From the NCBI GenBank assembly GCA_015061805.1, contig SUVV01000018.1, positions 1 to 52,317 of the forward strand: a stretch of 52,317 nt of DNA. The letters are read 5' to 3'. Shown here in pieces: positions 1-52,317 of the stretch. Each line of letters starts with the position of its first letter. The stretch's first letter is position 1. This DNA is from Lentisphaerota bacterium (GTDB lineage Bacteria; Verrucomicrobiota; Lentisphaeria; Victivallales; Victivallaceae). The notes under the pieces are model-generated. The model saw only the letters and a list, made by a program, of their open reading frames with translations, was not told where the DNA came from and did not search any database. The position numbers were made by a program, and so were the translations under genes.

Positions 1-662
1 GTTCCCGCAAGAAAGCGTTCGCTGGAGACGTGTCCATCCACCCAGGCAAAGTTTGCCATACCACCATGACGGAAATGTGCACTGCCATTGGTATCCTGCA
101 TTCCAACACCATTGGGAACAAGGTAGCCGGTTCCGCTGACTTTGCCTCCGGCATACATTCCTGCATCGCCAAACATAACGACACCGGAAGGACGGTTGAC
201 CTTACCGGGAGAGGTTAAGCCATTGCTGATTGATAAATCGGAATTTCCTATCGTACTGCTCCACGTCAGGCGGTTGTAGCCTATACCGCCAACCTGCGAT
301 GCTTTTGTCGCATCGATGATACCGGCAGTTGAACCAAATGAAGGACAAAGCATTGCTTCTTTACTATTGCCCATATATTCGTGTAAAAAACCGCCTTTGG
401 TCAAATCATAGGTGAAGCTGCCATGACCTCCGCCACGGGTTCCATAGAAAAAGATATTGCCGCTTGCGACCGGACAGAAAACTTTGTTGCTGTCGGCATA
501 CATAATATTCGCCGACGCATACTGTTTGAGAATATTTATACAGCTTGCACTGCGTCCGCGTTCACGGGCTGAAGATAATGCCGGAAGCAATATTCCGGCG
601 AGAATGGCTATAATGGCTATAACCACGAGTAACTCAATTAGAGTAAAATTTTTCTTAAGCAT
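1..662 (-). CDS. Type II secretion pseudopilin-like protein (partial)
   Basis: The reading frame starts at an ATG at 662-660, with a GAAAGGG ribosome site upstream, and runs off the window edge, so the C-terminus is missing. The product begins MLKKN followed by [16 protein letters not shown], the class III prepilin leader plus hydrophobic helix, with the conserved Glu at mature position 5. About 220 residues are visible. They end in a HFRHGG...[10 protein letters not shown] segment, the H-x9-DG motif typical of the very large pseudopilin-like families of Lentisphaerota and Planctomycetota. It is probably processed by a prepilin peptidase and exported by a type II secretion or type IV pilus-like system. 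The residue before the Phe is Asn, not the usual Gly. The leader is short and lacks the palindromes seen in the other pseudopilin genes here. Confidence 0.85.
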
Positions 663-787
663 TTTATGCCCTTTCTGTTTGATACTTTGAGCCGTCCCTT
701 TGACAGCCTGAAAATGGGCTTATGCTCCCCGAGAGCAAAATATATATATAAATCTTCCGGCGCACCCGGATAGAGAAAAAATCTTTG

Positions 788-997
788 TCAGTTACCTCCC
801 TGTTCGTCTTTCATGTCCACGATAAAACGGTGACAGCGGCTGCATTGAATCGTGACCTCTTTTTGTCCGCGTTTAAGAATTTTGGTATTGACTTCCAAAT
901 GTCCCGAACCATTGTGATTCAAAAGATAGTCAAATGATGCCAGCAATCTTGCCTTTGCCTTTTCTTCCTCATCCTCGTGTTGTGTAATACTATTCAT
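788..997 (-). CDS. Small Cys-containing hypothetical protein (69 aa)
   Basis: This small frame has a good AAAAGGAT ribosome site before its ATG. The protein is charged, with an acidic, Lys-rich N-terminal third (EDEEEKAKARL) that is probably helical. A later CSRCHRFIVDM segment holds a CxxC pair. The lone CxxC could bind a metal only together with another subunit. I do not recognise a family. It lies downstream of feoB on the same strand, separated by a hairpin at 1031-1070, so it may be expressed separately or by read-through. Coding potential is supported by the ribosome site and sensible composition only. Confidence 0.6.
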   Translation of the reverse strand: MNSITQHEDEEEKAKARLLASFDYLLNHNGSGHLEVNTKILKRGQKEVTIQCSRCHRFIVDMKDEQGGN

Positions 998-1030
998 TTT
1001 ATCCTTTTTATCTGTTTGTTATAAAGAACT

Positions 1031-1070
1031 GGAGGCTTACAAGCGGCTGCTGATTTACTCATAAGCCTCC
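1031..1070 (-). terminator. Hairpin after feoB
   Basis: GGAGGCTTA at 1031-1039 pairs perfectly with TAAGCCTCC at 1062-1070, starting about 20 bases beyond the feoB stop codon. The T-tract following on the minus strand is weak (AGTTCTTT), so termination may be partial. Confidence 0.5.
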
Positions 1071-1088
1071 GTGTTCAGGGAGACAATT

Positions 1089-3218
1089 TTACAGAAGCAT
1101 TTTTGTTCCGATTTGCAATACCGTTCCAAGTTGATAGACGATCAGCGTAGCAACATACGCCAATGCGAACAAAGCTCCGGCTTCGACAAACGCCATCTTC
1201 CACGAGTTCAACTCCCGCTTGATGATCGCCAGCGTTGCCAGACACGGAATCGAGAGCAGACAGAAGAGCATTATACAGAATGCCTGCAGCGGTGTATAAT
1301 GTTTCACCAATTGCGCCCGCAGTCCTTCAGATTCTTCATCTGCTTCACCTTCAGAATAAAGAATACCCATTTGAGCCACAAAAACCTCTTTTGCCGCCAA
1401 CGCTCCGATAGATGCCGTAGTTATTTTCCAGTCAAATCCGATGGGAGCAAAGACCGGTTCGAGGGTCTTGCCCACTCTGCCGGAAATAGTGTATTCCAGT
1501 TTTTCCGAAAGTTGAGCATTTTCAAGAACGGAGGTATCGCCACCAGCCTTCTGCACTTCGGTGATTTTGCTGTCATAATCAACGGAAAAATCTTTCTTTT
1601 CCGGATAGGTATTGCAGATGTAAAGTATGATACTGGTAAGCAAAATGATCGTACCTGCTTTCTGCAGATACATCCGCCCCCGATCCCACATGTGGAGCAT
1701 CAAACTTTTGAAACTGGGCATCCGGTAAGGCGGAAGTTCCATCAGATAGACTTCTCCATCACCTTTGAAAAGCGTGGACTTCATGATCCGGGCGGCAATC
1801 AATGCCACCAGGACACCAATAAGGTATATCAGCCACATGGTAAAAGCCTGATACTGTTTGGCGAAAAATGCAGGAATAATGAGGGCATAAATCGGCAATC
1901 TTGCCCCGCAGCTCATAAAAGGCAGAACCATGATAGTAATTTTGCGATCGCGTTCTGATTCAATAGTGCGGGTTGCCATGATTGCCGGAACGGTACAGCC
2001 GAATCCGAGAACCAGCGGGACAAAGGACTTTCCCTGAAGCCCGAATTTACGCATGATACCATCCATGACAAAAGCGGCTCTTGACATATAACCGGATTCC
2101 TCAAGAATGGCTATGGCAAAAAAGAGGAACAGAATGTTGGGCAGAAACACGATCACTCCGCCCACTCCGGCAATGATTCCATCAATGACCATACTGCGGA
2201 TAAAAGGCAGCGTTTCCGGATTCCAGACATTACCGACAACTCCGCCAAACCAGCCGAAGAAATCTTCAATATAGCCCATCAACGGATCAGCGCAGATAAA
2301 AGTAAACCAGAAAGTAGCGTACATAATTGCCAGAAACAGCGGAAATCCCAAGAACTTATTGGTGATAACCTTGTCGATTTTATCGGAGATTTCCCGGCGT
2401 TTTTCCTGACTGAAAGATATTGCATTATGGCACGCTCCGGAAAGCATCGCATAGCGGCGGTCTGCCATAAAGGTATCCGCCTCGATCGCGTGTTTGTTTT
2501 TAAGATGCAGAATTTGAGCGTCGACTTCTTCCCAAACCGGCTTCATTGCTTCGATTTTCATCGCGCTGGAATCTTTTTCCAGTAATTTAATGGCAAAAAA
2601 GCGGGAGGGGATGTGGCTGTATTTTTCAATATTCAGAGCGTCGATTTTTTCGGCAACGGCATTGATCGCATCGTCAAAATCTGCACCGTAAGAGAGCATC
2701 GGCATACCATGGTCATCCAATTTTGCCAGAGTTTCGACCATTTTGTCTTTAAGAGACTGCACACCTCTTGAAGTATTGCCGACAGTTTGGGCGATGGGAG
2801 AGCCGAAATATTTTTCCAGTTTTGGCAGATCGAATTTAAGCCCCTTTTTCCGGGCATCATCACTCATATTGAATGCCAGAAGCATGGGAATATGAAGTTC
2901 TGCAAGCTGCGTGGTAAGATAAAGACTGCGCTGCAGAATGGTGGAGTCCACCACATTTACGATGAGGTCAATACCTTTTTTGGTCAATTCCTCAAAAACA
3001 ACGGCTTCCTCCGGAGAAGAACTGGAAAGCGAATAGACTCCGGGCAGGTCGATCAATTCTATTTCCATATCATTCAACGTGAATGAGCCGGATTTGCTTT
3101 CCACGGTTACACCGGGATAGTTGCCGACGTGCTGTCTTGCACCGGTCAGAGCATTGAAAATACAGGTTTTGCCGCAGTTGGGGTTACCGGCAAGAGCAAT
3201 GCGGAATTTTTTACTCAT
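1089..3218 (-). CDS. feoB: Ferrous iron transporter FeoB
   Basis: This inner-membrane Fe(II) uptake protein has an N-terminal G-protein domain. The visible motifs are GNPNCGKT (G1, residues 11-18), GNYPGVTVE (G2), DLPG (G3) and NMSD (G4). A helical linker follows, then the membrane core with GCTVPAIMATRTI and several hydrophobic segments. About 709 residues is normal for the shorter FeoB class. I chose the ATG at 3218: it lies 9 bases after GGAGG and overlaps the feoA stop by 4 bases (ATGA). An ATG at 3227 would directly abut the ribosome site. No feoC is seen. It probably takes up ferrous iron under anaerobic conditions and is co-transcribed with feoA. Confidence 0.97.
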   Translation of the reverse strand: MSKKFRIALAGNPNCGKTCIFNALTGARQHVGNYPGVTVESKSGSFTLNDMEIELIDLPGVYSLSSSSPEEAVVFEELTKKGIDLIVNVVDSTILQRSLYLTTQLAELHIPMLLAFNMSDDARKKGLKFDLPKLEKYFGSPIAQTVGNTSRGVQSLKDKMVETLAKLDDHGMPMLSYGADFDDAINAVAEKIDALNIEKYSHIPSRFFAIKLLEKDSSAMKIEAMKPVWEEVDAQILHLKNKHAIEADTFMADRRYAMLSGACHNAISFSQEKRREISDKIDKVITNKFLGFPLFLAIMYATFWFTFICADPLMGYIEDFFGWFGGVVGNVWNPETLPFIRSMVIDGIIAGVGGVIVFLPNILFLFFAIAILEESGYMSRAAFVMDGIMRKFGLQGKSFVPLVLGFGCTVPAIMATRTIESERDRKITIMVLPFMSCGARLPIYALIIPAFFAKQYQAFTMWLIYLIGVLVALIAARIMKSTLFKGDGEVYLMELPPYRMPSFKSLMLHMWDRGRMYLQKAGTIILLTSIILYICNTYPEKKDFSVDYDSKITEVQKAGGDTSVLENAQLSEKLEYTISGRVGKTLEPVFAPIGFDWKITTASIGALAAKEVFVAQMGILYSEGEADEESEGLRAQLVKHYTPLQAFCIMLFCLLSIPCLATLAIIKRELNSWKMAFVEAGALFALAYVATLIVYQLGTVLQIGTKMLL

Positions 3219-3496
3219 CGTTGGCATCCTCCGTTTTTTTCAAGCATGATACAGGCGGCATCATCTTTGTGCAGAGCCATACTGGTTTCCATAACTTTTA
3301 CCCGGATCAGACCACCGAATGGAGCGTGTGCCTCAATGAGCAATTCAGTTCCGGGAACGATCCCCACGTCCGCAAATTTTTTACGCCCGCGGGACTGAGG
3401 CGAAATTCCGACGATGGTTGCTTTTGTACCGACCGGCAATTCCGCCAAAGAAATTTTTTCATCCGCACCCCCTCTGCCGCAATATTGTTGCTTCAT
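3215..3496 (-). CDS. feoA: FeoA-domain protein
   Basis: This is a 93-residue cytosolic protein of the SH3-like FeoA family, which supports FeoB-dependent iron uptake. The conserved pattern is visible: SLAELPVGTKATIVGI, then a glycine turn, RKKFADVGIVPGTEL, and a C-terminal strand ending MALHKDDAACIML. The first 12 residues (MKQQYCGRGGAD) extend beyond the domain. AGGGAGA precedes the ATG. It is the first gene of the feoAB unit and overlaps feoB by 4 bases. Confidence 0.93.
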   Translation of the reverse strand: MKQQYCGRGGADEKISLAELPVGTKATIVGISPQSRGRKKFADVGIVPGTELLIEAHAPFGGLIRVKVMETSMALHKDDAACIMLEKNGGCQR

Positions 3497-3521
3497 AAGG
3501 TTTCTCCCTGTTATTTAAGTT

Positions 3522-3551
3522 ATTATAATAAATTAGTCCAATCTAATTCAA
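3522..3551 (-). promoter_or_regulatory. feoAB promoter
   Basis: Read on the minus strand there is TTGAAT (3551-3546), an 18-base spacer and TATAAT (3527-3522). The expected transcription start is about 20 bases before feoA. The -10 box is a perfect consensus. An inverted repeat lies in the spacer. Confidence 0.7.
3532..3547. promoter_or_regulatory. Candidate metal-regulator operator in the feoAB promoter
   Basis: ATTAG and CTAAT arms are separated by 6 bases, placed between the -35 and -10 boxes. A related TTAGACTAA palindrome lies upstream at 3662-3670. TTAG/CTAA arms are reminiscent of DtxR/MntR/IdeR-family operators, and repression by an iron-loaded regulator would fit feoAB. The regulator itself is not in the window. 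The rest of the roughly 330-base gap up to 3828 is AT-rich and shows no gene. Confidence 0.45.
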
Positions 3552-3828
3552 GAATCAAAAAAAAGAACAGTTCCACAGGAGTATAACTGAACAATATTCA
3601 GCACTCCATCATTCTGCCGTAGAAATAATATATCACAGGATTTCAGAATTTCAAGTTCGTTTAGACTAATTTTTTTATTTTTTCTTCAATGGGATTACGA
3701 TCAGGAATCGAGCCACTCCAAAAATTTTTGCAAAAATTTGCCCGGTTCCGATGGGAAAAAACACTTGAGGTGGTATATTACAGGCAAGACATTTTTAAGC
3801 ATTTCAAACTCATTTGCAAAGGTTGATA

Positions 3829-4212
3829 ATGAACGGTTGGAAATATATAGAAGAAGTTTCACTGATGTTGACACTTCTTATTATTTTGGCATTCTGCTCT
3901 GCCGCGGAAACCTCTTATTCAGCGGCTGACCATCAAAAAATCCGGAAAATGGGAGAGGCAAAAAGATTCGGCGCCAAACTGGCGGGCAAACTGCTGATGC
4001 GCTTTGATGATGCGTTATCCGCCATCCTGATTGCCAACACCATAGTCTGTATTGCACTATCCCCGGTGGGCGCTATCGTATTCGGTGACATGCGCTCCCG
4101 GCAGGGAAGCAGTCACGCTATTGCAGAGTTTTCTACGGTGCAGCCCACCCCCAATCCCGGCAGCCGGGAAAGTTTTAACATTTTCCCAAACAGCCCGGGA
4201 AAACAAACTTGA
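3829..4212 (+). pseudogene. Truncated CNNM/CorC (DUF21) transporter remnant
   Basis: Translation from the ATG at 3829 (AAAGG upstream) gives a hydrophobic start, then SAAETSYSAADHQKIRKMGE and FDDALSAILIANTIVCIAL. This is the N-terminal CNNM (DUF21) membrane domain of HlyC/CorC/YhdP-type proteins: SAAETA, then R/K-rich, then LLSTILIGNN in intact relatives. The match stops near residue 85 (about 4085). The remaining 40 residues are low-complexity, Pro/Ser-rich and unlike the family. The rest of the membrane domain, the CBS pair and the CorC domain are missing. It reads as a gene cut by deletion or recombination, unless the short product is kept for another role. Confidence 0.65.
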
Positions 4213-4363
4213 AAAGTTGTCAAAAAATGCTATTGTAATAGAAGATCGGATTTTCGGTGTTCAATGCAAATGATTCAGATACTCCCGGCACCGTACAGTA
4301 TCCGATTTCAGCAATAAATCCCGGTTTTTGCCGGACAACAGTTGACCAGAAAGGTAAAATATA

Positions 4364-5167
4364 ATGGCTCATCAAATGTGGCTGGAAGATCTGGCGCCGT
4401 TTCAACTCTACGGCAAACTCTGGCATGTCGGCGGAAAAAGTTCGCCGTCGTATCTCTTTGACACCGGGGATGGTTTGCTTTTGCTGGATACCGGACTGCC
4501 CAAAAGCGGCTACATCCTTTTCCGCAATATCTACGATATCGGTTACAAACCGCGCGATATCCGCTGGATTCTCCACTCCCACGGACACTATGATCACGTC
4601 GGGATGACCCGCGCGCTCGTTGAAATGACCGGAGCAAAAACTTATATCGGCGCCCCGGATCTCGACTTCGTGAATGGAACACGCGACCTCCCCAGAGCGA
4701 AGTTCATCGACTGCAGTTTCGACGAAACTTTTGAACCGGACGTGCTGATAAACGGCGGCGATGTGCTGACCTTCGGTTCGCTTGAAATCCGATGCGAATC
4801 AGCACCGGGGCATACTCCCGGCACGATGGCGTTTTTCTTTGACCTCGAAGAAAACGGTGTCGTCCGGCGCGCCGGAATGCACGGTGGAGTTGGCGTGAAT
4901 TCGATGCGGACAGCGTTTCTGCACAGGTTCGGTCTCTCCACCGACTGCCGTCAGCATTTTCTCGATGCAGTGGACAAACTGATGGACGAACCGGTGGAGA
5001 TTTTAGTTGGCAACCACCTCGGCAACTATGATGCGTTGGACAAGGTGCGCCGCCGCAAAGAATCCCCCGACGGTCCCAATCCATTCGTCGATCCGTCGGA
5101 GTGGAAACGTTTCCTGACCGCCCGGGCAGAACTTGTCCGCAAACTTATGGTCGAAGATCCTGCGTGA
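4364..5167 (+). CDS. Metallo-beta-lactamase-fold hydrolase (paralog A)
   Basis: This is a 267-residue zinc hydrolase of the MBL superfamily. The zinc motif is H73-G-H75-Y-D77-H78, followed by H150 (PGHTPG) and H218 (VGNHLGN). The general look is like subclass B3/glyoxalase II-type enzymes; there is no signal peptide, so it is probably cytosolic. AAAGG precedes the ATG. It is closely related to the enzyme at 8145-8945, and the two lie on either side of a sialate O-acetylesterase. The substrate cannot be told. The last two codons and the stop lie in the start of the downstream hairpin-string repeat: ATCCTGCGTGA is also the repeat sequence, so the repeat appears to supply the stop codon. Confidence 0.88.
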   Translation: MAHQMWLEDLAPFQLYGKLWHVGGKSSPSYLFDTGDGLLLLDTGLPKSGYILFRNIYDIGYKPRDIRWILHSHGHYDHVGMTRALVEMTGAKTYIGAPDLDFVNGTRDLPRAKFIDCSFDETFEPDVLINGGDVLTFGSLEIRCESAPGHTPGTMAFFFDLEENGVVRRAGMHGGVGVNSMRTAFLHRFGLSTDCRQHFLDAVDKLMDEPVEILVGNHLGNYDALDKVRRRKESPDGPNPFVDPSEWKRFLTARAELVRKLMVEDPA

Positions 5168-5897
5168 AGTATTGCTTCGCAATGTGAAGCGTTTGCCTGC
5201 GGCAAACGTGAAGCGCTCACTTCGTGAGTAAGGACATGATTGTGTTGATTTGCGTTGCAAACCAACGTGAAGCGCAGGATAAATCCTGCGTGAAGCATTG
5301 CTTCGCAATGTGAAGCGTTTGCCTGCGGCAAACGTGAAGCGCTCGCTTCGCGAGTAAGGACATGATTGTGTTGATTTGCGTTGCAAACCAACGTGAAGCG
5401 CAGGATAAATCCTGCATGAAGCATTGCTTCGCAATGTGAAGCGTTTACCTGCGGTAAACATGAAGCGCTCACTTCGTGAGTAAGGACATGATAATTTTAT
5501 AATCTTGCCGCGACAGCGGAGCGGAAACTACCCCGCTTTTGTGTCGGTTTGCGCAGCAAACCAACGTGAAGCGCAGGATAAATCCTGCATGAAGCATTGC
5601 TTTGCAATGTGAAGCGTTTACCTGCGGTAAACATGAAGCGCTCACTTCGTGAGTAAGGACATGATAATTTTATAATCTTGCCGCGACAGCGGAGCGGCAA
5701 CTACCCCGCTTTTGTGTTGGTTTGCGCAGCAAACCAACGTGAAGAGCAGGATAAATCCTGCGTGAAGCATTGCTTCGCAATGTGAAGCGTTTGCCTGCGG
5801 CAAACGTGAAGCGCTCGCTTCGCGAGTAAGGATATGATAAGTTTATACTTCCTCTTTTGCTGCGACAACGGAGCGGCAAAATACCCCGCTTTTTTTG
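5157..5897. repeat. Hairpin-string repeat array 1 (five units)
   Basis: Five tandem units are anchored on ATTGCTTCGCAAT at 5171, 5297, 5423, 5596 and 5769. Two periods are 126 bases and two are 173; the longer form adds an AT-rich piece and a CCGC...GCGG segment. Each unit strings together short hairpins joined by GTGAAGC: GCAGGAT/ATCCTGC, ATTGC(TTC)GCAAT, GTTTGCC(TGC)GGCAAAC, CTCAC(TTC)GTGAG and GGTTTGC(GCA)GCAAACC. Paired changes keep the stems: GTTTGCC/GGCAAAC becomes GTTTACC/GGTAAAC, and CTCAC/GTGAG becomes CTCGC/GCGAG. The array sits between the 3' ends of convergent genes. Frames running through it give repetitive peptides but no plausible gene. Confidence 0.92.
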
Positions 5898-5912
5898 AAA
5901 AGGGATGGGGGC

Positions 5913-5968
5913 GTGGGGGAAGGGAAAAACTTTTTTTCCCGTGAAAAAAAGTTTTTCCCTTCCCCCAC
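5913..5968. repeat. 26-bp perfect inverted repeat capping array 1
   Basis: GTGGGGGAAGGG, then AAAAAC and a T-run (5913-5938), pairs perfectly with 5943-5968 across a 4-base loop. A near-identical structure caps the other hairpin-string array at 35608-35661. It ends 14 bases before the 3' end of the minus-strand esterase gene and could terminate transcription there. Confidence 0.85.
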
Positions 5969-5982
5969 AATACAATCTCCCT

Positions 5983-7956
5983 TCAATCAGATACCGGCAG
6001 TTCAAACGGCGGGGCGGGGAAGCCTGCTTTATTGAAAAGATTACCCAACGGGAAGTTGGTCCAATTGTATCTGATTTTGACCGGTTCAACCACTTTCGCA
6101 CAGGAAACGATCACCGCGTTTCCGGAAATTTTCGCCTCGTCTGCCCAGAACCATTTGCCGTCACTTCCGCACAAGGCGAATCCCTCCAGTTGAGTTCCCG
6201 GAGAACGGCGGATCAGTTTGGTAAAAGTCCGGTTGGTTTTTTTCATCGGCAATTTCGCCGGGATCGCCGCCGCCGTCAATCCGCCATCGGTATGGGCAAA
6301 ACTTATTTCGATCTGTCTGCCGCGCCGGGCGACCTTGACTGCCGCAGGTCCGAAGCAGGGAATATTTTTACCGTACACCTGATTCAATGCGACCGCCGCC
6401 ATCCGTTCGCCGGGGGCTTTTTTATTCAGGGGGTGGATGTCCCGGCACTCTCCGGCATCGGTAACGACCGCCATACCGGTATAGGGAAGTTTCAGAGCTT
6501 TGCTCTGTTCAAGGCGCAGATATGGCCAGTTACCGCACTGGTCCGGGAACTCCGACGGCATCATGAACGAGGGGAGCTGACTGAAATAAAACGGCAGATT
6601 TTCATTTCTGAACTTCTTGCGCCAATCCTTTATCAGCGAAGAAAATAGGTCACCGTAACCGGCATAGCGGGAAGCGTTCCCTTCGCCCTGATACCAGATC
6701 ACCCCGGAAAAACAATAGGGGACAAGCGGATGGATCATCGCATTATAAAGCCGCGCCCACTGGCGTTCCGGAAGCGGAGCGTTGCCCAGCGGTTTCGGAC
6801 GGGTTTTCAACATCTTCCCGGCACACATTGGAAAACTTTTTTCCCGGTAGATTTCCCAACCGCTGCCGTCGATCTTGAAACTGCCGAAATGGAACGGCTG
6901 CGGCATGTGCATTTTATCATGAGATATCCAGTACCGGATAAGAATTTCATGAGTTCCGGCAGAGACGCTTCCCGGCGGACACCATACCATGAATTGCGCA
7001 TTGCTCCAGGCTTTTTTCTGATCACCGCAAGCGACCTCTTTGCCGTCAATAAAAATTTTGATCGGAGCATAAATGCGGCCCAGATAGATCCGCAAGCGGT
7101 CTTTCACATCCTTTTCAGTAAGGGTGATACGGTTCCGAAGCCAGCAGATACCGCCGCCTTTGATATCTCCTGAGTGCGGGGTCCAGCGGGCATCAGCCGG
7201 GGGAAGTTTCACCGGGATATCGGTTCTGCCATATTTCTTTGCCCAGGCGTCATTGGCGCGAAGGAACTTTTCCAGACGCTCCGGATGAGAATTCAGGGCA
7301 TCCAGCCGTTTCTGTCCCATCGCCACGGTTTCAGGAAATGGAGCGAGACTTTCACGGCTCATCCAGCATTCGAGCGCAGTTCCGCCCCAACTGGCATTGA
7401 CGATGCCGACCGGGACATTCAGCGTATCATGGAGTTTTTTGGCGAAAAAATATCCTGCCGCAGAAAATTCGCCCAGCGTGGTGCGGTCGGCAGTGACCCA
7501 TGCGCCCTGCAGTTCTGAAATGGGAACTGCGGAATAGTTATTTTTTATTTTGAAGTGACGGAGATTGCGGTTGGGCGGCAGTTTGCATATATCTTTGAAC
7601 TCTTCCACCCGGTTGAGTTTGAACTCCATATTGCTCTGTCCGGATGCCAGAAAAACTTCACCGACGATCACATCTTTTATGAGCTTGTCGTTGATCTGCA
7701 GTTCAAAGGGACCGACCGGAGAATCTTTCAGATTCAGAATGACCTCCCACTTGCCATCGGCACCGACCGAAGTCCGGCAGATCTGCCGGTCAAATCTGAC
7801 GGTCACTTTTTCTCCGGGAGTCCCCTTTCCGAAAACCGGAACCTTTTCCCGCTTTGCCAGTACCGCACCATGCGAAAAAATCGCCGGGACAGTCACCGCC
7901 GCCAGAGATACGATATTAACAAAAAGAATTGCTGCAACAAGAATATTCTTTGTCAT
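5983..7956 (-). CDS. Sialate O-acetylesterase-type SGNH hydrolase
   Basis: This 657-residue secreted enzyme has an N-terminal signal peptide (hydrophobic ILVAAILFVNIVSLAAV). Visible features are a beta-rich N-terminal domain, GQSNM at residues 106-110 (nucleophile Ser108), NASWGGTALECWM, GVIWYQGEGNA, and a catalytic D-x-H in DIHP around residues 506-509. This is the family that removes O-acetyl groups from sialic acid or from acetylated plant sugars. A very strong AGGAGGTG ribosome site precedes the ATG. The gene stands alone on the minus strand between two MBL-fold paralogs. A galactose-binding-like insertion seems to be present in the middle (about residues 260-350). Acetyl-xylan-type substrates are equally possible. 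Confidence 0.9.
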   Translation of the reverse strand: MTKNILVAAILFVNIVSLAAVTVPAIFSHGAVLAKREKVPVFGKGTPGEKVTVRFDRQICRTSVGADGKWEVILNLKDSPVGPFELQINDKLIKDVIVGEVFLASGQSNMEFKLNRVEEFKDICKLPPNRNLRHFKIKNNYSAVPISELQGAWVTADRTTLGEFSAAGYFFAKKLHDTLNVPVGIVNASWGGTALECWMSRESLAPFPETVAMGQKRLDALNSHPERLEKFLRANDAWAKKYGRTDIPVKLPPADARWTPHSGDIKGGGICWLRNRITLTEKDVKDRLRIYLGRIYAPIKIFIDGKEVACGDQKKAWSNAQFMVWCPPGSVSAGTHEILIRYWISHDKMHMPQPFHFGSFKIDGSGWEIYREKSFPMCAGKMLKTRPKPLGNAPLPERQWARLYNAMIHPLVPYCFSGVIWYQGEGNASRYAGYGDLFSSLIKDWRKKFRNENLPFYFSQLPSFMMPSEFPDQCGNWPYLRLEQSKALKLPYTGMAVVTDAGECRDIHPLNKKAPGERMAAVALNQVYGKNIPCFGPAAVKVARRGRQIEISFAHTDGGLTAAAIPAKLPMKKTNRTFTKLIRRSPGTQLEGFALCGSDGKWFWADEAKISGNAVIVSCAKVVEPVKIRYNWTNFPLGNLFNKAGFPAPPFELPVSD

Positions 7957-8069
7957 ATTTCACCTCCTGAATTTTGATTTTTGTTAATATAACATCGCGT
8001 GCCGTCAATTACAATCTTTGCCGCCGTTCAAATGCCGGAGAAAACAGTTCCTTTATTTTCAAATTGTGC

Positions 8070-8098
8070 TTGCATTTATTTTTCACGGGGTGTAATGT
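8070..8098 (+). promoter_or_regulatory. Candidate promoter for MBL paralog B
   Basis: TTGCAT (8070-8075), a 17-base spacer and TAATGT (8093-8098) lie about 45 bases before the gene. The 188-base divergent gap 7957-8144 must also hold the promoter of the minus-strand esterase, which I could not place. Confidence 0.4.
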
Positions 8099-8144
8099 AT
8101 ATCAGCGGTATGTTTATTTCACACTTTACGAGGAAACTTTTATC

Positions 8145-8945
8145 ATGCTTGAATCACCATGGTCAAGAACGATGCACCCATTTCAACTCTTCGGAAACAC
8201 CTGGTTTGTCGGCTCCCGTCCGGCGTCTTCCCATATTATCGACACCGGCGATGGACTCATCCTGCTGGACAGCGGCTATCAGGAACGGCTCTATCTGGTG
8301 ATAAATTCCATCTGGCAATGCGGATTTTCACCTTATGACATCAAATATATCATCCTTTCTCACGGTCACGTCGACCACGCCGCCGCCACCCGTGCGCTGG
8401 TTGAACTCACCGGAGCTGAAACTTTCATTGGAAAAGCCGATGCGGAAATGGTCAACGGCACAAACCCGCGACTCAACTGGGCAGACGAATTAAGCGCCAG
8501 CCAGCCGCCGTTTGAACCGGATCATCTGCTCAAAGACGGCGATAAGATCAAACTTGGAAATGTGGAGATCGACTGCGTTGCCACGCCGGGACATACTCCG
8601 GGAACATTTTCCTTTTTCTGGAATATCGAAGTTGACGGTAAAATCTACCGCGCCGGAACCATGGGCGGCGCCGGAAAGAACACCCTCGTGTCAGAATACG
8701 TCCATAAACTCGGTTTGGAAAAAGAAAACTGGCGCGGTGCTTTCCGGCAGAGTATCGCCCGCTGCCGCCGCGAAAAAGTTGATGTTTTCGTCGGCAACCA
8801 CTGCGGACAGAATCAAACCCCGGAACGCTATCAGCGCCTGTGTGCCGGAGACAAAAATGCTTTTCTCGATCCCGAAGCCTGGGGCAATTTTCTTGACCAG
8901 TGCGAACGGACGCTGAATACTCTCGAAATTGAAGATCCGCTGTAA
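8145..8945 (+). CDS. Metallo-beta-lactamase-fold hydrolase (paralog B)
   Basis: This 266-residue enzyme has the same zinc motif at the same positions as the paralog at 4364: H73-G-H75-V-D77-H78, then TPGHTPG and VGNHCGQ. Both start with a short PFQL(F/Y)G segment and end in (V/I)EDP. I chose the ATG at 8145, after CGAGGAAAC; the upstream in-frame extension lacks a ribosome site and looks non-coding. Cytosolic. The gene is followed after 37 bases by the DUF4091-type secreted protein and may be co-transcribed with it. The substrate is unknown. Confidence 0.88.
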   Translation: MLESPWSRTMHPFQLFGNTWFVGSRPASSHIIDTGDGLILLDSGYQERLYLVINSIWQCGFSPYDIKYIILSHGHVDHAAATRALVELTGAETFIGKADAEMVNGTNPRLNWADELSASQPPFEPDHLLKDGDKIKLGNVEIDCVATPGHTPGTFSFFWNIEVDGKIYRAGTMGGAGKNTLVSEYVHKLGLEKENWRGAFRQSIARCRREKVDVFVGNHCGQNQTPERYQRLCAGDKNAFLDPEAWGNFLDQCERTLNTLEIEDPL

Positions 8946-8982
8946 AAATTGATTTCCCGGAAAGTTCGGAAAGGATAGCGTT

Positions 8983-11385
8983 ATGAAGAAGTTTTTCCCA
9001 AAATCGGCACTGCTGCTGTTTGCCGCAGCGGTGCTGATTCCATGCAGAGCCGGAGCCGATAAAGTTGTCCTGAAAGATAACTTTATAAATCCGCATCGGC
9101 GGTCATTGAGCATCAACATCCCGGCTGCGGCTTCCGAATGGCAGAAAGATGTTGAAATCACCGATCCGGCAGGCAGGATTTTGTTGAGATATTTCACCAG
9201 AGACGCCCTGAAAAAGGTTGAGTTGAAAAGTGCCGATTCCGGAAAAACCCTGTGGCAGACCACCGATTTCTCCAAACCGGCGATCCTCAAGACCGCTCCG
9301 GGGAAAAACTATCTTCTCCGTATTTACGGAATTCCTGCCAAAACGTGCAGACTTGATCTGTCCAGCCGCAATGAATTCGGACGGATGATCGCATGGCACA
9401 ATGAAGCCTCCCGAACCACCGTGCAAAGCCGGGGTATCCTGCTGACTCCGACCGGAAACAATGCCCGGATTTACGGCAGATGTTTCCAGTTGCAGAAGAA
9501 CAAAATATACACGCTTTCTCTGGAAGCCGAATCACTGGAACCTCAGAGCGTTTCCATTGTCGTCGCCAAGCACAAAGTTGCCCGCCGGGTGGTCTCTTTT
9601 CCGCTGGAAGCAGGCAAATCGACCGTTCTGAGCGCCGATTATCAACTTCCTGACGACAACGGCAATATCAGCATCCACTTCACCAAACCGCTCCGGCTTA
9701 AAACGTTGACCATTATCGGAAAATCACTCTCCGCTCCGGTGGTCAAAAAGGAAAAACCGGATAATGACGGACGCTTCCTCGAAGAGCGCAACGAAGAAAA
9801 AGAACCGGCAAACCCGGCGCTTACCTCCCCGGTATTCTACCGCCGCGCCCCCCGGCTGGTCTACCCGGACAGCATCCCGCAGGAGTATGAAATCAGTCAG
9901 GAACTCCACGGGTTCGGGACTCCCGGCGAACATGTCCTGCTTTACGCAACGCTCTTCAATCCCGCGCACTCCCGCCCGGTCGGGCTCTGTTCGGTCTCCG
10001 ATCTGCGCTCCGGCAATTCCCGGATCGCCGCCAAAGAGTGGAATATCTCCGAAATCGGTTTCAGCAACTATCCGCGCGGCAAACTTTCCAGTCAGATCAT
10101 CCCGGAACTCATCTTGAAGCAAAGCGGCAAAATTCTGGAAGCTGACCGCAACCGGATGTACCGCTTCTATCTGAAACTGCCGCGCAACGCCGTCCCCGGC
10201 AAATACAGCGGCAAAATCACGCTCAAATGCGGCGAAACCGATCTGGTTCTGCCCATTCAGATCAGTGTCCTCCCATTTGAATTGATGACGCCAAAAGAAA
10301 ATGAATTCGTCTGGTCGGTGTACAGCCGGATCCAGGGACGTCCCCAGCGCACCTACAAAGGATCAGTACGCGACCGCTATTTTCAGGACATGCGCGATGC
10401 CGGAATCACCAGTTTGCACTACAGTATGCACTACAGCGAAAATGCGGTAAAACGGCTCCAGGAACGCCGCAAAAAGCAGGGCTTCACGGCGCCGCCGGTA
10501 TTCTACGGCATCCGCGCCCATCAGGTCGCTTTGAAAAATCTCGGACTGCCCGCCAATGACCAATTGTGGTTCCGCAAAGAAAATGTCCGTAAAGAGTATG
10601 TCCGGCTGATGAAAGATTTTGATTCATGGATGAAAAAATATGGCGGCAAAGGGTACAATGACTATTACGTTTCCTGTGTCGATGAACCTTTCCTCGGCAA
10701 AATGGAGCGCGCCCTCTGGGAAAACAAACTTACCCGCGCCGCCGGTATCAAAACCGCCGCCACCATCTATCAGCCCCGCTGGGTCAAATTGATGGCACCT
10801 GACCTCGATCTTTCCATAAATATGTTCATCAACCGCGACCCGGAAATCCTCCGGCAGTTGAAAGATATTCAAAAAGAGTTCCCGAAACTGCACTACTGGT
10901 ATCTGGGCGCCGGAGCCTATGACCATCAGGAGGGTGGTCTGATGCCCAACCGCCTGATGGCAGGTTTCGGCAGTTTCCGTTCCGGGGTCAGAGGGCATAT
11001 ATCATTCACCTATCAGAATATCGGAAACGCGATCGATCCTTTCCGCAGTCCGATCATACGGGGCTACGGGATGACCTTCCCCCATCCCCGGCCGACCGCA
11101 AAAGAGGTGACGATCTTCACGCTGGAGTGGGACGGGCTTTGCGAAGGTATCATCGACTACAAATACCTCTACACCCTCCGGAAACTCATCGCAGAAAAAG
11201 CAGGAACCCCCGCCGCCGGCAACGGACAGAAAACCCTCGATTACATCCTGAAACACACCACCTGGCAGGATCGTATGACCCACGCGCAGGGAATCACCGC
11301 CCGACGCGACCTCACCAATGACAACATGGACAAACTCCGGGCGCTTGCTGCGGATGCCATACTCAAACTTGTCCGGGAGAAATAA
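8983..11385 (+). CDS. Secreted DUF4091-type glycosidase-like protein
   Basis: This 800-residue protein has a Lys-led signal peptide (MKKFFPKSALLLFAAAVLIP, cleavage after about residue 25). The N-terminal half is beta-rich. The C-terminal half looks like a TIM barrel: CVDEPFLGKMERALWENKL holds an acidic pair suited to catalysis, and EGIIDYKYLYTLRKLI near the end is the typical DUF4091 signature. DUF4091 proteins are putative glycoside hydrolases of unproven specificity. GGAAAGGA precedes the ATG. The next gene starts 3 bases after the stop, so the two are surely co-transcribed. Confidence 0.85.
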   Translation: MKKFFPKSALLLFAAAVLIPCRAGADKVVLKDNFINPHRRSLSINIPAAASEWQKDVEITDPAGRILLRYFTRDALKKVELKSADSGKTLWQTTDFSKPAILKTAPGKNYLLRIYGIPAKTCRLDLSSRNEFGRMIAWHNEASRTTVQSRGILLTPTGNNARIYGRCFQLQKNKIYTLSLEAESLEPQSVSIVVAKHKVARRVVSFPLEAGKSTVLSADYQLPDDNGNISIHFTKPLRLKTLTIIGKSLSAPVVKKEKPDNDGRFLEERNEEKEPANPALTSPVFYRRAPRLVYPDSIPQEYEISQELHGFGTPGEHVLLYATLFNPAHSRPVGLCSVSDLRSGNSRIAAKEWNISEIGFSNYPRGKLSSQIIPELILKQSGKILEADRNRMYRFYLKLPRNAVPGKYSGKITLKCGETDLVLPIQISVLPFELMTPKENEFVWSVYSRIQGRPQRTYKGSVRDRYFQDMRDAGITSLHYSMHYSENAVKRLQERRKKQGFTAPPVFYGIRAHQVALKNLGLPANDQLWFRKENVRKEYVRLMKDFDSWMKKYGGKGYNDYYVSCVDEPFLGKMERALWENKLTRAAGIKTAATIYQPRWVKLMAPDLDLSINMFINRDPEILRQLKDIQKEFPKLHYWYLGAGAYDHQEGGLMPNRLMAGFGSFRSGVRGHISFTYQNIGNAIDPFRSPIIRGYGMTFPHPRPTAKEVTIFTLEWDGLCEGIIDYKYLYTLRKLIAEKAGTPAAGNGQKTLDYILKHTTWQDRMTHAQGITARRDLTNDNMDKLRALAADAILKLVREK

Positions 11386-11388
11386 ATC

Positions 11389-12621
11389 ATGAAAAAACTC
11401 ACTTTTCTTGCTCTGTGTTGTTTCGCTGTCCTTGCCAACGCTTACGAACTCAAAAAAATCACCGCTCCGCCGGAGATCGACGGCAAAGCGGATGCACTCT
11501 GGCAAACGGCTCCGGCATTGCCGCTGGTCAAATGGCGGAGCAATAAAGCCGCTCCTCTGATGCCGTCAACGGTAAAATTTCTCTATGACGATGCCAATTT
11601 GTACTGCCTTGCCGAATTCAGTGAGAACAATATGAATGAAGCACTCATGCAGTCTTCAAAATATCCCCGCCGGGATGCGCCGGTTTTTGAAAACGATTGC
11701 TGTGAACTTTTCATCGACCCGTTTATGGATGGCAAACGAAGTTTCCATCTGATCGTCGACATCCATGGCGGAATTGCCGATTTCCTCCACGGCGACACCG
11801 TACGCTACCGGAACGCTTTGAAATGGGATGGCTTCTGGCGCGGCGAAGTACACCGGAGCGACGAAATGTGGTGCGTGGAATACGCCATCCCCTGGCACAC
11901 CATCGGGATCGCCCCCGGCAAAGGGCGCGTTTTCGGCATCGACCTTTCCCGCGCCCGCCGCTGCAATCCTCCGGAACGCTCGGTGCTGGTCGATGCTCAC
12001 AGCCTCCGCACAACTGAAAAATTCATCCGCATGAGTGTTGATCTTGCACCGCTACCCGTCACCGGAAGTGTGGAACACAGTGCGCTTTTCTCCGGCAGCA
12101 ACACTCTGCACGCCATACTGCAGAACAGCACACCTGCGCCGCTGGACGGCACTCTGCTCATCGCCGGAACTTCCAGTTGCGGTGAAATTGTGTTTGAGAA
12201 AAAAATTCCGTTTTCCATCCCGGCAAAAAAATCGATCGATCTTCCAATCCAAGTTTCGCTCCCCTCTCCGGGAACGGTCAACATCTCAAGTTCGGCCGCA
12301 CTGAAAAAGCAGACTGTTTTCATCAGCAGTATCAGCGCCGCCGTCCAACCGCCGTTTGATATCAACGATCCGCATCCGGTGGTGTTTCAGGGGGAAAAAT
12401 GGGGTGTTTATCTGAGGATATTCACCAGCGGGAAACGGGATATGGTAATCACGGTACTTAAAGGAAACCGAGCCGCAGCTCAACGCACTTTCACCGGTAT
12501 CCAGGGGAAAAGTTTCATCAATTTGCCGACGGAAAATCTCGCCCCCGGAGAATACACGTTGCGTATTGCCTCCGGTAAAGATTCCATCACCGTCCCCCTG
12601 CGGATAATACCCCGGATTTGA
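11389..12621 (+). CDS. Secreted CBM9-like (DOMON-type) domain protein
   Basis: This 410-residue protein has a short signal peptide ending in ANA (residue 18). It is followed by a family 9 carbohydrate-binding-like fold: PPEIDGKADALWQ, VKFLYDDANLYCLAEF, then ENDCCELFIDPF, then WCVEYAIPW. The remaining 200 residues look like beta-sandwich repeats without recognised catalytic residues. It starts 3 bases after the DUF4091-type gene; a GGGAGAA ribosome site is embedded in that gene's end. It probably binds glycans outside the cytoplasmic membrane. The same fold ends both DUF4838 proteins further along. Confidence 0.82.
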   Translation: MKKLTFLALCCFAVLANAYELKKITAPPEIDGKADALWQTAPALPLVKWRSNKAAPLMPSTVKFLYDDANLYCLAEFSENNMNEALMQSSKYPRRDAPVFENDCCELFIDPFMDGKRSFHLIVDIHGGIADFLHGDTVRYRNALKWDGFWRGEVHRSDEMWCVEYAIPWHTIGIAPGKGRVFGIDLSRARRCNPPERSVLVDAHSLRTTEKFIRMSVDLAPLPVTGSVEHSALFSGSNTLHAILQNSTPAPLDGTLLIAGTSSCGEIVFEKKIPFSIPAKKSIDLPIQVSLPSPGTVNISSSAALKKQTVFISSISAAVQPPFDINDPHPVVFQGEKWGVYLRIFTSGKRDMVITVLKGNRAAAQRTFTGIQGKSFINLPTENLAPGEYTLRIASGKDSITVPLRIIPRI

Positions 12622-12662
12622 GAACGGCGGATCGAAAAAAACGGATTTTTTCAGAAAAAATG

Positions 12663-12691
12663 TTGCTTTTTGCACTATTTGTGACTATACT
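12663..12691 (+). promoter_or_regulatory. Pseudopilin gene promoter
   Basis: TTGCTT (12663-12668), 17 bases and TATACT (12686-12691) are followed by ACGTGATATGA. The pseudopilin gene at 37866 has the same design: TTGCAT, 17 bases, TATACT, then ACGTGACATGA. Confidence 0.6.
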
Positions 12692-12736
12692 ATAGTGTAA
12701 CGTGATATGAAAACCATTATCAATGGAGAAATAATT

Positions 12737-13519
12737 ATGACTTGTAAGGATATTTCCTCTGTCCGGTTAACCGGACAGAAGCAGTACTGCTTCACCCTCA
12801 TCGAACTGCTCGTTGTCATCGCCATCATTGCCATCCTCGCGGCTATTCTGCTCCCGGCGCTGCAAGCTGCGCGCGGCAGAGGTATAGCATCTCATTGTGC
12901 AAACAACACCCGTCAGCTGGTCAACGGTCTCAACCAGTACGCTGAAGTCAATGACGGTCATGGTCCCCGCCAGAAAGAGGGAAAAACCGACAACTACATG
13001 TGGGGTTCCGGCAGCGGCCAGGGCAGAGTAGGCCCTTACCTGCAATCCAAGCAGGCATATGATTCCGGAAACAATGTTTCTTACTATTGTTCACCGCTGG
13101 CATTCTGCCCGCTCGGCAGCCGCAGAGGAGAGCAGAAATTCACTGCCAATGATTCAAGTTACTGGGCAAACGGTTTCCTCGGCATTTATCTGGATCTGGG
13201 AGCACAATATATGCAGAAATACAGCAGCGTCCGCTTTACAAGCCAAGTTGCAGTGGTCGCCGAAAGCGGCCCGAAAACGGTTAACAAATACAGCCACCCG
13301 GAATACACCGGCTGCAGCGGCGTAGCCACCAATGACTGGGCTTATTTCAAACATGCGTCATTCCGTCACAGCAAGAGATCCAACTTCGGTTATATGGACG
13401 GTCACGTATCAGCAGTAGGTTTCAGCGATTACGCGCCCGGCACCTGCGGCTATAAATTATCTTTGGACAAAAAGTATCTGTTCCGGGACAACTACAAGCA
13501 AGTCGGACAACTCAACTGA
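12737..13519 (+). CDS. Pseudopilin-like protein with palindromic leader
   Basis: This 260-residue protein has an 18-residue leader ending KQYC, then [16 protein letters not shown] with Glu at mature position 5, [12 protein letters not shown], a Cys-containing helix ([19 protein letters not shown]) and a C-terminal [14 protein letters not shown] motif. This is the H-x9-DG pseudopilin-like family, exported and probably processed by a prepilin peptidase. I chose the ATG at 12737 because GGAGA lies 8 bases before it; the ATG at 12707 has no ribosome site. The residue before Phe is Cys rather than Gly. The leader codons hold two abutting perfect palindromes. It has its own promoter within the carbohydrate-gene region. 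Confidence 0.87.
12758..12793. repeat. Palindrome pair in pseudopilin leader codons
   Basis: A 22-bp perfect palindrome centred on TTAA (12758-12779, half TCTGTCCGGTT) is followed by a 16-bp perfect palindrome centred on GTAC (12778-12793, GAAGCAGTACTGCTTC). They overlap by two bases and end at the FTLIELL codons. The same layout recurs at 37875-37914 and 52058-52097 with different sequences. Confidence 0.9.
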
Positions 13520-13541
13520 CGTGCCTTTCGGAACGGACGAT

Positions 13542-15899
13542 ATGCGACACCGCAGTATCAAATGTTGTGCGATTCTGCTTGCGTTGTGGGGGATTCTCCT
13601 CTCCGGCGCTGAATTGCGCTCCGGCGGACTGAAAATCGAACTGCGTAAAAATCTGACCGCTCCGCAGAAAATATCCTACGAAAAAATCGAACTCATCCAG
13701 AATTTTTTCTATTCGTGGTATGCCCGCGGCAGTTGGTACAGCGACCGGAGCGGAGTCAAAACCCAATTCGATAAAAGCGGTGTCGGCGATATCCGGATAA
13801 GAAAACAGAACGCCTCCACCCTTGAAGTCGACTACGAATGCACCGATTTCAAAATCACTTCCGGCTATTACCTGCTGACCGCTCCGGACGCGTTGAAAAT
13901 CGAATTTTATCTCACCGCCCGCAACGATATCTATCTCGGCGGCATCGACCCGCCGGGGGGAACCTCGCTGCCGCTGATGAGAAAAAACCGGGCGTTATCC
14001 CACTTTTACGAAGTTTCCCCCGATTTGTCGCTGACTCTCAAAAGCAAGGGAGATTACCCCGGGAAACTTGCCGGAGTCGTCCGCAACAACTGCACCGGCG
14101 GCTTCACCGATGCCAAAGGTGAAAACGGTTATTTCATCCTGCTCGACCGCCGCTTTTACGGCAGTCAGCGGAATACTCCGGTCATAACCGGAGGCGGAGT
14201 TTGTTTTTCCAAAGAGGTCTGCCGTTTGATCAGAAAAGGTGAAGTCATCAAAGGTCAATTTTATCTGGTGCCATTTGCAAAAAATGCCTCAAGCGTGATC
14301 AAAGCGGCTGTAGAAAAATTCTGTGATCCCGTTCCGGAAAGGCGGTGGGATTTCTACGAACCGTACCGGGAAATTTCCCGGAAGGCGCTGAAAGGATTTT
14401 CGATCGTTGCCGACAATGAATATTTCACCGCAGCTTGCGGCACGACCGACAATGTCCTGCCGCAGGCACCCCTGCCGCAGACGACAGTTCCGGAAATCAA
14501 AGTTGCCGGAGCCAAAAATCAGAATATTTTCACCCAGATCGTATTGAAAGCAAAAAAAGATTTGAAAGATCTGAAATTCTCCATCGATCTGCCCGGAATC
14601 AAAGAGTTACGCATCGAACGGATAACTCCGGCTCCCAGCGATTACCCCGGCACCGCCTTTGCCGCGGCCGGAGATTTCCCGGACATCCTGCAGAAATCCG
14701 ATACACCGGAGTTGACTCCGGCAGAGGGCAACGCGTCCTATTTACTGACCATCACCATTCCGGAAAATGCTTCAAGCGGCGAAAAAAATGGGGAAATAAA
14801 GATTTTCTCCGGTAAAAAACTCCTTGCCGCATTGGATATCAAAGTTACAGTCCATGATTTCAGTTTACCGAAGCGGAGCAGTTTCCGTTCGGCGTTTCTG
14901 GCGTGGACATCAAAAGATTACCGCAAGGGATTCAATGCGGATCATATTCTCAAAGATCAGAGAAAACTGCGGATAACTACGCCGATGGAGATATACACTC
15001 CCTGCGATTCAAAAGGCAATCTCCGCAACCCGGAAGTTTTCCGGCGGACGGTCAGAAATGCGCTCGCCGCCGGAGACACCGGTTTCCGGATGTCCAGCGT
15101 ATACATGTGGCGGAATATGCCGCACAAGAACAAAACCGGAAAAGAGGCTGAACTTTACATCAAAAATTTCACCCGGCAAGTCTACGCCATCTTAAAGGAA
15201 CTCAATGCCGTTCAGGATGTCTGGTTCCTCATGTGTGACGAAACCCACAAGCCGGAAAACAATCTGAAACATATCAAGTGGTGCCAATGGGTCAAAGAGG
15301 CCGCCCCCGATCTGCCCATATTCTCCACCCAGAATCACCCGGAATACTCCATCGCAAAACAGGCAGATATCCTCTGCGGTCCATTGAGTTCGGTCGATGT
15401 GCTGCGCGATCGCTTCAAGGAGACAAAAGAGTACTGGATATACGAAAACGGATTTCCATTCACCCTCGGTCAGCCGGCTACCGTTGCCCGCACCATGCCG
15501 CTCCGCAGCATGCGCCATAACGTGAAAGGCTATCACCAGTGGAGTTCCTGCCATTGGCCCGCAGAGAAAAATGGAAAATTCCGCCCCGGTCATTTCCACG
15601 GGACGGCTTCGCTCTACTATCCGCCGGAATTCGGTTACCGGAAAAATCAGCCGGTCCGTTCCATGCGGCTGATCAACTGCGCCCAGGGAATAATCGACCA
15701 TGATCATATCACGCTTCTGCAGCAGTTGATCGCCCGCAATCCCGGAAAACCGGAAGCGGTAGAATCACAGAAATTCCTTGACACCCACTTCAAAGCGCTC
15801 ATTCCGGATGTTTACACATTCAACGGCAGCAGCGCCGATTATGATGCTTTCCGCGCCGGAATCGCCGACCGCATCAGTAAATTATCGAAAATTTTGTAA
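13542..15899 (+). CDS. Secreted DUF4091-type glycosidase-like protein 2
   Basis: About 785 residues with a signal peptide (CCAILLALWGILLSGAE). A beta-rich N-terminal half is followed by a strand ending VTVHDFSLPKRSSFRSAFLA, the usual junction to the barrel in DUF4091 proteins. The barrel contains WFLMCDETHKPENNLKHIKW, with an acidic Asp-Glu pair at the expected catalytic place, and ends with MRLINCAQGIIDHDHITLLQ. I prefer the ATG at 13542 over a GTG at 13521 because it places the signal peptide correctly, though the ribosome site is poor. It is a distant relative of the 8983 protein. It starts just after the pseudopilin gene, so co-transcription is possible. The substrate is unknown. Confidence 0.8.
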   Translation: MRHRSIKCCAILLALWGILLSGAELRSGGLKIELRKNLTAPQKISYEKIELIQNFFYSWYARGSWYSDRSGVKTQFDKSGVGDIRIRKQNASTLEVDYECTDFKITSGYYLLTAPDALKIEFYLTARNDIYLGGIDPPGGTSLPLMRKNRALSHFYEVSPDLSLTLKSKGDYPGKLAGVVRNNCTGGFTDAKGENGYFILLDRRFYGSQRNTPVITGGGVCFSKEVCRLIRKGEVIKGQFYLVPFAKNASSVIKAAVEKFCDPVPERRWDFYEPYREISRKALKGFSIVADNEYFTAACGTTDNVLPQAPLPQTTVPEIKVAGAKNQNIFTQIVLKAKKDLKDLKFSIDLPGIKELRIERITPAPSDYPGTAFAAAGDFPDILQKSDTPELTPAEGNASYLLTITIPENASSGEKNGEIKIFSGKKLLAALDIKVTVHDFSLPKRSSFRSAFLAWTSKDYRKGFNADHILKDQRKLRITTPMEIYTPCDSKGNLRNPEVFRRTVRNALAAGDTGFRMSSVYMWRNMPHKNKTGKEAELYIKNFTRQVYAILKELNAVQDVWFLMCDETHKPENNLKHIKWCQWVKEAAPDLPIFSTQNHPEYSIAKQADILCGPLSSVDVLRDRFKETKEYWIYENGFPFTLGQPATVARTMPLRSMRHNVKGYHQWSSCHWPAEKNGKFRPGHFHGTASLYYPPEFGYRKNQPVRSMRLINCAQGIIDHDHITLLQQLIARNPGKPEAVESQKFLDTHFKALIPDVYTFNGSSADYDAFRAGIADRISKLSKIL

Positions 15900-15917
15900 A
15901 AAAAGCATATTTTTCGC

Positions 15918-15945
15918 TTGACTGTCAACTTTTACGGTGTATAAT
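15918..15945 (+). promoter_or_regulatory. lptB-hpf promoter
   Basis: TTGACT (15918-15923), 16 bases and TATAAT (15940-15945) form a near-consensus promoter for the following housekeeping genes. Confidence 0.7.
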
Positions 15946-15957
15946 AATAATCAGAAA

Positions 15958-15975
15958 CTCCGGAGGATTCCGGAG
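15958..15975 (+). promoter_or_regulatory. Hairpin in the lptB 5' leader
   Basis: CTCCGGA, a 4-base loop GGAT and TCCGGAG form a perfect 7-bp stem just after the expected transcription start. It also contains GGAGG. The role is unknown; there is no T-run, so it is not a terminator. Confidence 0.45.
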
Positions 15976-16009
15976 GGTGTGTAAAAGTTGATAAAAATTT
16001 TTGAGATAT

Positions 16010-16753
16010 ATGAGCGAATTCAATAACGATAACATGCTGATCAGCGCCGAACATCTGGTCAAGACCTATCACGGACGAACCGTCGTCAACGATGTTTCAG
16101 TCTGCATCCGCGCCGGAGAGGTCGTCGGTCTGCTCGGTCCGAACGGAGCCGGTAAGACGACAAGTTTCTATATGATCATGGGACTGGTTCGCGCCGACAG
16201 CGGCAAGATAACTTTCCGCGGCGTGGATATTACCAATATGCCGATGTATAAACGCGCCCGGCTGGGCATGGGATATCTGGCACAGGAACCGTCGATTTTC
16301 CGCACGCTCACCGTCGAAGACAACATCATGGCGATCCTCGAAACTCTCGCCATCTCCGGCAAGGAACGCAAGGCTCGCCTTGAATCCCTCCTCGACGAAC
16401 TCGAACTCACCCGGCTGCGGAAGCAGAAGGCGCTCACTCTTTCCGGCGGCGAACGCCGCCGTCTGGAGATCACCCGCGCGCTGGTCACCAATCCGGCATT
16501 CATCATGCTCGACGAACCTTTCGCCGGAGTCGACCCGCTGGCGGTACACGATGTCCAGCAGATCATTCTGAAACTCAAGGAACGTAACCTCGGCGTGCTG
16601 ATCACCGACCACAGCGTCCGCGATACGCTGAAGATCGTCGACCGTGCCTACATCATGTGCATGGGAAAAACCCTGCTGGAAGGTCCCAGCGAATTTCTGG
16701 TCAATGACCCGAAAGCCAAGGAGATATATCTCGGTCCGGAATTCACCATGTGA
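16010..16753 (+). CDS. lptB: LPS export ABC transporter ATPase LptB
   Basis: This is the 247-residue cytoplasmic ATPase of the LptBFG complex that extracts lipopolysaccharide from the inner membrane. Motifs: Walker A GPNGAGKTT at residues 43-51, Q-loop YLAQEPSIFR, signature LSGGERRRLEITRAL, Walker B FIMLDEPFAGVDP and H-loop TDHSVRDTL. The YLAQEPSIFRTLTVEDN and GLLGPNGAGKTTSFYMI strings are diagnostic of LptB. The ATG at 16010 is preferred to a TTG at 16001; the ribosome site is weak. It is followed by hpf, as in many Gram-negatives, but rpoN, usually between them, is absent. It implies an outer membrane with LPS. Confidence 0.95.
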   Translation: MSEFNNDNMLISAEHLVKTYHGRTVVNDVSVCIRAGEVVGLLGPNGAGKTTSFYMIMGLVRADSGKITFRGVDITNMPMYKRARLGMGYLAQEPSIFRTLTVEDNIMAILETLAISGKERKARLESLLDELELTRLRKQKALTLSGGERRRLEITRALVTNPAFIMLDEPFAGVDPLAVHDVQQIILKLKERNLGVLITDHSVRDTLKIVDRAYIMCMGKTLLEGPSEFLVNDPKAKEIYLGPEFTM

Positions 16754-16833
16754 GTCCGGCAAGCCGATTTGAAGTGTTGTCAATATGGGAAGGAGAACAG
16801 TTCACCTTCCCCGAAGTCACAGGAGGTGTCTAT

Positions 16834-17172
16834 ATGAACATCAATGTCATCGGTCGTCAACTCGAAATCACTCCGGCAATCAAAACTTACACCGAAAACC
16901 GGCTTCAGGCGTTCAGCATATTTTCAACAATAAAGATAAATACGATCAATGCCACAATGGAATATTCCAAAGGTCATTTTCAGGTGAATCTGGTGCTGAA
17001 CTGCAAGTATCACACCCTGACCGCCAACGCCAGCGATTTCGACCTCTACAAGGCATTTGATGCCGCCGCCGACAAACTGGAAGCCCAGTGCATCGGACTC
17101 AAGGAGAAAATTCATGAACACCGTGCTGAACCGGTCAGCCAGACCGATATCAGACAAAACGCGGAAATGTAA
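16834..17172 (+). CDS. hpf: Ribosome hibernation promoting factor (short HPF/RaiA)
   Basis: This is a 112-residue member of the HPF/YfiA family, which binds the 30S decoding site and inactivates ribosomes in stationary phase. It shows MNINVIGRQLEITPAIKTY and the strand-helix-strand pattern ending DLYKAFDAAADKLEAQ. The length is that of short HPF without the dimerisation domain. The ATG at 16834 has a strong AGGAGGTG site; the longer in-frame extension upstream lacks one. It lies 80 bases behind lptB and ends in a strong terminator, so lptB-hpf is one transcription unit. Confidence 0.92.
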   Translation: MNINVIGRQLEITPAIKTYTENRLQAFSIFSTIKINTINATMEYSKGHFQVNLVLNCKYHTLTANASDFDLYKAFDAAADKLEAQCIGLKEKIHEHRAEPVSQTDIRQNAEM

Positions 17173-17197
17173 AACATCAGCAATTTATAAGCAGCAG

Positions 17198-17234
17198 CAG
17201 TCCGGAATGCCCAATGCTTTCCGGGCTGTTTTTT
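17198..17234 (+). terminator. Intrinsic terminator after hpf
   Basis: CAGTCCGGAA (17198-17207) pairs with TTCCGGGCTG (17219-17228), with one G-T pair, followed by six Ts. Confidence 0.9.
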
Positions 17235-17266
17235 AACTGTAACGCAAAATATTCAGAAAGAAGACC

Positions 17267-17557
17267 ATGGTAATCGCAGTTTCCGGCAACTTCACCACCG
17301 ATGCCGCAAAATTCATCTGTTACAAAGTGGAAAAAGAGTCAGTCCGCGAGAGAGAATGTATTTTCACTCCCCCCGGCGGCAAGGGCCCGCTTATCCGTCA
17401 ATTCATCGGACTGGAGATCGATCTGCTCATAACCGGAAACATCTCCGGCGAATTGGAAGAAGCACTCTCCGATGCCGGAATTTCTGTCATCAAAGGCATC
17501 TCCGGTGCCGAAGATCAGATCCTCAAAGAGTACCTCAACGGCACTTTGAACTTTTGA
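17267..17557 (+). CDS. NifX/NifB-like (dinitrogenase Fe-Mo cofactor) domain protein
   Basis: A 96-residue protein with the fold pattern of the NifX/NafY cofactor-binding domain: GNFTTDAAKFICYKVE, GGKGPLIRQFIGLEIDLLITG, SDAGISVIKGISG and a final EDQILKEYLNGTL. In most bacteria outside nitrogen fixation such small proteins have unknown roles, perhaps Fe-S or metal handling. No nif genes are nearby. It begins an apparent operon (NifX-like, thioesterase, copA, permease, hydE) with short gaps or overlaps. Confidence 0.75.
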   Translation: MVIAVSGNFTTDAAKFICYKVEKESVRERECIFTPPGGKGPLIRQFIGLEIDLLITGNISGELEEALSDAGISVIKGISGAEDQILKEYLNGTLNF

Positions 17558-17570
17558 ACCGGAGAAGATC

Positions 17571-17984
17571 ATGAATTGTGAAAAACTTCGGAATTTTCTC
17601 AACAGCAATGACAGTTTCTGCCGTCATTGCAGCATCCATCTCACTCATGTTGCCCCCGGAGAAGCCACTGCCGAACTGGAGATCACTTCCGATTCGATGA
17701 ACAGCCGCAACGTGGTTCAGGGCGGCGCCATCATGACCCTTGCCGATTTCGCCTTTGCCGGAGCCGCCAACGCTCACGGGCACACCACTGTTTCGACCGG
17801 AGTTACCACCCACTTTCTCCGTCCGGGAACGGGCAGAAAACTTTTCGCCCGGGCAAAAGCGCTCCACCACGGGCGCACCACCTGTTTATATCAGGTCGAC
17901 GTCACCGATGAACAGAATGAACTGGTGGCATCGGCAAGTGTCAGCGGTTTCACGATTTCCCCGGCCCCGGTTATAGAGGATTGA
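17571..17984 (+). CDS. PaaI-family hotdog thioesterase
   Basis: A 137-residue hotdog-fold acyl-CoA thioesterase. The family core is visible: SRNVVQGGAIMTLADFAFAGAAN (N...VQGG...LAD, with the catalytic Asp), then TTVSTGVTTHFLRPG and the final strand LVASASVSGF. It starts 13 bases after the NifX-like gene and ends 6 bases before copA. An N-terminal CRHCSIHL contains two Cys of unknown meaning. The substrate (phenylacetyl-CoA-like or other acyl-CoA) cannot be told. Confidence 0.85.
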   Translation: MNCEKLRNFLNSNDSFCRHCSIHLTHVAPGEATAELEITSDSMNSRNVVQGGAIMTLADFAFAGAANAHGHTTVSTGVTTHFLRPGTGRKLFARAKALHHGRTTCLYQVDVTDEQNELVASASVSGFTISPAPVIED

Positions 17985-17990
17985 ATACTT

Positions 17991-20171
17991 ATGAAAGAGA
18001 AGTCACGCACCTGCATCGTCCGCGGCATGCGCTGTGCCGGATGTTCCGCCAAGGTGGAAAAACATATTGCCGCTCTGCCCGGAGCCGAAAATGTGGTCGT
18101 AAATTATGCATCCGGCACATTGACCCACACCTCAAATCCCGCAGTACTTCCGGATGAAACCATCTTTGAAGCAGTAAAAAAACTGGGCTTCAGCGCGGAA
18201 CCACCCCCGAAAGACCCGGCGGAAGAGGAGAAAAAAGAACTGCTGATCTGGAAACGCGAATTACGCAATTTCATCATTGCCGCCATATTCACGATCATAC
18301 TTTCTGTTTACTCATTTTGCACCGTCCACGCAAGTTTGATTCTGCAGGGGATATTGCTCATCCCCGTCCTTGCCGCCGCCCGGAAAATTTTCTCCTCCGG
18401 CATCCCGGCACTGCTGCGCGGCGCGCCGGACATGGATTCGCTGATCGCCTGCGGCGCCGGAACCGGAATAATCGCCCCCGTTATCCTGCTTTTTACCGCA
18501 GCAGGAAAAACTCATTTCCACGCAAGTTTCGATGCTTCGGCAATGATCCTCACTCTGGTCATGCTGGGCAGATTATTGGAGAAAAATGCCCGCCGCAAAG
18601 TTTCCGGCGCCATCCGGGAATTGCTGAAACTTACACCGCAAACAGCCGAACTCATCACCCCGGACGGTACCGTGGAGATTGCCGTATCCGCCTTGCAATG
18701 CGGACAGCTTATCCGGGTTCGTCCGGGCGGCTCCATCCCGGCAGACGGCATCGTGATCTCCGGCAGTTCCTCCGTCAATGAAGCGATGCTCAGCGGCGAA
18801 GCGATCCCCGTCGACAAAGCCCCCGGTGCAGAGGTTTCCGGAGGAACACTCAACCTCAACGGCGTGTTGGAAATCAAAGTCACCGCCTCCGGAGAAACCA
18901 GCGTACTCGGCAAAATCATCAAACTGGTTTCCGAAGCCCAGAGTTCCCGCCCGCCGGTGGCAAAACTTGCCAACAAAGTTTCCGGTGTATTCACCTGGAT
19001 GATCTTTGCCGCCGCCGCAATCACTGCCGCATTGTGGCTGTTCTCCGGAGCGCCGCTGCCGATCGCCTTGAACTATGCCCTTTCAGTACTGGTGGTTGCC
19101 TGCCCCTGCGCGCTTGGCTTGGCAACGCCGATCGCGCTGATCGCCGGTATCGGCAGAGGCGCCGCCGCCGGACTGCTCATCAAAAACGGAACGGCTCTGG
19201 AAAACTGTGCCAAAAGCAGAACCATTATTTTCGACAAGACCGGGACTCTCACTTCGGGGGTACCGGAGATCAAAAGAATCGTTTTCACTCCGGCAACCGT
19301 CAACAGCGAAGCCGAACTGCTGAACTTCGCCGCCGCTGCTGAACAGAATTCATCTCATCCGCTGGCAGAAGCGGTCGTCCGTTTTGCTTCCGGAGAATAC
19401 CGGAACATCAAGGTTTCAGATTTTTCCGACCGGAGCGGTTATGGCATTTCCTGCAAACTCGACGGTACGCACTGGCACTTCGGCAATGAAGCAATGATGA
19501 AAGAGTTGGGTATTGAGTGCGATATTCCGGCAGATTTCTCCGGATTCACGGTGATTTTCTGTGCAAAAGAGAACAAACTTGCCGGAATAATCGGCGCCGG
19601 AGATACGCTGAAAAAGGATACCTGTTCCGTTATCGCCCGCCTGAAAGCAGCCGGATTCCGCTGCATCATGCTGACCGGCGACAATCCTGCCGCCGCCGGA
19701 CGCTGTGCCGGCAACTGCGGTATTGAAGAATTTTACGCCTCGCTCACTCCGTCAGGCAAAGTTCAACAGATCAACTCCATAAGAAAAGAGATCACCACTC
19801 CGCTGATCATGGTCGGTGACGGCATCAACGATGCTCCGGCATTGGCTCAAGCCGACGTCGGTATCGCCATCGGTTCCGGAACCGCAGTGGCATTGGAGAG
19901 CGCCGATATCATCCTGCAGGGCAGCGATCTTGCCGGATGCCGGGATGCGATAACCTTGAGTCAGGCGACCTTCCGGGTGATCCGTCAAAATCTGTTCTGG
20001 GCATTTTTCTACAACTTCGGAGCAATTCCTGTCGCCGCCGGAGCAGTTGCCGCGCTGGGCGGTTTTTCACTGAATCCGGTCATCTGCGCCGGAACCATGG
20101 CTGCAAGTTCACTCACCGTCGTCCTCAACGCCTTGCGATTGCTCAAACTGAAAATGGAACGTTTACCATGA
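17991..20171 (+). CDS. copA: P1B-type copper-exporting ATPase CopA
   Basis: A 726-residue inner-membrane heavy-metal ATPase. It has one N-terminal HMA domain with the GMRCAGC metal site (Cys15, Cys18), paired membrane helices, the CPC motif at residues 371-373 (VVACPCALGLATP), the phosphorylated Asp415 in DKTGT, SSHPLAEA, and GDGINDAP around residue 610. The CPC motif and HMA point to Cu(I)/Ag(I). GAATACTTATG has only a weak ribosome site. The stop overlaps the next ATG by 4 bases, so translation is coupled to the permease behind it. Confidence 0.95.
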   Translation: MKEKSRTCIVRGMRCAGCSAKVEKHIAALPGAENVVVNYASGTLTHTSNPAVLPDETIFEAVKKLGFSAEPPPKDPAEEEKKELLIWKRELRNFIIAAIFTIILSVYSFCTVHASLILQGILLIPVLAAARKIFSSGIPALLRGAPDMDSLIACGAGTGIIAPVILLFTAAGKTHFHASFDASAMILTLVMLGRLLEKNARRKVSGAIRELLKLTPQTAELITPDGTVEIAVSALQCGQLIRVRPGGSIPADGIVISGSSSVNEAMLSGEAIPVDKAPGAEVSGGTLNLNGVLEIKVTASGETSVLGKIIKLVSEAQSSRPPVAKLANKVSGVFTWMIFAAAAITAALWLFSGAPLPIALNYALSVLVVACPCALGLATPIALIAGIGRGAAAGLLIKNGTALENCAKSRTIIFDKTGTLTSGVPEIKRIVFTPATVNSEAELLNFAAAAEQNSSHPLAEAVVRFASGEYRNIKVSDFSDRSGYGISCKLDGTHWHFGNEAMMKELGIECDIPADFSGFTVIFCAKENKLAGIIGAGDTLKKDTCSVIARLKAAGFRCIMLTGDNPAAAGRCAGNCGIEEFYASLTPSGKVQQINSIRKEITTPLIMVGDGINDAPALAQADVGIAIGSGTAVALESADIILQGSDLAGCRDAITLSQATFRVIRQNLFWAFFYNFGAIPVAAGAVAALGGFSLNPVICAGTMAASSLTVVLNALRLLKLKMERLP

Positions 20172-21337
20172 AAGATCCCCGGCTCTCCTCACCCGTCCGT
20201 ACTGCATGGCGCCGCTTCCGGAGCGCGCCGCTTGCACGGGTCGGCATTTCCGGGATAACCCTGCTGGTCATCCCGGCGCTTTATGCACCGTTTCTGGTGA
20301 ATCAGCGCCCGCTGATCATGAAATCAGACGGGGAGTGGTCAATGCCGTTTCTGCGCTATCTTTTCGCGCCGGAGAGCCCGGAGAAACTGGTCGAACAGAC
20401 CTTTAATTTTCTGGCGGTTTATCTGCCGCTGCTGTTATTGTTCATGCTGATAAAACAAGTAAAAACCCGCAGGATAGTGAGTATTGCCGCCGCCATATTG
20501 CTGACGATCCCCTTTTTCACCGTGCCGGAGAAGATGGAACGGACCGACTACCGCACACTGGCTGAATCCGGCAGAATTTCCGCGATCTTCGCCCCCATCC
20601 CCTACGGTCCATTTGAAAGCTGCGCCGCCCCGTTTGAAAAACCGTCGCGCCGCCATATTTTCGGTTGTGACGATATCGGCAGGGATGTTGCCGGACGTTT
20701 GATCTGCGGAGCGAGAGTTTCGCTTGCCGTCGGATTGTTCGCCACCTTGACCGCCTTGTCTCTGGGAACCGCCGCCGGTTTGGCGACCGGGTATTTCCGG
20801 GGGAAATTCGATCTGTTCATGATGCGTCTGGTGGAAATCCTGATGTGTTTTCCCACCTTTTTACTGCTGTTGATACTGATGTCGCTGCTGAGCGACTACA
20901 ACTTCACCCAGTCCATCCCGCTGCTCATCGGCGTGATCGGACTTACCGGATGGATCGGGCCCGCCCTGCTCGTGCGCGGCGAAGTTCTGAAACAAAGCGC
21001 CCTGCCCTATGTCAAAAGCTGCATTGTCGCAGGGCTCCCGGTCAGCCGGATACTCTTCCGCCATCTGCTGCCGAACATTCTGCCGCCGGTGCTGATCAGT
21101 TTCACCTTCGGCGTTGCCGGGGCGATCATGTCGGAAAGCGGCTTGAGTTTCCTCGGATTCGGTGTGCAGATGCCGACCGCCAGTTGGGGAAATCTGCTCC
21201 GTCAGGCGTTCGACAATCCGCTCGACCACTGGCATCTGACCGTATTCCCCGGTGCGGCGCTGTTTATTGCGGTGATATCGTTCAACTTTACCGGAGAGGG
21301 GTTGCGCCGCGCCCTCGCCCCGGAGAAAGCAGAGTGA
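20168..21337 (+). CDS. Orphan OppC/DppC-type ABC transporter permease
   Basis: This 389-residue inner-membrane permease has an extended N-terminal region with two or three extra hydrophobic segments, then the typical BPD_transp_1 core: GCDDIGRDVAGRLICGARVS, LATGYFRGKFDLFMMR, LVRGEVLKQSALPY, and the C-terminal SGLSFLGFGVQMPTASWGN. That signature belongs to the OppC/DppC/YejE half of peptide or nickel importers. It overlaps copA (ATGA) and hydE (GTGA). No partner permease, ATPase or binding protein is in the window, so it must work with distant genes. Nickel or peptide import are both possible. Confidence 0.88.
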   Translation: MKDPRLSSPVRTAWRRFRSAPLARVGISGITLLVIPALYAPFLVNQRPLIMKSDGEWSMPFLRYLFAPESPEKLVEQTFNFLAVYLPLLLLFMLIKQVKTRRIVSIAAAILLTIPFFTVPEKMERTDYRTLAESGRISAIFAPIPYGPFESCAAPFEKPSRRHIFGCDDIGRDVAGRLICGARVSLAVGLFATLTALSLGTAAGLATGYFRGKFDLFMMRLVEILMCFPTFLLLLILMSLLSDYNFTQSIPLLIGVIGLTGWIGPALLVRGEVLKQSALPYVKSCIVAGLPVSRILFRHLLPNILPPVLISFTFGVAGAIMSESGLSFLGFGVQMPTASWGNLLRQAFDNPLDHWHLTVFPGAALFIAVISFNFTGEGLRRALAPEKAE

Positions 21338-22452
21338 CTGTGAAAGTTAAAAAATATATCGAACTTCTTGAAACTGCCTACTGCGGGAAAAAACTCTCTT
21401 TGCGCCAGATCGAATCTCTGCTCACTCCACCGGATGCCGAGTGCGAGCAGAAATTATTCAACACAGCGCTTAAACTCAAACGGGAACTTTTCGGCAATCT
21501 GGTGAATTTGCGCGGACTTATCGAATTTTCCAATATCTGTACGCGCGATTGTTTCTACTGCGGCATCCGCCGGAGCAATGCAAAAGTTTCCCGCTACACC
21601 ATGAGCGAAGATGAGATCGTATGCAGTGCGGCTCTGGCATCGGAATTCGGTTACGGCGCAGTCGTCCTGCAAAGCGGTGAACGCGAAGACCCCGCATTCA
21701 CCCGGCAGGTCACCCGGCTGATCGAAAAGATCAATGCCCTGCCCAATCCCCCGGCAATCACGCTATCCTGCGGCGAACAGAGTTTGCAGACCTACCGGGA
21801 ATGGGCCGCCGCCGGAGCAAAGCGCTATTTGCTGCGTATTGAAAGTTCTTCTCCGGAAATATTCTCCGCCATCCATCCGGAAGAATCCACTCTTGCCTCC
21901 CGGAAAGCGGCGCTCCGCCGGATCCGCAAGGCAGGTTTCCAGACCGGTACCGGTGTCATGATCGGACTTCCGGGACAAACCTTGCATCATCTGGCAAAGG
22001 ATATCAAGTTTTTCCGGGATGCCGATGTGGATATGATCGGCATGGGACCGTTCCTGCCGCAGAGCGATACGCCGATGGGAGATGCCCCCGATGACCCGGA
22101 AACGGTAAAGTGCCGTTTTTCCCGGGCGTTACGGATGATCGCTGTCACCCGGCTGGTACTGAGAGATGTGAATATCGCTTCCACGACAGCACTTCAGGCC
22201 CTCGACCCGGAAAACGGCAGAGAAAAGGGAGTGCTCGCCGGAGCAAATGTCATCATGCCCAATGTCGGAAACGTGAACTACCGCCGGGACTATCAGCTTT
22301 ACAACGGCAAACCGGCGCTGGATGAAAACGGCGAAAACATCCGCCGTCAACTGTTGGAATCTCTGCAGAAGATCGGCGAACTCCCCCGGTGGGACAGTTC
22401 CGGAGATCCGCCCCACTTCGTCAAACGGACTGCCGGAGCCGGAAAGGTTTGA
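21334..22452 (+). CDS. hydE: [FeFe]-hydrogenase maturase HydE (radical SAM)
   Basis: A 372-residue radical SAM enzyme with CTRDCFYC (Cys69, Cys73, Cys76) binding the [4Fe-4S] cluster, a preceding LRGLIEFSNICTRDCFYCGI, RYLLRIESS and GMGPFLPQSDTPMGDAP. These strings match HydE, which helps build the dithiomethylamine ligand of the H-cluster. The GTG at 21334 overlaps the permease stop by 4 bases and follows GGAGAAAG. hydF, hydG and the hydrogenase are not nearby. It indicates H2 metabolism in a fermentative anaerobe. BioB and PylB are relatives, but the fit to HydE is better. Confidence 0.9.
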   Translation: MTVKVKKYIELLETAYCGKKLSLRQIESLLTPPDAECEQKLFNTALKLKRELFGNLVNLRGLIEFSNICTRDCFYCGIRRSNAKVSRYTMSEDEIVCSAALASEFGYGAVVLQSGEREDPAFTRQVTRLIEKINALPNPPAITLSCGEQSLQTYREWAAAGAKRYLLRIESSSPEIFSAIHPEESTLASRKAALRRIRKAGFQTGTGVMIGLPGQTLHHLAKDIKFFRDADVDMIGMGPFLPQSDTPMGDAPDDPETVKCRFSRALRMIAVTRLVLRDVNIASTTALQALDPENGREKGVLAGANVIMPNVGNVNYRRDYQLYNGKPALDENGENIRRQLLESLQKIGELPRWDSSGDPPHFVKRTAGAGKV

Positions 22453-22653
22453 CAAGGTAAAACTTCTCATGACATTCCACAGGAAACTGCATACTCTTTC
22501 TGCGTAAAACCGGCTTTTTAAGAGCATAACAAAAGATATCCGGCAGAACTCTGCAAAGCGTATAAAAATATCCCGGCAGTTACCAGGGATGGTTTGACAG
22601 ATTGAAAACTTTGAAAATAGTGCATTTTTTCTTGGATTTACGCAACTTTGATA

Positions 22654-22682
22654 TTGACAAAAAACTGTTTTAATGCTAAATT
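22654..22682 (+). promoter_or_regulatory. Promoter for the EIIA-Zn ribbon-secA region
   Basis: Perfect TTGACA (22654-22659), 17 bases and TAAATT (22677-22682), about 90 bases before the EIIA gene. The 325-base gap 22453-22777 holds this promoter and no gene I can support. Confidence 0.72.
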
Positions 22683-22777
22683 TATCATCGTGCAGTTTGT
22701 AAACCATACAAATTCGCCTGAAAAAATAACAATATAACAACTTGCAAAAGCATGTTAATAAAAGAAGGTTGAAGGCT

Positions 22778-23245
22778 ATGAAAATCGATTTTGCCCAGTT
22801 CGTTGACAAAGATTCAGTGATGACTCTGGTCGGCAAAACCAAACTTGAAGTAATGGATCAGTTGATATCCCGCGCGGCGGATCTTACCAAACTGAGCCGT
22901 GACCTCATCTTCCGCTTGGTCTGGAAACGCGAACAGATGATGACCACCGGTGTCGGCGGAAAACTTGCTCTGCCCCACATCCGAATCAACGATATCCTGC
23001 ATCCGTATGTCATCGTCGGCGTCTGCGAAAACCCCATCGAAGATTACCATGGTCAGGACGATCAGCCGGTTCAGGTCATCGTTTTCACCGTTGCCCCCGA
23101 CGAAAATCAGGAAGCCTATCTCCAGCTGCTCAGCAGCATCTCCCGCCGTCTGCGCAACCCCAAACTGATCGAACAGATGCTCGGAACCGTCGGCAATACC
23201 GTTGACCTGCTCAACGTTGTCAAACAGGAAAGCGATCCCCAATGA
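22778..23245 (+). CDS. PTS EIIA (fructose/PtsN type) domain protein
   Basis: A 155-residue stand-alone PTS_EIIA_2 domain. The phospho-accepting His67 lies in GGKLALPHIRIND, preceded by RLVWKREQMMTTGVG as in PtsN (EIIA-Ntr). No PTS sugar permease is adjacent, so a regulatory role is more likely than sugar transport. I chose the ATG at 22778 after AAGGCT. It is preceded by a near-consensus promoter and overlaps the next gene by 4 bases (ATGA). Its phosphate donor (EI/HPr-like) is not in the window. Confidence 0.87.
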   Translation: MKIDFAQFVDKDSVMTLVGKTKLEVMDQLISRAADLTKLSRDLIFRLVWKREQMMTTGVGGKLALPHIRINDILHPYVIVGVCENPIEDYHGQDDQPVQVIVFTVAPDENQEAYLQLLSSISRRLRNPKLIEQMLGTVGNTVDLLNVVKQESDPQ

Positions 23246-23625
23246 GTTCTGCAAACGGAAACACCGCACGCCTGGACTTCTGCTGTCAGACCGAAAATTG
23301 TTCCGGTGTTGTGAAGTTCAATCTCTCCGATGTGGCTGACCCGGATTTTCAGGCGATCTGCCCGGTGTGTCACCGGGCGTACGCTCTGGATGACTCCATG
23401 CGGGGCAAACTCCAGCGGATGATGGAACTGATCATCGCCATCCGCAATAGTGAAGATATTCTCGGTGACAGCGTGGTTTCCGTGAACGTTGCCGGAGGTG
23501 AGGTAAGAATTCCCTACGCATTGCTCCTCTCCCGGCTCAATACCATAATTACTCTGGAGATCAACGGTAACAAAACAGATTTCCACCTCTGGGTGGAGCC
23601 GTCTTCCCCAAACACTTTCCGATAA
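23242..23625 (+). CDS. Hypothetical protein with Zn-ribbon-like Cys pattern
   Basis: A 127-residue protein translationally coupled to the EIIA gene (ATGA overlap). It has DFCCQTENCSG and then CPVCHRAYAL, a spacing typical of a small zinc ribbon, followed by a helix (KLQRMMELIIAIRNS) and a beta-rich tail. I do not recognise a family. Coupling with an EIIA domain and its place upstream of secA suggest a conserved regulatory pair, but nothing in the sequence shows the target. Confidence 0.72.
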   Translation: MSSANGNTARLDFCCQTENCSGVVKFNLSDVADPDFQAICPVCHRAYALDDSMRGKLQRMMELIIAIRNSEDILGDSVVSVNVAGGEVRIPYALLLSRLNTIITLEINGNKTDFHLWVEPSSPNTFR

Positions 23626-23640
23626 TGGAAAGTTTTCCGC

Positions 23641-23714
23641 CCGGCAGGCGTCATCCTGCCGGACGGTGAACAACAAAAATGATATTATTTTGCGCGCCGG
23701 GTAAAGTCCCGGCG
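23641..23714 (+). terminator. Two hairpins upstream of secA
   Basis: CCGGCAGG/CCTGCCGG (23641-23662) and CGCCGGG/CCCGGCG (23695-23714). Neither is followed by a T-run, so they may be attenuator-like or mRNA-stabilising elements in the secA leader rather than a plain terminator. Confidence 0.4.
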
Positions 23715-23757
23715 TGATGTGTTATTAAAAAGAGAGATTTTGAGAAGGAGGAGTTGA

Positions 23758-26733
23758 ATGTTCAGCGCCATTTTCAAGGCAATATTCGGCACCAAATCCC
23801 AGCGGGATGTCAAAAAAATGCTTCCGCTGGTCCGCCGTATCAATGAAATAGAAATCCAGCTCCAGCAGTTGACCGACGAACAGTTGCAGGCAAAAACCCC
23901 GGAATTCAAAAACCGCCTTGCCAACGGAGAAACGCTGGATGATCTGATGTGCGAAGCATTCGCCGTAGTCAAGAATGCCTGCCGCAGAATGTGCGGCAAA
24001 GAGTTTGAAGTCTGCGGTCAGATGATGAAGTGGGACATGGTTCCCTTTGATGTCCAGATCATGGGCGGTATCGCCCTGCATCGCGGCTCGATCGCGGAAA
24101 TGGCGACCGGTGAAGGTAAAACTCTGGTGGCAACCATGCCGCTCTACCTCAATGCACTCTCCGGACGCAACTGTCAGCTCGTCACCGTCAACGATTACCT
24201 TGCCCGCCGCGACTCCAGCTGGATGGGCGTGATCTTCCGCTTCCTCGGACTCACCGTCGGCTGTCTGCAGAATATGCAGATGCCCGATGAACGCCGTGAA
24301 CAGTACAACTGCGACATCACCTACGGTACCAACAGCGAATTCGGATTCGACTACCTCCGGGATATGGGTATGGCAAGCGATGCCGATCAACTGGTTCAGC
24401 GTGATCACTACTTCGCCATCGTCGACGAAATCGACAGCATCCTCATCGACGAAGCCCGTACTCCGCTGATCATCTCCGGTCCGGTTCCGATGTCCAAAGA
24501 CCAGTTCAGCGAACTCAAACCGCTGGTCGCCGACCTCTACAGCCGTCAGAATATGCTCTGCTCCCGGTTGGTCCGGGAAGCCAGAGAAGTGCTGGACAGG
24601 GAAAATATTTCCGATGCCGAATTTGAAGGAGCCATCACCAAATTGCTTCAGGTCAAGTTCGGTATGCCGACTCACCGTCAGCTGCTCCACGCCTTTGAAA
24701 ACGGCGAGATCCTGCGCGAAGTCGATCGGCTCGATTCCAAAGTCCACAGCGACAACAACCGCGGCATGCTTCAGGAAGTTCAGAGCGTACTCTACTTCAC
24801 CATCGACGAAAAAACCCACGAAGCCGACCTCACCGAACTCGGCCGCCGTACCATCAGTCCGGATGACCCGGCTGGCTTCATCATCCCCGATCTGCTGGGC
24901 GAACTCCACAAGATCGAAATTGACGAGACCCTTTCCGCCGCCGGAAAGATCGAAGCCAAAGAGAAGTTCCAGGAGTATTTCACCGACAAGAGCGAACGCC
25001 TCCACGACCTTTCCCAGCTGCTCAAGGCCTACTGCCTGTTTGAAAAGGATGTCAACTACGTGGTCATGGACCGCAAAGTGATGATCGTCGACGAACACAC
25101 CGGCCGTCTGATGCCCGGACGCCGCTTCTCCGACGGTCTGCATCAGGCTCTCGAAGCCAAAGAAGGCGTCCCGGTCGAAGCCGAAACCCAGACCATGGCT
25201 ACCATCACCATTCAGAACTACTTCCGCATGTATGACAAACTTGCCGGCATGACCGGTACTGCGGAAACTGAAGCTAACGAATTCCATCAGATCTACAAAC
25301 TGGATGTGGTGGTCATCCCGACCAACCGTCCCTGCATCCGGAAAGATGACAGCGACTCAATTTTCAAGACCAAACGGGAAAAATTCAACGCCATCCTCGA
25401 CGATATCGAAGAGCGCTATGAAGCAGGTCAGCCGGTTCTGCTCGGTACGATCTCGGTCGATGATTCAGAAAAACTCTCCCGCATGCTCAAGATCCGCAAC
25501 ATCCCGCACAACGTACTCAACGCCAAAAACCATCAGCGCGAAGCGGAGATCGTCGCCCATGCCGGACAGATCAAGGCGGTCACCGTTGCGACCAACATGG
25601 CCGGACGCGGTACTGACATCAAACTCGGTCCCGGCGTTGCTGAACTGGGCGGTCTGCATGTAATCGGCAGTTCCCGTCACGATTCCCGGCGTATCGACCG
25701 TCAGCTGCGCGGACGCTGTTCCCGCCAGGGCGACCCCGGCAGTTCCAAATTCTACGTCTCCCTCGAAGATGATCTGATGCGTCTTTTCGGCGGCGACCGT
25801 ATCGTCAAGATTTTCGACCGTTTCGGTCTCAAAGAGGGTGATGAACTCCAGCACCCCTGGCTCGACCACTCCATCGAAACCGCCCAGAAACGGGTCGAAC
25901 AGCAGCACTTCTCCATCCGTAAGCGCACATTGGATTTCGACGATGTGATGAATAAACAGCGCGAAATCGTCTATGCCCTGCGCAAAGATGCGCTGCTTTC
26001 AGAAAATCCCCACGATGTGCTTTTCGGCATCATCGATCAGATCGTGGAAACTGAAGTCAGCAATGCCGCCAACGCTTCCGCTGCCAAAAAAGAGGACAAC
26101 CGCTTTGACCGCGAAGCCCTTGCCGCCGCGCTCAATGCGATCTTCCCGCTGGAATTCACTGCGGCGGATCTTTCTGAAGGTATCGTCAATGACAAGCTGA
26201 CCGCTCCCCGCACCCTCGAACTCCAGATCATCGACAAGATCGAAAACGCCTACAAAAACCGCAACGAAGGCATGCCGGAGGAACAGCTCGCCTATCTGCA
26301 GCGCCACACTATCCTTGAAGCGCTCGACCGGCTGTGGCAGGAACACCTCTATGCCATGGATCATCTGCGTTCCAGTATGTCACTGCGGGTCTACGCCCAG
26401 AAAGATCCCCTCGTCGAATACAAAAATGAAGCATTCGGCATCTTCAAAAGCATGATGGATCAGGTCTATCTGGATGTGGCGAAAAACCTCTTCCGCCTCA
26501 CCATCACCCGTCTGGAATCTCTTGAAGAACTGCTCAGTTCCATGCCGCAGGAGATGGTTCACCAGACATTGGAACAGTTCGGCGGACAACTCCCCGGCGC
26601 GGAAGATATCCCTGCCGAACCGCAGGAGGAGATCCACTTCACCTTTCACCGGGAAACCCCGAAAGTCGGCCGCAATGACATCTGTCCCTGCGGCAGCGGA
26701 AAAAAATATAAAAAATGTTGCGGCAAAGAGTGA
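23758..26733 (+). CDS. secA: Preprotein translocase ATPase SecA
   Basis: This 991-residue motor drives proteins through SecYEG. Walker A MATGEGKT lies at about residues 114-121, Walker [17 protein letters not shown] near residue 223, [12 protein letters not shown] and [15 protein letters not shown] follow, and the C-terminal zinc tail [13 protein letters not shown] sits at residues 977-989. The length exceeds E. coli SecA (901), mainly through an expanded segment around residues 270-420. A strong AAGGAGGAG site precedes the ATG. It is needed for the many secreted proteins in this window. Confidence 0.98.
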
Positions 26734-26784
26734 TTATCCACCCGGTGCTGAACGATTAAATCATAATTACGGAGTCTGATTCAA

Positions 26785-29433
26785 ATGGCTAAACAGGAAG
26801 CGCTGCCGCGCGCATACGAAGCGGCTGATGTCGAAAAGAAATGGTTCCCGGAATGGGAAAAAGCCGGTTGTTTTCACGGCGATCCCAAGTCCGGCAAACC
26901 CGGTTTCTCAATCGTGATCCCCCCGCCCAACGTGACCGGTATCCTCACCCTCGGACATGTACTCAACAACACGCTGCAGGATATCCTCTGCCGCCGTGCC
27001 CGCATGAAAGGTTTTGAAGTGTGCTGGTTCCCCGGCACCGACCATGCCGGTATCGCTACTGAAGCACGCGTGGTAAAATTCCTCAAAGAAACCGAAAATG
27101 TCACCCGTGATGAACTCGGACGCGAAGAGTTCATCAACCGCGTCTGGAAGTGGAAACATGAATTCGGCGGCAAGATCATCCGTCAGCTCCGCACCCTCGG
27201 CTGCTCCTGCGACTGGGAACGCGAACGCTTCACCATGGACGAAGGTCTGTCCAAGGCCGTCCAGAAGGTATTCATCCAGCTTTACAACAAAGGTTATATC
27301 TATCGCGGTCAGCGCATGATCAACTGGTGCCCCGCCGCCAAGAGTGCGCTCTCTGACGAAGAGGTGATCTACAAGGATGTTGCGGGCAAATTCTACTACT
27401 TCCGCTATCCGCTGGCTGACGGTTCCGGATATCTGACCGTCGCCACCACCCGTCCGGAAACGATGTTCGGCGATACCGCCGTCGCCGTCCACCCGGAAGA
27501 CCCCCGCTTCAAACACCTCATCGGCAAGATGGTCAAACTTCCGCTGACCGATCGGGAAATCCCCATCGTCGGCGACCAGCACGCCGATCCGACCAAGGGT
27601 ACCGGCTGTGTGAAGATCACTCCGGGACACGACCCCAACGACTTTGAAGTCGGCCGCCGCTGCAATCTGGAGATCATCAACATGATGAATCCGGATGCCA
27701 CCCTCAATGACAAGTGCCCTGCCGAATTTGTCGGCATGGATCGCTTCGCCGCCCGCGAACTCTGCGTCAAACGCATGGAAGAAGCCGGTTTGCTCGAAAA
27801 AATCGAAGACATCACCCACGCCGTCGGCTATTCCGAACGCGGTAATGTTCCCATCGAAACATTGGTCAGCGCCCAGTGGTTCTGCAAGATGGGCGAACTG
27901 GCCAAGCCCGCGATCGATGCCGTTCGCAACGGCGATATCAAATTCTACCCGGAACGCTGGACCAAGACCTATTTCCACTGGATGGAAAACATTCAGGACT
28001 GGTGCATCTCCCGTCAGCTCTGGTGGGGACACCGCATCCCGGCATGGTACAATGAAAAAGGCGAGATCTACGTCGGTGAAACTGCTCCCGAAGGCGACAA
28101 CTGGACGCAGGAAAATGACGTGCTTGACACCTGGTTCAGCAGTTGGCTGTGGCCCTTCTCCATCATGGGCTGGCCCGATGGCGGCGAAGAGGAGATGGCG
28201 AAATTCTACCCGACCAACGATCTGGTCACGGGACCGGATATCATCTTCTTCTGGGTGGCGCGTATGATCATGGCAGGTTGTGAATTCACCGGCAAAATCC
28301 CCTTTAACAACGTTTACTTCACCAGCATCATCCGCGATGATCTCGGCAGAAAACTTTCCAAGAGTCTGGGCAACTCCCCCGACCCGCTGGATGTTATCGC
28401 CGAATACGGCGCTGATGCCCTGCGCTTCTCCATCGCTTACATCGCGCCCATTGGCATGGACATCAAATACAGCAACGAAAAATGCGAGATCGGCAGAAAC
28501 TTCGCCAACAAACTGTGGAATGCCTGCCGCTTCCGTCAGATGCAGAGCGATGTGACGGAATATGTCCGCACGCTGATCCCGGCAGAATTGTCCAGCGATG
28601 AAAAGTGGATGCTTGCCAAACTTGATGCTGCCGAAAAACTGGTCGAAGCCGAATTGGCGGCCTTCCGTTTCCACGCCGCCGCTCACGCGCTCTACGATCT
28701 GGTCTGGAGCGACTTCTGCGACTGGTTCGTTGAAGCGGAAAAGGTTCCGCTCCGCGCCGGAGGTGCTGACAAAGAACGCGCCTGTGCGGTGCTTGACTTT
28801 GCACTCTTCCGCATACTGAAACTGCTTCATCCCTTCATGCCATTCATCACCGAAGAGTTGGCTCACCGGATGGGATTCGTCGAAAACGGCGACTTCCTCG
28901 ACAACGAAAGTTTCCCCACCGGAATCGAAGGATTGGAATTCGACGAAGCGATCATCGCCAGGGTCGATGCCAAGTTTGAAGCGGTCAAAGCCGGACGTTT
29001 CCTCCGTTCCAGCTACAACATTCCGGACGGCAAAAAACTCAAGTTCCACGTTAAACTCAACGATGCGGATTATATGGAATTTTTCACCGCTGAAAAATCC
29101 TCTGTCATCAGTCTGCTCAATGCCGAAGATATCGAATTAGATACCGCCGCTTTCGACCCCGCCGCCCGCGGCGCCGCCGCCAGTCAGACCGTCACCGCCG
29201 GTGTGGTCAGTCTGCCGCTTGCCGATCTGATCGACGTCGATGCCGAAATCGCCCGACTGGAAAAACAGCTCGTTGATCTCAAAAAGTGGATCGCCGGTAA
29301 CGAAGCGCGCCTTGCCAACGAAAAGTTTGTCGCCAGCGCCCCCGAAAAAGTGGTCGCTGACACCAGAAGCAAACTGGCTGAACTTAAAGAAAAGGCCGCT
29401 CACACGGCTGATCTGCTGGCAACGTTAAAATAA
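26785..29433 (+). CDS. valS: Valyl-tRNA synthetase
   Basis: An 882-residue class I synthetase charging tRNA-Val. The HIGH motif appears as LGHV (residues 56-59) in PPPNVTGILTLGHVLNN, the KMSKS motif as KLSKS (523-527), an editing (CP1) domain with TTRPETMFGDTAVAV, WWGHRIPAWY, and a C-terminal coiled coil (EIARLEKQLVDLKKWI). GRKLSKSLGNSPDPLDVI and the editing-domain strings distinguish it from IleRS and LeuRS. It starts 51 bases after secA and may share its transcript. Confidence 0.98.
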   Translation: MAKQEALPRAYEAADVEKKWFPEWEKAGCFHGDPKSGKPGFSIVIPPPNVTGILTLGHVLNNTLQDILCRRARMKGFEVCWFPGTDHAGIATEARVVKFLKETENVTRDELGREEFINRVWKWKHEFGGKIIRQLRTLGCSCDWERERFTMDEGLSKAVQKVFIQLYNKGYIYRGQRMINWCPAAKSALSDEEVIYKDVAGKFYYFRYPLADGSGYLTVATTRPETMFGDTAVAVHPEDPRFKHLIGKMVKLPLTDREIPIVGDQHADPTKGTGCVKITPGHDPNDFEVGRRCNLEIINMMNPDATLNDKCPAEFVGMDRFAARELCVKRMEEAGLLEKIEDITHAVGYSERGNVPIETLVSAQWFCKMGELAKPAIDAVRNGDIKFYPERWTKTYFHWMENIQDWCISRQLWWGHRIPAWYNEKGEIYVGETAPEGDNWTQENDVLDTWFSSWLWPFSIMGWPDGGEEEMAKFYPTNDLVTGPDIIFFWVARMIMAGCEFTGKIPFNNVYFTSIIRDDLGRKLSKSLGNSPDPLDVIAEYGADALRFSIAYIAPIGMDIKYSNEKCEIGRNFANKLWNACRFRQMQSDVTEYVRTLIPAELSSDEKWMLAKLDAAEKLVEAELAAFRFHAAAHALYDLVWSDFCDWFVEAEKVPLRAGGADKERACAVLDFALFRILKLLHPFMPFITEELAHRMGFVENGDFLDNESFPTGIEGLEFDEAIIARVDAKFEAVKAGRFLRSSYNIPDGKKLKFHVKLNDADYMEFFTAEKSSVISLLNAEDIELDTAAFDPAARGAAASQTVTAGVVSLPLADLIDVDAEIARLEKQLVDLKKWIAGNEARLANEKFVASAPEKVVADTRSKLAELKEKAAHTADLLATLK

Positions 29434-29446
29434 TAAAATGATCAAG

Positions 29447-29475
29447 CATCTTCTGCCGGGATCCGGCAGAAGATG
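29447..29475 (+). terminator. Strong hairpin between valS and the methyltransferase fusion
   Basis: CATCTTCTGCCGG and CCGGCAGAAGATG form a perfect 13-bp stem with a 3-base loop. It lacks a T-run, so it may be a weak terminator or an mRNA-stabilising hairpin. Confidence 0.55.
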
Positions 29476-29498
29476 TTCTCACTGTGGGGTCTCCTCTG

Positions 29499-31322
29499 AT
29501 GAAAAAAAATTCTCTTGCACAACGTTTGAACCACGGCGTGCTGGTCTTTGACGGCGGTTTCGGAACCGAATTATACCGCCGTAACTTTTTCGTCAACACT
29601 TCGTATGATAATCTCGTCCTGACTGCGCCTGCAACCGTCACCGCGATCCATCAGGCGTATGTCGATGCCGGCGCCGAAGTCATCACCACCAACACCTACA
29701 GCGCGAATAAGATCTCTCTCGCCCGTTTCGGTCTTGCCGAAAAGGTCAGCGATATCAACTTTGCCGCAGTGGCTCTGGCAAAGAAAGCCGCCGCCGGAAA
29801 ACCGGAGATCCTTATCGCCGGTTCCATCGGCCCGGTTCCGGCAGACAGCGACCGTAAACTGCGGATCGAAGCCCTCTCCGGTCAGGCTCAACTGCTGATC
29901 GATGGAGGAGCCGATTTCCTGATTTTTGAATCGATTTCCAATGTGATTGATCTGCAGGATATTTCAGAAGCAGTAAAATCGATCGATGCCGAGTGGATGC
30001 CGAGTTTCGTCATGGATGCCGACGCCCGGCTCGCCGATGATACTCCGGTGGAAAAAGTGCTGCAAATGCTTGAAAACAGTACGCCCGCCGCTTTCGGGAT
30101 CAACTGCGGCACCGGACCGGAAACCACCTTTGAAACGGTTCAGAAAATCGTTTCCATGCTCAATTTGCCGCTGGTCGTTCAGCCCGGAGCCGGAGTTCCC
30201 AAAAATGTGGATAACCGTTTCATGCCGATGACCACGCCGGAATATTTCACCACTTATGCGCTGCGCTATGTCAATCTCGGAGCGAAGGGGGTCGGCGGCT
30301 GTTGCGGCATCTCACCGGAACACATTTCCGATATGGTACGTTCGCTCAAGCCGATGACCAAGATGGAAAACTCCGAAGCGCTCAAAGTTGAAATCAAAGA
30401 AACTGATTTGCTTGACCCGATCCCGACTGCAGAAAAAAGTTCTTTCGGTGCCAAACTCGTTTCCGGCAAGTTTCTCAAACTGATCGAACTGACACCGCCG
30501 CAGGGATTTGATCTCACCGATACCATCGCCAAAGCCAGACTCTGCAAAGATGCCGGATTCGATGCGATCAATCTGCCGGACGGCCCCCGCGCCAGCTGCC
30601 GGATATCGCAGGTCATCACCGCTGCCGAAATTCAGGAAAAAGCCGGTATCGAAACCATCATCCATTGCTGTGGACGTGACCGCAACCTGATAAGTCTGCA
30701 GTCTATGATCCTCGGCTGTATGGCGAAACAGATCAGCAACATCCTTTTTATCACCGGAGATCCGCCGAAATTGGGAAATTATCCCTTCAGTTCCGGGGTA
30801 TTCGATGTGGATTCAATCGGACTGGTCAAACTGCAGAGCCGACTCAACCGGGGTATTGATGCCGGAGGTCACGCGCTGGGCAAAGGGGTGAAAACCGCGA
30901 TCGTTTCCGGTGTGGGAGCCGATCCCAACGCCATCGACCCGGAACGCGAATACCGCCGCCTCGCAGAAAAAATCGACGCCGGTGCAGAATTCATCATCAC
31001 CCAGCCGGTCTTTGATCCGGATGCGCTGCTCAAATTTCTCAAAAAAACCGAACACTTCAAAGTACCGGTCATCGCCGGAGTGTGGCCTTTTGCCAGTTAC
31101 CGGAATGCCCTCTTTATGAAAACCGAAGTCCCCGGTGTCGTCGTCCCGGACTGGATCATGGAAGCAATGAAAAAAGCCGATTCCAAAGAGGCACAGCGCG
31201 CCGAAGGTATCCGGATCGCCCGGATGCTTCTCAGTGAGATCCGCGATGCTGTGCGCGGAGTCGCCACCAGCGCTCCATTCGGCAATGTCAACACCGCAAT
31301 CAATGTCTGTGAAGGATTTTAA
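29499..31322 (+). CDS. Homocysteine S-methyltransferase / methylenetetrahydrofolate reductase fusion
   Basis: A 607-residue bifunctional protein like Bacillus YitJ. The N-terminal half is a zinc-dependent homocysteine methyltransferase domain: DGGFGTELYRRN, FGINCGTGPE (Cys203) and GGCCGI with Cys268 and Cys269 as zinc ligands. The C-terminal half is an MTHFR domain: LIELTPPQGFD, INLPDGPRASCRIS, NILFITGDPPKLGNYP and FIITQPVFDPDALLKFL. It would make methyltetrahydrofolate and feed methionine or C1 metabolism. The ATG at 29499 is preferred over an in-frame GTG at 29484. No SAM or cobalamin riboswitch is visible in the 65-base gap before it. Confidence 0.92.
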   Translation: MKKNSLAQRLNHGVLVFDGGFGTELYRRNFFVNTSYDNLVLTAPATVTAIHQAYVDAGAEVITTNTYSANKISLARFGLAEKVSDINFAAVALAKKAAAGKPEILIAGSIGPVPADSDRKLRIEALSGQAQLLIDGGADFLIFESISNVIDLQDISEAVKSIDAEWMPSFVMDADARLADDTPVEKVLQMLENSTPAAFGINCGTGPETTFETVQKIVSMLNLPLVVQPGAGVPKNVDNRFMPMTTPEYFTTYALRYVNLGAKGVGGCCGISPEHISDMVRSLKPMTKMENSEALKVEIKETDLLDPIPTAEKSSFGAKLVSGKFLKLIELTPPQGFDLTDTIAKARLCKDAGFDAINLPDGPRASCRISQVITAAEIQEKAGIETIIHCCGRDRNLISLQSMILGCMAKQISNILFITGDPPKLGNYPFSSGVFDVDSIGLVKLQSRLNRGIDAGGHALGKGVKTAIVSGVGADPNAIDPEREYRRLAEKIDAGAEFIITQPVFDPDALLKFLKKTEHFKVPVIAGVWPFASYRNALFMKTEVPGVVVPDWIMEAMKKADSKEAQRAEGIRIARMLLSEIRDAVRGVATSAPFGNVNTAINVCEGF

Positions 31323-31327
31323 TTTCA

Positions 31328-32074
31328 ATGCGTTACAACCCCAAAAAACACCGTTTGCCCATTTGTCCTGCCGAAGGGGTGCTTACGATCGATAAACCGC
31401 TCGGATGGACCAGTTTTGACGTGGTAAACTTTGTCCGAGCCCGCTTCAATGTGCCGAAAGTCGGCCATTGCGGTACGCTTGACCCTGCCGCCAGCGGTCT
31501 GTTGGTGCTGGTGCTGGGCAAATTCACTGCCGTAAGCCAGAAACTCAGCGCCGATGACAAAGTTTATACCGGCTCATTGAAACTCGGTATTGAAACGGAT
31601 TCCGGCGACATGGATGGAGAGATCATCCGGGAGTGCCCGGTCAACGTAACCGAAGAAGAGTTTCAGGAAGCATTCAACAGTTTCCTCGGCAGACAGATGC
31701 AGTTGCCGCCGATGGTTTCAGCGGTCAAAGTCGGCGGCAAAAAACTTTATGAGCTGGCCCGCAAAGGCATTGAAGTCCAGCGGGAAGCCAGAGAGATCGA
31801 AATCAAAAAATTGCAGATCACCCGCTGTGAACTGCCGGAGTGCGACTTCCTCATGGAGTGTTCCAAGGGAACTTACGTCCGCAGTTTCTGCTCTGACCTC
31901 GGTCAGAAACTCGGCTGCGGCGGTGTGCTGACCGCATTGCGCCGGATCCGGAGCGGAAAATTCACTCTCGACGATGCCGTCACGGTGGACTATCTTAAAA
32001 CTCTTGAAGCTCCGGAATTCACCTCGCTCATGGCAGAGCGTCTGGTCAAACTTTTGAAGGAAAACGATTTATGA
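31328..32074 (+). CDS. truB: tRNA pseudouridine-55 synthase TruB
   Basis: A 248-residue enzyme that isomerises U55 in the tRNA T-loop. The catalytic Asp52 is in HCGTLDPAASGLLVL, preceded by GVLTIDKPLGWTSFDVV; later QLPPMVSAVKVGGKKLYELAR and ECSKGTYVRSFCSDLG are typical. There is no C-terminal PUA domain, as in many bacterial TruB proteins. It lies 5 bases after the fusion gene and overlaps the next gene by 4 bases. It is usually found with rbfA or ribF, which are absent here. Confidence 0.96.
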   Translation: MRYNPKKHRLPICPAEGVLTIDKPLGWTSFDVVNFVRARFNVPKVGHCGTLDPAASGLLVLVLGKFTAVSQKLSADDKVYTGSLKLGIETDSGDMDGEIIRECPVNVTEEEFQEAFNSFLGRQMQLPPMVSAVKVGGKKLYELARKGIEVQREAREIEIKKLQITRCELPECDFLMECSKGTYVRSFCSDLGQKLGCGGVLTALRRIRSGKFTLDDAVTVDYLKTLEAPEFTSLMAERLVKLLKENDL

Positions 32075-33516
32075 GTGACCAAGCCGTTTTTTCCTCGGTC
32101 GATATAGAAGAAAAGATCGCCGCCGCCGGTGATAAATTCACCCTTGCCTCCGTTGCCCGCGCACTGGGAGCGCCCCGTTCGGATGCGCTCCGCCGCCGCC
32201 TGGAACGATTCATCGAAAGCGACAACACCTTTTTCCATGACCGCAAGTGGAACTGCATCAAGCGCAGTGCCTTTTTCAACGGCAGAAAGTTTGTCATAAC
32301 CCCGGATGAGTGGGAAATCAAAGAGGGAGTACTTTTCCCCGGACACCGTTTTCTGCCGTACCTTTCCGACAATATCTTCCCCTCCGAAACGAAGTTAACG
32401 CTGGATGGAGATATTGTAAAAACACGCAAAGTCACACTGCCGTTGGGACAGATTTTCCACTATCATCTGCTGTTGGGATCGGAGCAGATCTTCGACTTTC
32501 TGATCGCCGAAGACCCCGCCAATGCCCATCTGGCGCGGCACGCCTCGTCCAACGAACCGGTATCGCTGGCGGTCTTTGATCTGGCAGACTTCTACCGCAA
32601 ACACAATATGTCTGTCGGCGATGCCATCTGCTGTACGGTTGAAGATTATGATAAAGGATTGATTTCAGCGGAATATCTCTCTGCCGATCAGCGTTCTTTC
32701 AATGCCCGCAAAGCAGGAGTGGCGGCGCTGGATGAAGCGATCAAGGCGGTCTGGGAAGAGTTCAAAGATTACCCCGACATCCCGGAACAGTTGGCATGGG
32801 CAGAATATTACTGCAACGATCAGGCCAAAGTTAAAGGTGCTTCCATTGACGAATTCATCGCCTCATCGGCCATGGTCGAACTCCGCGCCGACGGCGACCA
32901 CGCCATACTGGCGATCCGCGAAGAAAACCATGAATCTTCTGACGTCGTTCTCCCCGAAGGCTTGAGTATCTCCAACGCCGCGCTGGACGATCCGCTCAAA
33001 CTGCTCTCCGGCAATGGTGTTCCACTCACTGAAGCCGAACTGGATGCTTTCATGCTCGATGCCATCAACCGCAGAGAGAGCGATATCGACGGCGTTTATT
33101 CCCGCATCTTCGCCCATGGCGAACTGGACATCGCCGATGATGCCCAGCAGGCTGTACTGCTCAACTATCTGGAAGAGCGCTTTGAGAACCTCATGGAAAA
33201 TTACAACCGTGCCGATGATGAACCGAAAGCCGAACTCCGCGCCGATCTTCTCGAAGCCGTCCAGGGCCGTTTGGAATACCTTGCCGCGCTGGGTGCGCTC
33301 GACCGCGATGTCAATGACCGGGAATCTGCCACGCTGAAAAAACTGGCAGAGATTTCCACCAAACTCAACGAAGCACTGAAACTGCTCAACAATCCGGCAT
33401 TCACACCGGATGAAATCGAACTCGAACACCTCTCCACTCTGGTTGATGCCGGTCTGGATGAACAGGAGGAGTTGTTAAGCGATTATCAATCCTCCGGACA
33501 AGTTGACAAACAATAA
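32071..33516 (+). CDS. Hypothetical acidic protein (481 aa)
   Basis: I do not recognise this protein. Its ATG overlaps the truB stop (ATGA). It is soluble, with no signal peptide or membrane segment. Residues 1-75 look like a winged-helix or SAP-like module (FTLASVARALGAPRSDALRR), followed by a mixed alpha/beta region (about 80-230). A very acidic helical region follows (about 240-440), with LLNYLEERFENLMENYNRA and DLLEAVQGRLEYLAALGAL suggesting coiled coils. The tail is acidic. Position between truB and iorA suggests a housekeeping or RNA/DNA-related role, but this is only context. Confidence 0.8.
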   Translation: MSDQAVFSSVDIEEKIAAAGDKFTLASVARALGAPRSDALRRRLERFIESDNTFFHDRKWNCIKRSAFFNGRKFVITPDEWEIKEGVLFPGHRFLPYLSDNIFPSETKLTLDGDIVKTRKVTLPLGQIFHYHLLLGSEQIFDFLIAEDPANAHLARHASSNEPVSLAVFDLADFYRKHNMSVGDAICCTVEDYDKGLISAEYLSADQRSFNARKAGVAALDEAIKAVWEEFKDYPDIPEQLAWAEYYCNDQAKVKGASIDEFIASSAMVELRADGDHAILAIREENHESSDVVLPEGLSISNAALDDPLKLLSGNGVPLTEAELDAFMLDAINRRESDIDGVYSRIFAHGELDIADDAQQAVLLNYLEERFENLMENYNRADDEPKAELRADLLEAVQGRLEYLAALGALDRDVNDRESATLKKLAEISTKLNEALKLLNNPAFTPDEIELEHLSTLVDAGLDEQEELLSDYQSSGQVDKQ

Positions 33517-33535
33517 AATTCAGGAGAAATATATT

Positions 33536-35110
33536 ATGAAATTCTTTGCCAGCGGTAATGAAGCCGTCGCAATGGCGGCATTCGACTGCGGGGTGAACCT
33601 CGGATGCGGTTATCCGGGAACCCCTTCGTCCGAAATCCTTGATGAATTGAGCAAACTCGGCGGAGCTGCCGAATGGGCTCCCAACGAAAAATGCGCCCTC
33701 GAAGTCGCTATCGGCTGTGCTTACGCCGGCGGCAGAGCGCTCACCACCATGAAACATGTCGGACTCAATGTCGCGGCTGACCCGTTTTTCACCATCGCCT
33801 ACTCCGGCACCCCCGGAGCGCTGGTGGTCATCACCGCCGATGACCCCGGTATGGCGAGCAGTCAGAATGAACAGGACAACCGCCGTTACGCCGTCGCCGC
33901 CGGAGTGCCGATGTTTGAACCGTCGGATTCCCAGGAGTGCTACGACTACATGTGTGCCGCCTTTGAACTTGCGGAAAAGTTCCGTTCTCCGGTGCTGTTC
34001 CGCATGACCACCCGCGTCTGCCACTCCAAGTGTGTCCTCGAACGGCGCAAAACTGTCCCCGATGCAAAAAAGAGCGGATCATTCACCAAAGATCCCAGGA
34101 GCAACGTGATGGTTCCGGCGTTTGCCAAACTGGCGCACCGCCGCCTCCGCGCCGATCTCAAGAGCATGGCGGAGATCAACGAAAAGGGTGAATATACCAC
34201 CATTATCGAAAAAGATTCCAAACTGGGTATCATCACCAGCGGAGTCTCTTTCCACCACGTTCTCGATGCCGCGCCGGATGCTTCTGTCCTCAAACTGGGC
34301 ATGACCTACCCCCTGCCCGTCGAAACTGTCCGCAACTTCGCCGCGAAAGTCGAACGCTGTCTGATTGTCGACGAAGGCGATCCGGTACTCTTTGAACAGC
34401 TCGCCGCCGCCGGTATCAAGGTCGAAAACAAACCCGAAGAATTCCGCTTCGGCGAACTCAACGTCGCCCGCGTCCGCAAACTCATCGCCGGTGACACCAC
34501 CCCCGATGCTCCCGGCGCTCCCGGCAAACCGCCCCAGCTCTGCATCGGCTGCCCCCACCGCAAGACCTTTGAAGTCCTGCGCGATCTGGGCTGTATCGTT
34601 TCCGGAGATATCGGCTGCTACACCCTCGGTGTCATGCCGCCGTTCAACGCGATCGACACCTGCGTCTGCATGGGCGCCAGCGTCACCGTCGGCCTGGGAA
34701 TGCGCCACCAGCTCCCCGAAGCCGAAGCGCGCAAAGTGGTCAGCGTTATCGGTGACAGCACCTTTTTACACACCGGTATCAACGGTATCGTTGAAATGGT
34801 CTACAACCGTCCGGCAACCGGACATGTTGTCATCATCCTCGACAACAGTATTACCGGCATGACCGGTTGTCAGGAAAATCCCGCGACCGGTTACAAACTT
34901 GACCTGACCCCGGCATTTGCCGTCGATTTTGAAAAGATCGTCAAGGGTATCGGCGTGGACAACTGCGATGTGGTCGACACCACCGCCGAAACTGAAAAAT
35001 TTGCCGAATTGCTCAAAACCCGTCTGCAGTCAAATGATTGCAGCGTCATCATCGCCCGCCGTCCCTGCATTCTGGCACTGGCGAAACGCAGTAAAATGGA
35101 GAAGAAATAA
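33536..35110 (+). CDS. iorA: Indolepyruvate:ferredoxin oxidoreductase alpha subunit, lacking the ferredoxin domain
   Basis: A 524-residue TPP enzyme subunit. The pyrimidine-binding half has GCGYPGTPSSEIL and MKHVGLNVAADPFF; the TPP half has CIGCPHRKTFEVLR, SGDIGCYTLG, VIGDSTFLHTGINGI and ILDNSITGMTGCQENP. With IorB it would oxidatively decarboxylate aryl pyruvates to aryl-acetyl-CoA. The protein stops about 15 residues after ARRPC, where usual IorA (about 600-640 residues) continues into a C-terminal domain with two [4Fe-4S] clusters. The ATG at 33536 follows AGGAG; iorB starts 2 bases after the stop. Confidence 0.92.
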   Translation: MKFFASGNEAVAMAAFDCGVNLGCGYPGTPSSEILDELSKLGGAAEWAPNEKCALEVAIGCAYAGGRALTTMKHVGLNVAADPFFTIAYSGTPGALVVITADDPGMASSQNEQDNRRYAVAAGVPMFEPSDSQECYDYMCAAFELAEKFRSPVLFRMTTRVCHSKCVLERRKTVPDAKKSGSFTKDPRSNVMVPAFAKLAHRRLRADLKSMAEINEKGEYTTIIEKDSKLGIITSGVSFHHVLDAAPDASVLKLGMTYPLPVETVRNFAAKVERCLIVDEGDPVLFEQLAAAGIKVENKPEEFRFGELNVARVRKLIAGDTTPDAPGAPGKPPQLCIGCPHRKTFEVLRDLGCIVSGDIGCYTLGVMPPFNAIDTCVCMGASVTVGLGMRHQLPEAEARKVVSVIGDSTFLHTGINGIVEMVYNRPATGHVVIILDNSITGMTGCQENPATGYKLDLTPAFAVDFEKIVKGIGVDNCDVVDTTAETEKFAELLKTRLQSNDCSVIIARRPCILALAKRSKMEKK

Positions 35111-35112
35111 TC

Positions 35113-35583
35113 ATGAATGTCACCAATGTTGTTGTTTCCGGTCTGGGCGGTCAGGGTGTTTTGAAGATCACCGACATCCTTGCCGAAGTCATTTTCAACC
35201 AGAATCTCGATGTCAAAAAGAGTGAAGTCCACGGCATGAGCCAGCGCGGCGGATCGGTTTCCAGCGAAGTCCGTTTCGGAGAAAAGATCAACAGCCCGAT
35301 GGTTCCCGCCGGAGAAGCGGACATCCTCGCAGTGCTGGATGTCACCCAGATCGAAGTTGCGCTCCCGGTGCTGAAAGCCGGCGGCGTGCTGATCACTCCG
35401 GACGATGTGCCGGTTTCTGAACTCAAGAATCCCAAGGCGCTCAACACCATGATCCTCGGTGCGATCTCCGCGAAACTCCCTGCCCTTCCGGAAGAAGCCT
35501 TCATCGAAGCGATCAACAATGCGTTCCCGGAGAAACTCCGCGCACTCAACGTTGAAATGTTCCTCGTCGGACGCAATAAATAA
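35113..35583 (+). CDS. iorB: Indolepyruvate:ferredoxin oxidoreductase beta subunit
   Basis: A 156-residue partner subunit of the pyruvate ferredoxin/flavodoxin oxidoreductase gamma type: VVSGLGGQGVLKITDILAE, then SEVHGMSQRGGSVSSEVRFG, ADILAVLDVTQ and VLKAGGVLITPDD. It is a little shorter than common IorB (about 190 residues). It directly follows iorA. The pathway's usual aryl-CoA ligase is not in the window. The gene ends 24 bases before a 25-bp perfect inverted repeat. Confidence 0.93.
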   Translation: MNVTNVVVSGLGGQGVLKITDILAEVIFNQNLDVKKSEVHGMSQRGGSVSSEVRFGEKINSPMVPAGEADILAVLDVTQIEVALPVLKAGGVLITPDDVPVSELKNPKALNTMILGAISAKLPALPEEAFIEAINNAFPEKLRALNVEMFLVGRNK

Positions 35584-35607
35584 TTCCCGATAAAGGGAGA
35601 TGGCATT

Positions 35608-35661
35608 GTGGGGAGGGGAAAAACCTTTTTTCACGAGAAAAAAGGTTTTTCCCCTCCCCAC
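35608..35661. repeat. 25-bp perfect inverted repeat capping array 2
   Basis: GTGGGGAGGGG, AAAAACC and a T-run (35608-35632) pair perfectly with 35637-35661 across an ACGA loop. The counterpart at 5913-5968 has the same layout with different but still paired bases. It lies behind iorB and may end its transcript. Confidence 0.88.
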
Positions 35662-36268
35662 ACCCCACCCCTTTTCGAAAAAAGCGAAGTATGTTTTGCT
35701 CACGTTGTTCGCAAAACGGGAAATATAAACTTATCATGTCCTTACTCGCGTAAGCGAGCGCTTCATGTTTGCCAAAGGCAAACGCTTCACATTGCGAAGC
35801 AATACTTCACGCAGGATTTATCCTGCGCTTCACGTTGGTTTGCTGCGCAAACCAACACTTCCCCACCCCTTTTCGAAAAAAGCGAAGTATGTTTTGCTCA
35901 CGTTGTTCGCAAAACGGGAAATATAAAATTATCATATCATTACTCACGAAGTGAGCGCTTCACGTTTGCCGCAGGCAAACACTTCACATTGCGAAGCAAT
36001 GCTTCACGCAGGATTTATCCTGCTCTTCACGTTGGTTTGCTGCGCAAACCAACACAAAAGCGGGGTATGTTGCCGCTCCGATGTCGCGGCAAGATTATAA
36101 ACTTATCATGTCCTTACTCGCGTAAGCGAGCGCTTCATGTTTGCCAAAGGCAAACGCTTCACATTGCGAAGCAATGCTTCATGCAGGATTTATCCTGCGC
36201 TTCACGTTGGTTTGCTGCGCAAACCAACACAAAAGCGGGGTATGTTGCCGCTCCGATGTCGCGGCAAA
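35662..36268. repeat. Hairpin-string repeat array 2 (three units, inverted relative to array 1)
   Basis: Three units are anchored on ATTGCGAAGCAAT at 35791, 35988 and 36163 (periods 197 and 175), joined by GCTTCAC, the reverse complement of the linker in array 1. Hairpins: CTCGC(GTAA)GCGAG or CTCAC(GAA)GTGAG, GTTTGCC(AAA or GCA)GGCAAAC, GCAGGAT/ATCCTGC and GGTTTGC(TGC)GCAAACC. The flank CCCCTTTTCGAAAAAAGCG matches, inverted, the flank of array 1 and occurs twice here. It lies between the convergent genes iorB and the 36341 gene. No gene is supported in this stretch. Confidence 0.92.
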
Positions 36269-36278
36269 ACTTAAAAAG

Positions 36279-36314
36279 GCTGTTGCAAATCCCGTAAAAC
36301 TGGTTTGCAACAGC
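36279..36314 (-). terminator. Terminator for the ceramidase-like gene
   Basis: GCTGTTGCAAA (36279-36289) pairs perfectly with TTTGCAACAGC (36304-36314). On the minus strand it is followed by CCTTTTTAAGTTTT. Confidence 0.85.
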
Positions 36315-36340
36315 ATCTTTGTTTTTGGAAACTTTGCCGA

Positions 36341-37675
36341 TTATTTAAGCAATTCCAATGCTCCGGCGATCATGGTTTCACCAACGGTACGGTCAGCAAG
36401 CGAACGGTCGGGACTGGTTTCATAACCGCCGTTGCCATAGTGCTGAGGCATACCGACATAACCGATTTCACCCATGCCGAGAGCGGCAATGAAGGTCAAG
36501 GGATATTTAGAGCCCTGACGGATTCCGTAACCGATTTCGACAAAGGGTTCTGCCGGAAGCGAAACAAACGCCACCGTCTTGCCGAAAGTAATTGCCATCT
36601 GGTGTTCGATACGCTTGGTGGTGATGGGATTTTCGCGGCAGCCGATGGCTTTTTCCGCGAACAGTTTTTTGACTGCCGGAACGCCGCGGGCAATATCTTC
36701 ACTGGTGAGGTCGCGGCCGGGCTCCATCACGGCATCTTTGTTTTCTTCGTAGACCCGTTTGGCTTCGGCGTATTCCTCATCGGTCAGTTTGAGATAGGGC
36801 GCTTCAAAGGTCGAACGTTTGACCGTGATCGCGGTATCTTCGACTTTACGCATCCGGTAGAGTGAAGAGAGGATCGCGTTGGCGTAGGCTTTGCCGATGC
36901 GTTTGGCCTCTTCGTAACTGGTCTGGTTCGCCAGAGTGGAAACGTCGAAGTGGTTGATATTTCCCTGCGGCGCGATGATGGTCATCACCGGAATATCGTA
37001 ACCGAATTCTCTCTGGATCTCGGCTTCCATTCTGCCCGGCCAGTCTGCAGAAACAATGTCGCCGCCGATGGTGTCGGTATGGTTGGAAATATTGGCAAGA
37101 AGCAGCACCGGACGGTTATCCTGACAAACCTGAAGCATGAGAATTTTGGGATCGATGCCGCCTTCGGGGTGGTCGATATCGGGATTGAGTTTACCGGGGT
37201 TGGTGAGGGTCTTGCCGTTTTTCATGATGTAGCGGCGGTTGAATGCCAGCGCGGAACATTCAGTTTCAGCGGCACAGAGTTCCGCCGGAGCCAGAGATGC
37301 ATAGGCGTTTTTCAGCGCGGTGATCGTCTTGGCTTTGACCGATGCAACATAATCCGGATCAGAGGGCTGTCCGAAAAATTCACAGACATATGGTCCGGTA
37401 TGGGTGTGAGTTGCGCAGAAGAGAACTTTTCCGGCAAGCGGAGATTTTTCTGCAGCGAGCATCTCATCGAGTTCTTCGGCAAACTTGGCATTGAAAAGGC
37501 AGAGGTCAAAAGAAACGATCGCAGTACAGCCGTTTTCATCGCGGAATGCCGCCGCTTTCACTGCGAGCCGGTCATAGGCACCACGATTGGGGCGATAATT
37601 GAAGTATCCAGCCAGAAGCAATCCGCGGTTCGGAGTGATATCCTCTCTGGCAAAACCGAATTCAAATTTACTCAT
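36341..37675 (-). CDS. Neutral/alkaline ceramidase-like protein
   Basis: A 444-residue protein resembling the N-terminal domain of neutral ceramidases. It shows FGFAREDITPNRGLLLAGY at the start, a CATHTHTGPY metal motif near residue 90, SNHTDTIGGDIVSADWPG, and a final MGEIGYVGMPQHYGNGGYE. There is no signal peptide, so it is probably cytosolic, and the C-terminal Ig-like domain of true ceramidases is missing. Such shortened proteins are common in PVC bacteria, where sphingolipid substrates are not established; another amide or ester is possible. It has its own terminator and lies divergent from the pseudopilin gene at 37866. Confidence 0.82.
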   Translation of the reverse strand: MSKFEFGFAREDITPNRGLLLAGYFNYRPNRGAYDRLAVKAAAFRDENGCTAIVSFDLCLFNAKFAEELDEMLAAEKSPLAGKVLFCATHTHTGPYVCEFFGQPSDPDYVASVKAKTITALKNAYASLAPAELCAAETECSALAFNRRYIMKNGKTLTNPGKLNPDIDHPEGGIDPKILMLQVCQDNRPVLLLANISNHTDTIGGDIVSADWPGRMEAEIQREFGYDIPVMTIIAPQGNINHFDVSTLANQTSYEEAKRIGKAYANAILSSLYRMRKVEDTAITVKRSTFEAPYLKLTDEEYAEAKRVYEENKDAVMEPGRDLTSEDIARGVPAVKKLFAEKAIGCRENPITTKRIEHQMAITFGKTVAFVSLPAEPFVEIGYGIRQGSKYPLTFIAALGMGEIGYVGMPQHYGNGGYETSPDRSLADRTVGETMIAGALELLK

Positions 37676-37785
37676 AATAAACTTCTCCTGATTTCAGTTA
37701 AAGATCAAAGCGTTTCTATAAAGTATAACCGCAATGGTAAAAATCAAGTTTTTTTCAAAAAAAATCTTTTTTTATCCAAAGACAC

Positions 37786-37814
37786 TTGCATTTTTACCAA
37801 TTTTTGAATATACT
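37786..37814 (+). promoter_or_regulatory. Pseudopilin gene promoter
   Basis: TTGCAT (37786-37791), 17 bases and TATACT (37809-37814), followed by ACGTGACATGA. It is nearly the same as the promoter at 12663-12691. The divergent promoter of the 37675 gene must lie in the same 190-base gap but is not clear. Confidence 0.65.
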
Positions 37815-37865
37815 TATTACGTGACATGATTTTGCAGCATTAATTCAATTAAAAAGGATTCTATT

Positions 37866-38651
37866 ATGAAGAATTTACTCCGGCATGCCGGAGTAAAGCA
37901 CGCGTGCTTTACTCTCATCGAACTTCTCGTCGTGATCGCCATCATCGCTATTCTCGCAGCAATGCTGCTTCCGGCGCTTCAGCAGGCGCGCAGACGCGGT
38001 CGGATGATCAGCTGCGCCAGCAATTTGAAACAGTGCGGTCAACAGATCCAGCTTTATCATGGCGATTTCAAAAATATGCCGGTGGACTGCAACAAAGTAG
38101 GTTCTTCTCTGAAAGCGGGTGTCTACTTCATCCTGCAAAAACTTTACGGTACTCACCGTTCTTTGCCCAAAGGCACTGACTGGAATGCCAACCAGAACCG
38201 TATGATCATGACCAACACCCCCTGGGTCTGCCCGGATATGACAGAAAACCCGGCTTCGAGCAGTATATATTCCGGCAGTTATGTCCCGGCAACAATGGCA
38301 TTTGTCGAGATGGTCAACCAGAGTTTGACCGAATTGAAGTATTCCAGCTACGGCGGTTATCCCCGTTACTATGTTGCCAAATGCCGCAAACCCGCCCGGC
38401 AGTTGTTCTATGCGGATCACAATCTGTATGATGGTGCGTTGTATGACTACCGCCGCTTTGTATATGGCGATTCCCAATGTGCGGTATCTTTCCGGCATCC
38501 GAGTTTCAATGCCAACTGTCTGATGGGCGACGGTCACGTCGAACCCTATAACCGCAGCGGCGATGGCAACAACTACTACTTCGCGCCAAACACCAAAGCG
38601 CATTACGAAAACTTCCCGGAATATATGAAAATTGCCGGCAAGAGTAATTAA
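37866..38651 (+). CDS. Pseudopilin-like protein with palindromic leader
   Basis: A 261-residue H-x9-DG pseudopilin-like protein. The 14-residue leader ends VKHAC, followed by [16 protein letters not shown], then [31 protein letters not shown], several scattered Cys, and a C-terminal [18 protein letters not shown] good AAAGGA site precedes the ATG. It is likely exported through a type II secretion or pilus-like system. The residue before Phe is Cys, not Gly. Codons 4-17 are made of two overlapping perfect palindromes. It is monocistronic between its own promoter and that of tRNA-Gln. Confidence 0.88.
37875..37914. repeat. Palindrome pair in pseudopilin leader codons
   Basis: A 22-bp perfect palindrome (37875-37896, half TTACTCCGGCA) overlaps by 6 bases a 24-bp perfect palindrome (37891-37914, half GAGTAAAGCACG). 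The order is TTACTC, GAGTAA, TTACTC, so the middle arm can pair with either neighbour. It ends in the first codons of FTLIELL. Confidence 0.92.
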
Positions 38652-38758
38652 CCGGAAGTTTCCATTCCAACAACTCACTTTGCACCCGTTACGGAATCGA
38701 TCCGGCGGGTGCAATCCATTTTACGGTGAGAAATTTCAGAAATTTTCAAAAAATCCAC

Positions 38759-38786
38759 TTGCAATTTTCCAAATCTGTGGTATATT
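38759..38786 (+). promoter_or_regulatory. tRNA-Gln promoter
   Basis: TTGCAA (38759-38764), 16 bases and TATATT (38781-38786), with transcription expected about 8 bases before the tRNA. Confidence 0.6.
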
Positions 38787-38800
38787 TTATGACATAACGC

Positions 38801-38874
38801 AGACCTATGGTGTAACGGTAGCACAAGTGATTCTGGTTCACTTTGTCGAGGTTCGAATCCTTGTAGGTCTGCCA
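38801..38874 (+). tRNA. tRNA-Gln (anticodon CTG)
   Basis: A 74-base cloverleaf with acceptor stem AGACCTA/TAGGTCT, discriminator G and an encoded CCA end. The anticodon loop TTCTGGT sits on the stem AGTGA/TCACT, giving CTG. The T-loop is TTCGAAT. The 3' part from the T-loop on is copied four times in the array behind it. Confidence 0.95.
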
Positions 38875-39730
38875 TTTTTTTTGCCTTTTTTTCAATAAAT
38901 ACCGTGAGTAATCCTTGCAAAAAGCAAACTCCGGAGGAAAAACGGTTTTCCCTCCGGAGTTTTTTCTTTTTGCATGTTGTTTTTTGCTTCGCTAAAAAAC
39001 AGGATTACTCACTATTTGGAGGTTGCCCTGCGCTTCTCGACCTGCGGTCTGCGATGCTCGCGCTCGTTCGGGCTGCGCCCTCCGTCGAATCCTTGCAGGT
39101 CTGCCTCCAATATACAGGTGAAAACAAGTTTTCCCTCCGGAGTTTTTTCTTTTTGCATGTTGTTTTTTGCTTCGCTAAAAAACAGGATTACTCACTATCG
39201 GGAGGTTGCCCTGCGCTTCTCGACCTGCGGTCTGCGATGCTCGCGCTCGTTCGGGCTGCGCCCTCCGTCGAATCCTTGCAGGTCTGCCATTTTTTGCCTT
39301 AAAAACTAAATAACGTTCGCAATCAACGCAAAAATCAACCCCGGAGCAGAAAATAAAATTTTCCATCCGGTGTTTTTATTTTTTGCTTTGTTCATTTTTT
39401 GCATCTGCAAAAAATGTGGATTTCTCACTATTTGGAGGTTGCCGTCGCTAACGCTCCGGCTCGTTCGGGCTGCGCCCTCCGTCGAATCCTTGCAGGTCTG
39501 CCTCCAATATACAGGTAAAAACAAGTTTTCCCTCCGGAGTTTTTTCTTTTTGCATGTTGTTTTTTGCTTCGCTAAAAAACAGAATTACTCACTATTTGGA
39601 GGTTGCCCTGCGCTTCTCGACCTGCGGTCTGCGATGCTCGCGCTCGTTCGGGCTGCGCCCTCCGTCGAATCCTTGCAGGTCTGCCTCCAATATACAGGTA
39701 AAAACAAGTTTTCCCTCCTGAGTTTTTATT
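38875..39730. repeat. tRNA-Gln-tail tandem array
   Basis: Four units each end in a copy of the tRNA 3' part, GTCGAATCCTTGCAGGTCTG + CC, at 39084, 39267, 39481 and 39664 (spacing 183, 214, 183). Each copy has 20 of 22 bases in common with the tRNA. A unit holds a terminator-like hairpin, TTTTTTGC(TTC)GCTAAAAAA, a GGATTACTCAC segment, then a GC-rich core GGTTGCCCTGCGCTTCTCG with hairpins GACC(TGC)GGTC, GCGA(TGC)TCGC and GGGC(TGC)GCCC. The third unit has diverged but keeps the stems. A fifth, partial unit runs into the end of the minus-strand gene at 39726. No protein gene is supported here. Confidence 0.93.
38916..38974 (+). terminator. Terminator of tRNA-Gln
   Basis: AAACTCCGGAGG (38926-38937) pairs with CCTCCGGAGTTT (38951-38962), followed by Ts. 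An outer stem TGCAAAAAG/CTTTTTGCA (38916-38924 and 38966-38974) extends it, and GTGAGTAATCC/GGATTACTCAC (38904, 39002) encloses the whole. Confidence 0.88.
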
Positions 39731-40349
39731 TCCACGGATAATGCTTTTTTATTTCACCGTCGCTCCACATCCGGTGTCGCATATCTCCGGCGTGATAACG
39801 GGAAGCATCTTCAAACAACACAAAGTTCTTTTCCCTCAACGAGCGCCCTTTGCCGAGGTAATTCACCGGATGCGTGATGAAGTCCGGAAAAACAATCGAA
39901 TCCGGCAGTTTTCCATCGTTTTCATCAGCATACAGCTTGATCTGCGCGTATGCCGCTTTCAATGCCGCGCAACAGCGCGCCCGCCGGCTGACCTCTTTCG
40001 GACGGCACAAGCAGGGGAACAACATCCATAACAGCATGATGATTATAATAACAAGAAACACATATTCATAAACTTTTTTCGGCTTCCCATTAAGTCGAAA
40101 TGCCCAAATCAACGCAGCGGTGCTGATCAGAAATCCGCCGATAAGTACAAACGGCGAATTACCGTGGGCATTGAGCGCGAGAAATTCCTCGATCGGGAAG
40201 TAGATCACCTCCGGCAGGAAAGCACATTTCAGCCACCAGAAATAGAAAAACGGAAAAAACACCATCCAGAGCATTGCCAGAGTACAACCGCAAATCAGGA
40301 CAACTCCCGCTTTGCGCTTATTGGAACAAACTTTGTTACCGTCTTCCAT
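39726..40349 (-). CDS. Membrane protein with pseudopilin-like C-terminal segment
   Basis: A 207-residue protein with three hydrophobic segments (about residues 14-40, 65-85 and 93-112: VFLVIIIIMLLWMLFPCLC). It then has RARCCAALKAAYAQIKLYAD and ENDGKLPDS, closely resembling the region behind the helix in H-x9-DG pseudopilins (C..NLKQ...LYA.DNDG..P). It lacks an N-terminal FTLIEL leader. AAGGAG precedes the ATG. It is the last of three minus-strand genes (42828 to 39726) and its stop codon lies in the partial last unit of the tRNA-Gln array. Function unknown. Confidence 0.75.
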   Translation of the reverse strand: MEDGNKVCSNKRKAGVVLICGCTLAMLWMVFFPFFYFWWLKCAFLPEVIYFPIEEFLALNAHGNSPFVLIGGFLISTAALIWAFRLNGKPKKVYEYVFLVIIIIMLLWMLFPCLCRPKEVSRRARCCAALKAAYAQIKLYADENDGKLPDSIVFPDFITHPVNYLGKGRSLREKNFVLFEDASRYHAGDMRHRMWSDGEIKKHYPWK

Positions 40350-40380
40350 ATCCGACTCCTTTTTTTACAGGTGACTCTGC

Positions 40381-40788
40381 TTATTCATTTCCGACCGGAG
40401 CCGGTAATGGCAGCAGATAGTTTTCAGTACGGCACAGCGAAACCAGCAGATTACGGCGGTAGACCACCTCAACCAGATCAAATCTGCCGACCAGCGGCGG
40501 CGAACCGATCAATTTGCAATAAAGTTTTGCCGCATTACGGTTGCGGCGCCGCTGACGTACCGACAAATTGGAAAACGGAGAAAATCCCGGATGATAACGC
40601 CGGCTCTTGACTTCTACGAAAACCAGTTCCTTTCCGTCAAGAGCGACAATATCCAATTCACCGGCACGGCACCGGAAGTTCCGCGCCAGAATAAACATCC
40701 CATCCATCTCCAGGGCTTTTGCCGCAGCATTTTCACCGCGGATCCCCAGACGGCGGGTGGATTTTCTGGCGCGCGCTGAAATCAGCAT
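40381..40788 (-). CDS. yraN: YraN/UPF0102 family nuclease-like protein
   Basis: A 135-residue protein with the UPF0102 pattern: [30 protein letters not shown] broken down as [17 protein letters not shown] and [10 protein letters not shown], then [13 protein letters not shown] and [10 protein letters not shown]. The E...D...EVK residues match the restriction-endonuclease-like fold, so it is a putative nuclease of unproven role. The ATG lies 9 bases behind the stop of the large upstream gene; the ribosome site is weak, suggesting coupling. Confidence 0.88.
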
Positions 40789-40797
40789 CAGGTCAAA

Positions 40798-42828
40798 TCA
40801 CTCGATGACCATGATCGAAATTTGAGCCGCCTCAAGGGTGCGGTTGACTTTGAGCTGATCGCCGTCCTGAACAAATTCAAGCGCCTGATAGCCGCCGTCG
40901 CCCTGCACTTCCATGATCTTGCTGACCTTCATCTTGACGGTCAGTTCCAGCGGCATCGGGTCATAGCCGTAGTTGATCGCCGCAAGCATCGTTCTGCCAT
41001 CGGCAAGTTTACCGCAGATAAGTTTGCAATCCTGCGCGGTATTGATCCATGCCGGAACGCCGCCGAGTTTTTCCAGAATCGACAGATAGAACTTCTTGCG
41101 GCAGGGGTTGAGCACCATCATGTAGGGCCAAGCCATGACATCCATACACATCGTGACGACCTTGCCGCCGAGACTGTTTTCGAAATAGACGGCTCCCGGC
41201 ATGATATATTCGGCTTCGGCACCTTTGTAAGCGGTCATGGTGACCCGGCTCAATGGTTCGGCACCGGGAAGCATTTCCAATTTGGCGGTATTATCCCGGG
41301 CAGAGAAACTCATTCTGACCGGCGGTTCCAGCAGACTTGCTTCACTGTTGGCTTTGAAACTGTTTTTGCGTTTGCCGGCGGAGAGCATCTGTTCCTGAAC
41401 ACTGCCGGTCTTGATCGTTTTCATATTGTCGCATTCGGCGCGGACACCGATAAGATCTGAATATCCGCGTGCAGTGAGGATGCTGGCAGCAACACCGTCG
41501 AGCAAACAGGCTCCGGAAAGCATTTTACGGATCTGTTCGTCGGTATAATAAATGACCTGTTCACCGGCGATAAGGGTGATGCCCTTTCCATCCATATCGG
41601 TATAGTGCATCGGGATACCCATTCTGCCGAAAGCATAAACGCCCCAGTCGCTCTTGTAGTGGAAGCCCATGCCGATATGCGGATAGGGTTCGCTTTCAAA
41701 TGCCGGGATCCGGGTGGCGGTTCCTTCGGCGGTGAAACCGCGCATCAGGCGATGCAGTTCGCGGTAGAGGCCCTGATTGGCAGCGATGGTGTTTTCGTAA
41801 AAGTTGGACTCTTCGGGAAGCGGGTAGACCGACTGATCGAGCCAGAGTTTTCCGCCGTCAGTACCGTGCAGAATTCCGCTGACGATATGCAGATTCATCG
41901 TCCGCGCGCTCTTGCTGAAGCGGTTGTGCGGACAGGTATCGGATTCATCGAGCAGCGGCACTCCGAGTTTACGGAAGTTGACGGTCTGCCAGGAGGTGCC
42001 GCGATCGACCCGCGCCTGATCTTTGGCGTTGCTCTCCAGATAGTTGGCGTTGCTGATACGCAGGAACGGATGGGGACCGCCGATATATTTGAGCTGGCTG
42101 GGAACATAGTCGAAACGCGGGCCGCAGATACAGACAGCACCGTTGATTTCCGGGTTGACCTCATCGCAGGCGCGGCGGATCGCCTTGCAGAGAGCATCCA
42201 TTCCTTCGATATTCGCCTCTTCAAAAGCGCAGGCGATCGGATCGAAAGGTTTGACATCTTTAAGATATTCGACCAGTTCTTCACGGGTGAAGCGGCGGCC
42301 GGTCTTCTTTTCCAGTACATCAAGGTGGTAATGGCAGAAGCAGTTGTTGCTCATACGCATATCATCGTCACCCATGAAGAAATCGGGACCTTCCAGCGCG
42401 ATCATTTTTACCGCATTATAGATGTAGTCGAGGAAGTTGGGTTCGTAAGGACAGAAACGGATGGATTCGGTACCGTCTCCGGCAAGGGATTTGGTTCCGG
42501 AAATTCCGCATTCCGGAGCGAGATTCCAGTAGCCGCCGTGCCCGATGGAGGACTGGATAAGCACGCCCAACTTGAAAGGAGCATCCTTGAGCAGAGATTT
42601 CAAACGGCGGAAAGACGCCGCCTGCTGACGGATCTTATCATAGACATCCATGCCCTGCGGGTGCATCGGGTAACTCATGGCAAAACGGGTGATTCCGGCG
42701 TGAGTATAACGCTTGGTGATCAATTCGGCAAGATATTCTTCATTTCCGGCGAAGTTGGGGATGATCGACACAAAAAAGAGTTCAGGGGCATCAGTTTTGT
42801 AAACTGGCGGACGCAATTCAGAGAGCAT
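40798..42828 (-). CDS. Putative TIM-barrel glycoside hydrolase-like protein
   Basis: A 676-residue cytosolic protein without signal peptide. The N-terminal 350 residues look like a TIM barrel (ITRFAMSYPMHPQGM, FKLGVLIQSSIGHGGYWN, DFFMGDDDMRMSNNCFCHYH with an acidic cluster, LLDESDTCPHNRFS). A beta/alpha region follows with a Rossmann-like YAFGRMGIPMHYTDMDGKG and a C-terminal beta domain. The layout is like GH42 or related beta-galactosidase-like enzymes, including the trimerisation-like middle domain, but I cannot name a family with confidence. AAAGGAT precedes the ATG. It leads a minus-strand unit with yraN and the 39726 gene. Confidence 0.65.
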   Translation of the reverse strand: MLSELRPPVYKTDAPELFFVSIIPNFAGNEEYLAELITKRYTHAGITRFAMSYPMHPQGMDVYDKIRQQAASFRRLKSLLKDAPFKLGVLIQSSIGHGGYWNLAPECGISGTKSLAGDGTESIRFCPYEPNFLDYIYNAVKMIALEGPDFFMGDDDMRMSNNCFCHYHLDVLEKKTGRRFTREELVEYLKDVKPFDPIACAFEEANIEGMDALCKAIRRACDEVNPEINGAVCICGPRFDYVPSQLKYIGGPHPFLRISNANYLESNAKDQARVDRGTSWQTVNFRKLGVPLLDESDTCPHNRFSKSARTMNLHIVSGILHGTDGGKLWLDQSVYPLPEESNFYENTIAANQGLYRELHRLMRGFTAEGTATRIPAFESEPYPHIGMGFHYKSDWGVYAFGRMGIPMHYTDMDGKGITLIAGEQVIYYTDEQIRKMLSGACLLDGVAASILTARGYSDLIGVRAECDNMKTIKTGSVQEQMLSAGKRKNSFKANSEASLLEPPVRMSFSARDNTAKLEMLPGAEPLSRVTMTAYKGAEAEYIMPGAVYFENSLGGKVVTMCMDVMAWPYMMVLNPCRKKFYLSILEKLGGVPAWINTAQDCKLICGKLADGRTMLAAINYGYDPMPLELTVKMKVSKIMEVQGDGGYQALEFVQDGDQLKVNRTLEAAQISIMVIE

Positions 42829-43054
42829 GCTCGTATCCTTTCTTTATACTATAGAAATTTGGCGCATGTTATTAAGATAGCACACAATAGTTGAAATACA
42901 ACATTATAACCGGATTACGATGTGATATTTTACAGCAAAAATATTATTTTTTAACACAAAAATTCAAAAAAAGTTTGTATTTCCATTCAAGGTGAGTTAT
43001 TTTATTCAGGAATACAGTGTATTCATAACCCAAACATGGAGTAATATAAAGAAA
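42829..43054. promoter_or_regulatory. Divergent AT-rich promoter region
   Basis: This 226-base gap separates the minus-strand 42828 gene from the plus-strand operon at 43055. On the minus strand TTGTAT, 16 bases and TATCTT can be read. The plus-strand promoter is unclear. I see no gene or convincing operator palindrome. Confidence 0.35.
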
Positions 43055-43816
43055 ATGAAGAAATTTTTCATTCTGTGCAGTTTGCTCTGTCTGGCAGGGC
43101 TGTCGGCAAACCCGGTGATACCGGGCAGACGGTATCGTGCGGATTTTGAAGCCCGGACTATCCATCCGGCTTATCCGCTTGATTGGTTCTGTCAGGGGGT
43201 CAAATTGGATAAAGCTGAATATCCGGGAATCTCTTTCCGCTTTGTCAACGCAAAAAAGAAAGAGGTCAAACCCTCCGCAAAACGTCCGTTTTATCAGGTT
43301 TTCAGCGATAAATTCACTCCGGAAAGTTTTGAATTTTACGCTCCGGACGGCGCGGTAAAACTGGTACTGCACAAATCCGGTGTCATCGTCCGCAATCTGA
43401 AAGTAACCGAAATCCCAATCGGAAAAAATCTGGCGCTTCCGACCAATTACCATGTCGTCGGCCCTACCCGCAATGCGGTGATAAGCATCAATCCGGACAA
43501 CACCGTGGTCTTTGACGTCTCCGCCAATGGCGTGGTCGAAACTATGAGCGTTCCGGTCGAAAGCGGCAAGCGTTACCGGCTGACCGTTTACGGCGGACGT
43601 GGTTTCCGCGGCGGCAAACGTTCTTCCCTTCTGGTACGCTACTACTTCCGCAAAACTGCGGACGGCAAACCCATTTCCGCCAACAAAGAGGCACTCCGCA
43701 TCGCCGATCCGGGAAAACCGCTGGTGTATGAAATCCTTGCGCCCAAGGGTGCCAGGTGGTTCAATCTCTGGTGCATGTGGGGTAAATTCCACAGTTACAA
43801 ACTCGAAGCTCTTTGA
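43055..43816 (+). CDS. Secreted hypothetical protein (253 aa)
   Basis: The protein starts MKKFFILCSLLCLAGLSANP, a clear signal peptide, and the rest is beta-rich and basic. Two halves look like carbohydrate-binding or jelly-roll modules (RYRADFEARTIHP; then ESGKRYRLTVYGGRGFRGG). I do not recognise the family. The ATG at 43055 is chosen over an upstream in-frame start because it begins the signal peptide. Its stop lies 14 bases before the next gene, so it is the first gene of a three-gene secreted-protein operon with two DUF4838 proteins. Confidence 0.8.
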   Translation: MKKFFILCSLLCLAGLSANPVIPGRRYRADFEARTIHPAYPLDWFCQGVKLDKAEYPGISFRFVNAKKKEVKPSAKRPFYQVFSDKFTPESFEFYAPDGAVKLVLHKSGVIVRNLKVTEIPIGKNLALPTNYHVVGPTRNAVISINPDNTVVFDVSANGVVETMSVPVESGKRYRLTVYGGRGFRGGKRSSLLVRYYFRKTADGKPISANKEALRIADPGKPLVYEILAPKGARWFNLWCMWGKFHSYKLEAL

Positions 43817-43830
43817 TGAAAGGTCGAAAA

Positions 43831-46185
43831 ATGAAAATATTCTATACTTTGCTTGCAATTTCCGGTGTCGCTCTGCAGCTTTGCGCCGCCCCGTTGACCA
43901 TTGCAAAAAATGGCGAAGCCGCCGGACATATCGCGGTTGATATCAACGCTCCGCGTACGGTGCAGTTTGCCGCTTCTGAACTTCAGAACTATTTGCGTAA
44001 GATCACCTCAGCCCGCTATCCGGTTCAGCACAACGCCAACGGCTGGAAAGAAACCATCTTCATCCTCGGAACCAAAGATTGCCCCATCGTCAAACCGTTT
44101 CTGACTGGAAAAACCGCCGGTGAGATCGAAAAACTGGAATTTGACGGTTACGCAGTTTTCCGCCGTTCAAACAAAATCATCATCGTCGGCAACACCCCGC
44201 GCGGGGTACTCAATGGTGTCCACCGTTTCATTTACAAACACACCGACTTTATCTGGGTGCGCCCCTACAAGGAACTTGCGATCTACACCGAAAACCCCGA
44301 TCTCAAACTGGAAGTCAAAGATTACATCGACAATCCGGCATTCAGAAACCGCAGTTGGGGTGCCAACGGCAATATCGGCTCACGGAGTGATGAATATTTC
44401 ATGTACGTTTCCCGGCTGTGCAACAATAAGGTGTCCAGCATAACCCCGGCGATACTCGGGAAAGCCCTCGACCATGGTTTGGAACTGGAATTCGGCGGCG
44501 GACACAACATGTCAAGCCGCTGGCTGCCCAAAAAGAAATACGGAAAAACCAACCCCGAATACTACATGATGCTGGACGGAAAACGCCGTACCACCGGACG
44601 GGTCAATCTTTGCTACACCAATCAGGAAATGACCAGGACTTTCATCAAAGAAACGCTTGCCATCGCCCATAAACTGCCGGACTATTACAAAACGATCAAC
44701 ATCATGATCGACGATACTCAAGCGTATTGCGAGTGTTCTGAATGTATGAAGCCGATCAATCTCCCGGATGGAAGAGTTCTGGAACGCAGTCATGAAGCCT
44801 TCAAATCGACCCAGTTCTATATGTTCCTGAATCAGGTCGCCCGGGCAGTTGCCAAAGAGATCCCGCGTTTGCAGGTGAAGTGTTTCGGTTACTTCTTCAC
44901 CGCAGTTCCGCCGGAAATCCCGGTCGAAAAAAATATCCGCATCAGTTTCTGCCCATATGTCAGAAATGACAAAGAAACACTTCACGGTCCTTCCAACGCA
45001 AAATGGCTCGCCCGTACCAAAAAGTATGCGTCCATGAGTCCCGGCGTGATCTGGCGTGAATACTACTACTCCGGTGCCGGTTTCCCCCGCGCCCAGGCGA
45101 ATATCATCGCTCAGGATTTGCGTTTTATCAATTCAATCGGCGTCAAGATGATCTATTCGGAACTTTCCTGGGCTGACCGTCCGGATTTCCTCCGCGACCG
45201 GGAGGCAAAAGAACACGCATTCTTCGACATCACCGGTCCGGAATTCTGGACGATCAACATGCTCTTCTGGGATCCCTCCGCCGACCCCGATGCTCTGCGT
45301 AACGAATATATCAAACGCACCTACCGCGAAGGCGCCCCCGGCGTGTTGAAATTCTACAAACTGCTCCGCGACAGTTGGCTCAATGACCCGACCCCCAGCC
45401 GCTTCAACAGCAATTTCCGGGTTGACATGGGACACTATGTGGTCAACAAGAAACTGGTTGCCCCCTGCCGCGCCGCGCTCGCCGAAGGATTGAAAACCGT
45501 CAAAGATCCCCGTTCCAAAAAACAGTTGGAACAACTCTGCGCCACCTTTGAAAGCTGGCTCAAACTCGCTGAAGCCGGAAAAGTTTCCAAACAGTCGGTC
45601 ACCAAAACTGACAACCGTGAATTCCCGGGATTTGACTTTGACAGCGGCGCCTGGGCAAATGCCGGTGTCCTCCCGGCATTGCGCTTTTTGAATCAGCCGA
45701 TGCTGGAAGCCCCCGATAAAACTGAAATCAAATTCATGCACAACAGCGAAAAACTGTTTATCGCATTCCGCTGCAAGACAGCGGGCAAACTTCATGCGGC
45801 GAAAAACTCTCCCCGCGATGTCTGGCCCTCCGGCGACCGTGCCGAAATCTTCTTCGGTGCAGCCAACAACAACTACTACCACCTGGCTTTCAACTGCTTT
45901 GCCGACGGTACGACCGGCACCTACGATGCCATCAAAACCGACCGTAAGTGGAACTGCAACTGGGAGGTCAAAACCCGGCAGGCCGACGGCGAATGGCGCG
46001 CGGTGGTCACGATCCCTCTGGCCGATTTGAAGATCACTGTAGAACAGAATAATCGCGTGCGGGCGTTTTTCAGCCGTACCCGTTCGGCGCAGGGCAATTT
46101 TGACAGCGACGGTCACTCCAGCTGGGCAGGTGCCGTGCCGCACAACGTTAAAGCGTTCGGCGAATTGGAATTTGAACTTGAATAA
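43831..46185 (+). CDS. Secreted DUF4838-type protein with CBM9-like C-terminus (paralog 1)
   Basis: A 784-residue protein. The ATG at 43831 follows AAAGG and starts a signal peptide (YTLLAISGVALQLCAA). Then comes an N-terminal domain like that of alpha-glucuronidases (HIAVDINAPRTVQFAASELQ), a central DUF4838 region with C300, C302 and C305 (YCECSECM) and CFGYFFTAVPPEIPVEKNI. The C-terminal 190 residues are CBM9-like (FDFDSGAW, IKFMHNSEKLFIAFRCK, WPSGDRAEIFFG). DUF4838 proteins are putative glycoside hydrolases. An in-frame ATG at 43816 overlaps the previous stop but gives a poorer signal peptide. The paralog at 46211 is similar over most of its length. Confidence 0.85.
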   Translation: MKIFYTLLAISGVALQLCAAPLTIAKNGEAAGHIAVDINAPRTVQFAASELQNYLRKITSARYPVQHNANGWKETIFILGTKDCPIVKPFLTGKTAGEIEKLEFDGYAVFRRSNKIIIVGNTPRGVLNGVHRFIYKHTDFIWVRPYKELAIYTENPDLKLEVKDYIDNPAFRNRSWGANGNIGSRSDEYFMYVSRLCNNKVSSITPAILGKALDHGLELEFGGGHNMSSRWLPKKKYGKTNPEYYMMLDGKRRTTGRVNLCYTNQEMTRTFIKETLAIAHKLPDYYKTINIMIDDTQAYCECSECMKPINLPDGRVLERSHEAFKSTQFYMFLNQVARAVAKEIPRLQVKCFGYFFTAVPPEIPVEKNIRISFCPYVRNDKETLHGPSNAKWLARTKKYASMSPGVIWREYYYSGAGFPRAQANIIAQDLRFINSIGVKMIYSELSWADRPDFLRDREAKEHAFFDITGPEFWTINMLFWDPSADPDALRNEYIKRTYREGAPGVLKFYKLLRDSWLNDPTPSRFNSNFRVDMGHYVVNKKLVAPCRAALAEGLKTVKDPRSKKQLEQLCATFESWLKLAEAGKVSKQSVTKTDNREFPGFDFDSGAWANAGVLPALRFLNQPMLEAPDKTEIKFMHNSEKLFIAFRCKTAGKLHAAKNSPRDVWPSGDRAEIFFGAANNNYYHLAFNCFADGTTGTYDAIKTDRKWNCNWEVKTRQADGEWRAVVTIPLADLKITVEQNNRVRAFFSRTRSAQGNFDSDGHSSWAGAVPHNVKAFGELEFELE

Positions 46186-46210
46186 ACTTTTACATGGAGA
46201 ATAATCAATT

Positions 46211-48679
46211 ATGAGACTTTTTCTTTCATTACTGCTGCTGTGCGGTTCCGTTCAATTGCTGGCAGCACCGGCAAAAAAGGCTAAAGGTAAAGCGAAAACC
46301 AGGATTTCTGCCAAAGCCAAAGCCGGAGCGAAAACCAAAGCATCAAAACCGGGACGCGCACTCCCCATCGCTGACCGGGGCGAAGCCTGCGGACACATCG
46401 CGATCGACCTCAATGCGCCGCGTCCGGTTCAGTATGCCGCAAAAGAACTGCAGAACTATCTGAAAATGATCACCACTTCCCGCTATCCCATCCAGCACAA
46501 CGCCGAACTCAGTAGTTGGAAGCCGACCATTTTTATCCTCGGTACCAAAGATTGCCCGATCATCAAACAATATCTGGCCCCGGGCTCTTATCCCGAAAAA
46601 ACGGTAAAAAAATTGAAAGATGATGGTTACTGCGTAATTTCACGCAGCGGTAACAAACTTCTCATCATCGGCAACACCCCGCGCGGTGTGCTGAATGGCG
46701 TCCACCGCTTCATCTTCAAGCACACCGACTTCGTCTGGGTCCGCCCCTACAAGGAACTTGCGATCTATACCGAAGACCCAAATCTGAAACTCGTTGTCAA
46801 AGACTATGTGGATAACCCCAAATTCCGGATGCGCGGCTGGGGCGCCAACGGCAATCTTGCCGTCCGCAGTGAAGAGTATTTCATGTACGTTTCCCGTCTG
46901 GGCAACAACTGGGCGCCCGGCGGATCTTCCGATATCGTGCTCGGCCGTCAGCTTGATCACGGCTTCATCCTGGAATTCGGCGGCGGACACAATATGAGTA
47001 CCCTCTGGCTCCCCAAGAAAAAATACGGCAAAACCAATCCGGAATACTATATGCTCGTTGACGGAACCCGCCGTACCCAAGGTTACACCCAGTTGTGCTA
47101 CAGCAATCCGGAAATGGTCAAAACCTTTATCAAAGAGACTCTGGATATCGTTAAAACTTTGCCGGAATATTATGAAACGATCAATATCATGATCGACGAT
47201 ACCCCGGTTTTCTGCCAGTGCGAAAACTGTGAAAAACCGATCCGGCTGCCCAATGGCAACACCATTGAAAAGAGCAATGGATCCTATAAATCAACCTTGT
47301 TCTATATGTTCTTGAATCAGGTTGCCAGAGCGGTCGCCAAAGAACGCCCCGGCTTGGATGTCAAGTGTTTCGGCTACTTCTTTACCGCCGTTCCCCCGGC
47401 TGTTCCGGTCGAGAAAAATATCCGTATCAGCTTCTGCCCCTACGTCAGAAATGATAAGCAGACCCTCTTCGGTCCCACCAATATCAAATGGCTGGAACGC
47501 ACCAATAAATATGCCGAAATGAGTTCCGGTCTGATGTGGCGGGAATACTACTACTGCGCCCGCAAATTCCCGCGCGCGCAAAGCAACATCATCGCCACTG
47601 ACTTGCGCCATATCAACAAACGCGGTATCCGCATGATCTACGCAGAAACCTCCTGGGGCGACCGCCCCGGTTACCCCCGCGGTTCCACCGGTTACACTGA
47701 ACACAACTACTTCACGATGGTCGGCCCCGAATTCTGGACGATCAACATGCTCTACTGGGATCCCTGGCAGGACCCGGACGAACTGCGTAACGAATACATC
47801 AAGCGCACCTACCGCGAAGGTGCCGCCGGAGTTCAGAAGTTCTACAAGTATCTGCGTGACAGTTGGGTGAATGATCCCACACCTGCGGCATTCAACGATG
47901 ATTACCGCAACGACATGGGCTATTATGTTGTCAGCAAAAACCTGACCGAACCCTGCCGCGCGGCGCTGGCTGAAGCCGCTGCTGCAGTCAAAGATCCCCG
48001 TTCCAAAAAGCAGCTCGACCTTTTGATCGAAACCTTTGAATCATGGCTGAAACAGGCGGTCGCCGGAGCCAAAGCGGAACAGAAAGTTCCCAAAGCCGAC
48101 ATCCGCGAATTCCCCGGATTTGATTTTGATTCCGGAGCCTGGACCAAGGCGAACAAGATCGAGCCGATGACCAAAATGGGCAATGCCAAAGAAACTCACA
48201 AGATCCCGACCGAAATCAAAGTGCTTCATAACGGCGAAACCCTCTATATCGGAGTCCGCTGTCCCTTCGTTGGGACCCTGGAAGCCAACAAAGTATCCCC
48301 CAAGGATAAATGGCCCAGCGGCGATCATGCGGAAATCTTTATCAGCAATGAAAAAGACGGCTATTATCATCTGGCATTCAATTGCTACGCCAACGGTGAA
48401 AACGGCATCTACGATGCGATGGGAACCAATGCGTCATGGAATACCAAATGGGAAGCCTTCACCCAAATCAAAGACGGAGAATGGCGCGGTGTAGCGGTGA
48501 TTCCGTTGAAGTCGGTCAACATCAAAGTTGAGCAGAATAACAAAGTTCGCGCGCTCTTTTACCGTGTTCACCCCAAGCGCAGCGACATAAATGGCAGCCA
48601 CACTCAACACTCGACCTGGGCAGGCGGCCAAGTCCACTCTGCCAGCAGTTTCGGGCAGCTGGTATTCCTGCACGAATAA
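46211..48679 (+). CDS. Secreted DUF4838-type protein with Lys/Ala linker (paralog 2)
   Basis: An 822-residue paralog of the preceding protein with the same order: signal peptide (LFLSLLLLCGSVQLLAA), glucuronidase-N-like domain, DUF4838 region with CQCENC around residue 335, and CBM9-like C-terminus. It differs by an insert of about 30 residues rich in Lys and Ala (repeats of KAKAGAKTKASK) right after the signal peptide, absent from paralog 1. The insert might bind polyanions such as LPS or acidic glycans. GGAGA precedes the ATG; the gap to paralog 1 is 25 bases. A terminator ends the operon. Confidence 0.85.
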   Translation: MRLFLSLLLLCGSVQLLAAPAKKAKGKAKTRISAKAKAGAKTKASKPGRALPIADRGEACGHIAIDLNAPRPVQYAAKELQNYLKMITTSRYPIQHNAELSSWKPTIFILGTKDCPIIKQYLAPGSYPEKTVKKLKDDGYCVISRSGNKLLIIGNTPRGVLNGVHRFIFKHTDFVWVRPYKELAIYTEDPNLKLVVKDYVDNPKFRMRGWGANGNLAVRSEEYFMYVSRLGNNWAPGGSSDIVLGRQLDHGFILEFGGGHNMSTLWLPKKKYGKTNPEYYMLVDGTRRTQGYTQLCYSNPEMVKTFIKETLDIVKTLPEYYETINIMIDDTPVFCQCENCEKPIRLPNGNTIEKSNGSYKSTLFYMFLNQVARAVAKERPGLDVKCFGYFFTAVPPAVPVEKNIRISFCPYVRNDKQTLFGPTNIKWLERTNKYAEMSSGLMWREYYYCARKFPRAQSNIIATDLRHINKRGIRMIYAETSWGDRPGYPRGSTGYTEHNYFTMVGPEFWTINMLYWDPWQDPDELRNEYIKRTYREGAAGVQKFYKYLRDSWVNDPTPAAFNDDYRNDMGYYVVSKNLTEPCRAALAEAAAAVKDPRSKKQLDLLIETFESWLKQAVAGAKAEQKVPKADIREFPGFDFDSGAWTKANKIEPMTKMGNAKETHKIPTEIKVLHNGETLYIGVRCPFVGTLEANKVSPKDKWPSGDHAEIFISNEKDGYYHLAFNCYANGENGIYDAMGTNASWNTKWEAFTQIKDGEWRGVAVIPLKSVNIKVEQNNKVRALFYRVHPKRSDINGSHTQHSTWAGGQVHSASSFGQLVFLHE

Positions 48680-48684
48680 GCATG

Positions 48685-48717
48685 ATTGCGCGTTCCGCTT
48701 ATTGCAGAACGCGCAAT
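48685..48717 (+). terminator. Terminator of the DUF4838 operon
   Basis: ATTGCGCGTTC (48685-48695) pairs perfectly with GAACGCGCAAT (48707-48717), followed by ATTTTAC. Confidence 0.85.
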
Positions 48718-48786
48718 ATTTTACTAATTTCGGTGCCGGGAGTTGAAATTTATCACTTTCGGCGCTATTTTATAAAAACGTTTTGT

Positions 48787-48864
48787 CGGGATGTAGCGCA
48801 GTCTGGTTAGCGCGTCTGCTTTGGGAGCAGAAAGTCGGGGGTTCGAATCCCCCCATCCCGACCA
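48787..48864 (+). tRNA. tRNA-Pro (anticodon TGG)
   Basis: A 78-base cloverleaf with acceptor CGGGATG/CATCCCG, discriminator A and encoded CCA. The anticodon loop TTTGGGA on CTGCT/AGCAG gives TGG. The T-stem is GGGGG/CCCCC with TTCGAAT. Its 3' part is copied twice in the array behind it. Confidence 0.96.
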
Positions 48865-49312
48865 GTTTTTTGCAAAAATACATAAGCAATCCCATAAAAA
48901 AACAACTCCTGACTTTTACAAATTTATTTGTAAGTCAGGAGTTTTATTTTTTTATGATATTTTTTGCGTCGCAAAAAAATGGGATTGCTTACTTGGGTGA
49001 GGGTTGCCCTGCGCTGCTCGACCTGCGGTCTGCGCTGCTCACGCTCTGCGTCGCTTTGCTCCTTGTCGAATCCCCCCATCCCGACCAGTTTTTTGCAAAA
49101 ATACATAAGCAATCCCATAAAAAAATAAAACTCCTGACTTTTACAAATTTATTTGTAAGTCAGGAGTTTTATTTTTTTATGATATTTTTTGCGTCGCAAA
49201 AAAATGGGATTGCTTACTTGGGTGAGGGTTGCCCTGCGCTTCTCGACCAACGGTCTGCGATGCTCGCGCTCTGCGTCGCTTTGCTCCTTGTCGAATCCCC
49301 CCATCCCGACCA
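48865..49312. repeat. tRNA-Pro-tail tandem array
   Basis: Two units of about 225 bases each end in a tRNA-Pro 3' copy including CCA (GTCGAATCCCCCCATCCCGA + CCA, at 49065 and 49290). Each unit has TAAGCAATCCCAT/ATGGGATTGCTTA enclosing a terminator hairpin (first unit AACTCCTGACTT at 48904 with AAGTCAGGAGTT at 48932, then Ts) and TTTTTTGC(GTC)GCAAAAAA. The core follows: GGTTGCCCTGCGCTNCTCGA, then GACC(TGC or AAC)GGTC. This core is shared with the tRNA-Gln array although the tail is that of tRNA-Pro. The first copy's terminator ends tRNA-Pro. No gene is supported here. Confidence 0.93.
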
Positions 49313-49325
49313 GTTCAGACACTCA

Positions 49326-49358
49326 TCCGCAAGAGTTTACAACTTTTGCGGATTTTTT
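49326..49358 (+). terminator. Terminator after the tRNA-Pro array
   Basis: TCCGCAA (49326-49332) pairs with TTGCGGA (49346-49352), followed by six Ts. Confidence 0.8.
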
Positions 49359-49405
49359 GTTATATGTTGTAAAATGCTGCAAAAACCCGTCCATCGCAGT
49401 AGAAA

Positions 49406-49435
49406 TTACGGCATTTTTACGGCACGATTACGGCA
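49406..49435. repeat. Three TTACGGCA direct repeats in 11-base phase
   Basis: TTACGGCA occurs at 49406, 49417 and 49428, exactly 11 bases apart, so all three face the same side of the helix. This layout suits cooperative binding by a protein. It lies about 95 bases beyond the tRNA-Pro array. The 372-base gap 49313-49684 otherwise holds two terminators, a promoter and a palindrome, and no gene I can support. Confidence 0.7.
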
Positions 49436-49490
49436 TGATACTTCTCTCAACCTCTGGTCCCTATATATTTTACTTTAATAAGTGGTCTTG

Positions 49491-49520
49491 GTTGCAGTTG
49501 AAAACTCACTGCAACTTTTT
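49491..49520 (+). terminator. Terminator before the oxidoreductase gene
   Basis: GTTGCAGT (49491-49498) pairs with ACTGCAAC (49508-49515), followed by five Ts. It suggests that a transcript of the array region ends here. Confidence 0.8.
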
Positions 49521-49535
49521 ATACTACTACGTAAC

Positions 49536-49564
49536 TTGAAATTGTAAAACAGCTATGCTATATT
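49536..49564 (+). promoter_or_regulatory. Promoter of the Gfo/Idh/MocA gene
   Basis: TTGAAA (49536-49541), 17 bases and TATATT (49559-49564). The expected start near 49571 leaves a leader of about 115 bases that contains the palindrome at 49617. Confidence 0.65.
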
Positions 49565-49616
49565 ATTTTATGTAACGCAGACAACATGGTTCGTGTTTTT
49601 GTTTTTTAACGTCTGA

Positions 49617-49628
49617 TTGCTCGAGCAA
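49617..49628. promoter_or_regulatory. Candidate LacI-type operator
   Basis: TTGCTCGAGCAA is a perfect 12-bp palindrome with a central CG, the size and symmetry of LacI-family operators. It is downstream of the promoter, where a bound repressor would block elongation. A 9-of-12 match precedes the LacI-type gene. Confidence 0.6.
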
Positions 49629-49684
49629 CACGGCTATTGACGGATGTTGGTTCAGGCAGACAGAAAAGGAGCTTTTGGAAGATC

Positions 49685-50869
49685 ATGAAGACGCACAAAA
49701 TCGGTATCATCGGGGTATACGGCAGAGGCAAACACGCCTACAAGGCTCACCGCCCGGAACAGGGATTTGAAATCGTTATGGGAGCTGATCCCTTCGGTCC
49801 GCCGGCACGTCAGACCAAGTCTCCTGAATTCAAGACCTTTACTGAAACGTTTCCCAATGCTTCTCTGGTCGCTGATTATAAAGAACTTCTTGCCAATAAA
49901 GAGATCGAAACGGTCTTTATCATGAGTCCGGACTACTGCCATGAAGAACAGGCTGTCGCCGCTCTGGAAGCCGGGAAAAATGTTTATCTGGAAAAACCCA
50001 TGGCGATCACCCTCGAAGGATGTGACAAAATCCTGCGTACCGCGTTCCGTACTAAAAAGAAGATCTTCCTCGGTCACAATATGCGCTATTTTCCGGTCGT
50101 ACTCAAAATGAAAGAGATCATTGATTCCGGACTTATCGGTGATATCCAATGCGGTTGGTGCCGTCACTTTGTCGGTTACGGCGGCGATGCCTACTTCCGC
50201 GACTGGCACTCTGAACAGAAAAACACCTGCGGATTGCTTTTGCAGAAAGGTGCCCACGATATTGATGTGATGCATTGGTTGATGGGTTCGGCGACCCGCC
50301 GGGTGGTCGGTATGGGTATGCTCAGCGTTTACGACAAATGCGCCCGCCGGAGCGAAAGTGAACCGGGCGATGCCGCCTGGAGCGAAGCGCAGTATCCGCC
50401 GCTGACCCAGACCGGATTTTCTCCTGTTATCGACGTCGAAGATCACAACATGGTGATGATGCAGCTTGCCAATGGCGCACAGGCGACCTATCTGCAGTGC
50501 CACTATTCACCCGAAGCCGAACGCAACTACACTTTTATCGGTACCAGAGGTAGAGTGGAAAATATCGGCGACCACGGCGAGTGCAAAGTCCATGTTTGGA
50601 CCAAGCGCGGGCCGCGTGAAACTCCCGATATCGTTTACAATATGAAACCGGTTGCCGGAGGACACGGCGGAGCTGACGGCCCGATCATCGACAACTTCCT
50701 CGACTTTATTGCCAATGGCGCAAAGACCAATGCCAATCCGGTCGCTGCCCGTGATGCGGTAGCAGTGGGGGTGCTCGGTCACTATTCCATGCGCAACGGC
50801 AATGTGCCGCAGGAAATTCCGCAGCTCGAACCGGAATTGCTCGAATATTTCGCCAATAATCAGCAGTAA
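49685..50869 (+). CDS. Gfo/Idh/MocA family oxidoreductase
   Basis: A 394-residue NAD(P)-dependent sugar or inositol-type dehydrogenase. The Rossmann start is KIGIIGVYGRGKHAY. The family signature VYLEKPMAIT carries the catalytic Lys, and GLLLQKGAHDIDVMHWLMGS provides the His of the second domain. There is no signal peptide, so it is cytosolic. The ATG at 49685 follows GGAAG; an upstream TTG is less likely. With the LacI-type regulator behind it, it looks like a small sugar-catabolic locus. The substrate is unknown. Confidence 0.92.
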   Translation: MKTHKIGIIGVYGRGKHAYKAHRPEQGFEIVMGADPFGPPARQTKSPEFKTFTETFPNASLVADYKELLANKEIETVFIMSPDYCHEEQAVAALEAGKNVYLEKPMAITLEGCDKILRTAFRTKKKIFLGHNMRYFPVVLKMKEIIDSGLIGDIQCGWCRHFVGYGGDAYFRDWHSEQKNTCGLLLQKGAHDIDVMHWLMGSATRRVVGMGMLSVYDKCARRSESEPGDAAWSEAQYPPLTQTGFSPVIDVEDHNMVMMQLANGAQATYLQCHYSPEAERNYTFIGTRGRVENIGDHGECKVHVWTKRGPRETPDIVYNMKPVAGGHGGADGPIIDNFLDFIANGAKTNANPVAARDAVAVGVLGHYSMRNGNVPQEIPQLEPELLEYFANNQQ

Positions 50870-50947
50870 AACAACTTTGCAGCTTGATTTATTGAAGTTT
50901 CTGTGATTTATACGGGATGACCGTAACGTTTATTAAACAACATTGAG

Positions 50948-50959
50948 TTGCTCGTGCGG
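50948..50959. promoter_or_regulatory. Candidate second operator before the LacI-type gene
   Basis: TTGCTCGTGCGG matches 9 of 12 bases of the palindrome at 49617 and lies 14 bases before the regulator's start codon, consistent with autoregulation. Confidence 0.4.
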
Positions 50960-50972
50960 CATAGAGGAAATA

Positions 50973-51950
50973 ATGATACGCGGAAAAGATATAGCAGAGA
51001 TGGTGGGGGTTTCCCGGCAGGCGGTGACTGCGGTATTGAGCGGCAGCCGCCCGAATTGTGTTTCCAAAGAGAAGCGTGAAGCTATTTTGCGGATCGCTTC
51101 AGAGCATAATTATCATCCGAACTATGCGGCAAAAGCATTGAAAACCGGAAAGAGCAATATCGTCGGAGTGGTTATGCCGCCGTGGGGCAATCCTTATATT
51201 GCAGAGTTGTGTATGGCAATGCAGCAGGCATTGGCGGCAAAGGGTTATACTGCATTTTTTACCGTTGACAACAATTACAATCCGGTGCCGGGTAATCTGG
51301 AACAGCTGCTTTCTCTGCCGTTGGCAGGAGTAATAACTGTTGCCTCGATGCTGCTGCCGGACAATATGGATATTCCGGTGGTGAGTTATTTTCATGATGA
51401 TCCGCGTTTTGACAGTGTCTGTCCGGATGCCGGACTCAACTCGGCTGTCTGTATTGACTATCTGAAAAAATGCGGACACCGCAAAATCGGTTATCTGGGT
51501 GCGAAAAGAGATTCCAGATTCAAGTTTCTGAACAGTAATGCATTGAACTGCGGTCTGGAATTTCATGAACGCTGGCAAATAGACCATCTGTATGCATCTG
51601 AAGAGGATACTTTTTCCAAACTGCTGAAATGCAATCGTAATCAGGATCTGCCGACAGCCCTCATTATCCACAATGATGTTTTAGCATTAAAAGTGATACG
51701 TTCTATTTACGAACACGGTTACAGAGTACCGGAAGATTTCAGCGTCATCGGGCATGATAATATTCCCTGTTGCCAAAGTATGGTACCGGCATTGACCACG
51801 ATGAGTTACGGCACTCCGGTTGAAATTGTCGGTCCGATGGTCGAACTTCTGATAAAGCAGATAAAAAATCCTGCTTCTCCACGGCAGAAAATTATGCTTA
51901 AACCGGAATTGATTGAACGTGAAACTGTTTTTGATTTAACAAAAAACTGA
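50973..51950 (+). CDS. LacI-family transcriptional regulator
   Basis: A 325-residue repressor-type regulator. The N-terminal helix-turn-helix is MIRGKDIAEMVGVSRQAVTA with the hinge helix NYHPNYAAKALKTG. A periplasmic-binding-protein-like sugar domain follows (NIVGVVMPPWGNPYIAEL, then CGHRKIGYLGAKRDS, then DFSVIGHDNIPCCQSMVPAL and TTMSYGTP). AGGAAATA precedes the ATG at 50973. It follows the oxidoreductase by about 100 bases and probably controls it in response to a sugar. Confidence 0.93.
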   Translation: MIRGKDIAEMVGVSRQAVTAVLSGSRPNCVSKEKREAILRIASEHNYHPNYAAKALKTGKSNIVGVVMPPWGNPYIAELCMAMQQALAAKGYTAFFTVDNNYNPVPGNLEQLLSLPLAGVITVASMLLPDNMDIPVVSYFHDDPRFDSVCPDAGLNSAVCIDYLKKCGHRKIGYLGAKRDSRFKFLNSNALNCGLEFHERWQIDHLYASEEDTFSKLLKCNRNQDLPTALIIHNDVLALKVIRSIYEHGYRVPEDFSVIGHDNIPCCQSMVPALTTMSYGTPVEIVGPMVELLIKQIKNPASPRQKIMLKPELIERETVFDLTKN

Positions 51951-51965
51951 AAGGGAAAGTTTGAA

Positions 51966-52157
51966 ATGACACAAAAGAGAACATTTACTTTGATCGAACT
52001 GCTGGTGAAAAGATCCCATCTCTGCTGTGATCGTGTTTATGGCAAAGAAGAAGGTTTTTCACCTGCCCATGGGCAGGTGAAGCTGTACAGCTTCACCTTA
52101 ATAGAGCTTCTTGTGGTAATAGCCATCATCACTATCCTGCCGGTGCAGAATTTCTGA
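51966..52157 (+). pseudogene. Broken chimeric pseudopilin with two FTLIELL segments
   Basis: GGGAAAG precedes the ATG. The 63-residue product reads [14 protein letters not shown], a 28-residue stretch (KRSHLCCDRVYGKEEG...KLYS), then a second [12 protein letters not shown] and stops at PVQNF. The body of a pseudopilin is missing. The two FTLIELLV copies use different codons, so this is not a fresh tandem duplication but a joining of two leader segments. The second leader carries a palindrome pair. It follows the LacI-type gene by 15 bases. It could also be an intact short peptide, but the abrupt end suggests a remnant. Confidence 0.75.
52058..52097. repeat. Palindrome pair in pseudopilin leader codons
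   Basis: A 24-bp perfect palindrome centred on CATG (52058-52081, half TTCACCTGCCCA) overlaps by 6 bases a 22-bp perfect palindrome centred on GTAC (52076-52097, half GGTGAAGCTGT). The order TTCACC, GGTGAA, TTCACC again gives a shared middle arm, as at 37875. Confidence 0.92.
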
Positions 52158-52177
52158 CTCTTACATCTTTCTTTTTC

Positions 52178-52206
52178 TTGATTATCAAGTATTTGTGATT
52201 TACAAT
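52178..52206 (+). promoter_or_regulatory. Candidate promoter near the window end
   Basis: TTGATT (52178-52183), 17 bases and TACAAT (52201-52206). Any gene it serves would begin beyond the window. The last 160 bases are AT-rich and show no gene. Confidence 0.35.
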
Positions 52207-52317
52207 ACTTTTTAATGGCAGAATTTTTCAATTTTTCTGTCAAAACTTCTGTTCAGCTCAATTTTTCGGTGTTTTGGATGGTGTCGATGCAAAAAAAGCA
52301 GAAATAAGCAGAAGTCG

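Follow-up and report, generated by a model that had tools for sequence, protein, structure and literature searches.

Why should perfect palindromes, arranged in pairs, be found in the coding DNA of pseudopilin leaders, directly before the codons for FTLIELL? The question is raised by the window, the whole stretch of 52,317 nucleotides analysed here, which is contig C18 of genome G000 (2.29 Mb, 34 contigs). In its sequence the F codons of three FTLIELL motifs begin at positions 12791, 37908 and 52092, and each is preceded by two palindromes, here called P and Q. Upon re-reading of the window sequence these palindromes, first pointed out in a sequence-only reading, proved real; with axes counted from the F codon, the features of the three sites are as follows.

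12737..13519, forward strand: site-1 pseudopilin gene, matching PF07963 (N_methyl) above cut-off
12758..12779, no strand assigned: palindrome P of site 1, 22 nt, axis -22
12778..12793, no strand assigned: palindrome Q of site 1, 16 nt, axis -5, its 3' arm entering the F codon
37866..38651, forward strand: site-2 pseudopilin gene, one copy of the unit described below, in frame
37874..37897, no strand assigned: palindrome P of site 2, 24 nt, perfect, axis -22
37891..37914, no strand assigned: palindrome Q of site 2, 24 nt, perfect, axis -5, its 3' arm TTTACTC being the F-T-L codons
37874..37907, no strand assigned: unit X-P-X'-Q of site 2, 34 bp, with the flanking direct repeat TTTACTC at 37874-37880 and 37908-37914
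51966..52157, forward strand: site-3 gene, a truncated pseudopilin reading frame with a leader cassette, at the contig end
52007..52114, forward strand: in-frame cassette of site 3, 108 bp, from the GT of the first FTLIELLV (51984-52006) to the wobble base 52115
52058..52081, no strand assigned: palindrome P of site 3, 24 nt, within the cassette
52075..52098, no strand assigned: palindrome Q of site 3, 24 nt, within the cassette, its 3' arm TTCACCT being the cassette's F-T-L codons

The sequence-only reading held that chance is not a credible origin of this arrangement, and the counts agree: all five window palindromes of at least 22 nt lie at the three sites, whereas 20 first-order Markov simulations gave none, and those of at least 16 nt number nine (six at the three sites) against a simulated mean of one. 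Some details had to be adjusted. The palindromes of site 2 start at base 37874 and not at 37875; the middle arm said to be shared by both palindromes is evident at sites 2 and 3, where P and Q have GAGTAAA and AGGTGAA in common, respectively, but weak at site 1, where they overlap by just 2 nt; and site 3, counted as a third pseudopilin-type gene, is no ordinary one but a 108-bp cassette in a truncated reading frame. The start of the site-1 gene was picked on a preceding GGAGA-type sequence, an in-frame ATG being also present further upstream at 12707. The site-2 protein scores 20.9 bits against PF07963, just below the cut-off of 21.2, and has a weak match to DUF1559. The prepilin peptidase family PF01478 is found in 24 of 24 genomes of the genus, and the combination of an N-terminal methylation motif with a prepilin peptidase in the genome identifies these leaders as those of type IV prepilins or pseudopilins. 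Genes with GH123 and CBM9 domains adjoin site 1, a LacI-type regulator gene precedes site 3, and two tRNA genes were detected with Rfam (window 38801-38871 and 48787-48861), one of them about 150 nt 3' of the site-2 gene.

Leaders across the genus were gathered by the codon pattern of FTLIELL, which misses genes with altered motifs and which matched 57 times in the window's own genome, 155 in G011, 75 in G018, 49 in G003 and 87 in G012. Three genomes of the same genus, G006, G009 and G019 (the last 71% complete), have 1-3 matches versus 29-206 elsewhere, in accordance with either a recent expansion of the family or its loss. The scored set is a part of these matches, with duplicates and near-end sites removed, and comprises 295 leaders from within the genus and 170 from elsewhere; one tally of leaders gives 54 for the own genome, 75 for G018, 91 for G011, 41 for G012, 15 for G003, 15 for other species and 171 outside, and row counts vary slightly by analysis, with 277 leaders in that of sequence freedom and pairing and 291 in the shifted-rule scan. 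When at least 7 of 9 pairs are demanded at an axis, the commonest axes from -60 to +30 in the 295 genus leaders are -5, where 84 leaders pass, and -22, where 80 do, against a median of 0 per axis. Both dyads are present in 73 of the 295, and the pair is thus found in many other leaders of this and of related genomes, so that the absence by which the sequence-only reading would have been refuted does not apply; no outside leader passes at either axis (0/170; 19 from the order, 106 from GTDB and 45 viral). The usual spacing between the axes of P and Q is 17 bp. A looser pair rule, shifted 30 or 20 nt upstream, matched 25 and 15 of 291 genus leaders, respectively, presumably doubled arrays and long cassette hairpins, and when shifted 20 or 30 nt downstream it matched none of the 291.

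P and Q, with one arm in common, make up one unit X-P-X'-Q followed by X; the unit is located after the start codon and ahead of the site at which the prepilin is cleaved. The last X corresponds to the gene's own F-T-L codons, X' is the reverse complement of this last X, and the outer X repeats it directly, in full or in part. With the axes left free, 76 single-copy units were found, 61 of 34 bp, six of 31, four of 32, three of 35 and one each of 37 and 40. The sequence that fills this frame is largely free. Among the 73 leaders with both dyads, the P core comes in 54 different sequences and the Q decamer in 46, which agrees with the earlier claim that sequence changes while position and symmetry are kept, and the closest G003 relative of the site-2 gene (L378; 68% identity) has different palindromes on the same axes. 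Some families of similar pairs do occur within one genome, for example TTCTGTCC...GGACAGAA in G018. The 34-bp pair as a mobile element was set aside as the main reading, since most copies differ and the palindromes of the site-2 relative are different.

The arms, for their part, are closely matched. Leaders picked on P alone (56) show a Q pairing of 8.0 of 9, versus 1.3-3.0 at axes slid by 1-3, and those picked on Q (65) a P pairing of 7.6, versus 2.2-2.9 at slid axes, although the two tests share positions of P and Q and are not fully independent, and shuffled letters pair equally well where the columns are nearly invariant, at 4 of the 12 pairs of Q and 2 of the 12 of P. X' pairs with the F-T-L codons of its own gene at 6.3 of 7 positions, versus 5.2 with those of another gene, and synonymous differences in TTYACN are therefore mirrored upstream. 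Perfect dyads with a fixed spacing, usually of 17 bp between axes, are what operator sites for a dedicated DNA-binding protein would display, and recognition tags of this kind had been suggested; nevertheless, the number of distinct P cores and Q decamers and the different palindromes in the best G003 relative of the site-2 gene leave the suggestion unsupported, and we regard such operators as barely conceivable. A second suggestion was a switch in the mRNA near the start codon, in which P and Q would act as alternative hairpins with a common arm that tune translation. Both do fold well as single strands (z of -2.6, -5.0 and -2.8 at the three sites, with DNA parameters), but the mismatches comprise 16 G-T, 16 A-C and 58 others, with no G-U bias, the centres of P are palindromic in 53 of 73 leaders, so that the loops do not look selected, and there is no Rfam match at the sites, where only the two tRNAs were found in the window. 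Consequently, an mRNA switch is also unsupported and, in our opinion, very improbable; the types of mismatch point to DNA over RNA as the molecule in which the symmetry would be maintained.

The structure of the unit becomes informative when its copy number is considered. A direct repeat of at least 4 nt is found at a spacing of 34 in 35 of 60 single-copy leaders, versus 1-4 of 60 at spacings of 31-33 and 35-37; the 7-mers upstream, counted without a comparison background, are A/T-rich words. Two units with at least 88% identity are present in 17 of the 295 leaders, to which L383, with 29 of 34 positions identical, adds an eighteenth, and the lengths of these doubled units are 31, 32, 34 (13 cases), 35 and 38 bp (two cases). 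Altogether, unit lengths of 31, 32, 34, 35, 37, 38 and 40 bp, none of them a multiple of 3, are seen in the 76 single-copy and 17 doubled leaders of the 295, a regularity weaker than it appears because in-frame indels keep the length modulo 3 and perhaps only two independent classes are represented. Of 60 single-copy leaders, 59 are in frame. All 18 doubled leaders have an open ATG in frame with F after copy one (for example MKSFLPDCSRVKHMC or MIKSASHGKVKQTC), in all 18 the second copy shifts FTLIELL out of the frame of the start codon, and in all 18 the gene body remains open for at least 218 aa. No third copy was found in any of the 18 arrays. In the window's own genome two leaders, L043 with one copy in frame and L004 with two, have the same upstream DNA, start and leader but different bodies, and both are located at contig ends.

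Based on these features, we hypothesize that the palindrome unit is a hairpin-promoted copy-number (phase) switch of pseudopilin genes, a reading for which, from sequence, belief and doubt are nearly balanced, doubt weighing slightly more. A hairpin between direct repeats is a classic arrangement for replication slippage. Hairpins formed by P and Q, or polymerase U-turns at their axes, would cause slippage from one flanking direct repeat to the other during replication, with the gain or loss of a complete unit; two U-turns, at axes separated by 17 nt, would likewise add 34 nt. With one copy, FTLIELL would be read in the frame of the start codon and the gene would be ON; with two copies it would be out of frame and OFF, a change that would follow from a unit length which is no multiple of 3. 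Template switching, by which the arms of inverted repeats are homogenised in yeast coding DNA according to PMC8604942, would copy one arm onto the other, and the arms would thereby stay matched to each other and to the gene's own synonymous codons while the sequence drifts. Slippage and template-switch homogenisation together would explain the matched arms, the free sequence and the whole-unit doublings. We infer that the exchange would be reversible in living cells, that the protein would be lost when the unit is doubled, and that the switch may be of some benefit.

The intact bodies and the two states of one leader in one genome favour a reversible switch, as far as assemblies can tell. The main doubts concern the concentration of arrays in G018 and the ATGs inside them. 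Of the 18 arrays, 15 belong to G018, two to G012 and one to the own genome, and copy states were read from assemblies alone, each genome being one assembly and one per species; it is possible that the excess reflects a peculiarity of G018 or of its assembly. By reasoning, a spurious second copy could arise in assembly only where the longest word used did not reach the length of the single-copy repeat, about 41 nt. An ATG in the FTLIELL frame lies upstream of the array in two of the 18 doubled leaders (L390 and L399, the former with one inside as well), only inside the array in four more, and 6 nt before the F codon in three, while nine have no ATG in that frame, four of these with GTG or TTG. 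The ATGs inside arrays make the OFF state less certain, and this state may be leaky.

The same observations bear on another possibility, namely that the palindromes are selfish or neutral and template themselves, template switching homogenising the arms and sometimes doubling the unit, with doubling as damage or else rescued by an internal start, and with the leader tolerating palindromes because prepilin peptidase removes it. Mutation alone would predict symmetry with free sequence, the lack of a G-U bias and whole-unit doublings, the homogenisation of arms has been described in yeast coding DNA as mentioned above, between two thirds and three quarters of the leaders in the genus are without the unit, and one half of those with a doubled unit contain at least one ATG in the frame of FTLIELL. 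However, doublings that break the frame should decay, yet each of the 18 bodies is intact, those of 15 genes at once within G018 included. Moreover, palindromes of at least 14 nt away from FTLIELL in the own genome, examined at the FTLIELL loci and in the window with AT-rich ones unlisted, are single and unpaired. We consider selfish or neutral palindromes of this kind rather unlikely.

Site 3 introduces another feature of these leaders, as its palindromes are part of a cassette. Cassettes of 84-354 bp in the genus occupy the V codon of FTLIELLV and bring their own FTLIELLV. Two FTLIELL motifs 84-354 bp apart are found at 67 distinct places among the genus loci, 65 of them in frame. Many of these 65 are copies of a few families; none has an internal stop, whereas stops occur in 64 and 57 of the 65 when the remaining forward frames are read. 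The exceptions to the in-frame rule are a masked stretch (L348) and a cassette of G018 (L441), of the family KRSHLCC, with 142 = 108 + 34 bp, which holds the unit in doubled form and is out of frame. The codons of the first motif are specific to the gene, and the second motif is nearly constant within a cassette family; cassettes which lack an intact first motif usually show a decayed one, as judged by eye. Left and right junctions are both located at the GT of V, 21-23 nt 3' of the position where the F codon begins. Of the wobble bases that follow these GTs, the left one depends on the cassette family, being A for SKTC (18 of 19), T for TTAQ (6 of 6) and G for DTVI (6 of 6), and the right one differs between genes. 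Insertion is thus precise and at one site, where cassettes also stack head to tail (L007, L290, L295, L314 and L183). Loci in the genus with such cassettes include the following.

Window 51984-52114, forward strand, and loci L007, L009, L020, L022, L028, L032, L055, L059, L290, L295 and L314: genus cassette loci

Among the 24 closest cassette pairs (0.91-0.99 identity), one consists of two cassettes of one gene, and the bodies of the other 23 align at 0.68-0.79, versus a mean of 0.71 and a maximum of 0.76 for 60 shuffles, a maximum that three of them exceed. Two species share a KRSHLCC cassette with 96% identity. One cassette-bearing gene of the own genome has a relative in G018 (59% identity) with a plain leader, an empty site; the G003 relative (84%) has a cassette. 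Outside the genus, in-frame inserts are found in L134, L183 and L185 (Lentisphaeria assemblies), L150 (Victivallis sp.), L173 and, with 78 bp, L128, the first motif being sometimes altered (FTLIELLA, FTLIELFA). L173 belongs to Victivallis vadensis DSM 14823 (NZ_QEKH01000020.1, 9045-9460), with a 396-bp in-frame insert between two FTLIELL motifs; as this is a named strain, such inserts are not confined to metagenome assemblies. Removal of the cassette peptide by prepilin peptidase is plausible because the peptidase family is present in all 24 genomes. The hairpin-rich part of the own cassette has REP-like copies at 24 more places in the genome, including window 5878-5954, none of the 24 within 600 nt of an FTLIELL match. 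In the TQSA-ending cassettes of G011 (L293, L295, L313 and L348, for example) a hairpin has its axis at +2, with the F-T-L-I-E codons as one arm.

Could the pair then be the recognition end of such mobile leader cassettes, a single-stranded DNA hairpin read by shape, with lone pairs as cassette remnants? Single-stranded hairpins read by shape are known from attC sites and from the ends of IS200/IS605 elements. Cassettes clearly move, the KRSHLCC family (108 bp) ends in P and Q, its 84-bp form ends in a shortened pair, and other families end in other nearby hairpins with axes at -31, -35/-38 and +2. However, the junction lies away from the palindromes, many leaders with P and Q, window sites 1 and 2 included, are devoid of a first FTLIELL copy, and the candidate movers do not track the number of FTLIELL matches, which here stands in for cassettes, as these were counted in few genomes. 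Y1 transposase (PF01797) is found in 9 of 24 genus genomes, the own copy having three stops, with none in G012, G013 and G018; the IS110 domain DEDD_Tnp_IS110 (PF01548) is found in 4 of 24, the window's genome not among them; and tyrosine recombinases (PF00589, subfamilies pooled) are found in 23 of 24, with 1-8 matches each and no clear relation to FTLIELL number. As cassette movers, these three families show no clear relation to the cassettes by this measure. An autonomous element at an FTLIELLV site was sought at L017 and L024, where the former proved to be a broken gene and the latter runs off the contig. We consider the pair as a cassette end improbable.

Related to this is the earlier suggestion that the palindromes are recombination sites which shuffle pseudopilin bodies behind leaders. 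Neighbouring pseudopilin genes at L378 (G003) and at L344 (G011) have nearly identical palindromic leaders and different bodies. The suggestion stands in so far as the same or nearly the same leader precedes different bodies (L004 and L043; the neighbours at L378) and cassettes move between leaders, but fails in that the cassette junction lies elsewhere than at the palindromes and that no matching recombinase turned up among the families searched.

The tandem doubling with loss of frame and the in-frame cassettes had both escaped the sequence-only reading. Taken together, the copy-number switch and the cassettes allow a broader reading, conceivable although with doubt clearly prevailing, in which the prepilin leaders of Lentisphaeria shelter DNA and host both a self-templating double-palindrome switch and geneless mobile cassettes. 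If so, the leader would offer sequence that can be cut off the mature protein; the double palindrome would be conserved as geometry, would count its own copies and would switch tens of pseudopilin genes independently; and cassettes would insert at a single codon, stay in frame, restore FTLIELLV and be removed at the protein level. The hairpin with which each cassette ends on its 3' side may be their common recognition element. In G018, about 34 leaders bear the unit (19 single and 15 doubled), and one genome could then carry tens of independently switching pseudopilin genes. To our knowledge, the phase switches described so far rely on simple repeats, invertible segments or methylation states. 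A switch defined by geometry and free in sequence would escape repeat scans that seek a common motif, and would explain how near-perfect palindromes persist and diverge in coding DNA. The cassettes represent mobile DNA at one codon of one gene family, perhaps tolerated because the encoded part should be cleaved.

Judging by titles and the openings of abstracts among the matches listed, the open-licence literature holds no apparent prior report of either feature, and several known systems bear a partial resemblance. Integron cassettes stack head to tail at one site and their 3' attC is a structured, sequence-variable hairpin. The leader cassettes likewise stack at one site with a 3' hairpin, but are translated as part of the host gene, and no association with an integrase was found. 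REPINs (PMC3116915) are also paired palindromes, and the hairpin of the own cassette is likewise repeated at other places in its genome; in contrast to the genus pairs, which are intragenic and sequence-free in genomes where Y1 is rare or broken, they are extragenic, conserved in sequence and tied to RAYT. A REPIN/RAYT system was rejected given the limited occurrence of PF01797 and the three stops in the own copy, as was an IS110-type bridge-RNA element given the absence of PF01548 from the window's genome and its presence in only four genomes.

Rickettsia palindromic elements, of 105-146 bp and found in many different genes according to PMC2229807, are palindrome-rich short DNA fused in frame within protein genes and in this respect comparable to the leader cassettes, which nonetheless sit at one codon of one gene family and restore the motif into which they insert; the unit, with its 34 bp, is much shorter and disrupts the frame on doubling. 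As an element of this type the unit was rejected, considering that it has no conserved repeated sequence and that palindromes away from FTLIELL are unpaired. PARCELs, coding tandem repeats with dyad symmetry which PMC2996958 presents as probably mobile, encode an in-frame domain of 25 residues, whereas the genus unit has no conserved peptide and a length that is no multiple of 3. Perfect inverted repeats inside translated genes are also known from the mitochondria of Nematomorpha, where, according to PMC6649704, both arms encode conserved protein, while the genus pair lies in a removable leader and undergoes tandem doubling.

A parallel also exists with contingency loci, where it matters how many times a short repeat occurs close to the beginning of a surface-appendage gene. 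In pil1 of Streptococcus gallolyticus (PMC3894217), pilus expression depends on how many GCAGA repeats are present in a leader peptide; this repeat has 5 bp, lies in a separate leader peptide and acts via a transcription terminator. Unlike it, the genus unit is a double palindrome of 31-40 bp with gene-specific sequence, present in one or two copies in the prepilin's own leader. Its place in a region read in frame, its length, no multiple of 3, and its doubled variants, which leave an intact gene out of frame, suggest that the palindrome unit may work like a contingency locus, a likeness of behaviour which we propose rather than membership in that class.
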